From Halorubrum sp. 48-1-W (GTDB lineage Archaea; Halobacteriota; Halobacteria; Halobacteriales; Haloferacaceae), in NCBI RefSeq assembly GCF_003287355.1, contig NZ_QMIM01000012.1, positions 1 to 64,000 on the forward strand: a stretch of DNA of 64,000 nt, given 5' to 3'. Positions within the stretch are counted from its first letter, which is position 1, and each line of letters opens with the position of its first letter. Positions 1 through 64,000 of the stretch are shown in pieces. A model generated the notes under the pieces. It was not told the DNA's origin. It made no database searches and saw nothing but the letters and a program-made list of their open reading frames with translations. Made by a program: the position numbers and the translations under genes.

Positions 1-104
1 TCTTGTTTCACGCTCTGCTAGGGTAGCAGCGTTTCCATCGAGTCAACAGAGCCGTTACTGTATTTGTGCTGTAGCTTCATGCTCTTCCCAGTGAAAAAGG
101 ACAG

Positions 105-340
105 ATGGTGATCGCTACGCTCGCCACGAAGTACGACCCGTACGTGGTCGTAGCCGGCGTAACAACCACATTCGGTGGCTGGACAGTGCTGGAAATTCCC
201 CCGGGAATGCGCTGAAAGGTACACTCCCCGAAGTGTTACTCGACGGCCTCACTGCGGCGGCGTTCGTTATCTTCGCTACGTGGATCCTCTATATATCACA
301 GCTAGACTTCGAGATCCTCCGGGAGTTCTACGCCGAGTGA
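105..340 (+). pseudogene. Small two-helix membrane protein, apparently frameshifted
   Basis: An ATG at 105, preceded by a GGA-type ribosome site, opens a frame that reads a first hydrophobic helix (ATLATKYDPYVVVAGVTTF) and stops at 215. The frame one register away continues sensibly from about 203 to a stop at 338-340 and encodes a second hydrophobic helix (AAAFVIFATWILYIS) and the tail LDFEILREFYAE. The switch lies in the run TTCCCCCGGG near 197-205. One extra C would join the halves into a protein of about 77 residues. This could be a real frameshift, a sequencing error or, less likely, programmed frameshifting. I do not recognise the family. It is convergent with the halocyanin gene, 14 bp away. 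Confidence 0.5.
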
Positions 341-354
341 GGAGGCCCGACGGA

Positions 355-900
355 TCACTCCTCCTCAACCACGACCGATCCCTTCATTCCCAACGCGAGG
401 TGGGGCTCGCAGTGGTACAGGGCGATTCCCTCCTCGTCGAAGGTGTGGGTGTACTCGATGTCGTCGCCCATCTCTGCCTCTCCGGAACTGAACTCGTAGT
501 CGGTTTCGCCGATCTGTTCGTCCGCTTCGGCCTCGACGTTGTGTTCCCCGCCCTCGCCGGTCCACTCCCACAGGATCTCGGTTCCGGCCGAAACAGCTAC
601 CGCGGGTGGTCCGTACGCTAACCCGTCGTCCCCGGCTCCGACGTCTATCGACACATCGCTCTCCTCACGGAGATCCACAATCTCTCCGTCGTAAAGCTTC
701 GCCGCATCTCCGATTTCCGTCTCGGTCATCCACTCGTCGACGGCCGGATACTCATCTGCCGAAATCGTACCCGCACCGTCTCCGTTCCCGTTTCCACCGT
801 CAGCACAACCGGCCAGTCCAGTCATTCCGGCGGCCGAGATGGCGCTAAGCGACTTGAGAATCGTTCGTCTGTTTGCCTTGGTGAGGGGTGATCGTGTCAT
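355..900 (-). CDS. Halocyanin-type blue copper protein (plastocyanin domain)
   Basis: Membrane-anchored electron carrier of the type I copper family, expected on the outer face of the cytoplasmic membrane. I start it at the ATG at 900, because there the protein begins with a signal peptide (NRRTILKSLSAISAAG) ending in a lipobox-like LAGC, followed by a Gly/Asn/Asp linker. An upstream in-frame ATG at 981 would put unlikely residues before the signal. The C-terminal cupredoxin domain has the copper ligands: an early His (GGEHNVEA) and the late Cys-His-Met cluster ALYHCEPHLALGMKG. The 181-residue length suits a single-domain halocyanin. A TATA-like box lies 30-37 nt upstream. The redox partner is not identifiable from the neighbours. 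Confidence 0.9.
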   Translation of the reverse strand: MTRSPLTKANRRTILKSLSAISAAGMTGLAGCADGGNGNGDGAGTISADEYPAVDEWMTETEIGDAAKLYDGEIVDLREESDVSIDVGAGDDGLAYGPPAVAVSAGTEILWEWTGEGGEHNVEAEADEQIGETDYEFSSGEAEMGDDIEYTHTFDEEGIALYHCEPHLALGMKGSVVVEEE

Positions 901-929
901 CTTCTCTGAAAAAATAGGATGCCCAAACA

Positions 930-937
930 CATATATC
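930..937 (-). promoter_or_regulatory. TATA box of the halocyanin gene
   Basis: On the minus strand the sequence reads GATATATG inside a strongly AT-rich stretch about 30 nt before the chosen halocyanin ATG. That spacing fits an archaeal TATA box with a very short leader and supports the start at 900. Confidence 0.5.
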
Positions 938-1047
938 CCTATACAAAGTTCTCGTCTGTGTGATAATCGCAGGAAAAACAACGAAATATATCAGCAGCTG
1001 TGGATTTGTCTGTCTTCGCTCACTCCCGGTGCGTCCTGATATCGGGA

Positions 1048-2013
1048 CTATGAATATCGGGGGATTGTCAATAATTCTCGTAGCGGTAGATAGAACATGA
1101 GGTGCTCCTCTCCGAGTTCTCCGGGAACTGGTCGGTGAGTACCGCCAGTATGGACTGCCCGAGCTATCAGGTAGTTATAGCTGAAGTTGAGTCGGAAGTA
1201 GTCCTCGATAAGGGCAGTGGGGTATTCAGAAGATAGGCTGTCAAAGATCACTTCTCCTTGCGTCAGCGCGGTCTCACAACCTGGCTCGGGAAAGAATTCC
1301 CGGGCGAAGAACGCAAACCGATCATCCCGACCTGAGAACTGCGGCAACATATCGTCGATTGACGCAGAGAGGCCATTTCCGAGAGCCGGTTCGTTAATTC
1401 GGTCAGCGAATGGTTCGATCGAACGCCATTCGGGCGAGGGAGCGTTCGACGAGCGATCGTGGTAAAAGTCGATACAGCAGTCCGGATAGCCGTGTAACCG
1501 CCCCTGGTATCGTTCGAATTTTGGGAACGAGTCACTCAGAATCGCATCGATATTTTCCTGCATCACGTCCTTCGGAGTCGTGGAGTCGTCGTCCTGGAAG
1601 AAATAGACGCGTGCCCCATAGTGGAGGTGGTCTTCAGTTCGAAGCCATTCCGGGACGACGAAACACTGCCCCGGGAACTGGCGCTCGAGATAACTTATTT
1701 CCGGAATGCGCTGTAACTCTCGGCGAAACTGTGTCGATGCAGTCCAAAGACCGTCCTCCGTGAGTGCATCCACGTCGACCTCAATGCTCCTGTACGCACG
1801 TCTCGATTCTCGGAGATCTCGCGACCGTTGTCCGCGACTCGAGTTCGAGGATCCATCGGTATCGCCGTCAAATGCCTCAAAAGCTTGTAACTGCCCGGAG
1901 AAATACGTCTCGTCGAGCTGGACGCTCGCTCCCTGTCTCTGGCCAGCGAGAACTGCGTAGCTGTCCAGGGCAATGAACGTCGGAAGGGTAGTGATGTCAC
2001 GCTGCGGGTGCAT
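1048..2013 (-). CDS. Protein of unknown function with a GYPDCC motif (DUF483-like)
   Basis: This 321-residue soluble protein has no signal peptide or membrane segment. Its clearest landmark is near residue 190: YQGRLHGYPDCCIDFYHDRS, a paired-cysteine motif resembling that of the uncharacterised archaeal DUF483 family. That assignment is from memory of the motif and is tentative. Two adjacent Cys could bind metal or form a disulfide. Codon use is less GC-biased than in the core genes further along, which fits an accessory gene. It lies 16 bp downstream of the YgaP-like gene on the same strand and is probably cotranscribed with it. No function can be given. Confidence 0.6.
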   Translation of the reverse strand: MHPQRDITTLPTFIALDSYAVLAGQRQGASVQLDETYFSGQLQAFEAFDGDTDGSSNSSRGQRSRDLRESRRAYRSIEVDVDALTEDGLWTASTQFRRELQRIPEISYLERQFPGQCFVVPEWLRTEDHLHYGARVYFFQDDDSTTPKDVMQENIDAILSDSFPKFERYQGRLHGYPDCCIDFYHDRSSNAPSPEWRSIEPFADRINEPALGNGLSASIDDMLPQFSGRDDRFAFFAREFFPEPGCETALTQGEVIFDSLSSEYPTALIEDYFRLNFSYNYLIARAVHTGGTHRPVPGELGEEHLMFYLPLRELLTIPRYS

Positions 2014-2029
2014 TATCTTGCGTGTGCTC

Positions 2030-2377
2030 TTAGACTCCGAAGTGTCCGTGTTCGGGTCGATTCTGAGTCTTCCCGTTAGTGATGGTCGATGTATGTAGCG
2101 TGCTATCGCCAGAGCGGATTTCGCTCACCGTCCCCCCGTTGGCCGGGTAGCCAGCTACTTTCTTCCGGTCAGTGGTGTCGATCCCTACGGCCTCGTTGAT
2201 CGGACACTTCTGGGTTGTGCCGGTAACGAAGAGTATCACTCCAACGAGGAGTCCGACCCCTCCGATGACGGCTCCAGCGGCCCAGTAGCCGGTAAGAGCG
2301 GCAATACCGGCGATAACTACGATGGCACCGTGGACGATACGCCCGGCCCAGTCAATCCCGCCGATATGCTTGTCCAT
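2030..2377 (-). CDS. YgaP-like (DUF2892) inner membrane protein
   Basis: A 115-residue protein whose first half is two hydrophobic helices (GRIVHGAIVVIAGIAALTGY and AAGAVIGGVGLLVGVILFVTG) followed by the pattern TQKCPINEAVGIDT. This helix-helix-C-P-x-N arrangement is characteristic of the YgaP/DUF2892 membrane domain, which in some bacteria is fused to rhodanese. The conserved Cys suggests a role in sulfur or thiol chemistry, but that is inference. The C-terminal 55 residues are polar and not recognised. The start at 2377 is preceded by the AT-rich sequence CCATAATATAGTA on the minus strand. It probably leads a two-gene unit with the GYPDCC protein. Confidence 0.75.
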   Translation of the reverse strand: MDKHIGGIDWAGRIVHGAIVVIAGIAALTGYWAAGAVIGGVGLLVGVILFVTGTTQKCPINEAVGIDTTDRKKVAGYPANGGTVSEIRSGDSTLHTSTITNGKTQNRPEHGHFGV

Positions 2378-2492
2378 ACGTGTTCGGATACTATATTATG
2401 GAGCGGGATATTGTTATCGTGAGTCTTTGTCGATCACTTAGAATCATTGTAGCTCGAACAGGGACAAAGCAGAATACCCGCGAACCCGGGAA

Positions 2493-2921
2493 TTATTCCA
2501 ATTTGTTGTCGGGCAACGCAATCAGAGCATCCTCGATCTGGGGTTCTACCGCATTAACCATCGCCTCGACGGGAGCGTCGGCCCCCATCGGGAAGCGAGT
2601 AGGAGAGTACGATCGATGCCAGTTGTGATGGAGATCGTAGGCTCCAATGAGGGTGCGCTTGGCACTGTTCGGCGCAAGCTCGGCACTACAAAGACGATCG
2701 AAATCGATCTCGAATACGGTAGCGGGTTCGACGAACGCCTTGCGCTCGGGGGCGCGCTCACGCTCGATCAAGAAGACGTAGAGACGCGAGAACTGAGGGC
2801 GCTCATGTGAGACAACTGAACTCGTGGAGCGAAGTACGCAAGATATGCGCTCTGTATCTCGCACGACCACTGAAACGTCTCTTTGAATTGGTAGAACCCT
2901 TGGTGGACAATACGCAGTCAA
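2493..2921 (-). CDS. Hypothetical protein, possibly a truncated remnant
   Basis: This 142-codon frame is protein-like in its second half: the segment GAYDLHHNWHRSYSPTRF and the tail PQIEDALIALPDN have normal composition and plausible codon use. The first 40 residues look less convincing, and the start lies beside a transposon-end-like sequence at 2925-2976. The gene may therefore have lost its true 5' end. No family was recognised and no membrane segment is present. A shorter frame on the opposite strand (2616-2810) is less protein-like. The surroundings are lower in GC than the chromosome from 2994 onward, consistent with acquired DNA. Confidence 0.35.
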   Translation of the reverse strand: MTAYCPPRVLPIQRDVSVVVRDTERISCVLRSTSSVVSHERPQFSRLYVFLIERERAPERKAFVEPATVFEIDFDRLCSAELAPNSAKRTLIGAYDLHHNWHRSYSPTRFPMGADAPVEAMVNAVEPQIEDALIALPDNKLE

Positions 2922-2924
2922 ATT

Positions 2925-2976
2925 CTAACGGTTGCTTCAGCCAAGACTGTGTCTGAAAAATAGGATTTCAACAGAG
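2925..2976. mobile_element. Possible insertion-sequence end remnant
   Basis: An AT-rich 50-bp stretch (GCTTCAGCCAAGACTGTG then CTGAAAAATAGGATTTCAAC) sits exactly where the lower-GC accessory strip meets the GC-rich core. It contains no coding frame and resembles terminal sequences of haloarchaeal insertion sequences, but I found no transposase and no matching second end. It could be plain intergenic DNA. Confidence 0.2.
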
Positions 2977-2993
2977 CCGCTGCGATCGCGCCC

Positions 2994-3563
2994 TCAGTCC
3001 GAGATGAACTCGTTGTCGCGCCAGTTAACGCCGCCGTCGCCGTCCCCCGCGCCCTGCGGGCTCTCCACGACCTCGATGCTCGCGGGGCGGGACTCGCCCT
3101 CGACGATCCGGGTCGCTTCGAGGTCGCCGTCGGCCTCCGTGATGGCCGTGAGCGTTCCCTTCTCGGCGCGCGTGGCGAGCTCACGGAGCACGAGGAACAT
3201 CGGGTACTGGAGCGCGGTGTTCTGGAGGACGGTCTCGCGGTCGCCCTTGAAACACGCGAACTCGACGAGTTCGGAGGGGATCTCCTCCTCCTCGTCGTCC
3301 ATCCACTGCGGGCCGCCCGCTCGCGGGGGCTCCTCTTCGTACACCCGGGTCTCCGTGACCGACGCCTTCAGCTGGGCCGTCGGGGTGTACTTGCTGATCG
3401 ACTCGTCGTCGGACAGGGCCTTGATGATGAGGGTGTTGTTTCGACGCGTGATATCGATGTCGTCGATCTCCGCGGGGAGGTCGGGGTCTTCGTCGAAGTA
3501 CGCCTCTACGTCTTCGAGTGGCAGTTCGAGCGTCGAATGAAGTCGGAACACGCGGCCTGTCAT
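2994..3563 (-). CDS. Conserved haloarchaeal protein (DUF7110-like)
   Basis: A 189-residue acidic soluble protein beginning TGRVFRLHSTLELPLEDVEA. This opening and the length match a widely conserved haloarchaeal family that I recall as DUF7110. Function is unknown. The middle (PRAGGPQWMDDEEEEIPSEL) is a strongly acidic linker, followed by a helix-rich part (FACFKGDRETVLQNTALQYP). There are no membrane segments or recognisable catalytic motifs. It is the first gene with the high GC and codon bias typical of the rest of the window, marking the return to core chromosome. It is monocistronic in this view. Confidence 0.7.
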   Translation of the reverse strand: MTGRVFRLHSTLELPLEDVEAYFDEDPDLPAEIDDIDITRRNNTLIIKALSDDESISKYTPTAQLKASVTETRVYEEEPPRAGGPQWMDDEEEEIPSELVEFACFKGDRETVLQNTALQYPMFLVLRELATRAEKGTLTAITEADGDLEATRIVEGESRPASIEVVESPQGAGDGDGGVNWRDNEFISD

Positions 3564-3707
3564 TGTTTGGGTGGGTGTGGGTCGGACCGGTCGTCACGGC
3601 GCGGGCGGCAAGCGACTGCGTCTACCCTACATAGGTAACGTAGGCTTATATGGGCTACTCTTCGAGAGGCTCGGAACGCGGCGGGTCGGTTTCGGACGAC
3701 CGCACGG

Positions 3708-4052
3708 CTACTCGACGCCGAGCTCGGCGGCCAGTTCGCCGCGCTCCTCGAGTTCGGCGAGCACGTCGCTGCCGCCGACGAACTCCCCGTCGACGAACGT
3801 CTGCGGGATCGTCTCCCAGCCGCTGTGGTCGGCGAGCGCCTCGCGGTAGGCCGGAAGCGCGGATAGGACGTCGACCGTCTCGAACTCCTCGACGTGCGCG
3901 CTGATCAGCTCTATCGCCCGCTGTGAGTACCCACACTGTGGCATCAGGCGGTTCCCCTTCATGAAGAGCACCACGTCGTTGTCGGCGATCGCTTCGTCGA
4001 CTCGATCGCGCACCGCGTCTTCGTCCATGTCGCTTTCGGGCTGGAACGTCAT
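3708..4052 (-). CDS. Monothiol-type glutaredoxin (Grx4/GrxD family)
   Basis: A glutaredoxin domain fills this 114-residue protein. The motif KGNRLMPQCGYSQRA places a single active-site Cys in CGYS, a variant of the CGFS signature of monothiol glutaredoxins that carry or transfer Fe-S clusters. The glutathione-binding TIPQTFVDGEFVGGSDVL follows, with the cis-Pro TIPQ and GG. Haloarchaea use gamma-glutamylcysteine rather than glutathione, so the thiol partner is inferred. The ATG at 4052 is preferred over one 9 codons upstream because the family normally begins just before this point. Confidence 0.9.
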   Translation of the reverse strand: MTFQPESDMDEDAVRDRVDEAIADNDVVLFMKGNRLMPQCGYSQRAIELISAHVEEFETVDVLSALPAYREALADHSGWETIPQTFVDGEFVGGSDVLAELEERGELAAELGVE

Positions 4053-4140
4053 GAGCGAGGGTAAGAGACGCCGAGTCAAAGGGGTTCCGGCCGGTTCGAC
4101 CGGAAGCGACTCGCCCGCGACGGGCCTCTCCGTCGTCGGT

Positions 4141-4773
4141 TCACTCGCGGTCGACGCTCACGACGTCGACGAGCGAGTAGACGGGGACGTCGTCGATCTC
4201 GTCGTAGCCGACCTTGTCGACGAGGACGACGCAGGCCACCGGCTCGCCGCCGCGTTCGCGGATCGCGTCGATCGACTCGCGCATCGTCGTTCCCGAGGTG
4301 ATGATGTCGTCGACCACGTAGCAGTCGCGGTCGCGGATCCCGGCGAAGTTGCGCGAGAAGCCGCCGCCGTGGTCGGCGATGTCGCCCTCCTCCCACTGGT
4401 GTTTCGCGGGGGCGTACGTCCCGAGGTCGGTGTCGAGTTCGCGCGCGACCGCGGTCGCGAGCGGCGCGCCGGCCTTCTCGATGCCGACGGTGAGGTCGAC
4501 GGACTCGCCCTCCTTCGCGAGGAGGTCGGCCATCGCCTTCGCGGCGTACGTGAGCCGCGTGGAGTCGCGACCGATCGCCGACCAGTCCACGTGGATGTCA
4601 GCGGTCGCCCCGGTGTCGGCCTCCGCCACGGCTCCGTCGTTGCCCCCCGCCCGTTCCACGAGCCAGCTCGCCGTCTCCCGCGAGACGTTCAGTTCGTCCG
4701 CGATCTCTCCCTTCGAGAGCCCGTGGTCGGCGAGCTCGGCCGCGCTGTCGATCAGGTCGTCAACGTTCTTCAT
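4141..4773 (-). CDS. gfcR: Transcriptional regulator GfcR, HTH plus PRTase domain
   Basis: GfcR proteins are PyrE-like regulators that, in Haloferax, activate genes of the semi-phosphorylative Entner-Doudoroff and lower glycolytic pathway. Residues about 1-40 form a helix-turn-helix (LSKGEIADELNVSRETASWL). The remainder is a phosphoribosyltransferase fold with the PRPP-binding loop CYVVDDIITSGTTMRE. The 210-residue length is standard. Its ATG at 4773 lies 14 nt inside the end of the glucose dehydrogenase gene on the same strand, so the two are cotranscribed and probably translationally coupled. That neighbour is a sugar-catabolism enzyme, which supports the assignment over an orotate PRTase. 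Confidence 0.92.
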   Translation of the reverse strand: MKNVDDLIDSAAELADHGLSKGEIADELNVSRETASWLVERAGGNDGAVAEADTGATADIHVDWSAIGRDSTRLTYAAKAMADLLAKEGESVDLTVGIEKAGAPLATAVARELDTDLGTYAPAKHQWEEGDIADHGGGFSRNFAGIRDRDCYVVDDIITSGTTMRESIDAIRERGGEPVACVVLVDKVGYDEIDDVPVYSLVDVVSVDRE

Positions 4774-5830
4774 ACGCGGCGAATTCGACCGCCGTTTTAA
4801 TAGTCGTGTCGTCATCCACGAAGGCGGCCTCGAACTCCGCGAGGGGGTGGACGCCGGTAACCAGCTTCGAGAGGAACGCCTCCGAGAGCCCCGAGAGCGA
4901 GTCGACGGCTGCTTCGAAGTGTTCGTACCCGGAGTTGACGCTTCCGACGAGCGCCTTGTTGTGTAAGACGATCTCACGGTGGAGCCGTCCGCCGTCGACT
5001 TCGAACGTCCAGTCGGCGGGCACGCCGAGCAGCGCCGTGACCCCGTTCGGCGCGAGCGCCTCGATCGTCTCGAAGGCGTGGGGCGCGTACCCGGTCGCCT
5101 CGTAGACGAAGTCCATCGGTTCGTGGCGGTCCGGAACGTCGGAGACGGACACCTCGTTCGAGTTCACGTACGTCGCCCCGAGCGATTCGATCACGTCGAT
5201 GGTCGGGTCGGGACGTTCCCGGCGGCCGAGACAGTAGAGGCGGTCGAACTTCGAATCGAGCATCGCGACGGTGAGCAGTCCGAGCGACCCGTTCCCCAAC
5301 ACGAGCGCCGAGTCGGGCTCCCAGTGGAACGCCGACCGGCTCGCGAACGCGTGTTCGATCGCCTTCTCCGTGATCGAGGCGGGCTCGACGAGGAACCCCC
5401 ACTCGGCGATCTCGGACGGGATCTCGACGAGGAACTCGGCGGGGCTCGTGAAGTACTCGGCCATGAACCCGTGAGCGCCCACGATCCCCCGCTCGTGGTA
5501 CTCGCCGTCGGGGGCCATGTCCGGCTCGCCGCGTGCGAAGTACTCGTTCGCGCCGTTGGGCGGCCGACGGACCGTCGGGACGACCACGTCGCCGACCTCG
5601 AATGGCGTGTCGTTCGGCTCCTCGACGACGCCGACCGCCTCGTGGCCGAGCACGATGTGGTCCTCGCCGTCGGGCGGTCCGCCGTGGCCGCCGGCGATGA
5701 CCTCGTGGTCGGTCCCGTCGACGCCGACGCGGAGCGTGCGGACCAGCGCCTCGCCCGCGCCCGGCTCCGGACGCGGTTTCTCGATCACGACCGGCTCGGT
5801 CCCGTCCTCGTACACGGCGATCGCTTTCAT
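4760..5830 (-). CDS. gdh: Glucose 1-dehydrogenase, zinc-dependent MDR family
   Basis: Oxidises glucose to gluconolactone with NAD(P)+ as the first step of the haloarchaeal semi-phosphorylative Entner-Doudoroff pathway. The protein is 356 residues, typical for the family. It shows the haloarchaeal zinc site in which Asp38 (GVDGTD) replaces the usual Cys, with His63-Glu64 (LGHEAVG) and Glu149 (FLVEPAS). The Rossmann nucleotide loop is LVLGNGSLGLLTVAML. A much longer open frame extends upstream, but family alignment starts at MKAIAVYEDG, the ATG at 5830. It overlaps gfcR by 14 bp at its 3' end, and an AT-rich candidate control region lies directly upstream. Confidence 0.93.
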   Translation of the reverse strand: MKAIAVYEDGTEPVVIEKPRPEPGAGEALVRTLRVGVDGTDHEVIAGGHGGPPDGEDHIVLGHEAVGVVEEPNDTPFEVGDVVVPTVRRPPNGANEYFARGEPDMAPDGEYHERGIVGAHGFMAEYFTSPAEFLVEIPSEIAEWGFLVEPASITEKAIEHAFASRSAFHWEPDSALVLGNGSLGLLTVAMLDSKFDRLYCLGRRERPDPTIDVIESLGATYVNSNEVSVSDVPDRHEPMDFVYEATGYAPHAFETIEALAPNGVTALLGVPADWTFEVDGGRLHREIVLHNKALVGSVNSGYEHFEAAVDSLSGLSEAFLSKLVTGVHPLAEFEAAFVDDDTTIKTAVEFAAYEER

Positions 5831-5857
5831 ACACGAACCGAAGACCCCAGCCACCAA

Positions 5858-5887
5858 AAGATTTCTTTTATGCCGAGTAAACATCTT
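5858..5887. promoter_or_regulatory. AT-rich promoter/operator between gdh and the NRDE gene
   Basis: This island in a GC-rich gap has the ends AAGAT and ATCTT as an inverted pair around a core containing TTTTATGCC. On the minus strand it contains CATAAAAG, a good TATA box about 40 nt before the gdh ATG. It is the natural place for sugar-dependent control of gdh-gfcR, possibly by GfcR itself (inference). Confidence 0.4.
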
Positions 5888-5942
5888 CCGGCGGGACGCG
5901 GTCGGCGTCGACCTTTTCACCCGGCCGTTCCCACTCGGAGCC

Positions 5943-6716
5943 GTGTGTACGCTCACGCTCGCCTGGCGGGTCTTCCCGGACGTCCCGGTGGCGCTGGCCG
6001 CCAACCGCGACGAATCGCTCGAGCGCGCCTCGGAGCCGCCCACGGTCCGCGGGATCGACCGACGGTTCCTCGCGCCGCGCGACGCCGAGGCCGGCGGTAC
6101 CTGGATCGGCGTGAACGACGCCGGCGTCGTCGTCGCCGTCACGAACCGGTGGCTCGAGGTCGACCGCGATGGGGACCGCTCGCGCGGCCTGCTCGTCGAG
6201 GACTGTCTGCGCGAGCCGTCGGCGGAGACGGCCGTCCGCACGGTCGAACGGGAGACCGCCGAGCGCGACTACGACGGCTTCAACCTCGTCCTCGCCGACG
6301 ACACGGCAGCCTTCCTCCTCGCCTACGACGGCGGGCTGACGGTCACCCGCCTGGACCCGGGAGTCCACGTCGTCGGCAACGTCGGCGGAGCGGTGAACGG
6401 CGGGACGCGGTTCTCGATACCCGACCGGCGGGCGGAGTTCGGCGAGGAGCGCGCGGAGAGCGTCCGCCGGATCGCGGGCGCGCTCGTCCCGGAGCCCGGC
6501 GAGTCCGGCGAGGCGTGGCTCGACCGCGCGAGCGACGTCCTCGCCGACCACGGGTACGGCGCGTGTCTCCACGGCGACGGCTACGGGACGCGCTCGTTCA
6601 CGCGGATCCGGACCGGGTCCGACCCGGCGATGGCGTTCGCCGACGGCCCGCCCTGTGAGACGCCGGCCGAACCGGTCGCGGTTCCGTCGGCGTTCCGGAC
6701 GGAAAGCCAGTTTTAA
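5943..6716 (+). CDS. NRDE family protein (TANGO2-like)
   Basis: The protein starts CTLTLAWRVFP, and Asn-Arg-Asp-Glu (AANRDESLERAS) follows near residue 20. This N-R-D-E motif defines the family (TANGO2 in animals), which is implicated in heme or lipid handling but has no settled biochemical role. Further family features are the GGTWIGVNDAGVVVAVTNR stretch and a late GNVGG. The start is the GTG at 5943, because family members begin within a few residues of this Cys. A long open frame upstream is antisense to gdh and is not coding. Length 257 residues. The HTH gene 25 bp downstream is probably in the same transcript. Confidence 0.85.
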   Translation: MCTLTLAWRVFPDVPVALAANRDESLERASEPPTVRGIDRRFLAPRDAEAGGTWIGVNDAGVVVAVTNRWLEVDRDGDRSRGLLVEDCLREPSAETAVRTVERETAERDYDGFNLVLADDTAAFLLAYDGGLTVTRLDPGVHVVGNVGGAVNGGTRFSIPDRRAEFGEERAESVRRIAGALVPEPGESGEAWLDRASDVLADHGYGACLHGDGYGTRSFTRIRTGSDPAMAFADGPPCETPAEPVAVPSAFRTESQF

Positions 6717-6741
6717 GCGACTCGCGGGCGGCTGTGTGGGT

Positions 6742-7095
6742 ATGAGCGTGTCCGAACTGGAGTCAGAACTGTCGGCGGACGAGCGCGCCGGCCTCGATCT
6801 CATTCGCGAGACCGGCGGGATCCACCAGAGCGACTTCTGGAAGGAGCTCGACGTCTCCTCGCGAAAGGGGAGCAGAATCGCGGAGGCCTTGCAAGAATCC
6901 GGGCTGATCCAGCGCGAGAACACCGTCTACGACGGCCACAACACCTTCTACCTGGAGCCGGCGCCGCGCGACCTCGACTTCTCGCTCCTGATGGCCGGCG
7001 ACATGCTCTCGCCGTTCATCGGCGAGGAGGAGATCGACCCGCAGTCGGACGCGTTCTCGCAGTGGCTGATGAACCTCGCGTACGAGGAGTACTGA
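6742..7095 (+). CDS. Small winged-helix transcriptional regulator
   Basis: This 117-residue protein has a helix-turn-helix in residues about 15-60 (GIHQSDFWKELDVSSRKGSR, then EALQESGLIQRENT), the arrangement of haloarchaeal MarR/COG2512-like regulators. The C-terminal half (DLDFSLLMAGDMLSPFIGEE, then FSQWLMNLAYEEY) is hydrophobic and acidic and probably a dimer or ligand domain. It has no membrane anchor. The ATG at 6742 gives a clean N-terminus. It follows the NRDE gene by 25 bp. Its targets cannot be read from the sequence. Confidence 0.8.
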   Translation: MSVSELESELSADERAGLDLIRETGGIHQSDFWKELDVSSRKGSRIAEALQESGLIQRENTVYDGHNTFYLEPAPRDLDFSLLMAGDMLSPFIGEEEIDPQSDAFSQWLMNLAYEEY

Positions 7096-7137
7096 GCCGA
7101 CCCTCTCATTGAGCCGACTCGCTTTCCTCTCCGCCCC

Positions 7138-7986
7138 CTACCCCCGCCAGTCGTCGACGACCGCCCGCGCGACCCGCACGGCGTTCGCGAGCCCTACCTC
7201 CAGTCCCGCCTCGGTGAGCGACCCTTCGAACGACTCGCGCGAAGAGGTCCCCGGCTCGGGACGGTCGTGGTTCGAGACCCCGCGAACGCTGAGGTACCGG
7301 TCCCCGAGCCCGAACCGCTCGAGCGCCCTGGCCGTTCCCGCGTCCTCCATCTCGGTCGCCCGGTACGGCCCCCGGCCGACCGCCTCGACGAACCACGACA
7401 CGTGCTCGGCGACGGTCCGGCCGTGCCACAGCTCGTCCGCACAGACGTTCGTCCCGCGGACCACCGTCGGTTCCGCCCCGTCATCGGTTCCGGCGAGGTC
7501 GCCGAGAGCCGTCAGATCGACGTCCGCTGCCAGACCGACCGCGTCCGAGACCAGCCCGGGAGCCACGTCGAAAACCCCCTGCCCCTCCGTGTAGGGGTCG
7601 GGGGCGATCGGGACCTCCCCGTCGTCGGGGTCGAACCGACACTTGTCGTCCCAGTCGACGATCGCGTCCGCGATCACGACGGACCCGATCGGGAGGTCGG
7701 GCGGCGCGCCGGCGATCCCGACCGAGAGGACGACCGCGTCGGTCAGGTCCACCGCGTCGCCGGCACAGCCCGCGGCGGTCGTCGTCGCCCCAGCGGTCTT
7801 GCCGATCCCCGTGGGGACGACGCCGAGGCCGGATCCGTCGTGACGCAACGGGGCGGGGACGCCCGGGACGTCGATCCGCTCCGTGAGGTCGTAGGCGTCC
7901 TCCCACGGGCCGACCTCGCTCGCCGACGGTAGCGAATGGAGCTCCTCGACCGCCGGCAACACGAGCGCGTCCAACGCGACTGACAT
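7138..7986 (-). CDS. Nucleoside phosphorylase-fold protein, purine nucleoside permease (NUP)-like
   Basis: A 282-residue soluble-looking protein of the nucleoside phosphorylase superfamily. Key segments are GVVPTGIGKTAGATTTAAG near residue 55, VVLSVGIAGAPPDLPIGSVV near 85, and the ribose-side motif ATEMEDAGTARALE near 212, whose Met-Glu pair is typical of this fold. The pattern is closest to the NUP family. These proteins were first named permeases, but the fold suggests binding or phosphorolysis of nucleosides. It lies 10 bp downstream of the antiporter operon on the same strand and could be its last, unrelated cistron. Confidence 0.7.
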   Translation of the reverse strand: MSVALDALVLPAVEELHSLPSASEVGPWEDAYDLTERIDVPGVPAPLRHDGSGLGVVPTGIGKTAGATTTAAGCAGDAVDLTDAVVLSVGIAGAPPDLPIGSVVIADAIVDWDDKCRFDPDDGEVPIAPDPYTEGQGVFDVAPGLVSDAVGLAADVDLTALGDLAGTDDGAEPTVVRGTNVCADELWHGRTVAEHVSWFVEAVGRGPYRATEMEDAGTARALERFGLGDRYLSVRGVSNHDRPEPGTSSRESFEGSLTEAGLEVGLANAVRVARAVVDDWRG

Positions 7987-7996
7987 GCGAACTCTA

Positions 7997-9772
7997 TCAC
8001 CCCAACAGCAACGCGAACAGGGTGACGGCCGCCGTGAGCGTCAAGAACAGCACGCTCCGGCCGATCCCCGCCCGTATCTCGGCGTCGACGCCGGCGTTCG
8101 CGAGCAGCTGCCGCGGGTTCATCGCGACCCACTTCGCGCCGGCGACGAGCCGCATCGTCGCGCGGTCGACGGCGGCCCACCCCTCGGTGACGCCCCACAC
8201 CGACCACCGCCCAGCGTAGAAGGCGGCCGGGAACAAGACGGCGTCGACGTCGCGCATGTGGTGGGCGAGCCAGCCCAGCGGCCGCTTCAACGCGAAGAAG
8301 CCGACGAAGCCGGCGACGAGCAGGGCGGCGCTCTCGGTCAGGTGGCTCGTGCTGTAGGGGTGGAGCTCCGGCGCGACGATCGCGGTGAACGGCATCAGCT
8401 CGACGAGGTAGCCGTAGGTGAGCGGCGTGCCGAAGAAGACGCACGCTCCGCCGGCGAGCAGCATGCCGGCGGTCTGGAACGGCGTGGCGTCGTCGGGCGA
8501 CAGGGTCGCCGACCCGTGGAAGAAGACGTAGTAGCCGAGCTTGATGAACGACATGAACGTCCCGACGCCCCCGAGGATGAGCAGCCACCAGAGTAGCCCC
8601 TCGCCGAACAGGAGCTCGTAGTTGTGGATCTCGTGGGCGGAGTCGATCACCATCCCCTTCGAGATGAACCCGTTGAAGCCGGGCACGGCGGTAATGGAGG
8701 CCGCGCCGACGACGTACAACAGGAAGGTGAGCGGCATCACGCGCCAGAGGCCGCCCATATCGCGGATGTCCTGGACGCCGGTCCGGTAGATCACGACGCC
8801 GACCGCCATGAACAGCAGGCTCTTGTAGAGGACGTTGTTGAACAGGTGCGCGAAGCCGCCGGTGACGGCGAACTCGCCGACGGCGCTCGCGAGCCCGAGC
8901 CCCGCGAGCATGTACCCGACCTGCGCCTGGATGTGATACGACAGCAGGCGTCTGGGGTCGTACTGTAACAGCGCGAAGAACGCGCCGTAGACGGCCATGA
9001 ACCCGCCGAGGTACGCGAGCCACATGCCGCCCTCGGGAAACGCACGGTACATCACGTACACCGCGGTCTTGGTCGTGAACACCGAGAGGAACACCGACGC
9101 CGCCACGTGCGGGCGCGGGTAGGTGTCGGGCAGCCAGGAGTGCAGGAAGATGAACCCGCAGTTGATCCCGATCCCGATCGCAGCGAGGAGGGTCGCGGCC
9201 GGGTCGATCCCGGTCGTCCCCGAGAACAGGAACGTCCCGGCGTTCGCGAAGTGGACGACGACGGCCGCGAGCAGGACCGTCCCGCCCGTGCCGTGGAAGA
9301 GCGCGTAGCGGTAGCCGGCCCGCACCGCCGCGCCGCCGTACTGCCACACCAGCAGCGTGCTGGTGACCGCCATCAGCTCCCAGAAGAAGACCAGCGTGAG
9401 CCAGTCGCCGGCGTAAATCGTCCCCACCGTGGTGGCGACGTAGATCAACGCCAGCGACGTGACCCACTTCGGCGCGTCGCTGCCGTAGGCGTACAGCACC
9501 GCCGCAGTGGCGAGGAAGCCGACGACGACGCCCATCAGGAGCGAGAACTGGTCGACGTTGAAGAGGACCACGTCGAAGCCGAGGAACCGCGTCGCGAGGT
9601 GCGCCCCGGTCCCGCCGTCGCCGAGCAGGACCGCCTGCGCGAAGACGAACGCGGTCGCCAGCGCGCCGAGCGCGTGACCGACCGCGCGCGGGAGCGCGAG
9701 CACGAGCAACGAGGCCACGGCGACGACGAGGTACGGCGGGACCGCGGTCAGCACGGCGGTCACACCCGTCAT
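7997..9772 (-). CDS. Proton-conducting ND-type antiporter subunit, last gene of the Mrp operon
   Basis: A 591-residue polytopic membrane protein of the NuoL/M/N-MrpA/D superfamily. The conserved transmembrane Glu is Glu132 in LTLVFFWELMAVTS, and quinone-oxidoreductase-type loops follow (FNNVLYKSLLFMAVG, GFNGFISKGM). In Mrp complexes such subunits move protons or sodium across the membrane. The chosen ATG at 9772 overlaps the stop of the preceding subunit (ATGA). A longer frame upstream lies within that gene. Several late helices after residue 430 are consistent with a NuoL-like length. As this operon has no full-length MrpA, this subunit together with the DUF4040 protein may replace it. Confidence 0.88.
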   Translation of the reverse strand: MTGVTAVLTAVPPYLVVAVASLLVLALPRAVGHALGALATAFVFAQAVLLGDGGTGAHLATRFLGFDVVLFNVDQFSLLMGVVVGFLATAAVLYAYGSDAPKWVTSLALIYVATTVGTIYAGDWLTLVFFWELMAVTSTLLVWQYGGAAVRAGYRYALFHGTGGTVLLAAVVVHFANAGTFLFSGTTGIDPAATLLAAIGIGINCGFIFLHSWLPDTYPRPHVAASVFLSVFTTKTAVYVMYRAFPEGGMWLAYLGGFMAVYGAFFALLQYDPRRLLSYHIQAQVGYMLAGLGLASAVGEFAVTGGFAHLFNNVLYKSLLFMAVGVVIYRTGVQDIRDMGGLWRVMPLTFLLYVVGAASITAVPGFNGFISKGMVIDSAHEIHNYELLFGEGLLWWLLILGGVGTFMSFIKLGYYVFFHGSATLSPDDATPFQTAGMLLAGGACVFFGTPLTYGYLVELMPFTAIVAPELHPYSTSHLTESAALLVAGFVGFFALKRPLGWLAHHMRDVDAVLFPAAFYAGRWSVWGVTEGWAAVDRATMRLVAGAKWVAMNPRQLLANAGVDAEIRAGIGRSVLFLTLTAAVTLFALLLG

Positions 9773-11991
9773 GGCCGAGCCACCCCCTCCGGGAGCCGCG
9801 TGTCGACGATGAGCTCGATCAGCTCGAGGAAGCCCATCTCGTAGGGGATCACGCCGAGCAGGACGGCGAGACCCATCGCGGTGAGGATCGGTCCGAGGGT
9901 GAACCACGTCGACTCGCGTCCCCGGAGTGCCTCGAGCCCGCGCAGGTGGTCCCAGCCGCCCGGCGGCGGGCCGCCGTGGTGGTCGACCCCGTGGTCGTCG
10001 TCGTGGTGACCGGCGTCGTGGTCGTCGCCGTGGTGATCGTCACGGTCGTCGCCACCGGTGTCGACCCCGTGGTCGTCGTCGTGATCGGCCGGGTGGTCGT
10101 CGTCGTGATCGGCCGGGTGGTCGTCGTCGCCGTCGTGACCGGCGTCGCCTCGGCCGACCCCGAACGGGACGTCCGCGTCCGAGGGCTTCTGGTCGACCGC
10201 GTAGTCGCCCGTGTCGACCCGCTCGGCCGGCTCCGAGAAGTCCCGCTCGCTCGTATCGAAGTCCGGGCGGACCACACCCTTCTCGTCGGTCGGGAGGTCG
10301 TCGAGTTCGGCGTCAGGGATCTCCGAGTCGTCCGGAACCCCGGCGTCGTCGTCGGCCGTTGGCGACCCGTCGCTCCCGCCCGCGTCGCCTTCCACGCTCT
10401 CGACGACGTCGTCGACGTCGACCGCGTCGTCGTCGGTCTCGTCGTCACCGTCGGTCTCGTCGTCATTCTCGTCGTCACCGTCGGTCTCGTCGTCGTCGTC
10501 GGGACGGCCCCCGTCGGTCGACGCGTCGTCCGGGCGGCCCCCATCGGTCGCCGCGAGCGTCGACCGCCGCTCCCCACCCATCCGAAAGTCGACGAGCGGC
10601 TTCGCGTCGTGGTCCGCCTCCGCCTCGAAGAAGGCGGTGTAGATCACCGGCCAGAAGTACGCGACGTTGAGGACGCCCGAGAGCAGGAGCGCGCCGACGA
10701 GGTAGTAGGCGACGGGGGTCAGCTCCATCCCCATCCGCACCCCGCCTATCAGCATGTAGTACTTGCTCACGAAGCCGGCGAGGAGCGGGATCCCGGCCAT
10801 CCCGAGCGACGCGACGGTGAACGCGCCCATCGTCAGCGGCATCCGTTTCCCGATGCCCGCCATCTCCGAGATGTAGTCGGTGTGCGTCGCGACGTGGAGG
10901 TTCCCCGCACAAAAGAACAGGGTGAGCTTCATGAACGCGTGCGCCGGGATGTGGAGTAGCGCCCCGACGAGCCCGTACCAGCCGAAGAGGCCGAGCCCGA
11001 GCACGATGTAGCTCAACTGGCTCACCGTCGAGTACGCGAGCCGCTGTTTCAGGTGGTCCTTCCGCAGGGCGATGAGCGAGGCCGCCGTCAGCGTGATCGC
11101 GGCGACCGTCGAGAGCACCAGCCCGGCGGAGAAGCCGAAGGGAAGCGAGAGGTCGAAGACGAGCTCCGGCCCGAACACGTCGAGGACGACCCGCGAGACG
11201 CCGAACGCGCCGGACTTGACGACCGCGACCGCGTGGAGCAGTCCGGAGACCGGCGTCGGCGCGACCATCGCCTCGGGGAGCCACTGGTGGAGCGGCATGA
11301 TCCCGGCTTTCACGCCGAAGCCGATCGCGAGCAGAAAGAAGGCGAGCATCGCCAACCCGGGGTCGGCGCTCGCCAGCTCCCCGATGCCGCCGGCGGTGAA
11401 CGCGACGGTCCCCGTCAGCCAGTAGACCATGACGGTCCCGGCGAGGACGAGCACGCCGCCGCCGAACATCGTGTACGCGAGGTACTTCCGGCCGGCCGAA
11501 CGCGCCTCCGGCGTCTCGTCGTGGGCGACGAGCGGGTACGTCGCGATCGACAACAGCTCGTAGAAGACGAAGATCGTCACGAGGTTCCCCGCGAACGCGA
11601 TCCCCATCGTCGCCGACAGCGACACGGCGAACGCGGCGAAGTAGCGCGTCTGGTTGGCCTCCTCGAGCCCGCGCATGTAGCCGATGCTGTAAAAGGAGGT
11701 GACGATCCAGAGCCCGGACGCGAGGAACGCGAACAGCATCCCGAGCGCGTCCGCACGGAGCACGAACGCGATGTCGGGGAGGAGTTCGACGACGGTCCAC
11801 TCGAAGACGGTCCCCTCGAGCACGCGCGGGAGCATCGAGGCGACGATCGCGAACTTCGCGACCGCTGCGAGGACCGTCCATCCCTCGCGGACGTTCGGCG
11901 AGCGATACGACGCGACGATGAACACGGTCGCGACGAGCGAGACGAGGACGGCGAGCAGTGGACGTGGGTCCTGAACGATGGCTTCTGTCAT
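9769..11991 (-). CDS. ND-type antiporter subunit with a large Asp/His-rich insertion
   Basis: A 740-residue membrane subunit of the NuoM/MrpD type, with conserved Glu145 in IFVFYELLSIATYP and the lysine-bearing region GVKAGIMPLHQWLPEAM. Standard members are about 500 residues. Here residues 456 to 677 are a hydrophilic insertion between the last two membrane segments. The first part is almost all Asp, Glu, Thr and Gly. The last 60 residues carry at least 14 His in DDDH, ADH and DDHH repeats. A final helix follows (LGPILTAMGLAVLLGVI). The loop's composition suggests metal or proton buffering (inference). Its ATG overlaps the stop of the upstream subunit. Confidence 0.88.
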   Translation of the reverse strand: MTEAIVQDPRPLLAVLVSLVATVFIVASYRSPNVREGWTVLAAVAKFAIVASMLPRVLEGTVFEWTVVELLPDIAFVLRADALGMLFAFLASGLWIVTSFYSIGYMRGLEEANQTRYFAAFAVSLSATMGIAFAGNLVTIFVFYELLSIATYPLVAHDETPEARSAGRKYLAYTMFGGGVLVLAGTVMVYWLTGTVAFTAGGIGELASADPGLAMLAFFLLAIGFGVKAGIMPLHQWLPEAMVAPTPVSGLLHAVAVVKSGAFGVSRVVLDVFGPELVFDLSLPFGFSAGLVLSTVAAITLTAASLIALRKDHLKQRLAYSTVSQLSYIVLGLGLFGWYGLVGALLHIPAHAFMKLTLFFCAGNLHVATHTDYISEMAGIGKRMPLTMGAFTVASLGMAGIPLLAGFVSKYYMLIGGVRMGMELTPVAYYLVGALLLSGVLNVAYFWPVIYTAFFEAEADHDAKPLVDFRMGGERRSTLAATDGGRPDDASTDGGRPDDDDETDGDDENDDETDGDDETDDDAVDVDDVVESVEGDAGGSDGSPTADDDAGVPDDSEIPDAELDDLPTDEKGVVRPDFDTSERDFSEPAERVDTGDYAVDQKPSDADVPFGVGRGDAGHDGDDDHPADHDDDHPADHDDDHGVDTGGDDRDDHHGDDHDAGHHDDDHGVDHHGGPPPGGWDHLRGLEALRGRESTWFTLGPILTAMGLAVLLGVIPYEMGFLELIELIVDTRLPEGVARP
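9970..10560 (-). repeat. Low-complexity coding region for the Asp/His-rich loop
   Basis: The DNA for the insertion contains internal direct repeats, for example two adjacent copies of a 21-bp unit around 10076-10120 and several GTCGTC-rich runs near 10380-10500. These translate as repeated ADHDDDHP-like and DDETDGDD-like blocks. The reading frame is kept throughout, so the loop grew by in-frame duplication. Confidence 0.6.
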
Positions 11992-13586
11992 GCGAACACC
12001 TCCGAGAGGTACGGGTCGAGGAGCGTCTCGAACCCGGCCCCCGCGAAGCCGAGTCCGACCGCGACGAGCGTGACGGCGACGAGGACGGCGAGCGGCGCCG
12101 TCGGGACGGTTCCGGGCGCCGCAGCGTCGCCGTTCCCGCCGTCGGCGACCGCCTCGCCGTCCGACACCGTCTCGCCGGCGTCACGGTCCGGTCCGGCGAC
12201 CGGATCGACAGGACCGCCCGAGACGCCCCCTGCCGCGTTCTCGGGGTCGACGCCCGCGAAGTACAGCCGTTCTATCACCCGGGCGACGTACGCCAGGGTG
12301 AACAGGGTGCTGACGAGGATCACGACCGCGATCCAGATCCCGGCCGTCCCGCCGCCCGCGCCGGCCGACCGAACGGCGCCGAGCGCGATGTACCACTTGC
12401 CGAGGAACCCGATCGAGGGCGGGATCCCGACGAGCGCGAGCCCGAGCACGGCGAGCGCGCCCGTGGCGAACGGCGCCCGGCGGGCGAGACTCGAGAGGTC
12501 GTCGACACGACGCGCGCCGTAGCCGGCTGCGAGGAGCGCGAGGCCGAAGAAGAGCCCGAACTTCAACAGACCGTGGCCGATCAGGTGGACGATCCCCCCC
12601 AGTAACGCCGTCTCGTCGGCCATACCGACCGCGGCGGCGATCATCCCGAACTGCGCGACCGAGGAGTACGCGAACATCCGCTTGAGGTCGGACTGCATGA
12701 CCGCGAGGAGGGAGCCGGCGACGATCGAGACGCCGGAGACGACGAGGATCCCCGTCGTGATCGCGTCGTTGGCTGTGAGGAAGTCGACGGTGAACACGGA
12801 GTAGCTCACCCGGATCAACGCGTAGGCGCTGGCGGTCGAGACGAGCGCGGCGACGACCGTGGTCACCGCGTCGGGCGCGCGCTGGTAGGCGTCCGGCTGC
12901 CAGGAGTGGACCGGGAACAACGCGATCTTCAGCGCGAAGCCGGCCACGATGAAGGCGTACCCGGCCCGAACCAGCGGGTCGGTGTGGCTCGCCTGTTCGA
13001 CGATCTGGATACTCACGTCGGCCATGTTCAGCGTCCCCGTCGCGAGGAAGACGTAGCCGACGCCGACGAGGTACAGCGACGCGCCGACGGTCCCGACGAC
13101 GAGGTACTTCAACGAGGCGTACGCGCTCGCGCCCGAGCGGTCGGCCGCGATGAGCGCGTACGTGGTGAGCCCGACGATCTCGAGGAAGACGAACAGGTTG
13201 AACAGGTCGCCGGTGAGCGAGACGCCGACGAGCCCGCCGGTCAAGAGCAGGTAGGCGCTGTGGAAGGCGTTCCCGCGCGGACCGACCGCCCGCGAGAGGA
13301 CGAGCGTGGCCGCCGAGACGAGCGCGACGAGGAGGAACACCGCCGCCGACAGCTCGTCGGCGACGAGCTCGATCCCGATCGGCGGCGCGAAGCCGCCGAG
13401 CTCGTGGTCGAACGGTCCGGCCGTGTACACCTCGAGCGCGACCGCGACGGCCGACCCGACCACCCCGAGGGTCGTGACCGCCGCGACCGGCCAGCCGACG
13501 TCGTCGTACCACAGCCCGAAGGCGAGCGGCAGGGTCGCCGCCACGATGGGGACCGCGATCGACAGCGGCAACAACACGTCAGTCAT
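11988..13586 (-). CDS. Mrp antiporter subunit D (MnhD-like, proton-conducting)
   Basis: A 532-residue polytopic protein of the MrpD/NuoM-N type with conserved Glu136 in NLFVFLEIVGLTTYALI and the later ALKIALFPVHSWQPDAYQ motif containing the key Lys. It forms a proton or sodium channel half in the complex. I take MTDVLL at 13586 as the start, three codons inside the longest frame. It overlaps the mnhC stop by 8 bp, matching the tight spacing elsewhere. The C-terminal 60 residues include a polar Gly/Asp/Ala linker (near 12110-12230) before the last helix, a smaller relative of the insertion in the next subunit. Confidence 0.9.
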   Translation of the reverse strand: MTDVLLPLSIAVPIVAATLPLAFGLWYDDVGWPVAAVTTLGVVGSAVAVALEVYTAGPFDHELGGFAPPIGIELVADELSAAVFLLVALVSAATLVLSRAVGPRGNAFHSAYLLLTGGLVGVSLTGDLFNLFVFLEIVGLTTYALIAADRSGASAYASLKYLVVGTVGASLYLVGVGYVFLATGTLNMADVSIQIVEQASHTDPLVRAGYAFIVAGFALKIALFPVHSWQPDAYQRAPDAVTTVVAALVSTASAYALIRVSYSVFTVDFLTANDAITTGILVVSGVSIVAGSLLAVMQSDLKRMFAYSSVAQFGMIAAAVGMADETALLGGIVHLIGHGLLKFGLFFGLALLAAGYGARRVDDLSSLARRAPFATGALAVLGLALVGIPPSIGFLGKWYIALGAVRSAGAGGGTAGIWIAVVILVSTLFTLAYVARVIERLYFAGVDPENAAGGVSGGPVDPVAGPDRDAGETVSDGEAVADGGNGDAAAPGTVPTAPLAVLVAVTLVAVGLGFAGAGFETLLDPYLSEVFA

Positions 13587-14124
13587 CGCCCTCACCCCCC
13601 TCGCCGTTCGAACCCTCGCCCGGGAGCCCCGATCTCGGGGGCAGCGACCCCTCCTCGCGTAACAGCTCCCGGAGCGTGTCGGCCCGGAGCGTACCGTACT
13701 CGTCGTATATCCGGATACACAGCGCGAGCGCCACCGCGGTGAGGCTCACGCCGACGACGATGGCGGTGAGCACGATCACGTGCGGGAGCGGGCTGACGTA
13801 CGGTCCCTCCCCGCCCGAGTACACGATCGGGATCGCCCCGCCCTCGACGTACGCCGAGGCGATGAAAAGCAGGAATATCGCTGTCTGGAACAGGTTGAGG
13901 CCGATCACCTTCTTCACCAGGTTGGGGTTGGCGATCATCATGTAGAGTCCGATACAGAGCAACAGCGCGAACGTCACGTACGCGTGACGCGTCCCGAGCA
14001 CGTCGAGTACCGATCCGGCCGCGACCGACGATCCGGCCGCGACCGACGATCCGGCCGCGACCGACGATCCGACGAGCAGTTCGGCCACGGAGCGTGCGGC
14101 GGGTCCGACCGGGGGAAGCGTCAT
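13579..14124 (-). CDS. mnhC: Mrp antiporter subunit C (MnhC, NuoK-like)
   Basis: A NuoK-like small subunit with three helices: VTFALLLCIGLYMMIANP, then GLNLFQTAIFLLFIASAY, then VIVLTAIVVGVSLTAVALAL. The family usually has about 115 residues, and this one has 181. The excess is an N-terminal extension containing three copies of a GSSVAA hexapeptide, encoded by perfect 18-bp repeats, and a polar C-terminal tail. The N-terminal extension could be cleaved or simply tolerated. Its ATG overlaps the mnhB stop (ATGA), and its stop overlaps the next gene. Confidence 0.92.
   Translation of the reverse strand: MTLPPVGPAARSVAELLVGSSVAAGSSVAAGSSVAAGSVLDVLGTRHAYVTFALLLCIGLYMMIANPNLVKKVIGLNLFQTAIFLLFIASAYVEGGAIPIVYSGGEGPYVSPLPHVIVLTAIVVGVSLTAVALALCIRIYDEYGTLRADTLRELLREEGSLPPRSGLPGEGSNGEGGEGDD
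14012..14065. repeat. Three perfect 18-bp tandem repeats inside mnhC
   Basis: The unit GATCCGGCCGCGACCGAC occurs three times head to tail, followed by the first six bases of a fourth. The period of 18 keeps the reading frame and yields GSSVAA repeats near the N-terminus of MnhC. The identity of the copies indicates recent expansion. Confidence 0.95.
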
Positions 14125-14765
14125 CGCTCACCCCCGTCGGTGGCGACGACGTCGCCGTCGCCCGTCGCGTCGGCGCCCTCCTCGGGGCCCACCCGGTCGT
14201 CCTCGTCGACGAAGAGGTCGCGTTCGCCGGCGGACGACCCCGAGTCGTCGCCGTTGAAGCCGCGGGCGAGCACGAAGAACAACCCCATGAGCACGCCGCT
14301 CACGATGGCGGCGATGCCGACGATCTCCACGGCCTCCATCCCGTACTTCACCGGATCGAGGATCGGGATCGGCAACAGGTCGTACTGGAGGAAGGCACCG
14401 CCGAGCGCAACCGGGACCAACCCGATGGCGGCGAACGCGAGGGTCCCGCCGACCGCGAGCGCGACGACGACCGTGTTGGCGAGCCACTGGCGAGTGGCTT
14501 CGATGCCGAACGCGAAAGCGATCATGAAGACGACCGCGGCCATGATCGCGCCGCCCTGGAAGCCGCCGCCGGGCGAGCCGCCGCCGTGGAAGGTGACGAA
14601 CAGCCCGTAGGTGAACGCGAACGGCGAGACGACCTTCACCGTCGACATGATGACCTGACTCTCCGTGTACGGCGTCCCCTGTCTCGTCTCCGAGTCGAGC
14701 CGTCCGGAGCGGCGCGGCTCGGCCGGTTCCGATCGATCGACGTCGCCGTCGGGAGCGTCGCTCAT
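14121..14765 (-). CDS. mnhB: Mrp antiporter subunit B (MnhB domain)
   Basis: Residues about 35-175 form the MnhB membrane domain: VKVVSPFAFTYGLFVTFHGG with the family motif GGGSPGGGFQGGAIMAA, then further helices. The N-terminal 30 residues are polar, and the C-terminal 45 are an acidic tail (ERDLFVDEDDRVGPEEG), as usual for halophiles. The total is 214 residues. Start chosen at 14765, where ATGA overlaps the stop of the DUF4040 gene. Part of the nine-gene operon. In Mrp complexes this subunit packs against MrpA's C-terminal region, represented here by the preceding separate gene. Confidence 0.92.
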   Translation of the reverse strand: MSDAPDGDVDRSEPAEPRRSGRLDSETRQGTPYTESQVIMSTVKVVSPFAFTYGLFVTFHGGGSPGGGFQGGAIMAAVVFMIAFAFGIEATRQWLANTVVVALAVGGTLAFAAIGLVPVALGGAFLQYDLLPIPILDPVKYGMEAVEIVGIAAIVSGVLMGLFFVLARGFNGDDSGSSAGERDLFVDEDDRVGPEEGADATGDGDVVATDGGER

Positions 14766-15331
14766 GCGAACACCTCCCGTCTGAGGACGATGAGGGCAGC
14801 GATCCCGGCCGCGAAGACGACGACCGCCTCGCCGAAGGTGTCGAACCCGCGGAACGCGGCCAACACCGCCATCACGGTGTTCTCGACGCCGGTCTCGGCG
14901 TACGTCTCCGCGAGGTACCACTGGGTGACGTCGGGGTTGCTCCACACCGGCGCGTCCGCCGAGCCGACCGCCGGCACGTCGACCATGGTGACCGCGAGCC
15001 CGGCGAAGAGCAACCCGGCAGCCCCCGCTGCCGGGTAGTTCACCGACTCGAAGACGGCCTCGTGGTCGATCCGCGTCGTCTTCGCGAGCGTGAGGAGCAG
15101 GAGGATGGTCGTTACGCCGGCGGAGATGGCCGCCTCCGTCATCGCGACGTCGGGCGCGCGATAGAAGGTGTACAGCGCGGCCATCCCGAGGCTGTAGGCC
15201 CCGAAGACGATGACCGCGGCGAGTACGTCGCGCGCGAACGCGGTCGCGAGCGCCGTGAGCACGACGAAGACGAAGAGGCTCGCCTCGATGGCGGTGACCT
15301 GCGCGACGACGGGCGAGACGGTCCCCGTCAT
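14762..15331 (-). CDS. DUF4040 protein (MbhD/MrpA C-terminal-like subunit)
   Basis: A 189-residue membrane protein whose centre, DVLAAVIVFGAYSLGMAALY then RAPDVAMTEAAISAGVTT, is the DUF4040 signature. In bacteria this domain is the C-terminal part of MrpA; in archaeal membrane-bound hydrogenases it is the separate MbhD. Here it is an independent gene. The last third has another helix pair ending FGEAVVVFAAGIAALIVLRR, resembling MbhE, so the gene may combine MbhD and MbhE functions. ATGA overlaps occur at both ends of the gene. Confidence 0.88.
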   Translation of the reverse strand: MTGTVSPVVAQVTAIEASLFVFVVLTALATAFARDVLAAVIVFGAYSLGMAALYTFYRAPDVAMTEAAISAGVTTILLLLTLAKTTRIDHEAVFESVNYPAAGAAGLLFAGLAVTMVDVPAVGSADAPVWSNPDVTQWYLAETYAETGVENTVMAVLAAFRGFDTFGEAVVVFAAGIAALIVLRREVFA

Positions 15332-15657
15332 CGGCGCTCGTCCCCCTCCGTCCACGGCACGATCCCCTCCTCGAAGGCCGCCCGCGCGATGGCGTGGGCC
15401 GCCGTCGGGTTCGTCACGAAGATGAAGAACACCAGGAGCAGAGACTTGAATCCCGCGCCCTCCCAGCCGGCCGCGATCGCGACCGCCGCGAGCGTGAAGC
15501 CGGCCCCCAGCGTGTCCGCCTGCGAGGCGGTGTGCGCCCGCGAGTAGACGTCCGGAAGCCGGATCACGCCCGTCATCGAGACGAACGTGAAGAACAGCCC
15601 GAGCAGGCTGAAGGCGACGACCAGCGCGAGCCGTACCGGACCGATCGCGTCGATCAC
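15328..15657 (-). CDS. mnhG: Mrp antiporter subunit G (MnhG)
   Basis: A 109-residue, three-helix protein with the MnhG pattern MTGVIRLPDVYSRAHTASQA followed by DTLGAGFTLAAVAI. The R-L-P-D-x-Y-x-R-x-H-A motif is diagnostic. The C-terminus is short and polar. The ATG at 15657 overlaps the mnhF stop, and the gene's own stop overlaps the DUF4040 start. It is an essential small structural subunit in characterised Mrp complexes (family knowledge). Confidence 0.95.
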   Translation of the reverse strand: MIDAIGPVRLALVVAFSLLGLFFTFVSMTGVIRLPDVYSRAHTASQADTLGAGFTLAAVAIAAGWEGAGFKSLLLVFFIFVTNPTAAHAIARAAFEEGIVPWTEGDERR

Positions 15658-15959
15658 AGCACACCACCCCGCTCGACGGTGAACTTCGAGATGGCGATCG
15701 CCATCAGGAAGTTCAACAGCGCGTACACCAACGCGATGTCGAGGAACGTCGGTTCCGCGAGCGCGGCCCCGAGGATCGCGAGAATGACCACGGTGTTGGT
15801 CCCGAGCACGTTGACCGCGAGCACGCGGTCCTGCATCGTCGGGCCCTTCACCGCCCGGTAGAGCATCCCGATCGCGAGGACGACGAAGCCGGCGGCCACG
15901 ACAAGCAGGAAGTCGCCCACGGCGTAGCCGGCTGCGAGCGTCGTGTCGACGACGCTCAT
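15654..15959 (-). CDS. mnhF: Mrp antiporter subunit F (MnhF)
   Basis: A 101-residue protein with three helices and the MnhF motif YRAVKGPTMQDRVLAVNVLG, followed by NTVVILAILGAAL and a final helix ending FTVERGGVL. Overlaps by 4 bp at both ends show tight coupling with mnhE and mnhG. In characterised systems MrpF is a small subunit near the sodium path (family knowledge). Confidence 0.95.
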   Translation of the reverse strand: MSVVDTTLAAGYAVGDFLLVVAAGFVVLAIGMLYRAVKGPTMQDRVLAVNVLGTNTVVILAILGAALAEPTFLDIALVYALLNFLMAIAISKFTVERGGVL

Positions 15960-17155
15960 TCCGTCGTCACCCCCCCGGCGTCGTCGTCGTCGGCCGAGCC
16001 GTCCGCAACGGGGTCATCTTCCCCGCGCGTTCCGCCGTCGGAGCGCGCGCCGGGGTACTCCTCGGTCGCGTCCGGTCCCTGAAAGATCCCGATATCGTCG
16101 CGTTCGCGGGGGGTCGGGAGCCGCGCCGCCTCCCGGCCGTAGAAGACGAACCGGGTCCACCGCTCCAGCGAGCCGTCGAAGAGGCCCTCGCGGGCCCACG
16201 GGATGAGCGAGTGGACGTAGAGGTTCCCGTCGCGGGCGCGGACCGTGAGCGTCCCCGGCGTCAGCGTGATCGAGTTCGCGAGCGTCGTGACCGGGAGACC
16301 GCTACCGACGATCACGCGGATCCGGTTCAGCGTCGGGTCGATCGGTAGCCGCGGGTCGAGGATCACCCGCGCCACGACGAGGTTCGATTTGAGTATCTCG
16401 AAGAGCAAGACGGGGACGTACACCGCGCCGCGGAGCAGTCGGACGGGCGTCCGCGAGAGCGACGGGTCGGCGTCGAGGCTGATCCGCGAGAGCGTGATCG
16501 CGACGATCGCCGCGCTCGCGACGCCGCTCGCGAGGTCGAACCAATAGAGCGGGTCGCCGAGTGCGAGGTAGAAGGCGAGCGACAGCCCGAACGTCGCGGC
16601 GAAGCGGATCCCGGTCGCCTCCTTGCGGAGCCGCTCGCCGCGGCTCGGGCGGGTGACGGGAGCTTTCCTGACGGCGAGGTCGGTGCTCGAGAGCGCGAAC
16701 TCCAGCGGCTGGAGCAGCGTCGTGTTGCCGACCGGGGTGTACTCCGGGTCCAACACGACGGTCTCCGCGCCGTGCTCGTCGGCGTACGCCGACAGCTCCC
16801 GGACGTAATCGTCAGCCCCGAAGAGGTACTCGTCCGCGCCAACGACCGCGGTGACGACCTCCACGTCGTCGACGTCGGCGCCGTCGACGTCCGCGAGGTC
16901 GGCCTCGGCCCAGGTCGAGACGCGCTCGAGCAACCGGTCGATCGACGTCTCCCGGTCGGCTATGTCCGGATCGTCGCGGCGCCACGTGGCGAAGACGACG
17001 AAGTGGATCGACGAGAACTCGCCGTCGGCCGCCGACTCGACGAGGTGAGTGACCGTCGCGCGAAGCGTCGGCGTCGATTCGACGGGGACCACGACCGAAC
17101 CGCGCGTCGGAGCCGGTTCGTCGGCGTCAGCCACCCGATTCACCTCCCGGGGCAT
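15956..17155 (-). CDS. mnhE: MnhE fused to an N-terminal universal-stress-like domain
   Basis: First gene of the antiporter operon. Residues about 18-165 form a soluble alpha/beta domain that starts GSVVVPVESTPTLRATVTHL and ends GAETVVLDPEYTP, resembling a UspA-type nucleotide-binding fold without the classic C-terminal glycine loop. Residues about 185-350 are MnhE: FAATFGLSLAFYLALGDPLY, then VYVPVLLFEILKSNLVVARV and NSITLTPGTLTVRARDGNLY. Bacterial MnhE has only the second part (about 160 residues). An acidic tail of about 50 residues follows. The start may also be an internal GTG a few codons downstream. The cytoplasmic domain could sense a nucleotide or regulate transport (inference). Confidence 0.85.
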   Translation of the reverse strand: MPREVNRVADADEPAPTRGSVVVPVESTPTLRATVTHLVESAADGEFSSIHFVVFATWRRDDPDIADRETSIDRLLERVSTWAEADLADVDGADVDDVEVVTAVVGADEYLFGADDYVRELSAYADEHGAETVVLDPEYTPVGNTTLLQPLEFALSSTDLAVRKAPVTRPSRGERLRKEATGIRFAATFGLSLAFYLALGDPLYWFDLASGVASAAIVAITLSRISLDADPSLSRTPVRLLRGAVYVPVLLFEILKSNLVVARVILDPRLPIDPTLNRIRVIVGSGLPVTTLANSITLTPGTLTVRARDGNLYVHSLIPWAREGLFDGSLERWTRFVFYGREAARLPTPRERDDIGIFQGPDATEEYPGARSDGGTRGEDDPVADGSADDDDAGGVTTE

Positions 17156-17334
17156 CGGAGATGGCCGTCTGGCTACACATGGGTATGTCTACCCGAGGCG
17201 TAGCCCTACCGGCCCAAAACAGTTTGTATCCCGGTCGACCCGCTTTCGGTCGCGTCGGCCGATCGATCGCTTCCGGATCCCGAGCGGTCGAGCGATCGCG
17301 CCCGAGTCCCCCGTCGGACCCGTGGTCGAGACCG

Positions 17335-18504
17335 TCAGTCGTCGCGTTTCAGGACCGCTGCCAGCCGGTCCGCGATCCGCCCGGCGACGGCGTCCTTCGA
17401 CCCCGAGACAGGTTCGGGCTCGGTCCCCGCCTCCCCGACGAGCAGGACGCGCGTCCGGTCGTCGCCCATCACGCTCGCGTCGTTGGCGACGACGAACGCG
17501 AGCCCGACCCGGTCGCGGATCCGCTCGGCCTCCGCGACCATCGCAGTGTCGTCGCCCGACGTCTCCGCTTTGAACCCGACGAGCGGGAGGTCGGGGTGCG
17601 CCTCCCGGACGGAGTCGATCAGCTTCGGCGTCGGCCGAAGATCGACCGACAGCGGCGACCCCGACCGGATCTTCTCGTCGACGGCGTCGGCGGTGAAATC
17701 GGAGATGGCCGCCGCGGAGACCAACGCGTCCGCGGTCACTGCCGCCTCCCGACAGGCGTCGATCATCTCGTCCGCGGTCTCGACCCTCACGACGTCGGCG
17801 TAGGGGACCTCCGGACCGTCCTGGACGAGCGTCACGTCGGCCCCGCGGACGTAGCACGCGCGGGCGATCGCGCGACCGGTCTTGCCGGACGCCCGGTTCG
17901 TTAAGATTCGGATCGGGTCGATCCGCTCTTTGGTCGCGCCCGCCGTGACGACGACGTGGGTGCCGGAGAGCGCGTCCGACGTCGTCGCACGGGCGACCTC
18001 CGTGAGTATCGTCGACTCCGCGGCGATCTTGGCTTTCCCCTCCTCGATCCGCGGGTCGGCGAACGTCACGCCCCACGACGAGAGGGTGTCGAGCGCGGCG
18101 AGCACGCCCGGGTGGTCGTACATCGGCTCGTGCATCGCCGGCGCCATCACGACGGGCACGCCCGCGCCGAGCGCCGTGGTCACACACGTGGTCACCGGCG
18201 TGTCGTCGACGGCAGCCGCCACCTTCCCGGCGGTGTTCGCGGTCGCGGGCGCGAGCAACAGCACGTCCGCCCAGCCGTCGCGACCGCAGAGCTCGACGTG
18301 CTCGACGTTGCCGGTGATCTCCGTGACGACGGGCTCGTCGGTGGCGAAATCGACCGCCCACGGGTGGACGATGTTCGTCGCAGCCGGCGTCATCACCGCG
18401 CGGACGCTCGCGCCGTGGCGGCGCAGTTCGTGGGCGAGCTCGACCACCTTCACCGCCGCGATGCTGCCCGAGACGCCGAGCGCGACGTTGACCCCCGCTA
18501 ACAT
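17335..18504 (-). CDS. coaBC: Bifunctional phosphopantothenoylcysteine decarboxylase / phosphopantothenate-cysteine ligase
   Basis: Makes 4'-phosphopantetheine for coenzyme A. The N-terminal flavoprotein CoaC domain (residues 1-175) has ALGVSGSIAAVKVVEL, the catalytic His region HPWAVDFATD, and PAMHEPMYDHP. The CoaB domain (about 185-385) starts VVVTAGATKERIDPIRIL and has the dimer or nucleotide motif RASGKTGRAIARAC and VSAAAISDF. The 389-residue length is standard. It lies upstream of the antiporter operon on the same strand with a 179-bp gap, so it is probably independent. A gap of 25 bp separates it from top6A. Confidence 0.95.
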   Translation of the reverse strand: MLAGVNVALGVSGSIAAVKVVELAHELRRHGASVRAVMTPAATNIVHPWAVDFATDEPVVTEITGNVEHVELCGRDGWADVLLLAPATANTAGKVAAAVDDTPVTTCVTTALGAGVPVVMAPAMHEPMYDHPGVLAALDTLSSWGVTFADPRIEEGKAKIAAESTILTEVARATTSDALSGTHVVVTAGATKERIDPIRILTNRASGKTGRAIARACYVRGADVTLVQDGPEVPYADVVRVETADEMIDACREAAVTADALVSAAAISDFTADAVDEKIRSGSPLSVDLRPTPKLIDSVREAHPDLPLVGFKAETSGDDTAMVAEAERIRDRVGLAFVVANDASVMGDDRTRVLLVGEAGTEPEPVSGSKDAVAGRIADRLAAVLKRDD

Positions 18505-18529
18505 TGTCGGCCGTTCCCGCCCCGGCGGC

Positions 18530-19615
18530 TTATAATACGCCCATCTCGTCGAGCCGCTCGGGGAGGTAGGTGTCGGTGACGAAGTCGAGCCCGCGGCTCG
18601 CGAGCGACTGCTGTTCGGACTTCTTGCCGATGTCGAGCTGGAGTTCGATCTGTTCCTCCCAGTAGTCGGTCTGGAACCGTGGGTCCTCGAGCTCGGACTC
18701 GAGGGCGTTGACGTCGGAGTCGGAGAGGGGGTCCGACGGGAGGTCGTACTCGACGATGTCCGCCGGCTGGATCCCGATGAACCGCGCCTCCGGCGTCGCG
18801 AGGTACTTCGAGAGGTGCGCGGACTTGATCGACCCGTACGCGACGGAGCCGTAGATCCGGTACGACCAGGGGTCGCCGTCGGTGAAGACGACCACGGGGA
18901 GGTCGAGCTCGTCGCGGAAGCGCTTCGTCAGCCGACGCGTGGCGCGGGCGGGCTGGCCGCCCAAGTGGACGACCAGCGCGTCGTGTTCCTCGTCGAAACC
19001 GTTCTCCACGAGCCGGTCGCGCATCCCGCCGGTCTCGACGCAGAGGACGAACTCCGCGTCGTTCTCGAGGAACTCGATGGTGTCGGGGTTGTTGGGGATC
19101 TGGTAGCCGCCCTGCCCGACGTCGAGCTGGCAGTGGATGTCGCGGTCGCCGCGGTTGGTCTGTTCGCGGATCCGCAACGGGCCCATCACCTTCGCGCCGG
19201 ACTCCTCCGGGCGCATGTGGAAGTCCTCGCGGGTGACGCCCGTGACGATCTCGAGGTCCTCGACGAGGTCGTTCGACTCGTCCTGGCTGTTGAACTGCGC
19301 CTCGTCGTTGTCCCACGACTCCGAGAGGTAGTACAGCTCACGCAGTGTCGAGGAGCGGTCGTCGTCGAGCTGGTCAGCGAGGAACTCGATGGTGAACGCC
19401 GCCTTCAACAGCTTCCGCGCGCCGTTGACCGAGTTGGCACTCCGGACCGACGTGCGGTCGCCGTAGGTCCAGACGCCGCTTTCGGTGTCGTACTCGATGT
19501 TGCTCTTCGTCCGGGTCGGGAGCTCCAACTCCGGGATCCGCCCGGCTGCGAACTGGTCGTAGAAGTCCGCAGCCAGGTCGATCAGCTCGTCTCGTGCGTC
19601 GCTTTCGGTCGTCAT
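18530..19615 (-). CDS. top6A: DNA topoisomerase VI subunit A
   Basis: The DNA-cleaving, Spo11-related subunit of the archaeal type IIB topoisomerase. It is 361 residues. The winged-helix CAP domain holds the catalytic motif [13 protein letters not shown], where the second Tyr (Tyr96) aligns with the Spo11 nucleophile. The Toprim domain has the metal-binding Glu in [10 protein letters not shown] and the DxD pair in [16 protein letters not shown]. It starts directly after the top6B stop with no gap, so the two subunits are made together. Essential housekeeping gene. Confidence 0.97.
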
Positions 19616-22084
19616 TTACGCGTTCACCGTGAGTTTCTCCGTCTCCACGCCGCCGACGCTGACCTCGAACTCGGCGTCGTCGGCGACCGTGTACGTCAGT
19701 TCTCGCTCGTCGCCCGAGGGGACCTCGGGCTTCCACTGGACGAACCACTCGCCGTCCATGTCGACGACGGTGCCATCGGAGAGGTCCGTGGGCTCCGCCG
19801 AGACGATGTCCGTGATCTCCAGGGTCTCGTTCACGTCCGAGTGGTTCTCGACGACGAGCCGGACCGTCCCGTCGTCGCGTTCGCGCTCGACGCTCACGTT
19901 GTTCATGATCCGCGCCAGCGCGCCGTCGATGTCGGGGCGCGGCCGGCCGGTCACCTCCGAGACCTTGTCGGCCATCTCCGGGAGGATCTTACCGAGGACG
20001 TCCTGTTTCTCCCGGCGCTGTTGCATCGACCGCCGCTTGTTGAGGTACGACTTCAGCTCGCGCGCCGCCTCGCGGACCGCGAGTTCGATCTCGTCTTCGA
20101 TCGCGGGGACGTTCGCGAGCGCGTCCTTCGACTCGCTCGTGAACGGCACGTTCGTCGACGCGACGTGGATCGATATCACCGCGGGGCCGTTCGGCATCCC
20201 CGATCCGCCGGGCTGGTCGAGCCCGTAGTTGCGCCAGCCGATCGACTTGATCACGTCGGTGGTCGCACACGCCCCGCGCTGGTAGACGAGCGGGACGCGG
20301 TTCGCGAACCGGAGCAGTTCGACGGAGCCCTCCGCGGGGATCGCTCCCCCGTAGGCGATCCCGGCCTCGACGATGAACGGGTCGCCCCCGTGGACCTCCG
20401 CGTCCCGCGTCGCGGCCGCGTAGAAGTCGGCGTCGTACTCCTTTCGGAGCCCGGCCTCAACCAGTTCGGCCGTGATCGGCGCGAGACAGTCCGTCGGCGG
20501 CGCGAGGATGTCGGTCGCCCGCATCGCCTCCAGCAGGTCGGCCGCGGTGTCGCGGTCGCCCGCCACGTCCCGCACCTTCGGCGGGTCGTCCGGGACGGTC
20601 CGCGCCCGCGACCAGACCGCGTCGACGACGTTCCCGCGGGCGGTCTCGCCGAACGTCGCGTCGTGCTGTTCGGCGACGAAGCTCGCCGCGTCCGCGACGA
20701 GCCGCTCGAGGTCGTCGCGGGTGATCCGGAACGCGTCGCCGTCGAGGTCCTCGAACCGACGCGCGAGCGCCTCGGCCATCGCCCGCACCACGGCGTCGTC
20801 CTTCCGCGTCGACGTGGCGTCGTCGACCAGGGCGTAGACGTCGGGGACGAGCGGCGGCTCGCCCGGATCACTCCCCGCGGAGTCCTCGTCGTCGCCCGTT
20901 TCGCCGGTTCCGTCGCCGTCGCCGCCGACCCCGGTGATCGCCCGCCATGCGGCGTCGACCGCGTTGCCGCGGACGGTCCTGCCGAACGTCTTCCCCGTGT
21001 CGCCAGCGACCGTCTCCGCGACGTCGTCGACGATGCTCGCGAGTTCGGACCGCGAGAGCCGGTCGCCCCCGGCGACCGTCTCCGCGATCCCCTCGGAAAA
21101 GGCGGCCGTCGCCGTCGCGCCCTTGTTGGCGACCGCGTCCGCGACCGCGTCCGCGACGTCGCGGTCGTCGTGTGCGCGCGGCGGCGACCACGACAGTTCG
21201 CGCCCGTAGTACACGTCGCGGAACTCGTCGATCACGTTGTCGGCGGTCTTCTTGCCGACGCGCGTGAACTCCTCCTGGAGGAACCCCGAGATCGAGTAGG
21301 ACTCCGTCGCCTCCAGCATCTTGATCAGCGCGCCCAGCTCGACGCCGTGCGGGTGCGGCCGGATCTCCGTCGTCTCCGCCGGTAGCTCGTCGGTCGCGCG
21401 CTCGAACTTCATCGGCCCCTCGAGGCCGGGCTCCCGCAACTCGATCCGGGCGTGCGGGTTGACGACGGCGGTGTGTTTCACGTAGTCGTGGAGCTGGGAG
21501 CGCGCCCGCATGTTCGCCTCCATCTCCAACTCGATCCGGGTGCCGTGCGGGCGGTCCCAGGTGGTGGTCTCGTCGACGCTGATCTCCGGTTCGTTGGTGT
21601 CGGTGTCGATGATCAGCTCGAAGTACTGCGCGTCCGACTGCCCCTTCGGACGCGAGGTGATCCTCGCCGGCTGGCCGGAAGTCAACTGAGAGTACAGGAC
21701 GGCCGCCGAGATGCCGATACCTTGCTGGCCACGTGACTGCACTCTGGCATGAAACCGACTACCATACAGAAGCTTTCCGAACACTTTCGGGAGCTGCTCT
21801 TTGGTGATCCCCGGCCCGTTGTCCTCGATCACGAGCCGGTAGTAGTCGCCGACCTCAGTGATCTCGACGTAGATGTCGGGGAGGATCCCGGCCTCCTCGG
21901 TCGCGTCGAGGGCGTTGTCGACCGCCTCCTTGACGGCGGTGACGAGCCCGCGAGCGCCCGAGTCGAACCCGAGCATGTGTTTGTTCTTCTCGAAGAACTC
22001 GGCGATGGAGATCTCGCGCTGGCTCTCGGCCAACTCCTCCGCGATCCCCTCGTCCTCGCCGAGGCTCGACTGGAAGGACGTCAT
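19616..22084 (-). CDS. top6B: DNA topoisomerase VI subunit B with a duplicated insertion
   Basis: The ATPase subunit. The GHKL ATP site comprises the N box [14 protein letters not shown] (Asn57), DNGPGI (88-93) and [10 protein letters not shown] (118-127). An H2TH domain follows at about 240-290. The transducer domain begins near residue 525 ([15 protein letters not shown]). The C-terminal Ig-like domain ends [13 protein letters not shown]. At 822 residues it is far longer than the roughly 530 of Sulfolobus. The extra 200 residues (about 306-505) lie between H2TH and transducer and contain two related units sharing TFG-x-T-x-RGN-x-VDA-x-W. Halophile-type enlargement is expected, but the internal duplication stands out. 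Confidence 0.96.
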
Positions 22085-22110
22085 TCGGTGAGCGTACCTT
22101 TCGCCGAGGG

Positions 22111-22120
22111 GAATAAAAAC
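22111..22120 (-). promoter_or_regulatory. TATA box of top6B-top6A
   Basis: On the minus strand GTTTTTATTC lies about 28-36 nt before the top6B ATG at 22084. That is the standard spacing for a transcript with almost no leader. Confidence 0.55.
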
Positions 22121-22187
22121 GAACCGGCAGCGAGGTGAAAGTAGAGACCGATCGATCCGACCCCCATCCGCCGGACCCGGCGGAGAG

Positions 22188-22195
22188 GTTTATGC
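22188..22195 (+). promoter_or_regulatory. TATA box of the JAMM protease gene
   Basis: GTTTATGC lies about 27-30 nt before the GTG at 22219. If this box is used, transcription would begin at about 22215-22220, downstream of the first in-frame ATG (22192). It therefore argues for the GTG start. Confidence 0.4.
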
Positions 22196-22218
22196 GTCCC
22201 TACAGCGTGATCACGGCC

Positions 22219-22650
22219 GTGATCGAGTTCACCCGCCCTGCCTACGACGCCGTGGTCGACCACGCCCGTGGCGGTGACCCGGCCGAGGTGTGCGGCGTGT
22301 TGGCGGGAACGCCCGTGGACGGAGCCGCCGATCGGGACCACGACGTCGTCGTCGAGGCGCGCCCGACCGACAACGTCGCCGAGCGCCCGGAGACGCGTTA
22401 CCGGATCGACCCGGAGGAGCTGTTCGCGGTCGTCGAGTCGGTCGAGGACGATAGCCTCGAGGTCGTCGGCTTCTATCACTCACACCCCGGGGGACCGGCG
22501 CGACCGAGCGAGACCGACGTCGACCGCGCGACGTGGACGGACCGCTCGTACGTCATCTGCGCGCTGGACGGTCACCCGTTCGTCGGGTCCTGGCGCTGGC
22601 GGGGAGACGACGAGGGGTTCGAGCCGGAGACGGTCGCGCTTCGGGAGTAA
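22219..22650 (+). CDS. JAMM/MPN+ metalloprotease, probable desampylase
   Basis: A zinc isopeptidase of the JAMM family. In Haloferax the homologue HvJAMM1 removes ubiquitin-like SAMP proteins from targets. The catalytic set is complete: Glu in PAEVCGVLAG and the H-x-H-x7-S-x2-D motif in FYHSHPGGPARPSETD. About 143 residues from the GTG at 22219, where the protein begins VIEFTRPAYDAVVDHA like its relatives. The longer start at the ATG 22192 adds nine residues but would overlap the putative TATA box. It is divergent from top6B with a 134-bp gap. Confidence 0.85.
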   Translation: MIEFTRPAYDAVVDHARGGDPAEVCGVLAGTPVDGAADRDHDVVVEARPTDNVAERPETRYRIDPEELFAVVESVEDDSLEVVGFYHSHPGGPARPSETDVDRATWTDRSYVICALDGHPFVGSWRWRGDDEGFEPETVALRE

Positions 22651-22654
22651 CGAA

Positions 22655-22700
22655 ATCGAAGTCCGGTGAGCTGCCTCGGGGCTTGACCACCGCAACAGTT
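22655..22700. mobile_element. Possible IS200/IS605-type end fragment
   Basis: The sequence GGTGAGCTGCCTCGGGGC followed by TTGACC resembles stretches I associate with ends of haloarchaeal TnpB-type elements. It sits where the AT-richer Fic patch begins. There is no transposase and no second end, so this is only a suggestion. Confidence 0.2.
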
Positions 22701-22775
22701 CACGACGTTCTCGCGTCCAAGATCGACGGCAGTAGGTATACACAGCGTCGCGTCCGACCCCACTATTCAAACTAG

Positions 22776-22782
22776 TTTATAT
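22776..22782 (+). promoter_or_regulatory. TATA box of the Fic gene
   Basis: TTTATAT inside the AT-rich run CAAACTAGTTTATATCC lies 41 nt before the Fic ATG, giving a predicted leader of about 15 nt. It is one of the strongest TATA boxes in the window. Confidence 0.6.
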
Positions 22783-22822
22783 CCAATATGATTAAGATGC
22801 GTCACACACGATCTAATTCAAA

Positions 22823-23983
22823 ATGAGAACTCGAGATCTGCCTTCGGAGGCGCCGGGGCACTATCGGCAGTCCCATCCACGCCCCTACTACATTCCGGAG
22901 AAATTGCCCGTCTCATCCCCGATCGAGATCGATGGCGAACTCACATCGACGATATCGGACGCAACGTTTCAACTCGGACGCATTGACGGAATAAGTCCGA
23001 CAGTCGATTTCTCGCCGGTGTTGTACACGTCGCTTCTCAGACTCGAAGCCGTCGAAACTGCCGAAATTGAGGGGGCGGACGTCGAGATGGATGAGGTATA
23101 CGCGTACCACACACGGAGCAAGTCCGGTGACGCCGGGAGTGTGAGTCGTGACTTACAAGAAGTTCTCAACGCCGAACAAGCCCTCAGAGACGGCTTTGAT
23201 GCGATCAAAGGCGACGAGTCGATCTCGTTAGCACTACTCAGATCCCTACACGAAACACTTCTCGAAGGGGTTCGGAACGAAGGCGAAATCGTCGGAGAGT
23301 GGCGAGACAGTGATGTCCATATCCCGTCACCACGTCGAAGTCAACCACCGTTTGTTCCGCCACCAGCGGACAGCGTCTCGGGATTGATGGAATCGCTTGA
23401 AGCGTACATTCGAATGGGGGGTGAGTATCACCCGTTAGTCGACCTGGCGATCACCCACTACCAGTTCGAGACGATTCACCCCTGTTCGGATGGCAATGGA
23501 CGCCTTGGACGCATCTTGATCGTGTTACAATTACATGAAGCCGGCTACCTGTCCGACCCATACCTCTACCCGAGCGCCTACTTTAATCGGAACAAGCGGG
23601 AGTACGTTGAAAAGATGCGGGCGGTCAGCGAGGAGGGCAACTGGTATGACTGGATCGCGTTCTTTATTGAAGGCATTACAGAACAAGCCCGTGATTCCTA
23701 CGAGCGGACGTTCGAACTGATCGAACTGCGCCGAGAGTACGAAACGCAATATCCGGGTCAAAAGACGAGTCACAAGCTCGCGCGAGATCTGTTCGAGCTT
23801 CCGTACTTCACTGCGAACGACATCACGGAGCGATTCGATGTGAGCCGACAGACTGCCTACAACGCGATCGAAGAAGTCGAAGCAGAGGGCTTGGTTGTCG
23901 AGGTGACTGGCCAACAGCGCAATCGGGAGTACAAAGCAGTCGATATCTTCGAAATCCTCGAGCGGGCTCCCACAGGTGCGTGA
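22823..23983 (+). CDS. Fic family AMP-transferase with C-terminal winged helix
   Basis: Fic proteins usually attach AMP or another nucleotide moiety to hydroxyl side chains of target proteins. The catalytic loop is HPCSDGNGRLGR (219-230), matching HPFxxGNGRxxR with Phe replaced by Cys. An N-terminal inhibitory helix carries T-A-E-I-E-G (79-84), fitting [S/T]xxxE[G/N], so the enzyme should be self-inhibited. The Fic_N-type segment precedes it. Residues about 320-386 form a winged HTH (ITERFDVSRQTAYNAIEEVE). The 386-residue architecture is common in bacterial and archaeal accessory DNA. GC is lower than in neighbours. No antitoxin partner gene is adjacent. Confidence 0.92.
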   Translation: MRTRDLPSEAPGHYRQSHPRPYYIPEKLPVSSPIEIDGELTSTISDATFQLGRIDGISPTVDFSPVLYTSLLRLEAVETAEIEGADVEMDEVYAYHTRSKSGDAGSVSRDLQEVLNAEQALRDGFDAIKGDESISLALLRSLHETLLEGVRNEGEIVGEWRDSDVHIPSPRRSQPPFVPPPADSVSGLMESLEAYIRMGGEYHPLVDLAITHYQFETIHPCSDGNGRLGRILIVLQLHEAGYLSDPYLYPSAYFNRNKREYVEKMRAVSEEGNWYDWIAFFIEGITEQARDSYERTFELIELRREYETQYPGQKTSHKLARDLFELPYFTANDITERFDVSRQTAYNAIEEVEAEGLVVEVTGQQRNREYKAVDIFEILERAPTGA

Positions 23984-23999
23984 GTTTTCGGACGATTCC

Positions 24000-24016
24000 G
24001 GAAACGAAGTGTTTCC
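24000..24016. terminator. Short hairpin after the Fic gene
   Basis: GGAAAC and GTTTCC form a 6-bp inverted repeat with a 5-nt loop, 17 bp after the Fic stop codon. No long U tract follows, so a terminator role is weakly supported. Confidence 0.25.
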
Positions 24017-24176
24017 ACAAGTGAATTCGGGAGACAGCGAAGGAACGAAGGAAGGGATGAACGGCGATTAGGGGCATTCCGGACGACCGGCGCGAACGTT
24101 TAATTGGGGACGACGCGACTGCCTACGCGAGCCGCCAGTTACAGGATCCGACACGATACGTCGAGATACACAACAC

Positions 24177-24257
24177 ATGACGACTCAGACACACCACCCG
24201 ATCGAGACCGTCCGGAGCGACACGACGAGCGACGCAGCCGCGGGGGTCCGAGCGTGA
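24177..24257 (+). CDS. Possible 26-codon leader ORF before agmatinase
   Basis: An ATG at 24177 opens a 26-codon frame whose TGA (24255-24257) overlaps the likely GTG start of the agmatinase gene as GTGA. The peptide begins MTTQTHHPIETV and ends AAAGVRA. It has His and Thr near its start but no obvious arginine or proline stalling motif. The overlap would couple translation of the enzyme to that of the leader. This may be chance. Conservation in related genomes would decide. Confidence 0.35.
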   Translation: MTTQTHHPIETVRSDTTSDAAAGVRA

Positions 24258-25276
24258 CCGACCCCGAGACCGGCGCTCCGGAGAACAGGGCGGCCGCGTT
24301 CCGCGAGTCGACGCCGGGCGCGGACGTCGAGATGGCCTACGCGGGGATCGACACGTTCCTCAAGGGCGAACCGCGCGATCCGGGCGACCTCGACGACGTC
24401 GACGTCGCGGTCTTCGGCGTCCCCTACGACGGGGCGGTCTCCAACCGGCCGGGCGCGCGGTACGGTCCCGGCGCGGTCCGCGAGGCGAGCGCGTGGTGGG
24501 CGTACCTCTCCGAGTACAAGGGCGCGCTGACGAACATGCGGACCGGCGAGGGGGTCGACTTCGACGCGTTCACCGTCGCGGACGTGGGCGACGCTCCCGT
24601 CTTCCCGATGGACCACGAGGCGACCGCCAAGAGCGTCACCGCCCACACTGCGACGCTCGCTGCCCGGGCGTTCCCAGTGATGATCGGCGGCGATCACTAC
24701 TGTACGTTCCCCGCGTTCCGCGGCTTCCTCGAGGGGTCGGACCACGACCGCGTCGGCTTCGTCCAGATCGACGCCCACACCGACACGGTCGCCGAGAGCC
24801 CCGTCTTCGGCACCGACTTCCACGGGTCGAGCACCGCCCGGATCGCGGAGCTGCCGGGCGTCGAGTACGACTCGGTGAGCCAGGTCGGGATCCGTGGCTA
24901 CGAGTCGCCCGGCTTCTTCGAGTTCGCCGAGGAGACGGGGCTGAACCTGTACACCATGCGCGACGTCGAGGAACGCGGGATCGGGCCGGTCGTCGCCGAC
25001 GCGGTCGAGGCCGCCACAGCGGACACCGACGCGGTGTACGTCACCTTCGACATCGACGCCGTCGATCCGGGGGTCGCGCCCGGCACCGGCACGCCGTGTC
25101 CGGGTGGGCTGACGTCCGGGGAGGCGCTGGAGACGATGGAGGTGCTCGGCGCGCACGACGCGGTCGGGGCCGTCGACCTGATGGAGGTCGCCCCGCGGTA
25201 CGATGCCACCGAGGGGACGGAGCGGCTCGCCGCGTACCTCCTCGTCACGTTCCTCGAACGGAAGTTCGCCACGTGA
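24254..25276 (+). CDS. speB: Agmatinase / ureohydrolase family protein
   Basis: Manganese ureohydrolase, most likely converting agmatine to putrescine and urea. All metal motifs are present: MIGGDHYCTFP, VQIDAHTDTV and FDIDAVDPGVAPGTGTP. The substrate loop is PYDGAVSNRPGARYGP. From the GTG at 24254 the protein is 340 residues, slightly longer than the bacterial enzyme owing to a halophilic N-terminus. Guanidinobutyrase or another ureohydrolase specificity cannot be excluded from motifs alone. A small overlapping leader ORF precedes it. The weak TATA-like TTTAATT lies at about 24099. Confidence 0.85.
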   Translation: MTDPETGAPENRAAAFRESTPGADVEMAYAGIDTFLKGEPRDPGDLDDVDVAVFGVPYDGAVSNRPGARYGPGAVREASAWWAYLSEYKGALTNMRTGEGVDFDAFTVADVGDAPVFPMDHEATAKSVTAHTATLAARAFPVMIGGDHYCTFPAFRGFLEGSDHDRVGFVQIDAHTDTVAESPVFGTDFHGSSTARIAELPGVEYDSVSQVGIRGYESPGFFEFAEETGLNLYTMRDVEERGIGPVVADAVEAATADTDAVYVTFDIDAVDPGVAPGTGTPCPGGLTSGEALETMEVLGAHDAVGAVDLMEVAPRYDATEGTERLAAYLLVTFLERKFAT

Positions 25277-25462
25277 GGAAGCGTCGGAGGCGGGACGGCC
25301 AGAAGGTATTTTCCCCCGCGCCGACGATTCTGGGTATGATCCGCTCGTTGGAGACCGGCCGGCGACGGCCCGGCGATCACCCCACAGAAGGCGAGACGAC
25401 CGGGCGACTCGGGGGGGACGCGACGGTCCCGCGTCGCCGGCGGGTCGTGGGGGTGAGCTGAG

Positions 25463-25960
25463 ATGGTGTCCGGGACGGCGACGGGACCCGAGGAGCCTAC
25501 GGGTGGCCCCGAGGAGCCTGCGGATGACCTCGAGGAGCCTACGGGTGACCCCGCGGACCCGCCCGAGAGCCCGGTCGTCCTCTTCGACGGGGTGTGTAAC
25601 CTCTGTAACGGGGTCATCCAGTTCCTGATCCCGCGCGACCCGGAGGGACGGCTCAAGTACGCCGCGTTACAGTCGCCGGCCGGCCAGGCGCTGTTGGAGC
25701 GACACGACTTCCCGACCGAGGAGTTCGACTCGTTCGTCCTCGTCGAGGGCGATCGGACCTACACCAAGTCGGGCGCAGTGATCCGGATCGCGGAGCTACT
25801 CGGCTGGCCCTACCGGATCGCGAGGGTCGGGCGGGCGCTCCCCCGGCGGGTCCGTGACCGACTGTACGAGTTCGTCGCGGACAACCGGTACGACTGGTTC
25901 GGGCGAAAAGACCAGTGTATGGTGCCCGACGAGGACGTCAGCGACCGCTTCCTCTCCTGA
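25463..25960 (+). CDS. DCC-family thiol-disulfide oxidoreductase (DUF393)
   Basis: Residues about 35-165 form a DCC domain named for its D-x-x-C-x-x-C motif, here VVLFDGVCNLCNGVIQFLIP. Further family landmarks are LKYAALQSPAGQALL and the late KDQCMVP. The N-terminal 35 residues are an unrelated acidic linker built from three 7-residue repeats beginning EEP, encoded by 21-bp units. The true domain could begin at an internal site, but no better start codon is present. It is probably a soluble redox protein of unknown partner. 166 residues. Confidence 0.88.
   Translation: MVSGTATGPEEPTGGPEEPADDLEEPTGDPADPPESPVVLFDGVCNLCNGVIQFLIPRDPEGRLKYAALQSPAGQALLERHDFPTEEFDSFVLVEGDRTYTKSGAVIRIAELLGWPYRIARVGRALPRRVRDRLYEFVADNRYDWFGRKDQCMVPDEDVSDRFLS
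25489..25551. repeat. Three 21-bp tandem repeats at the start of the DCC gene
   Basis: Units starting CGAGGAGCCT occur at 25489, 25510 and 25531 with a few substitutions. They keep the frame and encode EEPTGGP, EEPADDL and EEPTGDP. Confidence 0.85.
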
Positions 25961-26020
25961 TACCGCCGACCTACTCCGCGGTCACCGTCCGACCAATTCC
26001 GCCGTTTCCGTTGTCCCGAC

Positions 26021-26737
26021 CTATTCCGCCGTCCCGACGGCCTCGGTCGACCTGGACCCCCGGGTGGCCATCCGTTCCGCGACGAGCTGTTCGAAGTTCT
26101 CGAACACCCGACCCGGCGTGACGTCCGCGAAGGAGAACCCCCGTTCGTCCCAGCCGCCGCCCTCGCGGATCGCCTCGCGGTGTTCGGCCTCGATCTCGGG
26201 ATGGAACTGGACGGTCCACAGCGGCGCGCTCCGGTGGCGGGTGCCGAATATCCGGGCGTGGTCGGCCGAGGCGATGACCTCCAACCCGTCGCCGAGTTCG
26301 GTGACCGCGTCGCCGTGGAGGGCGACGACGACCGGGGCGACCCCGTCGAAGATCGGGTCGTCGCCGAGGTCGGCCTCGACGAGCGCGTGGGTCGTCCCGA
26401 CCTTCTCGACGGTCCCGCCGAGCGCCGAGTTCACCACCTGGTGGCCGAAACAGACGCCGAGCGTCGGGATCCCCCGGTCGACGAGCTCGCGGACCAGCTC
26501 CTCCGCCTCGCCGATCCACGGGCGGTCGTCGGCCTCGTAGACGCCCGCGGTGCTCCCGGTGAGGACGACGCCGTCGGCCTCCTCGAGCGGGACGCGGTCG
26601 CCCGCGACGAAGTCCACCTCCGTGGCGTCGGGGAACCACGACGCCAGCGCGTCGCAGTGGTACTCCCGGTCGGGGTTCGGCTCGTTTCGGACGACGTACA
26701 GGTGCGGTTCCTCGGCGTCGGTGTCGGGGGCACTCAT
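26021..26737 (-). CDS. Class I glutamine amidotransferase-like protein
   Basis: A stand-alone GATase1 domain of 238 residues. The nucleophile elbow is TLGVCFGHQVVNSALGG, with Cys in GVCFGH, and the His-Glu pair is VQFHPEIEAEH. The oxyanion segment is VVLTGSTAGVYE. Such proteins (COG0518) hydrolyse glutamine or gamma-glutamyl compounds. The exact substrate is not evident. Monocistronic, convergent with the DCC gene, and 82 bp from the DJ-1 gene on the same strand. Confidence 0.88.
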   Translation of the reverse strand: MSAPDTDAEEPHLYVVRNEPNPDREYHCDALASWFPDATEVDFVAGDRVPLEEADGVVLTGSTAGVYEADDRPWIGEAEELVRELVDRGIPTLGVCFGHQVVNSALGGTVEKVGTTHALVEADLGDDPIFDGVAPVVVALHGDAVTELGDGLEVIASADHARIFGTRHRSAPLWTVQFHPEIEAEHREAIREGGGWDERGFSFADVTPGRVFENFEQLVAERMATRGSRSTEAVGTAE

Positions 26738-26818
26738 GCGTATCGGATATCGGTGTCGAGGGGTCTTAGTTGTGGCCCGTCAGACGGGAGAACGCGGGCG
26801 GTCGAGGGTGTCGGGCGG

Positions 26819-27412
26819 TCAGTCGTCGGCAGTCGCCATCGGGTCGCCGTGTGTGACCTCGTCGCCGAGGAGGTCCATGAACTCGGCGAGCCACTCCGGG
26901 TGGTCCGGCCACGCCTGGCCCGTGACGAGGTTGCCGTCGCGGACGACCCCGTCGACCCACGAACAGCCGGCGGCCTCGACCTCGGGACGGACCGCCGGGT
27001 ACGCGGTCATCTCGTACCCGTCGAGGACGCCCGCGGCCGCGAGGATCTGCGGGCCGTGGCACACGGCGGCAACCGGCTTCTCCGCCTCGAAGAAGTGACG
27101 GACCGCCTCGATCACCTCCTCGTGGGTCCGGAGGTACTCGGGCGCGCGGCCCCCCGGGACCACGAGCGCGTCGTAGTCGGCGGGGTCGACGTCGTCCATC
27201 GTCGCGGTCAACGCGAAGTCGTGCCCGCGCTCCTCGAGGTACGTCTGGTCGCCGCGGAAGTCGTGGATCGCGGTCTTGACCGTGTCGCCTTCCTCCTTGT
27301 CCGGGCACACCGCGTCGACGCGGTGGCCGACCGCCTGGAGGGTCTGGAACGGGACCATGATCTCGTAGTCCTCGCCGAAGTCGCCGACGATCATCAGGAT
27401 GTCCTTCGTCAT
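26819..27412 (-). CDS. DJ-1/PfpI family protein
   Basis: A 197-residue flavodoxin-like protein with the nucleophile elbow [16 protein letters not shown] (Cys in VCHG) and the acidic partner near GDFGEDYE at the N-terminus. PfpI and YhbO relatives are described as cysteine peptidases or deglycases. The activity here is not certain. The ATG at 27412 is supported by a TATA-like GACTTATG on the minus strand about 30 nt upstream. It may be transcribed together with the downstream GATase gene. Confidence 0.9.
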
Positions 27413-27674
27413 TGCGTCTCGATGATACGTCGAGGAGTGACATAAGTCTTTAACGAACGTTTTCGATCGATGGAGTCCCGGATCGTCTTCCGGGTACGGA
27501 TAGAACCGACGATCCAGTACTCGAGCACGGGGTTCCCGTTGGAGAACGCCACCACGATCGTTTTGGCGGATCTAACTTTCACGCTATGCGATACATTCAT
27601 AACTTATAGACATCCTGATGTATGCTGTGCGGTAACTGGATACACGATCGTATCCGGGCCGCGACGGAGTATTC
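27413..27674. promoter_or_regulatory. Divergent promoter region between DJ-1 and DUF5602-like genes
   Basis: This gap is much richer in A and T than its flanks. It carries a minus-strand TATA candidate near 27441-27450 for the DJ-1 gene and a plus-strand candidate AACTTATAGAC near 27600-27610. The second is about 70 nt before the secreted-protein ATG. No convincing gene was seen in it. Confidence 0.4.
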
Positions 27675-28751
27675 ATGTCAAAAGAACGCACGAACGGTGG
27701 GTCGGATAGATGGGGGAGAACCGGGCGACGGGCGTTCATCCGGTCCGCGGTCGCCGGAACGGCCCTCGTCGGTGGGTCGGGAATGGTCGCTGGAGCGCCG
27801 GGGAACGACCCCGGTGGGAAGGACGGCGGAAACGATGGCGGCGGGAAGGGGTTCCCGCCCGAGGGGGTCACCGAGTACGGCGACAGCGTCGACCTCGGGG
27901 ACGGCGAGGTGCGGACGTTCACCACCGAGACGCCCTCCGGGAACCCGAAGTACCACGGCGTCGAGTTCGAGCGGTCGGCGCTGGAGGGGTTGCCGAGTGC
28001 CGACGAGTTGGGGGACGTCATCGGAGACGAGGACGACGACACGTACGACGACAAGTACGGTAAAAGCGGCGAGGCGTTGACGGTCCACTTCAAGAACTCC
28101 CTCGAGTTCTTCGTCCCGTTCCCGGACGCCGAGGGGACGCCGTTCACCTTCCTCGGCCTCAACTGGAACCCGGGCGGGCACCCCGGCGGGGTGGGGGCGT
28201 GGGAGAAACCGCACTTCGACATCCACTTCAACACGCTCGAGACGGAGACGGTCGACGCCATCGAGGGCCCGCAACTCCCCCCGTACGACGAGATAACCGA
28301 TCGGAACGACGACGGCGTGCCGATCGCGATCGACTCGGCGCTGGAGGAGTCACAGATCCCGGCGGGCTACGCCCGCTCCCCGCCGGTGGCGGCCGAGGAG
28401 CGGTACATCACCGACATGGGAGAGCACACGGCACCGATCGACGCGCCCGAACTCCCCGGCGCACCCGGCGAGTCGGGCGATCCGGACGCGTTCTCGAACA
28501 CGCTCATCCAGGGGTTCGTCGGCGTCGACGACCACGGGGACGAGCTCGGGTCGAACCCGCAACTGGCGTTCGTCGAGCCGATGATCACCGAAGAGTTCCT
28601 CAAGGGGCACACGGGAACCGAGGAGTACGAGATCCCGCAACCGGCGGTGTATCCGTACGAGGACACGCACCATCCGACCGGCTACAGCGTCCGCGACGTC
28701 CCGTCGAGGGATTCGATCGTCGTGGCCATTGAGGACTTCGAGGAGGTCTGA
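27675..28751 (+). CDS. Tat-exported DUF5602 (TTHB210-like) protein
   Basis: A secreted protein of 358 residues. The N-terminus has a twin-arginine signal (TGRRAFIRSAVAGTALVGG) ending near APG, then a Gly/Asp linker. The body shows a hydrophobic core and possible metal site around EKPHFDIHFNT (H-x-D-x-H), and the segment NWNPGGHPGGVGAWEKPH, features I associate with the DUF5602/TTHB210-like family. Function is unknown. There is no lipobox, so it should be released or held by surface interactions. It is followed by a short duplicated stretch and the SDR gene on the same strand. Confidence 0.75.
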   Translation: MSKERTNGGSDRWGRTGRRAFIRSAVAGTALVGGSGMVAGAPGNDPGGKDGGNDGGGKGFPPEGVTEYGDSVDLGDGEVRTFTTETPSGNPKYHGVEFERSALEGLPSADELGDVIGDEDDDTYDDKYGKSGEALTVHFKNSLEFFVPFPDAEGTPFTFLGLNWNPGGHPGGVGAWEKPHFDIHFNTLETETVDAIEGPQLPPYDEITDRNDDGVPIAIDSALEESQIPAGYARSPPVAAEERYITDMGEHTAPIDAPELPGAPGESGDPDAFSNTLIQGFVGVDDHGDELGSNPQLAFVEPMITEEFLKGHTGTEEYEIPQPAVYPYEDTHHPTGYSVRDVPSRDSIVVAIEDFEEV

Positions 28752-28781
28752 GACGTCGAGGAGGTCCGATCCGGTTCGGTG

Positions 28782-28817
28782 GCGACCGCCCTCCAGCCGG
28801 CGACCGCCCTCCAGCCG
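28782..28817. repeat. Two 18-bp direct repeats between the DUF5602-like and SDR genes
   Basis: GCGACCGCCCTCCAGCCG occurs twice head to tail, followed by GCGACCG. It is non-coding and lies 50 bp before the SDR start. Confidence 0.85.
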
Positions 28818-28867
28818 GCGACCGCTCCGGCGACAGCTTTCTCCTTCCGGCGCCACTCCGATCGGAT

Positions 28868-29845
28868 ATGACCGACTGGACTCCCGCTGAGATGCCCGAC
28901 CTCGAGGGGAAGACGGTCGTGGTGACCGGGGCCAACAGCGGGCTCGGATTCGAGGGTACCCGCGCGTTCGCGAGCAGGGGCGCGACCGTCGTGATGGCGT
29001 GCCGGAGCGTCGAACGCGGCGAGCGGGCGGTCCGCGAGATACGCGCCGACTCCGGGGGCGAAGTCGACGGCGACCTCGACGTCCGCGAGTGCGACCTCGC
29101 CTCGCTCGACTCGGTGGAGGCGTTCGCCGAGGGAGTGCGGGGAGCGTACGACGCGGTCGACGTCCTCTGTAACAACGCGGGCGTCATGGCGGTCCCGCGG
29201 AGCGAGACCGCGGACGGGTTCGAGACGCAGTTCGGCGTCAACCACCTCGGCCACTTCGCGCTGACCGGCCGGCTGTTCGACCTCCTGTCCACAGCCGACG
29301 GGGTTCGTGGGACCTCCCGCGTCGTCACGCAGTCGTCGGGCGCGCACGAGCAGGGCGAGATGGACTTCTCCGATCTCAACTGGGAGGAGTCGTACGGCAA
29401 GTGGAGGGCGTACGGCAGGAGCAAGCTCGCGAACCTCCTCTTCGCCTACGAACTCCAGCGCCGGATCGAAACCGCCGAGTCCACGGGCGAGGACCTCGGC
29501 GTTCGGAGCGTCGCCTGCCACCCGGGATACGCGGACACGAACCTCCAGCTACGGACCGCACGCGAGAGCGGCAATCCCCTGTGGAAAGTCGGGATGCGCG
29601 TCGCGAACGCGCTCTTCGGCCAGGACGCCGCGGTCGGCGCGGAGCCGATGCTGTACGCTGTGACCGCCGACGTGGGCGGCGGCGCGTACGTCGAACCGGG
29701 CGGGTTCTTGAACATGCGCGGACATCCGACGGTCGGCCGGTCGAACGACGCTTCCTACGACCGCGTGGACGCCCGCAGGCTCTGGGAGTACTCGGTCGAG
29801 GCGACCGGCGTGACGTTCCCGTTCGGCGAGAGGGACGGTTCGTGA
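28868..29845 (+). CDS. Short-chain dehydrogenase/reductase (retinol dehydrogenase-like)
   Basis: A classical SDR of 325 residues. The cofactor loop is VVTGANSGLGFEG near residue 18, NNAG appears in VLCNNAGVMA, and the catalytic residues are Ser in TQSSGAHEQG and Tyr-x-x-x-Lys in YGRSKLAN. The pattern and extended C-terminus resemble WW-oxidoreductase/retinol dehydrogenase-type SDRs, but the substrate is unknown. The arginine after TGANSGLG-type loops (CRSVERGERA) suggests NADP preference. Confidence 0.92.
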   Translation: MTDWTPAEMPDLEGKTVVVTGANSGLGFEGTRAFASRGATVVMACRSVERGERAVREIRADSGGEVDGDLDVRECDLASLDSVEAFAEGVRGAYDAVDVLCNNAGVMAVPRSETADGFETQFGVNHLGHFALTGRLFDLLSTADGVRGTSRVVTQSSGAHEQGEMDFSDLNWEESYGKWRAYGRSKLANLLFAYELQRRIETAESTGEDLGVRSVACHPGYADTNLQLRTARESGNPLWKVGMRVANALFGQDAAVGAEPMLYAVTADVGGGAYVEPGGFLNMRGHPTVGRSNDASYDRVDARRLWEYSVEATGVTFPFGERDGS

Positions 29846-29932
29846 GCGGACCTCACCCGGCGCGGTCGCTGGCGGGTGTAATATACGCGGGACACGTTTC
29901 GGGAGCTGTCCGGACGGTCCTCGAACCGTCGG

Positions 29933-30127
29933 TTACAGTCGAGTGAGGTTCTTCGCGCGCGGACCCTTCTCCGCCTCCTCGATCTCGAACTCTACCTCCT
30001 GGCCTTCCTCGAGGTCCGGGCCGCCGACGTCCTCCATGTGGAAGAACACGTCCTCGTCAGCGTCGTCAGTCTCGATGAATCCGTAACCGCCGGTGTCGTT
30101 GAAGAAGTCGACCTTACCTGTCGCCAT
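29933..30127 (-). CDS. cspA: Cold-shock domain protein
   Basis: A 64-residue single cold-shock domain, an OB-fold RNA/DNA-binding chaperone. RNP1 is GGYGFIET and RNP2 is EDVFFHME. It ends GPRAKNLTRL, as usual for haloarchaeal CspA. The start is MATGKV at 30127; a longer frame upstream would run through the promoter. A TATA box lies 28 nt upstream. Confidence 0.96.
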   Translation of the reverse strand: MATGKVDFFNDTGGYGFIETDDADEDVFFHMEDVGGPDLEEGQEVEFEIEEAEKGPRAKNLTRL

Positions 30128-30150
30128 CGCACCCGAACCCACTCGTAACG

Positions 30151-30160
30151 GGAATATAAG
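30151..30160 (-). promoter_or_regulatory. TATA box of cspA
   Basis: Minus-strand CTTATATTCC is centred about 28 nt before the cspA ATG, implying a nearly leaderless transcript. Confidence 0.6.
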
Positions 30161-30200
30161 TGTTGTGTACACCCGACCCCGTCCTCCGGTACGAGCGCGG

Positions 30201-30208
30201 GTTTATAC
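30201..30208 (+). promoter_or_regulatory. TATA box of the enolase-superfamily gene
   Basis: GTTTATAC lies 28 nt before the ATG at 30231 and supports that start over longer upstream frames. Confidence 0.6.
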
Positions 30209-30230
30209 TCCGGTTCCGTCTCGTCCCAGT

Positions 30231-31403
30231 ATGGGACCGACTATCACGGCGGTCGAAACCGTCACGTTCGAGTACCCGGCCGACCACGTCACGCCGAACC
30301 CGCTCGGAACCGGCCTCCAGTACCAGCCCGGCGCGCGGACCGACCTGACCACGCACGCGATCCGTATCGAGACCGACGCGGGCGTCACCGGGGAGTACGT
30401 CGGCGGAACCGCGCCCGGAATGGCGCAGGTCCGGAGCAGCGCGGGGACGCTCCTCGGCCGGGACGCGCTGGAGCGCGAGCGGATCTGGGACGTGCTGAAA
30501 CGGACCCTCCGGAAGTTCGACGGGACGGGCATCGGCCCGATCGACATCGCGCTGTGGGACCTCGCCGGCAAGCACCACGGGGCCCCGGTTCACGAACTGC
30601 TCGGAACGTACCGCACCCGGCTCCCGGCCTACGTCTCGACGCACGCGGGCAGTGAGGACGGGGGGCTGGACACGCCGACCGCCTACGCGGACTTCGCGGC
30701 CGACGTGAGGGACCGAGGGTTCCCGGCGTACAAGCTCCACACGTGGCGGGGGTTCGAGGAAGTCGACATCGAGCGGGAGATCGAGACGGTTCGGGCCGTC
30801 GCGGAGCGGGTCGGTGACGAGATGGACCTCATGCACGACCCCGTGTGCGAGTACGAGACGTACGGCGACGCGCTCGCGGTCGGTCGCGAACTCGACCGGG
30901 GCGGCTACTACTGGTACGAGGACCCGTACCGCGACGGGTCGAAGTCACAACACGCTCACCGTCGGCTCGCCGACCGGCTCGACACCCCGTTACTCTTGAC
31001 CGAACAGACGAGGTGGCTCGAACCGCACGCCGACGCCATCGCGAACGACGCCACCGACTTCGTCCGCGCGGACCCGGACCTGGACGGCGGGATCACCGGG
31101 GCGATGAAGATCGCCCACGTCGCGGAGGGGTTCGGCCTCGACGTCGAGTACCACCTCGCGTCCCCGGCGTCGAGACACTGTATGGCGGCCACGCGGAACA
31201 CGAACTACTACGAACTCGGCCTCGTCGCCCCGGAGTGTCCGACGCCACACTCCGAACCGCCGGTGTACGACTCGTACACGGACACACTCGACGCCGCGGA
31301 GGACGGCCGGTATCCGGTTCCTGACGGCGACGGGCTGGGCGTCACCTACGACTGGGAGTACATCCGCGACACTGCGACCGCGTCCACGCGCGTCGAGAAA
31401 TGA
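30231..31403 (+). CDS. Mandelate racemase/muconate lactonizing enzyme family protein
   Basis: An enolase-superfamily enzyme of 390 residues, N-terminal capping domain then TIM barrel. Metal ligands appear in order: Asp in DLMHDPVCEYE, Glu in YYWYEDPYRD and Glu in LLLTEQTRW. The base region is FPAYKLHTWRG, with a K-x-H pattern instead of K-x-K. A late His lies in YHLASPASRHCM. The acid-sugar dehydratase branch is plausible. The next gene, a D-2-hydroxyacid dehydrogenase, would fit a hydroxyacid or sugar-acid pathway (inference). Substrate not determinable here. Confidence 0.88.
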   Translation: MGPTITAVETVTFEYPADHVTPNPLGTGLQYQPGARTDLTTHAIRIETDAGVTGEYVGGTAPGMAQVRSSAGTLLGRDALERERIWDVLKRTLRKFDGTGIGPIDIALWDLAGKHHGAPVHELLGTYRTRLPAYVSTHAGSEDGGLDTPTAYADFAADVRDRGFPAYKLHTWRGFEEVDIEREIETVRAVAERVGDEMDLMHDPVCEYETYGDALAVGRELDRGGYYWYEDPYRDGSKSQHAHRRLADRLDTPLLLTEQTRWLEPHADAIANDATDFVRADPDLDGGITGAMKIAHVAEGFGLDVEYHLASPASRHCMAATRNTNYYELGLVAPECPTPHSEPPVYDSYTDTLDAAEDGRYPVPDGDGLGVTYDWEYIRDTATASTRVEK

Positions 31404-31422
31404 ATCGCCGCCGACACAACGG

Positions 31423-31427
31423 TTATT
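31423..31427 (+). promoter_or_regulatory. TATA-like box before a 13-codon ORF
   Basis: TTATT in ACGGTTATTCCC lies 28 nt before the ATG at 31451, not before the dehydrogenase ATG at 31489. Confidence 0.35.
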
Positions 31428-31450
31428 CCCGACGCCCCGCATTCGGTGCC

Positions 31451-31492
31451 ATGACCGGACCCGACCCGGACGTTCGTGGTGAGTTCCGATGA
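31451..31492 (+). CDS. Possible 13-codon leader ORF before the D-2-hydroxyacid dehydrogenase
   Basis: This mini-frame encodes MTGPDPDVRGEFR and ends in ATGA shared with the start of the next gene. The promoter spacing suggests that transcription would begin at its ATG. It could act to bring ribosomes to the dehydrogenase start through termination and reinitiation. The peptide itself has no recognisable motif. Chance is possible at this length. Confidence 0.3.
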   Translation: MTGPDPDVRGEFR

Positions 31493-32454
31493 CCGACGCC
31501 CCCGACGTGGTCGTGCTTCGACGAAGCGCCCACGGGATGGACACCGAGGAGTACGCACGCGAGTTGCGGAAGCGGCTCCCCGACTGGACGGTGGCGCGGG
31601 CGGCGACGCCGGCCGAAGAGCGGGACCTCGTTGAGCGGGCCCCGGTGGTGACCGGCCACCGGCTCCCGCCGGCGGTCCTGGAGGCCGCGGACGCGATGGA
31701 GTACTTCGCGTGTGCCTCCGCCGGAACCGGTCACCTCCCGCTCGAGGCGCTCGCCGACCGCGGCGTCGTCGTCTCGAACGGGTCGGGCGTCCACGGCCCG
31801 AACATCGCCGAGTACGTCCTCGGACAGCTCCTGGTCTTCACCCGCGACTTCCACCGCTCGTGGCGGCAGCACGAGGGACGGGAGTGGCGGCACCACCAGT
31901 CGCGGGAGCTGAAGGGGGACACGGTGACGATCGTCGGACTCGGCGCGATCGGCCGGGAGGTCGCCCGGCGGTTGCCCCCGTTCGGCGTGGAGACGATCGG
32001 CGTCCGGTACACCCCCGACAAGGGCGGCCCGACCGACGAGGTGATCGGGCTCGACCACGACGCGTTCCACGAGGCGCTCTCACGGACCGACTACCTCGTG
32101 ATCGCCTCCCCGCTCACGGCGGAGACGAGGGGGTTGGTCGGCGAGGCGGAGTTCGAGACGCTCCCGTCGGACGCGGTGCTCGTGAACGTCGGTCGCGGTC
32201 CGATCGTCGACACCGACGCGCTGGTGTCAGCCGTCCAGACGAACCGCCTCCGAGGGGCCGCACTCGACGTCACCGACCCCGAACCGCTCCCCCCAGACCA
32301 CGACCTGTGGGGGTTCGACAACGTGTCTATCACGCCCCACAACGCCGGCCACACGCCCGAGTACTACGCCCGGCTCGCGGAGATCGTGGCAGCCAACCTC
32401 GAACGAGCCGCCGAGACCGGCGACTACGGGACGATCGAGAACCGCGTGGCGTAG
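31489..32454 (+). CDS. D-2-hydroxyacid dehydrogenase
   Basis: NAD(P)-dependent reductase or dehydrogenase of 2-oxo/2-hydroxyacids, 321 residues. The Rossmann loop is TIVGLGAIGREVARRL. The catalytic triad is Arg in VNVGRGPIVDTDAL, Glu in DVTDPEPLPPD and His in SITPHNAGHT. The N-terminal substrate domain is degenerate, as usual. It follows the enolase-superfamily gene by 85 bp, but a TATA-like box in the gap suggests that it also has its own promoter. Phosphoglycerate dehydrogenase is unlikely because the C-terminal ACT domain is absent. Confidence 0.92.
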   Translation: MTDAPDVVVLRRSAHGMDTEEYARELRKRLPDWTVARAATPAEERDLVERAPVVTGHRLPPAVLEAADAMEYFACASAGTGHLPLEALADRGVVVSNGSGVHGPNIAEYVLGQLLVFTRDFHRSWRQHEGREWRHHQSRELKGDTVTIVGLGAIGREVARRLPPFGVETIGVRYTPDKGGPTDEVIGLDHDAFHEALSRTDYLVIASPLTAETRGLVGEAEFETLPSDAVLVNVGRGPIVDTDALVSAVQTNRLRGAALDVTDPEPLPPDHDLWGFDNVSITPHNAGHTPEYYARLAEIVAANLERAAETGDYGTIENRVA

Positions 32455-32458
32455 GGGT

Positions 32459-32492
32459 CAGTGCGAGCCGAGGGTCAGTGCGAGCCGAGCGA
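32459..32492. repeat. Two 17-bp direct repeats at the end of the M20 gene
   Basis: GTCAGTGCGAGCCGAGG-type units occur twice in tandem, the second containing the M20 stop codon. The duplication may have altered the last codons of the peptidase. Confidence 0.5.
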
Positions 32493-33938
32493 CCGGATAA
32501 CCCTCGCGCTCGTCCGGATCCCGTTCTCGAAGCAGTCGACGTCGAGATGCTCGTTCGGCGAGTGGTTCCCCTGGTCGTGGTTGGCGTACGGGACGACGAG
32601 GACGGGCACGTCCGCGAGCGCCTCCACCTCGCGGAAGTAGGCGGCCGGCAGGCTCCCGCCGAGCACGGGCAGTTCGACCACGTCCTCGTCCCACACCGTC
32701 GCCAACGACTCCCGAACCGGCACGGCCATCGGCGTGTCCACCGGCGTCTTCATCGGCGGGAAGGTGCCGTGTTTGGCCACCTCGACCCGCGGCTCACGCT
32801 CGCGGAGGTGGCTCCGAACGGCCTCGAAGACGGCGTCCGGGTCCTGGTTCGGGACGAGCCGGAAGTCGAGCTTCGCCGACGCCCTCGCCGGGAGGACCGT
32901 CTTCATCCCTTCGCCCTGATAGCCGCCGGAGAGCCCGTTGATCGTCATCGTCGGCCGGGTCAGGAGTCGCTCGTAGTAGGGGTCCGCGGTGGCGAGCCGG
33001 TCGACGTCGAGCTCGCGCCGGATCGCGTCGCTGTCGTCGGGGATCGCTGCGACGAGCTCGCGGTCCGCGTCGGTGATCGCGGTTCCGTCGTGGAAGCCGT
33101 CGACGGCGACCCCGTCGCCGTCGTCCGCCCGCATCGACGCGAGGAGTTCGACGAGGCGGTTCGTCGCGCCCGGGATCGGGCCGCCGAAGTTGCCCGAGTG
33201 GAGGTCCGTGTTCGCGGTCCGGAGGTCGACCTGGACCGAGAGGACCCCGCGGTTGCCGTACATCAGCGTCGGCACGCCCGCGCGGACGCCGTTCTCGCCC
33301 GCCACCGCGTGTCGGGGCCCGTCGGCGACGTACACGAGGTCGACGTCGGCGAGCGCGTCGGGCTGGCTCCGGAGGTACTCGCGGAGGCCCGCACTGCCGC
33401 TCTCCTCGCCGCCCTCGACCAGGAGTTTCACCGTCACGTCCGGGAACGCGTCGGCTGAGAGCAGGGCGTCGACCGCGAACGCGTGGGCCGCGAACTGGCC
33501 CTTGTTGTCGCCCGCCCCCCGGGCGTAGATGGAGCCGTCGCGGACCGTCGGCTCGAACGCCGGCGACTCCCACGCGTCGACGTCGCCCGGCGGCTGGACG
33601 TCGTAGTGGCCGTAAAACAGGACGGTCGGCGCGTCGTCTCCGGCCCCGGCAACGTCGCCCGCTCCGCCCACGGGACCGCGCTCCGCGTACACCAGCGGGT
33701 ACCGCTCGGTCTCGATCCGCTCGGCGTCGAGCCCGGCGTCCGCGAGGACGTCGACCACGAGCCCGGGGGCCACGTCCATCCCCTCCCCCGTCGTCGAGAC
33801 GCTCGGCTGGGCGAGGAGGTCGAAGAGCCGGTCGCGGTACGCGTCGGCCCGCTCGGTTATCGTCGCCGCGACCGCGTCGTCGGTTCCTCCTCCGCCGTCG
33901 GTGCGTGCTCCGCCGCTCGCGTGTTCCCGGTCGTCCAT
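32475..33938 (-). CDS. M20 family metallopeptidase
   Basis: A di-zinc exopeptidase or deacylase of 487 residues. Metal motifs are FYGHYDVQPPGDV (first His and Asp), ARGAGDNKGQFAA (bridging Asp) and VEGGEESGS (catalytic Glu pair). The lid domain starts near GNRGVLSVQVDLRTANTDLH. This matches the dipeptidase (M20 'DapE/ArgE/CNDP-like') group. I start at MDDREHA (33938), where a short acidic Gly/Asp stretch precedes the domain. The last metal His is in YANHDQGNHSPNEH. The substrate is not determinable. Confidence 0.9.
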   Translation of the reverse strand: MDDREHASGGARTDGGGGTDDAVAATITERADAYRDRLFDLLAQPSVSTTGEGMDVAPGLVVDVLADAGLDAERIETERYPLVYAERGPVGGAGDVAGAGDDAPTVLFYGHYDVQPPGDVDAWESPAFEPTVRDGSIYARGAGDNKGQFAAHAFAVDALLSADAFPDVTVKLLVEGGEESGSAGLREYLRSQPDALADVDLVYVADGPRHAVAGENGVRAGVPTLMYGNRGVLSVQVDLRTANTDLHSGNFGGPIPGATNRLVELLASMRADDGDGVAVDGFHDGTAITDADRELVAAIPDDSDAIRRELDVDRLATADPYYERLLTRPTMTINGLSGGYQGEGMKTVLPARASAKLDFRLVPNQDPDAVFEAVRSHLREREPRVEVAKHGTFPPMKTPVDTPMAVPVRESLATVWDEDVVELPVLGGSLPAAYFREVEALADVPVLVVPYANHDQGNHSPNEHLDVDCFENGIRTSARVIRSLGSH

Positions 33939-34046
33939 GTCGACCCCGACGCCGGGGCGGGTCGTCGTCCTTGCGGTCGCGGCACCCGTCTCCGGGAGAC
34001 CGACGAGGCGTCCATCCACGGGACAGCGAGGTCACCACTCGAGCCG

Positions 34047-35792
34047 CTACGTGCCGGTTCGGCCGCCGATCGGTAGCAAGAAGGTCACCACGCTCCCCCG
34101 TGGCTCGTTGTCCGAGAAGGTCAACTCCCCTCCGAGCATCGTGGAGACCCACTTCATCACCCACAGGTCGATGCCGAGCCCGTGACTCAACGCCGTCTCC
34201 TCGCCCGACTCGATCGCCTGCCGTTCGAGCTCCGGGATCCCTGGACCGTTGTCGGCGACCGTTATCCGCAGTTGGTTGGCGTCCGGCTCCCGGCGGACCG
34301 CGATCGCGACTTCGGGTGGCGAGCGATCGTTGTGGTCGATCGCGTTCTCGACCGCCTCGTCGATGGCCTTCTTGAACAGCTCTACGTTTCGAACCCGGAT
34401 CTCCCCGCCTTCGATCGTCCCGGTGACCTCCGCGTCCGGATACTGCCGCCGATACGTTTCGACGAGGGACTCGACGTCGAGGCGGCCCCACCCCCGATCG
34501 GCGTCGCTTCGATCCCAGACGTCGCGGATCTCCGCGGTCTTCTCGGCGATGGTCGTCATCGATTCGGCCTGCTCTCGGATCGCAGCGATCGCCGTCCGGC
34601 GAGCCTCGCGGTCCAACTCCTCGTCCTCCAGCAGGTCCGCGTACCCGTCGATCACGTTGAGAGAGTTCCGTAGGTTGTGCCGCAGGACGCGATTGAGGAC
34701 GTCCAGCGTTTGAGTCGTGAGCATCCGGTCGGTGACGTCTTGTTCGATCCCGACGAAGTGCGTTATCTCGCCGTTTTCGTCCGTCACGGGGACGATCTTC
34801 TGTTCGACTTCGAAGAGTTCGCCGTGTTTACTCCGGTTCGTCAGTTCCGCTTCCCAGACCTCACCGGCCGTGATCTGCTCCCACAGCTCCGTGTAGAACT
34901 CCTCGTCCTGCTGGTCGGAGTTGAGGATCGAGGGGTCGCGTCCCGTCGCCTCGACGGCCGTGTATCCGGTCAGCCGTTCGAAGGCGGGATTGACGTATTC
35001 GATCGTTCCCTCGGGGTCGGTGATCAGAACGGCTTTGTCCGTCGCTTCGGCCTGTCGCTTGAAAAGCGAGAGGTCCTGTTCGTACCGTTTCTCGGCGGTA
35101 ACGTCGTGGTGATAGCCGAGCCAGTTCGTGACCGCGCCGGACTCGTTCCGGATCGGGACGACCGTGACGCGGTTCCAGAACATCGATCCGTCCCGCCGGT
35201 AGTTCCGTAACTCGACGGCGACGGGCTCTTCGGCGTCGATCGCCTCCCGCATCCGTGCCACTGGCTCCTCGCGTGTGTCTTCTCCCTGGAGGAACCGACA
35301 GTTCCGGCCCAGGGTCTCCTCGCGCGGATAGCCGGTGAGTTCGACGAAGCCGTCGTTGACGTACACGAGCGGGTTGCCCGGCTGAGAGGGGTCCGCGATC
35401 GTGATACCGATCGGCGCTTCGTCCATCGCTCGGTCGTAGAGCAACCGGCGGCCGTTCGGGTCCCTCCCGGCGATCGGGAGCACCGACGTGTGGACCCGTT
35501 CCGTGCCCTCCCATTCGATCGACGAACTCACCAGGATCGCGCGTTGCGGGTGCTCGGTGGACGTCCGGAACTCGACCGTAAATCCGAGGGTCGGTGCCTC
35601 GCCGTCCTCGATGCGTCCCACGTGCTCCCGAAGCGGTGCGTGGTAGTCGGACGTGACGAAGTCCGTGAGCGCGGTACCGACGAGTTGCTCCTCGGAGTCG
35701 ACCCCGACGAGCGTGTGGAACGCGGGGTTCGCGTAGCCGATCTCCATGCCGGAGTGGACGAGGAACACGTCCGGCACGGTTTCCGATGACAT
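34047..35792 (-). CDS. LOV/PAS sensor histidine kinase
   Basis: A cytoplasmic kinase of 581 residues with no membrane segment. PAS 1 covers residues about 5-110. Residues about 120-235 are a LOV domain with the flavin-Cys motif GRNCRFLQ (Cys165), NYRRDG and FWN flavin contacts (Asn197, Asn207). PAS 3 spans about 245-355. The kinase part has the H box RHNLRNSL (His372), the N box EAVENAIDHND (Asn483) and the G box DNGPGIPE. The LOV exit strand reads LGYHHDVT, with His where plant LOV domains have the signalling Gln. A blue-light sensor is likely. No response regulator is adjacent. ATG 35792 is preferred; longer frames add poor sequence. Confidence 0.9.
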   Translation of the reverse strand: MSSETVPDVFLVHSGMEIGYANPAFHTLVGVDSEEQLVGTALTDFVTSDYHAPLREHVGRIEDGEAPTLGFTVEFRTSTEHPQRAILVSSSIEWEGTERVHTSVLPIAGRDPNGRRLLYDRAMDEAPIGITIADPSQPGNPLVYVNDGFVELTGYPREETLGRNCRFLQGEDTREEPVARMREAIDAEEPVAVELRNYRRDGSMFWNRVTVVPIRNESGAVTNWLGYHHDVTAEKRYEQDLSLFKRQAEATDKAVLITDPEGTIEYVNPAFERLTGYTAVEATGRDPSILNSDQQDEEFYTELWEQITAGEVWEAELTNRSKHGELFEVEQKIVPVTDENGEITHFVGIEQDVTDRMLTTQTLDVLNRVLRHNLRNSLNVIDGYADLLEDEELDREARRTAIAAIREQAESMTTIAEKTAEIRDVWDRSDADRGWGRLDVESLVETYRRQYPDAEVTGTIEGGEIRVRNVELFKKAIDEAVENAIDHNDRSPPEVAIAVRREPDANQLRITVADNGPGIPELERQAIESGEETALSHGLGIDLWVMKWVSTMLGGELTFSDNEPRGSVVTFLLPIGGRTGT

Positions 35793-35987
35793 GCTCGGCC
35801 CTATCCGTTCGAACCATGAGACAGTTGCGACGTGTCGCCGTCGATGAAGCGCTCGATGGCTCCGTCGTCCCCGCTTCCCGTGTGCGGTCCGGTCCACCGA
35901 TCCACCCCGGTCCGCCGATCCCCTCCGGTCCCGCCGGCTCCCGAAACGTTAGGTCGGGTGCGACCCACTACCCGGGCAGACCTCCCC

Positions 35988-37538
35988 GTGGGAAACGACG
36001 ACGCCCGGGTCGATATGACGACGGGAGCCATCTCCCCGAAGCTGTTCGACCTCGCGTGGCCGCTCGTGCTCGGCAACCTCCTCCAGACGCTGTACAACCT
36101 CGCGGACATGTTCTGGGTAGGGCGCGTGAGCACCGACGCCGTCGCCGCCGTCTCGCTCATGTTCCCGCTGTCGTGGCTGTTCGTCTCCACCGCGATGGGA
36201 CTCACCGCCGCGACGATCGCCCTGGTCTCCCAGTACGTCGGTGCGGGCGAGGACCGCCGGGCCGACGAGGTGGTCGCCCAGACGGTACTGCTCGCGGTCG
36301 TCGTCTCCGTCGTCCTCGCGGCCGTCGGCTTCGCGACACGCCACTGGCTGCTCTACTGGATCGGCGCGCGCGACGCGGTGTTCACGGAGTCGCTCGCGTA
36401 CATCGAGGTGATCTTCCTCACCCTGCCGCTCACCTTCCTCTTCTTCGCGTTCCGTGCCTCGCTCCAGGGCGCGGGCGACACGAGGACCGCGATGTGGCTC
36501 GTCGCCATCTCCGCCGCGATCAACATCGTCATCGACCCCGTCTTCATCCTCGGGTGGGGACCGGTCCCGGCGCTCGGGACGCGGGGGGCCGCGATCGCGA
36601 CGTTCCTCGCCCGCCTGTTCGCGACCGCGGTCGGGGTCTGGATCCTGCTCCGGGGCGACTGGGGCGTGAAGCTGTACGTCCGCGACCTCCGGCCGAACCC
36701 GGCGATCCTTCGGAAGCTGATCGACGTGGGCTACCCGGGGACGCTCGACGGGTGGGCCCGGTCGTTCGCGGCGGTCGCGATGGCCGCGCTCGTCGCGCGG
36801 TTCGGCCCGGCCGCCACGGCCGCCTACGGCATCGGCGTCCGGCTGATGTCGATCTCGTGGGGCGTCGCCGGCGCGGTCGGCCAAGCTACGGCGACCGGCG
36901 TGGGACAGAACCTTGGCGCGCGGACGCCCGACCGCGCCGTCGCCGTCACGCGCGCTGCCACCGCGGGCACGATGGGACTGCTCGCGGTCGCCGGCGGGCT
37001 CGTCTGGACCTTCCCGGGGGTCGCGATGGGCGTCTTCGTCGACGACCCGGCGACGATCGCCGAGGGGATCGGCTTCCTCCGGATCGTCGCGCTCTCGTGG
37101 GCGTTCTTCGGCGGCCTCATGGTGATCCAGGGCGCGTTCCGTGGGGCGGGTCACACGAAGGCGGCGATGGCGCTGTCGCTACTCTCGCGGTGGATCTTCC
37201 GTATCCCGGTCGCGGCCCTGCTCGCGTTCGGAGCCGTGAGCGTCACCCTCGGCGGGTTCGCCGTCGGCCCCGTGACCCTTCCCGCCGTCGACATCGGTTA
37301 CACCGGACTCGGATGGGGCGTAGAGGGGCTCTGGTGGGCGTACACGACGGCGGCGGTCGTCTCGTTCTTCCTCGGCACGGCGTGGTTCCTGCGCGGGACG
37401 TGGACGGAGGGGGTCATCGACGAGTCCGAGGACGCCGTGGTCGACCCGGACGCGGACGCCGCCGTCGCGACCGGGGACGAGGAAGGGAGCTCCGACGCGT
37501 CTGCCGAGACGCTCGACGAGTCAACTACCCCACCCTAA
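35988..37538 (+). CDS. MATE family efflux transporter
   Basis: A 12-helix drug/cation exporter of the MATE superfamily. Residues about 20-460 show two homologous halves: WPLVLGNLLQTLYNLADMFW starts the first and DVGYPGTLDGWARSFAAVAM the second, with GAGDTRTAMW and GAGHTKAAMA in corresponding loops. I choose the GTG at 35988, giving GNDDARVDMTTG before the first helix. ATG 36015 is an alternative. The C-terminal 60 residues are an acidic tail. Its last five codons (STTPP) and stop lie inside a transposon-end-like hairpin, so the original C-terminus was probably replaced. Confidence 0.9.
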   Translation: MGNDDARVDMTTGAISPKLFDLAWPLVLGNLLQTLYNLADMFWVGRVSTDAVAAVSLMFPLSWLFVSTAMGLTAATIALVSQYVGAGEDRRADEVVAQTVLLAVVVSVVLAAVGFATRHWLLYWIGARDAVFTESLAYIEVIFLTLPLTFLFFAFRASLQGAGDTRTAMWLVAISAAINIVIDPVFILGWGPVPALGTRGAAIATFLARLFATAVGVWILLRGDWGVKLYVRDLRPNPAILRKLIDVGYPGTLDGWARSFAAVAMAALVARFGPAATAAYGIGVRLMSISWGVAGAVGQATATGVGQNLGARTPDRAVAVTRAATAGTMGLLAVAGGLVWTFPGVAMGVFVDDPATIAEGIGFLRIVALSWAFFGGLMVIQGAFRGAGHTKAAMALSLLSRWIFRIPVAALLAFGAVSVTLGGFAVGPVTLPAVDIGYTGLGWGVEGLWWAYTTAAVVSFFLGTAWFLRGTWTEGVIDESEDAVVDPDADAAVATGDEEGSSDASAETLDESTTPP

Positions 37539-37564
37539 ACGCCTTCGGCGTTTTGAGGGTGGGG
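37528..37564. mobile_element. Palindromic IS200/IS605-like left-end hairpin
   Basis: CCCCACCCT pairs with AGGGTGGGG, and inside it AAACGCC pairs with GGCGTTT around a TTC loop with a 2-nt bulge. It is preceded by CAACTA. The same ACTACCCCACCCT string occurs on the other strand near 54095-54108 at one end of another palindromic element, which suggests a transposon end. Downstream to about 37640 is a further structured stretch (GTCCGG paired with CCGGAC around a second stem) but no open frame. It could also act as a terminator for the MATE gene. Confidence 0.5.
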
Positions 37565-37640
37565 TTTGTCCGTGAACTCGGCCTCGAACCCGTCCGGGTG
37601 GGCGGTAAATCCGCCACGCGGCTTGAACCGGACGCGCGCG

Positions 37641-37898
37641 CTACCGTCGCGCCTTCGCCATCTCAAGCGAGACGACGAAGCCGAAGTACGCCGGGATCCC
37701 GGCGACGAGGAACATGTACAGTACCCACTGCGGGGTGCTCGCGAACGCGACATCGTAGAGGAGGGACACGAGCGTCACCCACACCACCGCGAACACGAGG
37801 TCGTAGACCATGCCGCTCCGGTTCTCGCTGACGTGCGATCGGACGCGGTCGACGACGGACCCCTCGTCCGGTTCGTCGGTCGGTTCGGTCTCGGTCAT
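37641..37898 (-). CDS. Small two-helix membrane protein
   Basis: An 85-residue protein: an acidic N-terminus of about 30 residues, then VYDLVFAVVWVTLVSLLYDV and QWVLYMFLVAGIPAYFGFVV, and a short basic tail. The start is the ATG at 37898, where the frame becomes protein-like. I do not recognise a named family. It lies downstream of the universal stress protein on the same strand (109-bp gap), near the symporter genes. Function unknown. Confidence 0.65.
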   Translation of the reverse strand: MTETEPTDEPDEGSVVDRVRSHVSENRSGMVYDLVFAVVWVTLVSLLYDVAFASTPQWVLYMFLVAGIPAYFGFVVSLEMAKARR

Positions 37899-38007
37899 GG
37901 GTGATCGTGTCGGTCGGACCACATCGGTGTTCCGGGAGCGACAGCGTTCGACACGTGAGACGGGGCGATACCCGGATTCGGGACTGAACTCCCGCCGAGT
38001 GCGCGGT

Positions 38008-38469
38008 TCAGTCCTCCTCGGCGTAGTCGACGACGAGGACGGGGACGTGCGTCGAGCGTAGCGTGCGCTCCGTGACGCTCCCGAGGAGCGCACGCCGGAC
38101 GCCGGCACGACCGTGGCTCCCCATCACGATGAGGTCCATCCCGTGGTCCTCGGCGTAGTCGGCGATCACTTTGTGCGGCCGGCCGCCCGAGACGTGTTCG
38201 ACGACCCTAACGTCGCGGTCGGCTCCGTGCCCGGCGACCACGCCGGTCGCCTCGTCAGCCCGCTCTTTCAGCTCCTCCATCTCGTCGAACCGGCCCTGTT
38301 TGAGCCGGTCGACCTGTTCGGTGCCGAGGCTGAAGTTCACGGAGTCGATGTCGACGACGTACAGCGCGTGGACCTCGGCGTCGTACTTCTCCGCGAGGTC
38401 GAGCGCGTGGTCGACGGCCGCCTCCGCGACGTCGCTTCCGTCCGTGGGAACGAGTATTCGTTCGTACAT
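38008..38469 (-). CDS. Universal stress protein (UspA family)
   Basis: A 153-residue single Usp domain: MYERILVPTDGSDVAEAAVD at the start and the ATP-binding loop GSHGRAGVRRALLGSVTE near the end, followed by VPVLVVDYAE. Complete glycine motif, so ATP binding is expected. It starts 4 bp after the stop of the symporter gene and is clearly in the same transcript, an arrangement often seen in haloarchaea, where Usp proteins may regulate transporters (inference). Confidence 0.95.
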   Translation of the reverse strand: MYERILVPTDGSDVAEAAVDHALDLAEKYDAEVHALYVVDIDSVNFSLGTEQVDRLKQGRFDEMEELKERADEATGVVAGHGADRDVRVVEHVSGGRPHKVIADYAEDHGMDLIVMGSHGRAGVRRALLGSVTERTLRSTHVPVLVVDYAEED

Positions 38470-38472
38470 GGA

Positions 38473-40194
38473 TCACTCCTCCGTGACTGCGTCGGCTGCA
38501 CAGCCACCATCGGTCGCCAGCTCCTCGCCGCCGTCGGCGACGACGTCTTCGGCGGTCTCCTGTTGCCCCATCGGCTCGGGGCTGTGACACTGTCGGACGA
38601 TCCGCTTCGTTTCGATCGACGGCTCGTCGGTCGTCACCGAGACGACGATGGTGACCGCGAACACGACCGGGAGGGTGATGAGCGCCGAGCCGATGGCGGG
38701 CATCCACTGGGCCAGCCCCGCCGACAGCGGTGCCTCGAGCGACCCGATGTACGTCGGGACGATCTCGTTGATCATCGGGATAGACCAGAGAGTCAACCCG
38801 GTCGTCATGCCGGCGAGCGCCCCCTGTCGGTTGGCGTTCTCCCACCACATTCCGAGGAAGAACATCGGGAACAGGACGGAGCCGGCGAGCGAGAACGCGT
38901 ATCCCACGAGCGCGGCGATCGACGACGCGGGATTGAGTGCGGCCAGCGTGGTCAACGCACCGAGCGCGACGATCGAGAGACGGCCGACGAGGATCTGCTG
39001 GCGCTGTGTCGCGTCCTCGTTGACGATGTTCGTGTAGATGTCGTGGCTGATGGCCGACGAGCCGGCGATGAACAGCCCGGCGACCGTCGCGATGGCCGCG
39101 GCGATACCGCCGGCCGCGACGATGCCGACGAACCAGTCCGGGAGCCCCGACAGCTGTGCCGCCAGCACGACGATGACCTCGCTGGCCGCGCTGGCCATCC
39201 CGGGGTCGCCGTACGTCGGGTTGACGTTCTGCGAGTAGAGATCGGTCCCGAACGCCGCGAAGGCCGGCGCGCTCCAGTACAGGATACAGATGAAAAAGAG
39301 CCCCCACACGGTCGACCAGCGTGCCGTCCGCTCGCTTTCGACCGTGTAGAACCGGACGAGCACGTGCGGCAGCCCGCAGGTACCGACGATGAGCGAGAAC
39401 GTCGTGGCGACCCAGAGGTAGTAGCTCGAGGACACGAACGGTTCGGAGAACTCGCTGCCGAGTTGACCGATCAGCGCTCCGTACTCGAGCTGTGGCAACA
39501 CCGTGGAGTAGCCGTTCGTCCAGCCGACGACGAACAACCCGACGACGAACGCGAGGATGAGGATGACGTACTGGACCGCTTGGTTCTTCGTGGCGCCCAG
39601 CATGCCGGACAGCGTCAGGTAGCCGACGGTGACGACCATCATCGCGACGACCATCACCTGGTACCCGTCCAGGCCAGGGACGAGCCCGCCGTAATCACCG
39701 AAGATGTACAGGCCGACGAGCGCCATCCCCTTCGCCTGTCCGATGGCGTAGACGAAGCCGATGAGGAACGTCGTCACCGCCGCGATGGCGCGCGCGGTGT
39801 CGGAGTTGAACCGGTCACCGACGAAGTCCGGCGCCGTGTACTTCCCGAACCGGCGCAACTGTGCAGCGAGGAAGATGAGCAGGATGAAATACCCCGTCGT
39901 CCAGCCGACGACGAACACGAGGCCGTAGAACCCCGCTAACGCGATCGACGCCGCCATGCCGAGGTACGAGGCGGCCGACATCCAGTTCGCCCCGATCGCC
40001 ATCCCGTTCTCGACGTTCCCGATGGACCGGCCGGCGACCCACATGTCGTCGGTATCAGCTACACGGAAGACGAAGCCGATCGTGAGGAACAGCCCCAACA
40101 TCGCGAGCACGAGGAGCGACGGCACCAGCTTGAACGAGATGTCGAGGGCCTCCGGGAGGAGGGATTCCTGTAAGAGGACCGATCCCCCCGTCAT
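38473..40194 (-). CDS. Sodium/solute symporter, large subunit (acetate permease-like)
   Basis: A 573-residue, roughly 13-helix member of the sodium:solute symporter family (SSF), closest to the ActP/VC_2705-type group. Landmarks are FRVADTDDMWVAGRSIG, ANWMSAASYLGMAASIALAG and GTCGLPHVLVRFYTV. Its ATG at 40194 overlaps the stop of the small DUF4212 subunit (ATGA), which defines the two-part transporter type. With acetyl-CoA synthetase just upstream of these genes, acetate or another short carboxylate is the likely substrate (context inference). Confidence 0.9.
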   Translation of the reverse strand: MTGGSVLLQESLLPEALDISFKLVPSLLVLAMLGLFLTIGFVFRVADTDDMWVAGRSIGNVENGMAIGANWMSAASYLGMAASIALAGFYGLVFVVGWTTGYFILLIFLAAQLRRFGKYTAPDFVGDRFNSDTARAIAAVTTFLIGFVYAIGQAKGMALVGLYIFGDYGGLVPGLDGYQVMVVAMMVVTVGYLTLSGMLGATKNQAVQYVILILAFVVGLFVVGWTNGYSTVLPQLEYGALIGQLGSEFSEPFVSSSYYLWVATTFSLIVGTCGLPHVLVRFYTVESERTARWSTVWGLFFICILYWSAPAFAAFGTDLYSQNVNPTYGDPGMASAASEVIVVLAAQLSGLPDWFVGIVAAGGIAAAIATVAGLFIAGSSAISHDIYTNIVNEDATQRQQILVGRLSIVALGALTTLAALNPASSIAALVGYAFSLAGSVLFPMFFLGMWWENANRQGALAGMTTGLTLWSIPMINEIVPTYIGSLEAPLSAGLAQWMPAIGSALITLPVVFAVTIVVSVTTDEPSIETKRIVRQCHSPEPMGQQETAEDVVADGGEELATDGGCAADAVTEE

Positions 40195-40631
40195 TCGTCG
40201 GACCCTCCGTCGGCCGCCGCGACCTCGGCACGGCTCTCCGTCTCCGTGGTGGACGCGTGATCGATACCGTACTTCTCGTCGAGCGCGTCCCGCTTTCGCG
40301 AGTACCAGAACGCGAGGATCAGCGCGCTGGTCGGGGCGCCGAACGCGACGAGGAAGTAGTGGAGCGGGAACGCGAGGATCGGCATCTCGCTCGTCATCGG
40401 ACCGGGCGCGAGCCGCGTCAGCGTTACCGGTCCCCACACTGCGAGGACCCAGATGGCGAATCCCGTCCAGACGATACGCAGGTGATCGCGCATGAACTGC
40501 GTGCTCGGATTCAGGATGTTCACCTCCGCTCCGAGGTAGTCGGTGTCGTTGTGCTCCTGTGCCGCGGTCGCGGCGACGCCGCCGTCGGTCTCGACGGGGT
40601 TCGCCCGGTCGTGCGTGTCGTTGTCTGTCAT
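40191..40631 (-). CDS. DUF4212 small subunit of the sodium/solute symporter
   Basis: A 146-residue membrane protein with two helices, IVWTGFAIWVLAVWGPVTL and FPLHYFLVAFGAPTSALILA, followed by FWYSRKRDALDEKYGID. This helix-helix-K/R pattern is the DUF4212 subunit that accompanies VC_2705-type symporters. The N-terminus is a 45-residue acidic extension. It is translationally coupled to the large subunit and starts the symporter-Usp unit. Confidence 0.92.
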   Translation of the reverse strand: MTDNDTHDRANPVETDGGVAATAAQEHNDTDYLGAEVNILNPSTQFMRDHLRIVWTGFAIWVLAVWGPVTLTRLAPGPMTSEMPILAFPLHYFLVAFGAPTSALILAFWYSRKRDALDEKYGIDHASTTETESRAEVAAADGGSDE

Positions 40632-40784
40632 AGATTGGGTCGTGCGTTTTCGTGGGTGGTCATCATAATTCGGTGCTCGTTGAACGGAGAGTACGCGTCG
40701 TCCGTGGATCGCCGACGTGGGCCGTCAGTCACGGACCGACCCGGGCCGTCGGTCACGGGCCGCCCCGGGCCGGACGAACGCGAG

Positions 40785-42779
40785 TCAGTCGTCGTTCGCC
40801 TTGGCTTGGATCTCCGCGACGATCTCCGGGTTACGAAGCGTGCTGGTGTTGCCGATCTCTTCGCCGTCGGCGATGTTCTCGAGCAGTCGGCGCATGATCT
40901 TGCCCGACCGGGTCTTCGGGAGGTCGGGGCTGAAGACGACCCGCTCGGGGCGGGCGATCGGACCGATCGCGTCCTCGACGCCCGCGACGATCCGCTCGCG
41001 GAGCTCGTCGTTCCCCTCGTAGCCGTCCTCCGTGATCACGTACGCGTAGACGGCCTCGCCTTTGATGTCGTGGTTCCCGCCGACGACGGCGGCCTCGGCG
41101 ACCCCCTCGACGCCGACGATCGCCGACTCGATCTCCATCGTGCCGAGCCGGTGGCCCGAGACGTTGATCACGTCGTCGACGCGGCCGAGCACGGTGATGT
41201 AGCCGTCCTCGTCGATCTTCGCGCCGTCCTCGGGGAAGTACACCCAGTCGTCGGGGTCGCTCGAGTCCGTGTCGGAGTACTCCGCCCAGTACTCGTCGAT
41301 GAACCGCTCGTCGTTCTTGTACAGCGTCCGGAGCATCCCCGGCCACGGCTTCTGAACCGTGAGGTAGCCGGCCTGTCCGGGCTCGATCTCCTCGCCCCTC
41401 GTGTCGAGGATCTCCACGTCGAGTCCCGGTAGCGGCGGCCCGGCGGACCCCGGCTTCATGTCCTTGATGCCGGGAAGGGTAGTGATCATCATCCCGCCCG
41501 TCTCGGTCTGCCACCACGTGTCGACGACGGGGCACTCCTCGTCGCCGATGTGCTTGTAGTACCACTTCCAGGCGCGCGGGTTGATCGGCTCGCCGACGGT
41601 TCCGAGCAGGCGGAGGCTCGAGAGGTCGTGGGAGGCGGGGTACTCCTCGCCCCACTTCATGAACGCCCGGATCGCTGTCGGCGCGGTGTACAGCTGGGTC
41701 GCCTCGTGCTCCTCGATTATCTCCCAGAGGCGGTCACGGTCGGGGTGATCGGGCGTCCCCTCGTACATCATCGTCGTCGTTCCGAGCGCGAGCGGCCCGT
41801 AGACGATGTAGGAGTGGCCCGTGATCCAGCCGATGTCGGCCGAACAGAAGTAGGTGTCCTCCGGTTTGACGTCGAGGACCGCCTGCGAGGTCCACGAGGC
41901 CCACGAGAGGTACCCGCCCGTGGTGTGTTTCACGCCCTTGGGTTTCCCGGTGGTCCCGGACGTGTACATCAGAAAGAGCATGTCCTCGGCGTCCCGCGTG
42001 ACAGGGTCGACCTCGGCGCCGGCGTGCTCCTCGACGAGGTCGCCGTAGTCGAGCTGGTCGTCGCCGAGATCGTGGCCGAAGTCGTCACCGTTCGAGCCGA
42101 GCCGGTCGACGACGACGGTCGTCGTCCCGTGGTCGACGTTCGCGAGGCCCTCGTTGGCCTTCTCGAGGTGGTCGAGGGGGTCGCCGCGCCGGTAGTAGCC
42201 GTCGCAGGTGACGAGGTACTCCGAGTCCGCGGAGTTCATCCGCGTCGCGAGCGCCTCCGCGGAGAACCCGGCGAAGACGACGCTGTGCGGTGCGCCGATC
42301 CGCGCACACGCCAGCATCGCGATCGGCAGCTCCGGGATCATCGGCATGTACATCGTGACCACGTCGTCCTCCTCGACGCCGATGTCCCGCAGGGCCGCCG
42401 CGAACTCGTTGACCTCGCGGTGGAGCCCCTCGTAGGTGTACGTGCGGTCCGCCTCGTCGACCGGCTCGCCGATCCACTCGATGGCGGCCTCGTCGCCGCG
42501 CTCTTCGAGGTGTCGGTCGAGGCAGTTCGCCGAGGCGTTCAGCTCGCCGCCGGTGAACCACTCGTAGAACGGCGGGTCGTCGTCGTCGAGCACCCGGTCG
42601 TAGTCCGTCTCCCAGTCGAGGAGGTCGGCCGCTCCCTCCCAACACTCCGGCCAGTTCTCCTCGAACTCCTCGTAGATGCCCGGGTCCGATACGTTCGCCT
42701 GCTCGACGAACGAGTCGGACGGTTCGAACACCTCCTGTTCCGCCAGTCTCGCCTCCAGTTGTCCGTCTTCCTCCGTCAT
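40785..42779 (-). CDS. acs: Acetyl-CoA synthetase (AMP-forming)
   Basis: Activates acetate to acetyl-CoA via acetyl-AMP. The 664-residue length is normal. The ATP loop is LMYTSGTTGKPKGVKH, the acetyl/AMP pocket TWWQTETGGM, the hinge and A8 region VINVSGHRLGTMEIE, and the acetylatable lysine PKTRSGKIMRRLL. The start is MTEEDG at 42779; an alternative six codons upstream is MYMIEP. A TATA box and three 33-bp repeats lie upstream. The order symporter, acs, Bat-type regulator, second acs suggests an acetate uptake and activation cluster. Confidence 0.95.
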   Translation of the reverse strand: MTEEDGQLEARLAEQEVFEPSDSFVEQANVSDPGIYEEFEENWPECWEGAADLLDWETDYDRVLDDDDPPFYEWFTGGELNASANCLDRHLEERGDEAAIEWIGEPVDEADRTYTYEGLHREVNEFAAALRDIGVEEDDVVTMYMPMIPELPIAMLACARIGAPHSVVFAGFSAEALATRMNSADSEYLVTCDGYYRRGDPLDHLEKANEGLANVDHGTTTVVVDRLGSNGDDFGHDLGDDQLDYGDLVEEHAGAEVDPVTRDAEDMLFLMYTSGTTGKPKGVKHTTGGYLSWASWTSQAVLDVKPEDTYFCSADIGWITGHSYIVYGPLALGTTTMMYEGTPDHPDRDRLWEIIEEHEATQLYTAPTAIRAFMKWGEEYPASHDLSSLRLLGTVGEPINPRAWKWYYKHIGDEECPVVDTWWQTETGGMMITTLPGIKDMKPGSAGPPLPGLDVEILDTRGEEIEPGQAGYLTVQKPWPGMLRTLYKNDERFIDEYWAEYSDTDSSDPDDWVYFPEDGAKIDEDGYITVLGRVDDVINVSGHRLGTMEIESAIVGVEGVAEAAVVGGNHDIKGEAVYAYVITEDGYEGNDELRERIVAGVEDAIGPIARPERVVFSPDLPKTRSGKIMRRLLENIADGEEIGNTSTLRNPEIVAEIQAKANDD

Positions 42780-42808
42780 GGGTTCGATCATATACACCGA
42801 CAGGGCCT

Positions 42809-42816
42809 ACATAAAC
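42809..42816 (-). promoter_or_regulatory. TATA box of acs
   Basis: Minus-strand GTTTATGT lies about 30-37 nt before the acs ATG in an AT-rich island that also contains the run ACGATTTTTCGTATTTAGGG further upstream. Confidence 0.5.
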
Positions 42817-42872
42817 AACCACCCTAAATACGAAAAATCGTGAGGAATCCGGACGGACCCGGAGGGACCGAT

Positions 42873-42970
42873 CGTGGCGGTTCCGGGATCGACGGCGAGG
42901 ACACTCGTGGCGGCTCCGGGATCGACGGCGAAGACACTCGTGGCGGCTCCAGGATCGACGGCGACGGGAC
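42873..42970. repeat. Three 33-bp tandem repeats upstream of acs
   Basis: Units starting CGTGGCGGTTCCGGGATCG at 42873, 42906 and 42939 differ by only a few bases. They fill the gap between the Bat-type regulator's stop (42975) and the acs promoter. The period is three helical turns (33 bp), which would place repeated binding sites on one face of the DNA. Confidence 0.9.
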
Positions 42971-42974
42971 ACGA

Positions 42975-44750
42975 TCACACAGCGTCCCGCGTGTCGCGGT
43001 CCTCGAAGAGCGTCTCGAGCAGGGCGCGCTCCGCCTTCCGGAGGTGGTTGTGGAACGTCGGCGAGGAGACGTCCATGGCGTCGGCGACCTCCTCCGCCGT
43101 GCTCCCCCGCGGCCAGTCGAAGTAGCCGCTGTGGTACGCCGCCGACAACGTCGCCCACTGTCGGTCGGTGAGCCGGTCGGCGACGCCCTCCCGCAGGGTC
43201 GATTCGGTCCCGGGCGAGCGCGCGACCGACTCCTTGCTCACGAGCCGGGCGTCCGGGAACGATTCCCGGAGACCGTCGGCGATCCGCCGGACGTCGGTGC
43301 CGTCCGGCAGGTCGGCGACGACCCGAACCCGACCGTCCTCTGCGGCCGCCTCCCGGACGGTCGCGCCGTGTCCCGTGAGCGCGCGGACGATCGATCCGCC
43401 GGTCGCCCGGACCGACACCGCACAGCCGCCCTCGCGCGTCTCGATCACGCGGAGCTCGGAGAGACCGTCCGCCGCCTCGACCGCGTTCGCCACCGCCTGG
43501 GGGCCCGCGCCGGTCACGGCGAGGTACCATCGCGAGGCCGAGCCGGAGACCACGACCGTCGACTCGAGCGCGATCCGGCAGTCGAGCGCCGCGCTCGTCG
43601 ACGCGAGGAACGCGGCCTCCGACGCGGTGTGGAACTCGACCGCGGTGACCGTGTCGGAGTGGAGCAGGTCCCGCCAGCGGTCCGCCGTGACCGCCCAGCC
43701 GAGCGCGCGCCCGAGCGCCGTGACCGCCCGCCGTTCCCCCGGGGTCACCGGCTCGCCGTCAGCGAGGAGACACACGCGTCCGTAGTCGGTCCCCCGGTGT
43801 TCGACCGGAGCCGTCACCGCCCTCCCGCCCCCGTCCCGGACGTCGTCGAGCGCGGCCTCCCCGTCCGTGGCCGCGGCGAGGACGTCCTCTCGGTCGTCGG
43901 CGGGTCGACCGCGGACGACCCACGCTGCCCGCCAGCGGTCGCCGTCGGTGGCCCGCTCGACGACGGCCTCGAAGGCCGTCCCTCCCTCGGAGGCCGTCGC
44001 GATCGCCTCGAACGCGCCGAGGAGCGTGGAACCGCCGATCGCGTCCCCGTCGTCGGTTCGGTCTCCGTCGTCGGTTCGGTCTCCGTCGTCGGTTCGGTCT
44101 CCGTCGTCGGTTCGGTCCTCGTCGTCGAGGCCGCTTCCGTCGTCGACCCGATCCGCGTCGACGATCGCCGCCGCGATCGCCTGCCCGTCGAGCGGGTCGA
44201 GGTGGGGCTCCAACGCGTCCATCGTCTCCCACCCGCCCGCCTCGCGGACGACGTGCGGGTCGACCCCGCGGTCGACGAGCAGTCGCCGAGCGAAGGTTCG
44301 CCGGAGGTCACGGGGCGTCGTCGACGCCAACGACGGCTCGTCCCGGCGCTCAGCCGCGCGCTCGGCGGTCTCGCGCACCAGCATCTGGACGCGGCGTGCG
44401 GAGACGTCCACGAACGGGTCGGCGGGCGCGAGGTCTTCGCTTTCCGCGTACCGCTGGAGAGCCGCCGCCAGCGACGCCGAGACGGCCGTCTCGCGGTCGA
44501 TCGACGTGCCGGTCGGGCCGGAGCCGTCGCCCGAGTCGCCCTCGACCGATCCGCTCCCGGGCGCCGGGATCGAGAGGAGGTAGGCGTCGGGGATCGACCC
44601 CGCCTCACGGAGGTCACGCGGGCGGACGCGAACGATCTCGCCGGTCCGGAGGCCGACCTCGCCCGCGAGCCGGACGACGATCGCCGCCCGGTGTGTCCCC
44701 GCGGCCGTCACCAACGCGTCGTACGCGTCCGGGGGGAGCGTGTCGACCAT
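42975..44750 (-). CDS. Bat-type (bacterio-opsin activator) regulator with degenerate integrase domain
   Basis: A 591-residue regulator. Residues 1-190 resemble a tyrosine recombinase catalytic core: EVGLRTGEIVRVRPRDL with the first Arg (Arg35), TPRDLRRTFARRLL where the H-x-x-R His is Arg147, and GGWETMDALEPHL where the nucleophile Tyr is absent. It should therefore be inactive. A Thr/Asp linker holds four DRTDDG repeats (212-235). A GAF-like domain follows (about 245-385), then a bacterio-opsin activator domain and a C-terminal HTH_10 (LTDRQWATLSAAYHSGYF, then SSPTFHNHLRKAE). Flanked by two acetyl-CoA synthetase genes, it probably controls acetate metabolism (inference). Confidence 0.88.
   Translation of the reverse strand: MVDTLPPDAYDALVTAAGTHRAAIVVRLAGEVGLRTGEIVRVRPRDLREAGSIPDAYLLSIPAPGSGSVEGDSGDGSGPTGTSIDRETAVSASLAAALQRYAESEDLAPADPFVDVSARRVQMLVRETAERAAERRDEPSLASTTPRDLRRTFARRLLVDRGVDPHVVREAGGWETMDALEPHLDPLDGQAIAAAIVDADRVDDGSGLDDEDRTDDGDRTDDGDRTDDGDRTDDGDAIGGSTLLGAFEAIATASEGGTAFEAVVERATDGDRWRAAWVVRGRPADDREDVLAAATDGEAALDDVRDGGGRAVTAPVEHRGTDYGRVCLLADGEPVTPGERRAVTALGRALGWAVTADRWRDLLHSDTVTAVEFHTASEAAFLASTSAALDCRIALESTVVVSGSASRWYLAVTGAGPQAVANAVEAADGLSELRVIETREGGCAVSVRATGGSIVRALTGHGATVREAAAEDGRVRVVADLPDGTDVRRIADGLRESFPDARLVSKESVARSPGTESTLREGVADRLTDRQWATLSAAYHSGYFDWPRGSTAEEVADAMDVSSPTFHNHLRKAERALLETLFEDRDTRDAV
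44046..44117. repeat. Four 18-bp tandem repeats in the regulator linker
   Basis: The unit GTCGGTTCGGTCTCCGTC (plus-strand) repeats four times and encodes four DRTDDG hexapeptides. One copy shows a substitution; the others are identical. Confidence 0.9.
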
Positions 44751-44752
44751 TC

Positions 44753-44780
44753 GTTTCGTGATCGTTCGCTCATCCGAAAC
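44753..44780. promoter_or_regulatory. Inverted repeat GTTTCG-N16-CGAAAC, proximal copy
   Basis: GTTTCG (44753-44758) and CGAAAC (44775-44780) are separated by 16 nt, directly upstream of the Bat-type regulator ATG at 44750. A second site with the same arms and the same spacing lies 106 bp further upstream. This is a candidate operator for the regulator or another factor. Confidence 0.5.
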
Positions 44781-44858
44781 AAGGTTCTTGCGGTGGATCG
44801 CCGTTCGAACCGGAGCGTCGGAGGACTGTCGCGACGACGCGGGAACACCGCCATTTTC

Positions 44859-44886
44859 GTTTCGGGTTTGTCGGTATAAGCGAAAC
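44859..44886. promoter_or_regulatory. Inverted repeat GTTTCG-N16-CGAAAC, distal copy
   Basis: GTTTCG (44859-44864) and CGAAAC (44881-44886) with the same 16-nt spacer as the proximal copy. The spacer contains CTTATACC on the minus strand, a TATA-like box, so a bound protein would cover the promoter. The site ends one base before the second acetyl-CoA synthetase stop codon. Confidence 0.5.
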
Positions 44887-46857
44887 TTATTGAGTGTGCC
44901 CCTCGCCGCGGACCGTCGACTCGATCTCGCCGACGACCTCGGGGTTCCGGAGCGCGCTCACGTCGCCGAACTCCTCGCCGCGGGCGATGTCCTCCAGCAG
45001 TCGGCGCATGATCTTCCCCGACCGCGTCTTCGGGAGCTCCGGGGTGAAGACGGTCCGGTTCGGTCGTGCGACCTCCGCGACCGTCCCCGCAACCGCCTCC
45101 GCGATCACCTCGCGGAGGGCTTCGTCCGGCTCGACGTCACTGCGGGTCGTCACGTACGCCACGACTCCGCCGTCGCCGTCGCCGACGACCGCCGCCTCGG
45201 TGACGCCGTCGACCTCGACGATCGCCGACTCCAGCTCGGCGGTGTTGAACCGGCGTGCCCGGACGTTGATCACGTCGTCGACGCGGCCCAGGATCGTCAC
45301 GTAGCCGTCCTCGTCGACGGTCGCGCCGTCGCCGGTGCGGTAGCGCCACCCCTCTTCGCCCTCGATCCAGTACTCACAGCGGTACCGCTCGTCGCCCTCG
45401 CGTAGCCCGCGGAGCATACCGGGCCACGGCGACGCGATCGTGAGGTAGCCGGCCTCGCCCGGCTCCACGGGCTCGCCGTCGTCGTCGACGACGCGCGCGT
45501 CGATCCCCGGGAGCGGCGGACCGACCTTCCCGGGTTTCATCGGGGTGACGCCCGGCAGGGTCGCGAGGGCGATCGCCCCGGTTTCGGTCTGCCACCAGGT
45601 GTCGACGACGGGCGCGTCGCCGCCGCCGACGTGCTCGCGATACCACCGCCACGCCTTCGGCGTGATCGACTCGCCGACGGTCCCGAGCAGGCGGACGGAC
45701 GAGAGGTCGTGGGAGGCGGGGTACTCCGCACCCCACTTCATGAACGAACGGATCGCGGTGGGGGAGGTGTAGAAGACGTTCACGGCGTTGCGCTCGATCA
45801 GGTCCCACACACGGTCGCGGTCGGGGTAGTCGGGCGAGCCCTCGTAGAGCACCGCCGTCGTTCCGACCGAGAGCGGCCCGTACACCCCGTAGGAGTGGCC
45901 CGTGATCCAGCCGATGTCGGCGGCACACCAGTAGGTGTCGTCCGGCCGGACGTCGAGGACGTTCCGGGTCGTCCACGTCACGTGCGCGAGGTAGCCGCCG
46001 GTGGCGTGCTCGACGCCCTTCGGCCGTCCCGTGGTCCCCGAGGTGTACATCACCAAGAGCAGGTCGGTCGCGTCGCGGACGACCGGCTCCACCGTCTCGC
46101 CGTCGTGTCCCGCGATCAGCGTCCCGTAGTCGTGCTCGTCCGGCCCGAGGGGGACGTGGAGCTCGTCGCCGAGCCGGTCGACGACGACGGTGGCCTCGAG
46201 GTCCGCGTCGGCCCGAAGCTGGGCGTTGTCCGCGCGCGACTTCTGGTTGAAGGCGTCCTCCCGGCGGTAGTAGCCGTCGCAGGTGACGAGGTACTCCGAG
46301 TCGGCCGCGTCGATCCGCGTCGCGAGCGCCTCCGCCGACAGCCCGGCGAAGACGACGTTGTGAGGCGCGCCGATGCGCGCGCAGGCGAGCATGGTCGCCG
46401 GTAGCTCCGGGATCATCGGGAGGTAGATCGTGACGACGTCGTCCTCGCCGACGCCCAGCTCCCGCAGGCCCGCCGCGGTGGCGTTCACCTCGCGGTGGAG
46501 GTCCGCGTAGGTGTACGACCGGCGCTCCCCGCGCTTGCCGAACCAGCGGATCGCGAGCCGGTTACGCCGGTCGGCGAGGTGGCGGTCGACGCAGTTGACG
46601 GCGGCGTTGAGTCGGCCGTCGGGGAACCACTCGTAGAACGGCGGGTCGCCGTCGTCGAGCACCGTCTCTGGATAGCGATCCCACTCGAGGAGGTCGGCAG
46701 CCGCCCGCCACGCGTCGGGCCAGTCGGCAGCGAACGAGTCGTACACGTCGGCGTCGGCGACGGCGGCCGACTCGCGGAACGCCTCCGGCGGATCGATCGC
46801 CCCCTCGTCGCCGGACGCGCTCCCCACGTGCCGGCCGTCGGCCCCGGCATCGTCCAT
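44887..46857 (-). CDS. Second acetyl-CoA synthetase-like AMP ligase, diverged
   Basis: A 656-residue AMP-forming ligase closely related to the acs product. The core motifs are intact: LVMYTSGTTGRPKGVEH, DTWWQTETGAIAL and the lysine loop PKTRSGKIMRRLL. The A8 hinge, VINVSGHRLGTMEIE in Acs, is VINVRARRFNTAELE here, changing the conserved S-G-H-R-L-G. That loop helps the thioester half-reaction, so substrate or kinetics may differ. Other acyl substrates such as propionate are possible. Start MDDAGADG at 46857; longer frames run into the upstream promoter. Its own TATA-like GTATACTTT precedes it on the plus-strand copy near 46882. Confidence 0.85.
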   Translation of the reverse strand: MDDAGADGRHVGSASGDEGAIDPPEAFRESAAVADADVYDSFAADWPDAWRAAADLLEWDRYPETVLDDGDPPFYEWFPDGRLNAAVNCVDRHLADRRNRLAIRWFGKRGERRSYTYADLHREVNATAAGLRELGVGEDDVVTIYLPMIPELPATMLACARIGAPHNVVFAGLSAEALATRIDAADSEYLVTCDGYYRREDAFNQKSRADNAQLRADADLEATVVVDRLGDELHVPLGPDEHDYGTLIAGHDGETVEPVVRDATDLLLVMYTSGTTGRPKGVEHATGGYLAHVTWTTRNVLDVRPDDTYWCAADIGWITGHSYGVYGPLSVGTTAVLYEGSPDYPDRDRVWDLIERNAVNVFYTSPTAIRSFMKWGAEYPASHDLSSVRLLGTVGESITPKAWRWYREHVGGGDAPVVDTWWQTETGAIALATLPGVTPMKPGKVGPPLPGIDARVVDDDGEPVEPGEAGYLTIASPWPGMLRGLREGDERYRCEYWIEGEEGWRYRTGDGATVDEDGYVTILGRVDDVINVRARRFNTAELESAIVEVDGVTEAAVVGDGDGGVVAYVTTRSDVEPDEALREVIAEAVAGTVAEVARPNRTVFTPELPKTRSGKIMRRLLEDIARGEEFGDVSALRNPEVVGEIESTVRGEGHTQ

Positions 46858-46980
46858 GGGGGTACTCCAGACCGGAGAACCGTATACTTTGTCCGGCGCC
46901 CCCGTCTCACTACCCTCACCCCTCTTCGGTCCACCCCCGTCCGATCCCGGCGACGACGGTACGGTCCGATCGTGTGGGAC

Positions 46981-47006
46981 GGGTGCTTTCGCACCCAACA
47001 TTTATT
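46981..47006. promoter_or_regulatory. Hairpin and TATA box before the small conserved gene at 47031
   Basis: GGGTGC-TTTC-GCACCC is a perfect 6-bp inverted repeat (46981-46996), directly followed by the TATA-like TTTATT (47001-47006), 25-30 nt before the ATG at 47031. It may be an operator overlapping the upstream promoter element. Confidence 0.4.
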
Positions 47007-47030
47007 GCCGGTAGTTTCGCATGTTACCAC

Positions 47031-47288
47031 ATGACAGAACGGAGCGGCAGGTACGTCGTCGTCAGGGTACGCAACGATCACGACGCGATGACGGTCCGGG
47101 ACCCCTCCCGGAACAGCACGTTTCACGTCGTCGAATGTGACGGCGAGGAGTTCGAGGACGTGCTCGACGAGGTTGGCGTCGGCGACGTCGTCCGGCTCGA
47201 CCTCCGCAGGATCGGGCGTCGCGGGAACGCCTGGTGTGTGACGGACGCGCGTTCCGTGGGGGACGCGACGCCGGTCGTCGGCGATTGA
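47031..47288 (+). CDS. Small haloarchaeal protein of unknown function
   Basis: An 85-residue soluble protein, predicted as mostly beta strands: RYVVVRVRNDHDAMTVRDPS, then TFHVVECDGEEFEDVLDEVG, then VVRLDLRRIGRRGNAWCVTD. The pattern suggests a small OB-like or SH3-like barrel, but I recognise no family. The ATG at 47031 has a TATA box at the expected distance and begins MTERSGRY. There is no obvious partner. It is followed by a 17-bp tandem repeat array. Confidence 0.65.
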   Translation: MTERSGRYVVVRVRNDHDAMTVRDPSRNSTFHVVECDGEEFEDVLDEVGVGDVVRLDLRRIGRRGNAWCVTDARSVGDATPVVGD

Positions 47289-47327
47289 GGCGCCCTCGCC
47301 GCCGTCGAAGAGGCCGGACCGTTCGCC

Positions 47328-47446
47328 GCGAACGCACTGCCTCTGCGAACGCGCTGCCTCGGCGAACGCACTGCCTCTGCGAACGCGCTGCCTCGGCGAA
47401 CGCACTGCCTCGGCGAACGCACTGCCTCTGCGAACGCACTGCCTCT
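47328..47446. repeat. Seven-copy 17-bp tandem repeat
   Basis: The unit GCGAACGCACTGCCTCT, with A/G and CT/CG variants, occurs seven times without spacers between two convergent genes. The 17-bp period disrupts any reading frame. Two alternating variants suggest that blocks of two units were duplicated. Confidence 0.95.
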
Positions 47447-47470
47447 GCGACGGGACGGTTCCTCCGCCGA

Positions 47471-47935
47471 CTACATCCCCTCGACGCGCCGGAGCGTCGA
47501 CCGGACCTCCCCGGGGGTCGCGTACGGGCCGCCCTCCACGCGGTGGTCCGGGAGGACGATCGGGAGCGGATTCCCGCGGAGCGCCCGCGTCACCGACTCG
47601 AGGTCCGCAGCGTCGTTGTCGTCGAGGCCGGCCAGCCGCGTGAGCCGGCTCACGGACCAGGACTCGCCGGCGGGTAGCTCGCGGAGCGTCTCCAGCACCC
47701 GACGCTCGTCGGTCGGAACCGTGAGCCCGATATCGACGTCGTCGAACCGTTCGTCACCCCCCGCCAGATGGTCGCCGATCCGGTCGAGGAGCGGGTGATC
47801 GGCGTCGGCGTCGGCGGGGACGTCGGTCGGAAACGACACCGCGATCAGCTTCCCGCCGGCGAACCCCACCTCGACCGCCCGTCCGATCGCGTCGTACTCG
47901 CGCGCGAAGACACCGGAGACACCGGCCGTGGACAT
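47471..47935 (-). CDS. MGMT-like protein with the active Cys replaced by Asp (alkyltransferase-like)
   Basis: A 154-residue relative of O6-alkylguanine-DNA alkyltransferase. The C-terminal DNA-binding domain is recognisable: a winged helix-turn-helix (SWSVSRLTRLAGL), the Arg-finger stretch VTRALRGNPLPIVLP and the active loop. That loop reads LPDHRVEGG, so Asp130 stands where repair enzymes have Cys in PCHR. It cannot take up the alkyl group the usual way. Alkyltransferase-like proteins bind lesions and pass them to excision repair, but usually have Trp or Ala there, so Asp is unusual. Start ATG 47935; it is divergent from trpC. Confidence 0.85.
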   Translation of the reverse strand: MSTAGVSGVFAREYDAIGRAVEVGFAGGKLIAVSFPTDVPADADADHPLLDRIGDHLAGGDERFDDVDIGLTVPTDERRVLETLRELPAGESWSVSRLTRLAGLDDNDAADLESVTRALRGNPLPIVLPDHRVEGGPYATPGEVRSTLRRVEGM

Positions 47936-48004
47936 ACGCCCCGATCTGCGCCCGCGACGGTTAAATAGACCGAGGCGGTCGACGGCGGGGACGACTCTCC
48001 CGCA

Positions 48005-48037
48005 AGTCTTATGTACAGATACGTCCATTAGTGTACA
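48005..48037 (+). promoter_or_regulatory. trpC promoter with paired TGTACA boxes
   Basis: A TATA-like TCTTATG (about 48006-48012) is followed by two copies of the palindrome TGTACA at 48012-48017 and 48032-48037, exactly 20 bp apart and just before the trpC ATG at 48041. A dimeric repressor bound here would block the trp operon start (inference). Confidence 0.45.
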
Positions 48038-48040
48038 GTA

Positions 48041-48868
48041 ATGAACGATACAGCGGAGTTGGATCCGGCGGTACGGTCGATCCTCGCCACGGCCCGCGAC
48101 CGAGCGGGGACGGGCGGGCGAGACGATGGCGATCAGAGCGCAAACCGCGTCGCCGTCGACCCGCGCGACCTCCGGCCTGCCTTCGAGCGCGCCGAGGCCG
48201 ACGGGCGGGTCCCGGTGATCGCGGAGGTCAAGCCGACGAGCCCGACCGCGGACGGGACCCGCGAGGACGACCCCGTCGAGCTGGCCGAGTCGATGGTGGC
48301 GGGCGGGGCGGCCGCGCTGAGCGTGCTCACCGAGCCGGAGCACTTCGGCGGGAGCACGGGAACCCTCGAGCGCGTGCGCGAGGCGGTCGACGTGCCGGTC
48401 CTCCGGAAGGACTTCCTCGTGGCGGAGTCCCAGCTCGACGCCGTCGAGAGCGACGTGGTCCTGCTCATCGCCCGGTTCGTCGGCGACGACCTCCCCGCGT
48501 TGCTCTCGGCCGCCCGCGACCGCGGCTTCCAGGTCCTCGTCGAGGTCCACGACCGCGAGGAGCTCGCTGCCGCCGTCGACGCGGGCGCGACCACCATCGG
48601 CGTGAACAACCGCGACCTCGCGAGGCTCGAGGTCGACCTCGGGACCTTCGAGTCGGTCGCGCCGGCGGTCCCCGACGACGTTACCCTGATCGCCGAAAGC
48701 GGGATCGCGACGCCCGCTGACGCCCGCCGGATGCGCGCGGCCGGCGCGGACGCGCTGCTCGTCGGGAGCGCGATCATGGACGGCGACGTCGAGGCGAACA
48801 CGCGGGCGCTGACCCGTGCGAAAACCGACACTGACACCACGGACGAAGCCCAGGAGACACGTATATGA
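48041..48868 (+). CDS. trpC: Indole-3-glycerol phosphate synthase
   Basis: Catalyses ring closure in tryptophan biosynthesis. The TIM barrel starts [16 protein letters not shown] (catalytic Lys), then [26 protein letters not shown] and the Asn loop [14 protein letters not shown], ending [15 protein letters not shown] and ALLVGSAIM. 275 residues, with an acidic N-terminal extension. Its stop overlaps the trpB start by 4 bp. First gene of trpCBA. Confidence 0.97.
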
Positions 48869-50169
48869 GCGAGAGCGAACCAACGACGACCGACGCGCCG
48901 GGGCTCTCACGGCGCCCCGGCCGACGCCGCGGGCGCGACGACGGGAAGTTCGGGCGCTACGGTGGCCAGTACGTCCCCGAGGCGCTGATGCCCGCCATCG
49001 AGGAATTGACCGACGCCTACGAACGCTACGTCCTGGAGAACGAGGACGGCTTCATGGACGAGTTCCGCGAGCGGCTCGCGGACTTCGGCGGCCGGCCGAC
49101 GCCGCTCCAGCGCGCCGAACGACTCTCCGAGCGCTACGGTCGCGAGGTGTATCTCAAACGCGAGGACCTACTCCACGGCGGCGCACACAAGCTGAACAAC
49201 GCCCTCGGACAGGTCCTGCTCGCGAAGTACATGGGCAAAGAACGGATCGTCGCGGAGACGGGCGCGGGCCAGCACGGCACCGCGACCGCGATGGCCGCGG
49301 CCCACCTCGACGTACCCTGTGAGATCTACATGGGCGAACGCGACATCAACCGCCAGCGGCCCAACGTCTTCCGGATGAAGCTCAACGGCGCCGAGGTGAA
49401 CCCGGTCACCGCCGGCCGCGGCACGCTGAAGGAGGCCATCTCGGAGACGATGCGCGACTGGGCGACCACCGTCGAGAACACCCACTACGTCATCGGGTCG
49501 GTCGTCGGGCCCCACCCGTTCCCGGTGATGGTCCGCGACTTCCAGGCGGTCATCTCCGAGGAGGCGCGCGAACAGTCGATCGGGAAGACCGGCGACCTCC
49601 CGACCGACGTGGTCGCCTGCGCGGGCGGGGGGTCGAACACGATGGGAGCGTTCACCGGGTTCGTCGACGACGAGGACGTCGCGCTCCACGCGATCGAGGC
49701 GGGCGGCTCGACGCTGGAGGTCGACGAGGAGGCCGGCGTCGCGCCCAACTCGGCGTCGCTCTTCACCGGTGAGGAAGGCGTGCTCCACGGCGCCCGCACC
49801 AAGCTACTCCAGGACTCCGACGGCCAGATCATGGAGAGCCACTCCGTCTCCTCCGGGCTCGACTACGCCGGCGTCGGTCCCGAACTCGCGTACCTCGTCG
49901 ACGAGGGACGGGTGACTCCCGTCGCCGTCGACGACGACGCCGCACTCGAGGGCTTTCACCGCCTCTCGAACACCGAGGGGATCATCCCCGCGCTGGAGAC
50001 GGCCCACGCGTTCGGCTTCCTCGAGGAGCACGCCGACGACCTCGGCGAGCGCGTCGTCGTGAACGTCTCGGGCCGCGGCGACAAGGACCTCGACGCCGCG
50101 ATAGAGGAGACCGACGGCCGCGATATCGACGGCGCGCCCGACATGTCGATGTTCACGGAGGGGATCTGA
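48865..50169 (+). CDS. trpB: Tryptophan synthase beta subunit
   Basis: PLP enzyme that condenses indole with serine. The catalytic lysine lies in [20 protein letters not shown], and the serine-binding GAGQHG in [14 protein letters not shown]. The phosphate loop is [16 protein letters not shown]. The 434-residue length is usual for TrpB1 with a halophilic N-terminal extension ([15 protein letters not shown]). Its stop is directly followed by the trpA start. Confidence 0.98.
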
Positions 50170-51042
50170 ATGCCGACGACCGGCAACAGCGAGGCGCTCG
50201 CGGCCGCGTTCGCGGACGGCCCCGCCTACATCCCGTACCTCGCGGTCGGTGACCCCGACGACGACGCCTCGCTGGCGTACGTCGAGGCGCTCGACCGGGG
50301 CGGAGCCGACGTCATCGAACTGGGGCTCCCCTTCTCCGAGCCGATCGCCGAGGGCCCGACGATCCAGGGGGCGGTCGTCCGCGCGCTCGAGGGCGGGATG
50401 ACGCCCGACCGCTTCTTCGCCTTCGTCGAGGACCTCGACGTCGACGCGCCGCTCGTGTGTATGACCTACTACAACCTGATCTACCAGTACTCGAGCGGGG
50501 ACGACGGGACTGCGAGCGACGGTCCCCGGGACTTCGTCGAGCGCGCGGCCGAGGTCGGCTTGGAGGGGTTCGTCGTCCCCGACCTCCCGGCCGAGGAGGC
50601 CGACCCACTTCGGGAGGCCTGCGACGAGTTCGGGCTGGACCTGGTGTTCATCGTCGCGCCGACGACGACGGGTGAGCGGCTCGAACGCATCATGAGCCGA
50701 GTTTCGGGGTACGTCTACGTCCAGGCGCGACTCGGGACGACGGGCGCGAAGAGCGACGTTGCCGACAGCACGACCGAGAGCCTCGACCGGCTCCGGGAGT
50801 TCGACGTGCCGAAGGCGGTCGGCTTCGGGATCTCGACCGGCGAGCACGCCGAACGTATCGTCGCCGGCGGGGCGGACGGGATCATCGTCGGCTCCGCGCT
50901 GGTGGACATCGTCGCCGACGGGGTCGAGGCGGACCTGTCGACGGCGGACGTCGCGGACCGACTCGAGTCGCTCTCGCGGGAGCTGAAGGCGGGCGCTGAG
51001 CGCGGCTTCGCGTCCCGGATGGAGCCTGCGGAGTCGCGCTGA
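50170..51042 (+). CDS. trpA: Tryptophan synthase alpha subunit
   Basis: Cleaves indole-3-glycerol phosphate to indole. Catalytic Glu in [20 protein letters not shown] and Asp in the helix preceding [12 protein letters not shown] are present. The phosphate site is [14 protein letters not shown] with [13 protein letters not shown]. 290 residues. No gap follows trpB, so the two subunits are coupled. Third and last gene of the trp unit in view. Confidence 0.97.
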
Positions 51043-51135
51043 GCCGCGGTCGTCGACGCGGATCGGAGCCAATACCTCCCGGAACGAAACCGACTTACCT
51101 CCCTTTGACACAGGGTCACATAAGAGCGATCCACA

Positions 51136-51927
51136 ATGACAGCAGGACTCACAGCACGACTCGACCGGATCTCGACGAACGATCGATACCTCGTCGTCCC
51201 GATGGACCACGGGATAACCATGGGCGCGGTGAAGGGGCTCGTCGACATCGAGTCGACGATAGACGGCGTCACGAGGGGCGGCGCGGACGCGGTGCTCACC
51301 CAGCGGGGGATCGCCGCGCGCGTCCACGACAACAAGAACGGCGCGGGCTACATCGTCCACGTCAACGCCTCGACGACGATCGGGCCCGACGAGAACGACA
51401 AGCGCGTCACCGCGAGCGCCGAGGCGGCGGTCCGTGCCGGCGCGGACGCGGTCTCGTTCCACATCAACGTCGGCTCCGACCACGAGCCGGAGCAGATAGA
51501 GGAGCTGGCGGAGCTCTCCGAGGACGCCTCCCGGTTCGGACTCCCCGTGCTCGCGATGGCGTACGCGCGCGGCCCGGGCGTCGACAGTACGGACCCCGAG
51601 TCGCTCGGACACGCCGTCCGGCTCGCCGAGGAGCTCGGCGCGGACGTAGTGAAGACCGGCTACTCCGGGGACGGCGACTCCTTCGAACGCGTCACCGAGT
51701 CGACACGCCTCCCGGTCGTCATCGCCGGCGGCTCGAAGGGGACGGACCGCGAGACCGTCGAGATGGTCCGCGGGGCGATGGACGGCGGCGCGGCCGGCGT
51801 CTCGATGGGGCGGTCCATCTTCCAGCACGACGACCCGGAAGGGATCGCGAGCGCGGTGTCGGCGGTCGTCCACGACGACGCCGACGTGGAGTCGGCGCTC
51901 GAGGCCGGCGGCTTCCTCGAAGCGTAA
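51136..51927 (+). CDS. 2-amino-3,7-dideoxy-D-threo-hept-6-ulosonate synthase (class I aldolase fold)
   Basis: First enzyme of the archaeal alternative to the early shikimate pathway: it condenses a 6-deoxy-5-ketofructose phosphate with aspartate semialdehyde (family knowledge, MJ0400 type). 263 residues. MDHGITMGAVKG holds the conserved Asp-His, and the Schiff-base lysine is in GADVVKTGYSGDGDSF. The phosphate loop is VIAGGSKGTDRETVEMV. The next gene on this strand (52663) encodes the following step, which settles this over fructose-bisphosphate aldolase. Confidence 0.9.
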   Translation: MTAGLTARLDRISTNDRYLVVPMDHGITMGAVKGLVDIESTIDGVTRGGADAVLTQRGIAARVHDNKNGAGYIVHVNASTTIGPDENDKRVTASAEAAVRAGADAVSFHINVGSDHEPEQIEELAELSEDASRFGLPVLAMAYARGPGVDSTDPESLGHAVRLAEELGADVVKTGYSGDGDSFERVTESTRLPVVIAGGSKGTDRETVEMVRGAMDGGAAGVSMGRSIFQHDDPEGIASAVSAVVHDDADVESALEAGGFLEA

Positions 51928-51942
51928 ACCGGCCGGCGCGGC

Positions 51943-52521
51943 TCACTCCGCCCCGACGTTCTGTCCGCCCTCGAAGGAACCGGGATCGGGCTCGATCTCG
52001 GCGTACTGGACCGCCCGGCGACCGAGCGTGAGCGTCCGGTGGTCGAGCCCCTCGTCGACGAACTCGTCGCCGTCGAACTGCTCGCCGGCGTGAGGGATCG
52101 CGACCTGATGCGGGATCACCCACGCATTGAGCGCCCGACAGACCGACCGGAGATGCTCGAGCGCGGTGACGGGGAACCCGCCGCCGGCGACCGCCAACAG
52201 GCCGACAGTCTCGTCCTCGAACTCATCGAACCCGCAGTAGTCGATCGCCGTCTTGAGCGGCGAAGAGTACGAGCCGTGGTACATCGGCGTTCCGAGGAGG
52301 ACGGAGTCCGCTTCCCGGATCCGTCGGGTGAACGCTCCGGCGTCGCCCGCCTCACCGCGGTCGGCGTCGAACGCCGGGAGGTCGTACTCCCGAAGGTCGA
52401 GCAGTTCGCCGGTCCCGCCGGCCTCACGAACGCCGTCGAGCGCGCGTCGGAGGCCCCTTCGGGTGTGGCTCGTCTCCCGGAGGCTTCCGGGGACCGCGAC
52501 GACGTGTGGTGCGTCGGACAT
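51943..52521 (-). CDS. NAD(P)H-dependent FMN reductase / flavodoxin-like
   Basis: A 192-residue flavodoxin-fold reductase. The FMN phosphate loop is VAVPGSLRETSHTRRGL, and the second binding loop is VLLGTPMYHGSYSSPLKTAID, typical of the NADPH-dependent FMN reductase family (SsuE/ChrR group). The tail is GGQNVGAE. It lies on the opposite strand between the two shikimate genes and is probably unrelated to them. Confidence 0.92.
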   Translation of the reverse strand: MSDAPHVVAVPGSLRETSHTRRGLRRALDGVREAGGTGELLDLREYDLPAFDADRGEAGDAGAFTRRIREADSVLLGTPMYHGSYSSPLKTAIDYCGFDEFEDETVGLLAVAGGGFPVTALEHLRSVCRALNAWVIPHQVAIPHAGEQFDGDEFVDEGLDHRTLTLGRRAVQYAEIEPDPGSFEGGQNVGAE

Positions 52522-52662
52522 GGACGCCCGAACGGCGGCCGATCACTAATACGGTTCCCCGGCCCGCACCCCGATCGCTCGCGGAGACGTATCCGTCTCG
52601 CGTCCGCGACGACCGATGTCCCTTCCACAGTTTTCAAGCCGGCGCGCCGTGAGGGTCCGGTA

Positions 52663-53835
52663 ATGACACGCACCGTCTGGGTCAAAGCCGACAGCGCGGT
52701 CGGCGACTGGGAGACGCGGAAGCGACGGATCACGACTGCCATCGAGGCGGGCGCCGACTGGGTGCTCGTCGACGAGGCCGACGTCGGCAGGGTCAGGGAA
52801 CTCGGCGACGTGAACGTGGCGGCGTTCCTCGCGGACGCCGACGTCGTCGACGGCGACGACGAGAGCGCCGAGGCGGACGCCTACTTCGTCGGGAAGGGCG
52901 GCGAGGGCGACGGCACCATCGACCTCCCCGAGGACTTATCCGGGTCGGCCGACCTCACGACCCTCCGGCGACGCGACGACCGCGCACAGGGCGCGTACGT
53001 CCGCGTGCTCGGCACGGAGTACGAGGCGTTCGCCGAGGAGGCGGCGGAGGCGGCCGACTTCACCGTGATCGTCGGCGAGGACTGGTCGATCATCCCGCTC
53101 GAGAACCTGATCGCTCGCGTCGGCGAGGAGACCCACCTGATCGCGGGCGCGACGACGTCAGCGGAGGCGCAGACCGCCTTCGAGACGCTGGAGATCGGCG
53201 CGGACGGCGTCCTCATCGATTCGGACTCGCCGGACGAGATCCGCGGCGCGGTCGAGGTACGCGACGCGGCCGACCGCGAGACGCTCGACCTTCGACACGC
53301 CGAGGTGACCGCGGTCGAGGCCACCGGTATGGCCGACCGCGTCTGCATCGACACGGGGTCGCTGATGAACGGCGACGAGGGGATGCTGGTCGGTTCGATG
53401 TCCCGCGGGCTCTTCTTCGTCCACGCGGAGACCGCGGAGTCGCCGTACGTCGAGTCGCGCCCGTTCCGGGTGAACGCGGGCGCGGTCCACGCGTACGTGC
53501 GCAACCCCGAGGGCGGAACCAACTACCTCGCGGAGCTGTCGAGCGGCGACGAGGTCCAGATAGTCGACGTCGACGGGGGCACCCGGGAGGCGATCGTCGG
53601 CAGGGTGAAGATCGAGAAGCGTCCGATGTTCCGGGTCCAGGCGGAACTCGAGACCGACGACGGAGTCGACCGGATCGAGACGCTCATCCAGAACGCGGAG
53701 ACGGTGAAGGTGGCCACGAGCGAGGGCCGAACCGCCGTCACCGACCTCGAGGAGGGCGACGAGGTGCTCGTCCACTACGAGGACGTCGCGCGTCACTTCG
53801 GCGAGGCGGTCGAGGAGAGCATCATCGAGAAGTAG
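52663..53835 (+). CDS. 3-dehydroquinate synthase II
   Basis: Converts the product of the archaeal 2-amino-3,7-dideoxy-heptulosonate synthase to 3-dehydroquinate, linking to the aromatic pathway (MJ1249 type, unrelated to bacterial AroB). 390 residues starting TRTVWVKADSAVGDWETRKR. Diagnostic segments are FTVIVGEDWSIIPLENLIA, ATGMADRVCIDTGSLM, GMLVGSMSRGLFFVHAET and RPFRVNAGAVHAYV. Together with the gene at 51136 it supplies the aromatic precursor near trpCBA. Confidence 0.95.
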   Translation: MTRTVWVKADSAVGDWETRKRRITTAIEAGADWVLVDEADVGRVRELGDVNVAAFLADADVVDGDDESAEADAYFVGKGGEGDGTIDLPEDLSGSADLTTLRRRDDRAQGAYVRVLGTEYEAFAEEAAEAADFTVIVGEDWSIIPLENLIARVGEETHLIAGATTSAEAQTAFETLEIGADGVLIDSDSPDEIRGAVEVRDAADRETLDLRHAEVTAVEATGMADRVCIDTGSLMNGDEGMLVGSMSRGLFFVHAETAESPYVESRPFRVNAGAVHAYVRNPEGGTNYLAELSSGDEVQIVDVDGGTREAIVGRVKIEKRPMFRVQAELETDDGVDRIETLIQNAETVKVATSEGRTAVTDLEEGDEVLVHYEDVARHFGEAVEESIIEK

Positions 53836-53944
53836 GGTCCACACGACGAGAAGGAGGGTCCACACGACGAGTGGAGGGCCGATCCGTCCGGTCCCCGGGG
53901 CGGCCCCTCAGTACACGACAACTGTTTTTACACGAGATCGAGGA

Positions 53945-54112
53945 GAAAGCCCACGACGTTAGTCGTGGGAGAAGTCACAAAGCGCGTCGTTGATACAGGA
54001 AGCCCCATCACCAGAAGTCAAAGACTTCTGGTTAGCAGTCAGAACCCTTCGAGTTCTGACGACATCCTCAAGCGCGAGCCGTCAGGCGAGCGGTAGGGTG
54101 GGGTAGTTCACC
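53945..54112 (-). mobile_element. Small palindromic non-autonomous element (PATE/MITE-like, IS200/IS605 type)
   Basis: On the minus strand this 170-bp stretch begins with ACTACCCCACCCTACC and ends with a perfect hairpin, CCCACGAC-TAAC-GTCGTGGG (53950-53969). In between lie two more perfect hairpins: CCAGAAGTC/GACTTCTGG (54011-54031) and GTCAGAAC/GTTCTGAC (54038-54060). It contains no open frame. The left end matches the hairpin beside the MATE gene. This layout fits a palindrome-associated non-autonomous element mobilised by an IS200/IS605-type transposase elsewhere. Confidence 0.6.
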
Positions 54113-54132
54113 GACCCACGGGAGGGTACCCC

Positions 54133-54440
54133 ATGGCCAACACAGGCGGAGCCGTCCCATCGGAGATCGCCGATCTGTCGACCGCGTATCCGGGATACGG
54201 CGTCGACGTGCCGGACGACACGCTCCCGTTGACCGACTACGACGCGTACGGCCACAACCGGTCGGCTGGGCGCTGTCGGCCGAGCGGATGGACTCGCTCA
54301 CGAACACCGGCAACCTCGGCGACCCGACCGTCGCGACGCGCGAGAAGGGCGACGAGATGGTCGCGGACGCGGTGGCGAACGTGACCGAACTCGTGAGGGC
54401 ACTGGACGGGCTCGATGCCCCCGAAGGCAGTGACGCCTGA
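54133..54440 (+). pseudogene. Broken gene, creatininase-like C-terminus
   Basis: From the ATG at 54133 one frame is protein-like for about 43 codons (ending YDAYGHNR). The frame one register away then takes over near 54265 and reads WALSAERMDSLTNTGNLGDP, then TVATREKGDEMVADAVANVT, to a stop at 54438-54440. The second part resembles the end of creatinine amidohydrolase-family proteins (N-x-G-N-L-G-D-P-T-x-A-T-x-E-K-G). The metal-binding core is missing. A deletion plus frameshift is likely. The palindromic element immediately upstream may be involved. Confidence 0.55.
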
Positions 54441-54523
54441 CCGAGCGTCCGGCACCGCTTCCCGGTCCGCCGCGGTCGTCCCCGACAACTGTTAGCCCCT
54501 CGCGTTCGTATACCCGTATAACG

Positions 54524-55618
54524 ATGACCACAATCGGTATCGTCGGCGCGGGCGCGGCCGCGGCCGCAGCGACGCACGTCCTCGACGCCGCCGTCCCGGA
54601 CGCGGAGGTGACCGTCCTCGAGAAGTCGGGCGGGCTCTGTGGTCGGGCCGCGACCCGACGGAACGACGACCGGGACCTCGTGTACGACTACGGCGCGAAC
54701 TACCTCAAGTCCGACGACGACCGCGTCGTCGAACTCGTCACCGAGACGCTCGACGACGAGGGGATGGTCGACGCGACCGAACCTATCTACACCTTCGACG
54801 AGTCCGGGGAGGTGTCGCCCGGCCGCGACGACGACGACCACAAGTGGAGCTACCGAACGGGGCTCACCCAGATCGCCAAACGGCTGTTCGGCGGGACCGA
54901 CGCGACGGTCCACCGACGGACCCGGGTCGAGACGATCCGGCGGGAGGGCGACGACGGCGGAGGGCGGGGGGACACCGACGCCGGAACTTGGACCCTCGTC
55001 GACGACGAGGGCGACGTGTGGGGCCCCTTCGACGTCCTGCTCGTGAACCCGCCGGCCCCGCAGACCGCCGAACTGCTCGCCGACGCCGAGTGGGAGTCGC
55101 CGGCCCGCGACCGGCTCCGGTCAGCCACCGCCGACGTGGACTACCGCACCGTCTGGACCGCGGTCCTCCACTACTCCTTCCCGCTCGAGAGACCGTACTA
55201 CGGGCTCGTGAACACCGACAAGGAGCACGCGGTCGGCTGGATCTCCCGCGAGGAGTGTAAGGCCGGCCACGTGCCCGACGGCGAGTCGCTGCTCGTCGTC
55301 CAGGCCGGCGGCGAGTGGTCGGCCGAACGCTACGACGCCGACCCCGTCGACAACCTCGCCGAACTCGCCGGCCACGCCGCCGACATCGTGGGCGACGACC
55401 GCCTCGTCGATCCGGACTGGACCGACCACCAGGGGTGGCGCTACGCGATCCCGGAGGGTGAACTCGAGCGCGACCCGGATGACGGGGAAGATCCCGTCGA
55501 CGCGGCCGCCCGCGAGGGGCTGTACGTCCTCGGCGACTGGGTCGCCGGCGAGGGGCGGGTCCACGCCGCGCTCGCGAACGGGCTCGACGTGGGCGAGCGG
55601 GTCGCCCGGGAGGTCTGA
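54524..55618 (+). CDS. FAD-dependent oxidoreductase (renalase/amine oxidase-like)
   Basis: A 364-residue flavoprotein. The dinucleotide loop is IGIVGAGAAAAAATHVLD, and VLEKSGGLCGRAATRR is the typical second motif. The C-terminal FAD motif is EGLYVLGDWVAGEGRVHAAL followed by NGLDVGER. The shape resembles the renalase-like or NAD(P)-binding protein group (COG3380). An acidic loop interrupts the middle. The substrate is unknown. It has its own promoter region of about 80 bp after the broken gene. Confidence 0.88.
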   Translation: MTTIGIVGAGAAAAAATHVLDAAVPDAEVTVLEKSGGLCGRAATRRNDDRDLVYDYGANYLKSDDDRVVELVTETLDDEGMVDATEPIYTFDESGEVSPGRDDDDHKWSYRTGLTQIAKRLFGGTDATVHRRTRVETIRREGDDGGGRGDTDAGTWTLVDDEGDVWGPFDVLLVNPPAPQTAELLADAEWESPARDRLRSATADVDYRTVWTAVLHYSFPLERPYYGLVNTDKEHAVGWISREECKAGHVPDGESLLVVQAGGEWSAERYDADPVDNLAELAGHAADIVGDDRLVDPDWTDHQGWRYAIPEGELERDPDDGEDPVDAAAREGLYVLGDWVAGEGRVHAALANGLDVGERVAREV

Positions 55619-55680
55619 GTCGCCTACGATATCCGGTCACCGGACGAGGCCAGGTGTCGTCGAAACGCGTCCTCGGGGGC

Positions 55681-57207
55681 CTAGAGGCCGTACAGCTCGC
55701 CGTACTTCGCCTCGACGTAGTCGGTGAAGGCGTCTGCCGAGAAGTCCTCGCCGGTCGCCCGTCGCACCAGCTCGTTCGTCTCGTAGCGTGAGCCGTGTCG
55801 GTGGACGTTCTCTCCGAGCCACTCGCGGAGCGGGTCGAACTCGCCGTCGGCGATGGATCCCTCGAGGTCGTCGACGTCGTCCTCGGCTACGTCGTACAGC
55901 TGGGCGGCCATGACGGACCCGAGCGAGTACGTCGGGAAGTAGCCGAAGTTACCGTGGCTCCAGTGGATGTCCTGGAGACAGCCCTCTGTGTCGGTCTCGG
56001 GACGGACCCCGAGGTACTCCTCGTACTTGTCGTTCCAGGTCTCGGGCACGTCCTCGACGGCGAGGTCGCCGCGTATCAGGTCGCGTTCGATCTCGAAGCG
56101 GACGACGATGTGGAGGTGGTAGGTGAGCTCGTCGGCCTCGACGCGGATGAGGTTGTCCTCGTACACCTGATTTACGGCCTCGTAGGCGTCCTCGACGGTC
56201 GCATCGGCGGTCTCGGGGAAGCGGTCCTGGAACGTCGGGAGGAACAGCTCCCAGAACGCCCGGCTCCGGCCGACGTGGTTCTCCCAGAGCCGCGACTGCG
56301 ACTCGTGGACCGAGAGGTCACGCGACTCGCCGAGCGGGGTCCCCCAGTGCTCCTGCGGGAGTCCGAGGCTGTACTGGGCGTGACCGAACTCGTGGATCGT
56401 CGAGCCGATCGCGCCGAGCGGCTCGGACTCGTCGAACCGCGTCGTCACCCGACAGTCGAACTGGTTGCCGGCGGTGAAGGGGTGCGAGGAGACGTCGAGC
56501 CGGCCGCGGTCGAAGTCGTAGCCGACGAGTTCCAGGGCGTCGCGTGCGAGCGCCTCCTGCTCCGCTGGGGGGAACGTTCCCTCGAAGGTGTCGACGGCGA
56601 GGTCGCGGTCGGATGCGCGGATCTCGTCGATCATGGGAACGAGCGTCTCCCGCAACTCTTCGAGGATCGCCTCGGTGCGCTCGATCGACAGGCAGGGCTC
56701 GTACTCCTCGAAGAGCACCGCGTAGGGGTCGCGGTCGGGGTCGACGTGCTCGGCGTACTCGCGTTTGAGCTCGACGTGTTTCTCCAGGTACGGCGCGAAC
56801 GACTCGAAGTCGTCCTCGGCTTTCGCCTCCTCCCAGGCCGCGAGCGCCTCCGAACTCGTCTCTGAGATCTCCTCGATCAGTTCCCCGGGAACGGCGTCGG
56901 CGCGGTCGTACTCCCTGCGGACCTCGCGGACGACCGCCGCCCGTTCGTCGGCCAGCTCGGTCCCCTCGAGTTCGTCGAGGAGCTCGCCGGTCTCGTCGTC
57001 GGTCAGCATGTCGTGGCGGACCGACGAGAGCGTCGAGAGCTGTTTCGAGCGGGCGGGCGTGCCGCCCTCGGGCATCATCACCTGCTGGTCCCAGCCGAGC
57101 ACGCCGGCAGCGCTGCCGACCGCGTTCCAGCGTCTCGCGCGCTCGAGGAGGGCGTCGTACGCGTCCGGCGCGTCGGACCCGTCGTCGGATACGGCTTCCG
57201 TTGCCAT
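55681..57207 (-). CDS. Carboxypeptidase M32 (Taq family)
   Basis: A metallocarboxypeptidase of 508 residues. The zinc motif HEFGH is in GSTIHEFGHAQYSLGL, with the downstream Glu in DLSVHESQSRLWENH. Other family marks are LGWDQQVMMPEGGTPARSKQ near the N-terminus, DVSSHPFTAGN and the late HWSHGNFGYFPTYSLG. Complete active site. The ATG at 57207 yields the expected N-terminal helix. Cytoplasmic; it trims C-terminal residues of peptides. Confidence 0.96.
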   Translation of the reverse strand: MATEAVSDDGSDAPDAYDALLERARRWNAVGSAAGVLGWDQQVMMPEGGTPARSKQLSTLSSVRHDMLTDDETGELLDELEGTELADERAAVVREVRREYDRADAVPGELIEEISETSSEALAAWEEAKAEDDFESFAPYLEKHVELKREYAEHVDPDRDPYAVLFEEYEPCLSIERTEAILEELRETLVPMIDEIRASDRDLAVDTFEGTFPPAEQEALARDALELVGYDFDRGRLDVSSHPFTAGNQFDCRVTTRFDESEPLGAIGSTIHEFGHAQYSLGLPQEHWGTPLGESRDLSVHESQSRLWENHVGRSRAFWELFLPTFQDRFPETADATVEDAYEAVNQVYEDNLIRVEADELTYHLHIVVRFEIERDLIRGDLAVEDVPETWNDKYEEYLGVRPETDTEGCLQDIHWSHGNFGYFPTYSLGSVMAAQLYDVAEDDVDDLEGSIADGEFDPLREWLGENVHRHGSRYETNELVRRATGEDFSADAFTDYVEAKYGELYGL

Positions 57208-57472
57208 ACCGCGTGGAACGGTCGGGTCCGTTAAGAAGGGACCGAACCCGGTAGCGCCGGTTCGGGCGGGTCGTCCGCTATGGGGTCGTCCTCAGCCCTC
57301 TCTCATCCATCCGTTCCCCCTCAATTCGTTCCGCCTCCATCCCCCTCCTTGCTCCGATCGACCTGTGGTCCGGCGCCATGTCCCGGCGCCGTGTCCGGGA
57401 AACGGTTCGCGGATCGAGAGCGACGAGTCGCGAGTAGAAACGGTCATTAGCGCGCGGATCCGACGCCGGGCA
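57208..57472. other. Intergenic gap between M32 and acyltransferase genes
   Basis: The stretch contains a minus-strand TATA-like TTCTTAACGG about 20-30 nt before the M32 ATG and an imperfect inverted repeat CGAACC/GGTTCG near 57243-57265. The rest is C-rich with no protein-like frame, RNA gene or repeat that I can recognise. Confidence 0.4.
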
Positions 57473-58585
57473 ATGGCCGAGCGCGTTCACAGCGTCGACG
57501 CGATGCGCATCGTCGCGGTCGTGTTCGTCGTGTTGATCCACACCGACCCGTTCCAGGGGCTCGGGACCGCCGGCAACGCCGTCAACTTCGGGATCAAGAC
57601 GACCGCGCGGTTCGCGGTGCCGTTCTTCTTCGTCGCGTCCGGCTACTTCTTCGCGCGCAAGGCGGCCGACCGTGATCCCCGCGCATATCTCGCCCGCCGA
57701 GCCGTCGCGCTCGGGTCGGTGTACGCCTTCGGGCTCGTCCTCGCTGTGCCGGCGTTCCTCGGGGGACGGATGGCGCGCGACGCGACGGCCGGACGCTCGA
57801 TCGTCGACACCGCGTTGGGCGAACTCCCCGCGTTCTTCGACCCGGTCGAGTTCCTGTACTACGGAACCTCCGTCTCGGAGGTCCTCTGGTTCCTCCCGGC
57901 GCTCCTGTTCTCGCTCGCGTTCGTGGCCGCGTTCGCGGTGGCCGGACGAACGGACCTCGCCCTCCCGGTCGCGCTGTGTTTCCACCTCGTGGGCCTGCTC
58001 GGAACGAGCTACACGATGGTCGTCGACGTGCCCTTCGAGGTCCGCGACGGGTTGTTCTTCGGGTTCTTTTACGTGAGCCTGGGCTACACCGTCGGCAGGC
58101 GGGGATGGACCCCGGCGCGGGACCGGAGTCGGGCACTGCTCGGGCTCGTCGCGTGTTTCGCCGTCCTCCAGCTGGTCGAGTTCTCGTTGCTCGGGTATCC
58201 CCTACGTGGCGAGCCGTTCGGCTCGTACGTCTTCGCCCCGAGCTACGGGGTCTCGACGGCGCTTCTCACCGTCTCGTTGTTCCTGTTTCTGCTCTCGAGA
58301 CCTCGGCTCGGGGCCGACACGCCACTCCCCTCGTGGGGCGTCTACGCCGTGGGGATCTACGTCGTTCATCCCGTGGTTTTGGAGGCGGTTCGGGCGCTCC
58401 GCGACGCGTTGACAGCGGCGGGATACGGGGTCGGCGCGGAGGTGTTCTGGCACCTGGGCGCAACGCCGGCGACGCTACTCGGCGCGCTCGCGCTCTACCG
58501 GCTCGCCCACCGGCTCCGGATAGTCGAGATCGGCGGGACCCACCTCCCGGGCGCGCCGCTATTGTCCTCGCGCTGGCCGCGGTAA
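57473..58585 (+). CDS. Acyltransferase 3 family membrane protein
   Basis: A polytopic protein of 370 residues. It begins VHSVDAMRIVAVVFVVLIHT, where the Arg and the His at the end of the first helix are the conserved pair of acyltransferase-3 enzymes that O-acetylate cell-surface sugars or lipids. About ten helices follow, with RFAVPFFFVASGYFFARK being the family's second signature. Start ATG 57473 gives a short cytosolic N-terminus. Its substrate, possibly a surface glycan, cannot be named. Confidence 0.88.
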   Translation: MAERVHSVDAMRIVAVVFVVLIHTDPFQGLGTAGNAVNFGIKTTARFAVPFFFVASGYFFARKAADRDPRAYLARRAVALGSVYAFGLVLAVPAFLGGRMARDATAGRSIVDTALGELPAFFDPVEFLYYGTSVSEVLWFLPALLFSLAFVAAFAVAGRTDLALPVALCFHLVGLLGTSYTMVVDVPFEVRDGLFFGFFYVSLGYTVGRRGWTPARDRSRALLGLVACFAVLQLVEFSLLGYPLRGEPFGSYVFAPSYGVSTALLTVSLFLFLLSRPRLGADTPLPSWGVYAVGIYVVHPVVLEAVRALRDALTAAGYGVGAEVFWHLGATPATLLGALALYRLAHRLRIVEIGGTHLPGAPLLSSRWPR

Positions 58586-58663
58586 CGGGGCGCGGTCGTC
58601 GCTCGGAGGGACCGGCCTCGAGCGCGAGCTATTTCACGCCGGCCGCGAAAAGGCTCCCAAGGA

Positions 58664-59710
58664 ATGTCCACCGACGACTTCATCGACATGCGATCGGACA
58701 CCGTCACCCGACCGTCCGAGGCCATGCGCGAGGCCGCCCGCGACGCCGACGTCGGCGACGACGTGTACCGCGACGACCCGACGGTCAACGAGCTGGAGCG
58801 CCGCGCGGCCGAGGCCGTCGGCATGGAAGCCGCCCTCTACACTCCGTCGGGGACGATGGCCAACCAGATCGCCGTCAACGTCCACACGGAACCCGGTCAG
58901 GAGCTCCTCTTGGAGCGGGAGTCACACATCTACCGCTGGGAGCTCGCCGGCGCGTCGGCGCTCTCCGGGCTCCAGACCCGGACGATCGACGCCGGCGACC
59001 GCTGTGTTCCGACGCCCGAAGAGGTCGAGGAGGCGATCGTCGAGGAGGACCTCCACCGGCCGGGGACCGGTCTCCTGACGCTCGAGAACACGCACAACTA
59101 CCGCGGCGGGAGGGCCGTGCCCAAAGACCGGATCGACGCCGCTGCTACCGCCGCACGCGACGCCGGAGTGCCGGTTCACCTCGACGGCGCGCGCGTGTTC
59201 AACGCGAGCGTCGCGCTCGACGAGCCCGCGCCCGCCCTCGTCTCCGAGATCGACAGCGTCACCTTCTGTCTCTCGAAGGGGCTCGGCGCGCCGGTCGGCT
59301 CGGTCCTCGCCGGCGAGGAGGCGTTCATCGAGGACGCCCGGCGGGTGCGCAAACTGTTCGGCGGCGGGATGCGGCAGGCGGGGATGATCGCCGCACCCGG
59401 ACTGCTCGCGTTGGAGAACGTCGATCGGCTCGCCGAGGACCACGCGAACGCCGCCGACCTCGCTGCCGGACTCGACGACCTCCCGGGCGTCTCGGTTCCC
59501 GACCCCGACACGAACATCGTCGTCGCCGACACCGAGGCCGCCGGGATCGAGGCGAGCGACTTCGTCGATGCCTGTACCGACGCCGGCGTCGGCTGCGGGG
59601 AGTTCGACACGTACACGACCCGGTTCACGACGAACCTCGATATCGACGCCGAGGACGTCGCCGACGCGGTCGACCGCGTGAGCGCGGTCGTCGAGGACCT
59701 CTCGGCGTAG
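58664..59710 (+). CDS. Low-specificity L-threonine aldolase family PLP enzyme
   Basis: Cleaves threonine or allo-threonine to glycine and acetaldehyde. 348 residues. It starts DMRSDTVTRPSEAMREA, then the pocket ALYTPSGTMANQIAVNVH, LENTHNYRGG, HLDGARVFNASVAL (PLP Asp) and the PLP lysine in TFCLSKGLGAPVGSVL. All catalytic landmarks are intact. It is probably monocistronic. Confidence 0.94.
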   Translation: MSTDDFIDMRSDTVTRPSEAMREAARDADVGDDVYRDDPTVNELERRAAEAVGMEAALYTPSGTMANQIAVNVHTEPGQELLLERESHIYRWELAGASALSGLQTRTIDAGDRCVPTPEEVEEAIVEEDLHRPGTGLLTLENTHNYRGGRAVPKDRIDAAATAARDAGVPVHLDGARVFNASVALDEPAPALVSEIDSVTFCLSKGLGAPVGSVLAGEEAFIEDARRVRKLFGGGMRQAGMIAAPGLLALENVDRLAEDHANAADLAAGLDDLPGVSVPDPDTNIVVADTEAAGIEASDFVDACTDAGVGCGEFDTYTTRFTTNLDIDAEDVADAVDRVSAVVEDLSA

Positions 59711-59750
59711 CCCACGGGGTCGTCCCGTTCTCGTCCCGCTCTCGTCCCGT

Positions 59751-60128
59751 TCACCCCGACCCGGTCGCGACCCACATCAGCCGGACGTTCGAGGCCGTGA
59801 GGTATAGCCCGACGGCGGTCAGGAGGACGGGTGGGAAGTAATACAGGAGCCCGTCGCCGTCGCGGGCGCCGACGACGCTGATCCACAACATGACGAGGTA
59901 CACCGCGATCTTGAGCGCGACGAGCCCGGCGAGCCCGAAGGAATCCAGCGCCAGGGCGACGATCGGATTGGCCTCGTCGATCTCGGGAACGTACGTGAGG
60001 AAGGCGATCGTCGAGACGATGTCGCCGACGCCGTACGTCGACGTCGCGGCGATCCAGAGGGTGTAGAACTCCCTCGGCCGCCGCAGGTACGCGGGATGGC
60101 GCCGGCGCCGATCGCGGGATCGTGACAC
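59751..60128 (-). CDS. Small haloarchaeal membrane protein (DUF5658-like)
   Basis: 125 residues with an Arg-rich N-terminus and three predicted helices: YGVGDIVSTIAFLTYVP, then SFGLAGLVALKIAVYLVMLW, then YYFPPVLLTAVGLYLTASNV. The pattern of D, then T, then E-x-N-P (EIDEANPIVA) and a later helix Lys resembles DUF5658. Function unknown. Convergent with the threonine aldolase gene. Confidence 0.6.
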   Translation of the reverse strand: MSRSRDRRRRHPAYLRRPREFYTLWIAATSTYGVGDIVSTIAFLTYVPEIDEANPIVALALDSFGLAGLVALKIAVYLVMLWISVVGARDGDGLLYYFPPVLLTAVGLYLTASNVRLMWVATGSG

Positions 60129-60257
60129 GTCGGCTCCTCCATCGGAGGGACCCTGAAAGTATCGCTCCGCGGGCGTGCCCGGACGCGTCCGTCTACCTGT
60201 TTGAACGACCCGGGACGGTTCCGGATCGTTTTATGTCGACCGGCGACTGCGACGCGT

Positions 60258-60941
60258 ATGGGAACGCCGCTCGAACCGCGCGAGGCGCAAGTCGAGGAGG
60301 TTCTCGAGAGGCTGTACGAGGAGTACCCCGACTCCACCATCTCGCTGAACTACTCGAACCGGCTGGAACTGCTCATCGCCGTGATCCTCTCGGCACAGTG
60401 TACCGACGAGCGCGTCAACGCGGTCTGTGCCGACCTCTTCGAGACGTACCGGACGCCCGAAGAGTACGCGAACGCACCCCAGGAGGAGCTGGCCGAGGCG
60501 ATCGACTCGATCACCTACTACAACAACAAGGCGAAGTACATCCGTTCGGCGTGTGCGGACATCGCGGAGAAACACGGGGGCGAGGTCCCGGACACCATGT
60601 CCGAGCTCACCGACCTCGCGGGCGTGGGACGGAAGACCGCCAACGTCGTGCTCCAGCACGGTCACGACGTCGTCGAGGGGATCGTCGTCGACACGCACGT
60701 CCAGCGGCTCACCCGCCGGCTGGGGATCACGGAGGCTGAGCGACCGGCGGCGATCGAGGAGGACCTCCTCGGGATCGTTCCGGAGGAGGACTGGCAACAG
60801 TTCACTCATCTCATGATCGACCACGGGCGCGCGACGTGTACCGCGATCAACCCCGACTGTGCGGACTGCGTGCTGGCCGACCTGTGTCCCTCCGCGAAAC
60901 CCGACGCAGTCGTCGACCTGGCGAGCGGTGAGGAGTGGTGA
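60258..60941 (+). CDS. nth: Endonuclease III (DNA glycosylase/AP lyase)
   Basis: Base-excision repair enzyme for oxidised pyrimidines, 227 residues. The helix-hairpin-helix is ELTDLAGVGRKTANVVLQHG with the catalytic Lys, and the catalytic Asp is in GIVVDTHVQRL. The Fe-S cluster loop CTAINPDCADCVLADLC has the C-x6-C-x2-C-x5-C spacing. Start MGTPLEP at 60258, chosen from family length; a longer frame begins 19 codons upstream. A hairpin follows the gene. Confidence 0.96.
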   Translation: MGTPLEPREAQVEEVLERLYEEYPDSTISLNYSNRLELLIAVILSAQCTDERVNAVCADLFETYRTPEEYANAPQEELAEAIDSITYYNNKAKYIRSACADIAEKHGGEVPDTMSELTDLAGVGRKTANVVLQHGHDVVEGIVVDTHVQRLTRRLGITEAERPAAIEEDLLGIVPEEDWQQFTHLMIDHGRATCTAINPDCADCVLADLCPSAKPDAVVDLASGEEW

Positions 60942-60988
60942 ACACGGGACACAGTGACTGGGGACGTGCGGGTGTGCCAATAAAGACC

Positions 60989-61016
60989 CCGCCGACCGGG
61001 GGAGTCGGCGGTTTCC
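60989..61016 (+). terminator. Hairpin terminator candidate after nth
   Basis: CCGCCGAC (60989-60996) and GTCGGCGG (61004-61011) form a perfect 8-bp stem with a 7-nt loop, followed by TTTCCTT. It lies 48 bp after the nth stop and 71 bp before the DoxX start. Confidence 0.45.
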
Positions 61017-61086
61017 TTCCCCGGACCGTGGAACCCGCTTCCCCCCTTATGTGTCCGTCCGGAGTATCCGGAACCGGAGAGAGACA

Positions 61087-61641
61087 ATGTCCACGAAAAC
61101 CACGAACGAGTTCGGTGGAGAGTTCGGCGGGATCACCCTGCTCGGGAAGGCCCACTCGCTTTCGGCGCTGTTCATCGTCCTGCTTCGGGCGGCCATCGGC
61201 GGAATGATCCTGTTCGCGGGGCTCGGCAAGGTGACGGAGTGGCCGTTCGACGCGGCCGGCTACCTCGCCAACGTCGACCCCGCGAGCCCGGTCAGCGGCC
61301 TCTACGCCTCGATGGCGTCGATGCCGGCGCTCATGGAGGTCGTCAACGTCGTCGTCCCGGTCACGCAGGTGCTCATCGGCGTGGCGCTCATCGCCGGGGC
61401 GTTCGTCCGGCTGGCCGCGCTCGGCGGGGCGCTCCAGATGACGATGTTCTACCTCGGCGGCTGGAGCGGCGACGCCATGGCGCTGTTCGACTCGACGCTG
61501 ATCTACGCGGTCGTGTTCCTCACGGTCGCCGCGTTCGGCGCGGGTCGCGTGCTGGGCCTCGACGCGTACATCGAGCGGCTGAACGTCGGCGGACAGGCGC
61601 TCGTCGAGCGCGTCCCGAAGCTCCGGTACGTCCTCGGATAG
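61087..61641 (+). CDS. DoxX family membrane protein
   Basis: 184 residues with four helices: LFIVLLRAAIGGMILFAGLG, then MEVVNVVVPVTQVLIGVALI, then AALGGALQMTMFYLGGW, then TLIYAVVFLTVAAFGAGRVL. The helix 1 motif F-A-G-x-x-K (FAGLGKVTEWPFD) is typical of the DoxX/DoxD group. Some members act with terminal oxidases or thiosulfate:quinone oxidoreductase; here no partner is adjacent. Start ATG 61087 after a GGA site. Confidence 0.9.
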   Translation: MSTKTTNEFGGEFGGITLLGKAHSLSALFIVLLRAAIGGMILFAGLGKVTEWPFDAAGYLANVDPASPVSGLYASMASMPALMEVVNVVVPVTQVLIGVALIAGAFVRLAALGGALQMTMFYLGGWSGDAMALFDSTLIYAVVFLTVAAFGAGRVLGLDAYIERLNVGGQALVERVPKLRYVLG

Positions 61642-61726
61642 CTCCGACTTCCCCCGGCAACACCGACGTCAGCCGGTTTCTATTCCGTTCTCGAGTGTGC
61701 ATGTACTCCCGACACGTAGCTCGGGT

Positions 61727-61918
61727 ATGACTCGATCTCTCGCGACACCCGGGATCCACCACGTGACCGCGATCGCCGGCGATCCGAACGCCACCCACAC
61801 CTTTTATACCGAGACGCTCGGCGAGCGGCTCATACTCCCCGAGTGGTCGGAGGACCGACGCGAGGAGATCGAGGCGGGGCTCCCGGCGCTCGAAACGGAA
61901 TCCCCCTCGGTGGAGTGA
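61727..61918 (+). pseudogene. Internally deleted VOC ring-cleaving dioxygenase remnant
   Basis: Only 63 codons. The first part (TPGIHHVTAIAGDPNATHTF then YTETLG) is the start of a glyoxalase/VOC-type ring-cleaving dioxygenase. The second (ERLILPEWSEDRREEIEAGL then PALE) is the C-terminus of the same family, normally about 310 residues in total. The middle 250 residues are missing without loss of frame. The junction falls at an LG that occurs near both ends, so recombination between short repeats is a plausible cause. It has no metal site and should be inactive. Confidence 0.75.
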
Positions 61919-61995
61919 CGGACGGTTTCACCGAGGGTCGGACGGTTTCACCGAGGGTCGGACGACTTCACCGAGGGCCGGACGGTTTCACCTAG
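61919..61995. repeat. Four-copy 20-bp tandem repeat
   Basis: Unit CGGACGGTTTCACCGAGGGT at 61919, 61939 and 61959, and a shortened fourth copy at 61979 that contains the stop codon of the converging gene. It starts directly after the VOC remnant. Confidence 0.95.
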
Positions 61996-62555
61996 CGCAG
62001 ACACGCCCACCGCACGTCGACGAGTTGGTCGCGCTCTCCGCTTATCGTCGGCTGCGTGAGGTGGTCGTTGGCGTCGACGCCGCGCTCGGCGAGCCCCAGG
62101 AGGGCCTCCTCGAGCGAGCGGTCCGATCGCTCCACGCTGGCGTCGCGGACGTACGGCACGTCCCGCGGCTCGTCGACCGAGTTGGCCGTCTCTATCCGGT
62201 CGGTGAGCTCGCTACCGAACGCGTGGGGGGGCTGGTGGAACTCCCAGCCGTTGACGGTGACGAGCAACCAGACGTCGCCGTGGACCGCGTGGTACTCCCC
62301 GGAGACGGCGGCGGGGTCGCCGGCGACGATCCGGTTCAGTACCTCGGTTTTCGTCCGATACAGCGCGTCCTTTCGGGCGGAAGCGACGTTGCTGTCGGTG
62401 ACGTCGTTGCGGTCGTAGGCGGCGGTCGCCTCGTTGGCGAGCCGTTTCGCGACCTTGTTCACGACGTAGAGCGATTCGAGCAGGTCGTCGTCGGGTTCGA
62501 GCGGTTCCACGGTCTCCCTCGGCGGATCGACGACAACTCCGCGCGTCGCGGGCAA
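61992..62555 (-). CDS. Hypothetical protein
   Basis: A 187-residue acidic, mostly helical soluble protein: LLESLYVVNKVAKRLANEAT then DALYRTKTEVLNRIVAGDPA, with a beta part (HAVHGDVWLLVTVNGWEF). No motif I recognise. The sequence is protein-like throughout, with strong codon bias and a sensible ATG at 62555. Its last codons and stop fall in the 20-bp repeat array, so its 3' end may have been reshaped. Confidence 0.6.
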   Translation of the reverse strand: MPATRGVVVDPPRETVEPLEPDDDLLESLYVVNKVAKRLANEATAAYDRNDVTDSNVASARKDALYRTKTEVLNRIVAGDPAAVSGEYHAVHGDVWLLVTVNGWEFHQPPHAFGSELTDRIETANSVDEPRDVPYVRDASVERSDRSLEEALLGLAERGVDANDHLTQPTISGERDQLVDVRWACLR

Positions 62556-62695
62556 ATACGTTTCGGGCCGTCGAGATATCGGATACGTTTCGGGCCGTCG
62601 GGGTCACGGATCGACGGCAGTCGACCCACGATCGCGACCGCCGGTTCCCCGGATGGTTAATTCTTTAAGCACGCGGACGAAGGTGACTCCAAGAA

Positions 62696-62971
62696 ATGTC
62701 GTCCGACTCCGTCAAACTGTACTCGGCGATATACGTCGCGCTCCTGTTCGCGGCGATCCTGAACTTCGTTCTCTTCGAGGTGGAGTTCTTCGGCTTCTCG
62801 TACTGGGAGGCGTTCGCCGGGACGATGATCATCTCCGTGGTCAAGACCGTCCTCATCGTCGCGTACTTCCAGCACCTGCGGTGGGAGAACCCCTCGTTGA
62901 CGTACCTGATGGGACTGGCGCTCGCGTTGACCATGTTGCTCATGGCCGCTGCGGCGTACTCGATCTCCTAA
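62696..62971 (+). CDS. Cytochrome c oxidase subunit IV-like membrane protein
   Basis: 91 residues with three helices: LYSAIYVALLFAAILNFVLF, then AFAGTMIISVVKTVLIVAYF followed by QHLRWE, then LTYLMGLALALTMLLMAAAA. The second helix plus Q-H-L-R/K is the signature of the prokaryotic oxidase subunit IV family (COX4_pro). It is usually encoded with other oxidase subunits, but here it stands alone. It probably assembles with a heme-copper oxidase encoded elsewhere. Confidence 0.85.
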   Translation: MSSDSVKLYSAIYVALLFAAILNFVLFEVEFFGFSYWEAFAGTMIISVVKTVLIVAYFQHLRWENPSLTYLMGLALALTMLLMAAAAYSIS

Positions 62972-63037
62972 CCGGACGACGAGGCACGTGATCGTCCCGT
63001 CGCGGAACTTTTTGTAGTCGTAGCGACACGGGTCGGT

Positions 63038-63787
63038 ATGGATCTGCGACCAGCCACCGCCGACGACGTCGGATCGATCCGTGAGGTAGCGTTAGCGTCG
63101 CTCACCGCCTCCTACGGCCACGCGGTCGACGAAACCTTGCTTTCGGAGGCCGTCGAGAACTGGTACGGCGCCGACGACGTGGGCGAGGACATCGCCGACC
63201 CGGACACCGTCTGTCCGGTCGCGGTCGTCGACGGCGAGGTCGTCGCGTTCGCGGAGAGCTACGTCGTCGACCGCCGCGAGCGAGTCGGCGAGATCGACTG
63301 GCTCCACGTCCACCCGGACCACCGCGAGTCAGGGATCGGCTCGGCGCTGCTCGAGCGCGTCGAGGACGAACTGCGCGACCGCGACGTCGACAGCATCGAG
63401 GCGAAGGTCCTCGTCGACAACGAGGCGGGGGCCGCCTTCTACGAGCGCGAGGGGTACGAGCTCTCGGGCGAGCGCGTCGTCGACATCGGCAGTGAGGAGT
63501 TCGACGAACGGCTCTACCGCAAGCGGGTCGGGACCGACGGAACCCTCCGCGAAGGGATCTACGAGACGGCCGACGGCGAGACGGTGTACGTCGCGTTCGA
63601 CGAGGTCGAGCGCGGCTCGAAGGCGCCCTTCTACGTCGCGTACGCCGACGCCGACCACGCCGAGCGGTACGGCTACTTCTGTGGGAACTGCGAGGGGACG
63701 AACGTCGCGATCGACACGATGGACGCCATGGAGTGTCTCGACTGTGAGAACCGGCGGAAGGCGGCGCGGTGGGACGCGGCGTACTGA
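63038..63787 (+). CDS. GNAT N-acetyltransferase with a C-terminal zinc ribbon
   Basis: Residues 1-160 form a GNAT fold. The acetyl-CoA loop is HVHPDHRESGIGSALLERVE, and the last strand motif is NEAGAAFYEREGYEL. Residues about 175-249 form a separate domain ending in two CxxC pairs (FCGNCEGTN and MECLDCENRRKA), a zinc ribbon. The zinc part may bind nucleic acid or a protein partner, suggesting that the enzyme acetylates a macromolecule (inference). 249 residues; TATA-like TTTTTGTAG at about 63009. Confidence 0.88.
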   Translation: MDLRPATADDVGSIREVALASLTASYGHAVDETLLSEAVENWYGADDVGEDIADPDTVCPVAVVDGEVVAFAESYVVDRRERVGEIDWLHVHPDHRESGIGSALLERVEDELRDRDVDSIEAKVLVDNEAGAAFYEREGYELSGERVVDIGSEEFDERLYRKRVGTDGTLREGIYETADGETVYVAFDEVERGSKAPFYVAYADADHAERYGYFCGNCEGTNVAIDTMDAMECLDCENRRKAARWDAAY

Positions 63788-63820
63788 GGGACGGAACGAC
63801 AGCGTACGGACGTCGCCCGC

Positions 63821-64000
63821 CTACAGCGTCTCTTTCACGCCCAACACGCGTTCTTCCGCCTCGCGTCCGGGATCCCACTCGCTCCCGTCGCGATCCGACT
63901 CGCGGTGGTCGGCGACGCTCCGTGCCATCGCCTCCTCGACGGCCGTCGACTCCCAGCCGAGGTCGGCGAGCGCGCAGGTGTCGAGCAGGTGCGGGTACTC
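63821..64000 (-). CDS. NAD-dependent epimerase/dehydratase, C-terminal part (cut by window edge)
   Basis: The last 59 codons are visible: EYPHLLDTCALADLGWESTA, then VEEAMARSVADHRES, and a tail ending ERVLGVKETL. The D-x-x-x-x-x-x-L-G-W-x-x-T pattern followed by a helix with W/A-x-H is the C-terminus of extended SDR enzymes acting on nucleotide sugars or similar. The start and active site lie beyond 64000, so the substrate cannot be judged. Confidence 0.6.
   Translation of the reverse strand, partial: EYPHLLDTCALADLGWESTAVEEAMARSVADHRESDRDGSEWDPGREAEERVLGVKETL

Follow-up and report, generated by a model that had tools for sequence, protein, structure and literature searches.

We identified a long acidic loop between the last two membrane helices of a haloarchaeal Mrp antiporter subunit. 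Sequence comparisons indicate that its histidine-rich end is a separate, selectively kept module fixed next to TM14, while the spacer before it behaves as a length-variable repeat region. Our preferred reading, to which we assign a probability of roughly 0.4, is that the loop may be a pH-responsive polyelectrolyte through which cytoplasmic pH regulates antiport. The analysis started from a window of 64,000 nucleotides of Halorubrum sp. 48-1-W, by which we mean the whole stretch of DNA analysed.

Host gene and operon

On family evidence, the open reading frame at 11991..9769 on the minus strand is an ND-type subunit of an Mrp (Na+/H+ antiporter) complex, with antiport function assigned by that family. 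The 740-residue product matched NF005561 with an E value of 8.4e-287 and 952.6 bits against a curated cut-off of 718, and it contains the Pfam domain Proton_antipo_M (PF00361; E 4.9e-57). Using its AlphaFold2 model, in which we read 14 membrane helices, Foldseek returned MrpD, MrpA and MbhH, which share the 14-TM MrpD/ND fold; together, these matches bear out an earlier note, made from the sequence alone, that had proposed an ND-type antiporter subunit. The surrounding operon encodes homologues of MrpB, C, D, E, F and G along with the C-terminal part of MrpA, as in Mrp (CPA3) systems, and Mrp complexes trade Na+ (or K+) for H+ (PMC7419157, PMC9568556). The features are as follows, all on the minus strand.

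7997..17155 (-): mrp operon with E, F, G, DUF4040 (MbhD/MbhE), B, C, D, the loop-bearing subunit and a third ND-type subunit (family and domain matches)
9769..11991 (-): Mrp antiporter ND-type (MrpA-N/MrpD-like) subunit, 740 aa, carrier of the loop (NF005561, Pfam, fold match)
10627..10713 (-): TM13, residues 427-455 (AlphaFold2 model, high confidence here)
9907..10626 (-): whole TM13-TM14 loop, residues 456-695 (AlphaFold2 model and the short linker of relatives)
10573..10611 (-): conserved anchor HDAKPLVDFRMGG, residues 461-473 (KP motif in 158/161 loops; P465, G472 and G473 invariant in A1)
10321..10572 (-): acidic, repeat-built spacer of variable length, residues 474-557 (tandem repeats; D/E count against loop length, rho 0.95)
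10150..10320 (-): conserved central block IPDAELDDLPTDEKGVVRPDF...TGDYAVDQKPSDADVPFGVGR, residues 558-614 (YAVD..PSD motif in 96/161 loops)
9976..10149 (-): His/Asp tract with 14 His, residues 615-672 (composition and orthologue comparison)
9940..9975 (-): Gly/Pro hinge GGPPPGGWDHLR, residues 673-684 (GGPPxGW-like motif in 121/161 loops)
9850..9906 (-): TM14, residues 696-714 (AlphaFold2 model)

Several further observations concern the operon. The MrpE-like protein (window 15956-17155) has about 190 residues ahead of its MNHE domain that match no Pfam family and are spanned by NF009295. The MrpC reading frame (window 13579-14124) opens with a repeated GSSVAA stretch followed by the conserved part, and its true start may lie further in. 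The mrp locus on Halorubrum trapanicum contig 13 (L030 1-11096) is 99.98% identical over 11.1 kb to that on Halorubrum salsamenti scaffold 8 (L031 1-11095), and both genomes hold a second, diverged mrp copy elsewhere (L036, L024); the shared locus looks like a recently transferred extra operon. Among the control genomes of the NF005561 search, Haloferax volcanii gave no match above the cut-off and may lack a subunit of this type.

Architecture of the loop

The parsed loop of about 240 residues contains 70 Asp, 16 Glu, 16 His and 16 Lys+Arg, with 14 of the His lying within the 60 residues that precede GGPPPGGW. Residues 461-670 mostly have pLDDT below 50 in the AlphaFold2 model, and the loop is accordingly predicted to be disordered. 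Tandem repeats in 9972-10555 have periods of 6, 9, 12, 15, 18, 24, 27 and 30 bp, all multiples of three; one 24-bp unit forms a perfect array of 2.4 copies at 10072-10129. The earlier note had described a 222-residue insertion between the last two membrane segments, acidic and then His-rich (at least 14 His in the last 60 residues) and built from in-frame repeats. The His count, the repeat periods and the modelled helices agree with this description, and some 220 residues is a fair size given the short linker of non-haloarchaeal relatives at the same place; its coordinates, 9970-10560, cover most of the loop and fall short of the full extent.

The motifs that punctuate the loop could be taken as a docking segment, in which a second Mrp subunit, or else a regulator, would be bound through the KP-LGG anchor, the central YAVDxxPSD block and the GGPPxGGW hinge, with the His contributing to the interface. 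Their recurrence speaks for such a role, the anchor being nearly universal among the 161 loops, the hinge present in 121 and the central block recurring across diverse haloarchaea in 96. However, many lineages have the His tract but not the central motif, and the central block has no confident structure in the model of the single chain; we regard docking as quite improbable. In 11 loops from some other haloarchaeal lineages, GYAxxHEG replaces the YAVDxxPSD block.

Conservation across haloarchaea

A scan of the genome collection for the gene yielded 79 loci; further loci were drawn from diverse genera, with orthologues chosen by BLAST on the core. The gene was present in 51 of 52 genomes in the genus search and in 332 of the 391 genomes of the class sample; same-genus orthologues shared identical tails with named Halorubrum records. 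Loop ends were set by a pattern that failed at first for 25 loops, many of which were regained for the tree with a second, looser pattern. In the parsed set, loops measured 176-256 residues in Halorubrum-like orthologues and 43-236 in the others, and every readable haloarchaeal loop was longer than the non-haloarchaeal linker. Of 134 diverse haloarchaeal orthologues, 123 had 4 or more His among the 60 residues that precede TM14. In a comparison with alkaliphily made by eye, His was kept in the loop of the alkaliphile Halorubrum alkaliphilum (L034) and in those of Natronomonas MAGs (L044, L047). The earlier note had allowed that orthologues might lack the loop or show random length variation with no His enrichment; instead, they keep both loop and enrichment. 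Since the cluster is kept across nearly all haloarchaea, it probably senses or binds something, be it protons or metal ions.

Among relatives of the same phylum outside the haloarchaea, 19 of 20 have a short linker only, and the twentieth (L269), with a short loop and little His, nests within the haloarchaeal tree. These comparisons show, at the level of sequence, that the TM13-TM14 insertion is typical of haloarchaea. On an approximate core-sequence tree (FastTree, outgroups included), the state of having at least 4 His changed 9 times, and several lineages have lost the tract, among them L129 and L130, whose long loops have 1-2 His near TM14. The simplest reading would be an early haloarchaeal gain followed by several losses, with parsimony counts leaving the direction unfixed.

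Selection on the His tract

Disorder, repeats, variable length and the several losses of the tract would all suit a passive halophilic linker, in which slippage of repeats produced a soluble, disordered and acidic spacer and His is no more than tolerated. The acidic part does follow length alone: the number of D+E tracks loop length with a rho of 0.95. His number does so weakly (rho 0.48). His frequency, measured by distance from TM14, reaches 27% at -30..-20 and falls to about 1% beyond -70, Asp being high throughout. An Asp codon becomes an Asn codon by a transition and a His codon by a transversion, so drift predicts Asn to be at least as frequent as His, and predicts His in the spacer too. 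The His:Asn ratio is 17.5 in the His tract versus 0.68 in the spacer, where Asp is similarly abundant. On this ratio and the position profile, we rejected the idea that the His arose by drift from Asp codons. The corresponding loop of the MrpD paralogue, furthermore, is also acidic, and its median His count is 1 per 60 residues. A passive linker could thus account for the spacer, whereas the His tract does not fit it, and as an account of the whole loop we consider it unlikely. It is the position profile, the codon contrast, the length correlations and the His-poor paralogue loop that lead us to treat the tract as a module of its own. In some Halorubrum (L020), the C-terminal loop of the neighbouring MrpD subunit is itself His-rich at the corresponding position (DGHGAGDHGDGHDGDHGDGHDGGHAEGGHDDGHNAG), which may represent a parallel gain.

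His pairs were over-represented at distances of 3 and 6 (z 13.9 and 9.3), and no single fixed His motif was seen in this spacing analysis. Fixed spacing was rejected as evidence of a metal site, since DDH-type repeats themselves yield spacings of 3 and 6.

Histidine-rich proteins in the genome and metal binding

We sampled 1.50 of the genome's 3.58 Mb, where a crude home-made caller predicted 1192 genes, some spurious frames included. Only 4 of the encoded proteins reached at least 10 His per 60 residues, and the Mrp loop ranked second. Given this count, its His density exceeds chance; His frequency is 2.0% in the first 0.70 Mb sampled. The other three are a MoCF_biosynth domain protein, a Chlor_dismutase-ABM fusion with the architecture of PitA, and a Cdc48d-like AAA ATPase whose C-terminus is His-rich. 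In the MoCF_biosynth (molybdopterin-binding) protein (L239 709-1374), a stretch of 60 residues close to the N-terminus contains 17 His. PitA and Cdc48d are provisional names that follow domain order and tail, and we know of no metal role for the tails of these two proteins.

As a disordered stretch rich in His and Asp within a membrane transporter, the loop also matches the general description of metal-binding His-loops of the ZnT/ZnuA type. An alternative is that Zn2+, Ni2+ or a similar ion binds to the tract on the cytoplasmic side, as a means of controlling the antiporter or of storing metal, like the cytosolic His-loops of the ZnT/MTP zinc antiporters. A comparable charged loop, rich in D, E and H, occurs in the zinc-binding protein ZnuA of this genome. 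PitA and Cdc48d, to which two of the other three strongest His-rich proteins are related, are prominent contaminants of metal-affinity preparations in Haloferax (PMC6985049), and the cytosolic His-loop of ZnT7 binds two Zn2+ (PMC10409766). On account of the ZnuA loop and the Haloferax contaminants, the Mrp loop is likely able to bind metal in the test tube, an ability that says nothing about its task. The substrates of Mrp, however, are Na+/K+ and H+, the tract shows no fixed metal motif and, in the window, no Cys, and the flanking ORFs checked beside the operon include no metal gene. We consider a metal-responsive loop possible, though somewhat unlikely.

Membrane side

Taking the 14 model helices in order across 59 orthologues, Lys+Arg averaged 15.5 on the inner and 3.2 on the outer loops. 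We infer that the TM13-TM14 loop faces the cytoplasm because it lies on the positive, K+R-rich side, in agreement with the lateral helix of MrpA, which is cytoplasmic and falls on the same side by helix parity. This lateral helix has been described (PMC9568556) and runs from TMH15 to TMH16 (PMC7419157).

Discussion

In the pH-responsive reading that we prefer, His embedded among Asp would have a raised pKa, and several charges would be gained or lost within a narrow range at the near-neutral pH of the cytoplasm. The titrating tract would buffer H+ at the cytoplasmic face, and the change in net charge would alter the attraction of the loop to a basic WERR-type collar before TM14, such that antiport activity would follow cytoplasmic pH. 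The acidic spacer would keep the chain soluble in molar KCl and may hold counter-cations too. In its favour we also count the wide retention of the tract, its fixed position, the codon contrast, the weak tie of His number to loop length and the cytoplasmic side. We place this reading slightly above that of a metal-responsive loop on the grounds that Na+/H+ exchange is the task of the complex, that we saw no fixed motif of ligands and that the alkaliphile looked at retains its His; with no fixed motif, and with distances as in DDH repeats, titration fits better than one defined metal site. Against it, the composition is equally fit for metal binding, the losses in L129, L130 and other lineages suggest that the tract is not essential everywhere, and charge interactions of this sort would be screened in high KCl. 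The earlier note had suggested that such a loop could bind metal ions or buffer protons or cations at the channel mouth; the single-chain model gives no placement of the disordered loop relative to the ion paths.

More tentatively, and with the odds somewhat against it, we propose a clade-wide device acquired early in haloarchaea, in which the Mrp antiporter would be gated by a cytoplasmic His/Asp loop reading pH or metal, with no known counterpart in other Mrp or complex I-like systems. A search of the mostly open-access literature found no paper on a His-rich loop of haloarchaeal Mrp. Mrp-type modules are related to complex I-like proton pumps and have ion paths that are still debated (PMC9568556). 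The natural series of length-varied loops, with some losses of the His tract and 19 of 20 outgroup relatives devoid of the loop, suits the testing of antiport regulation as well as the study of disordered polyelectrolyte loops in molar salt. In addition, the codon comparison indicates selection for a specific residue within part of a low-complexity region.

Among known systems, the subunit shares its 14-helix core fold with MrpD and the N-terminal domain of MrpA in CPA3 (PDB 6z16, 7qru, 9a6h) and with MbhH (6cfw), the match to 9a6h_B having a TM-score of 0.79 by target over 463 columns. The MrpD and MbhH chains, however, have about 490-505 residues in all and no room for a long TM13-TM14 loop, whereas the subunit described here has about 220 extra. 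By its score of 952.6 bits it is a member of NF005561 (PRK07234.1-1, putative monovalent cation/H+ antiporter subunit D), but that model has 569 positions and its best stretch ends at residue 523, which leaves the His tract outside its description. The low-complexity His-rich segments of haloarchaeal PitA and Cdc48d, both of which bind metal columns in Haloferax (PMC6985049), are of the same kind, yet they form a linker or C-terminal tail in soluble proteins with no part in membrane transport. The zinc-proton antiporters ZnT7 and MTP1 likewise have a cytosolic loop that is rich in His, mostly disordered and set between two TM helices (PMC10409766); they belong to an unrelated transporter family with Zn2+ as known substrate, and their loop lies between TM4 and TM5.
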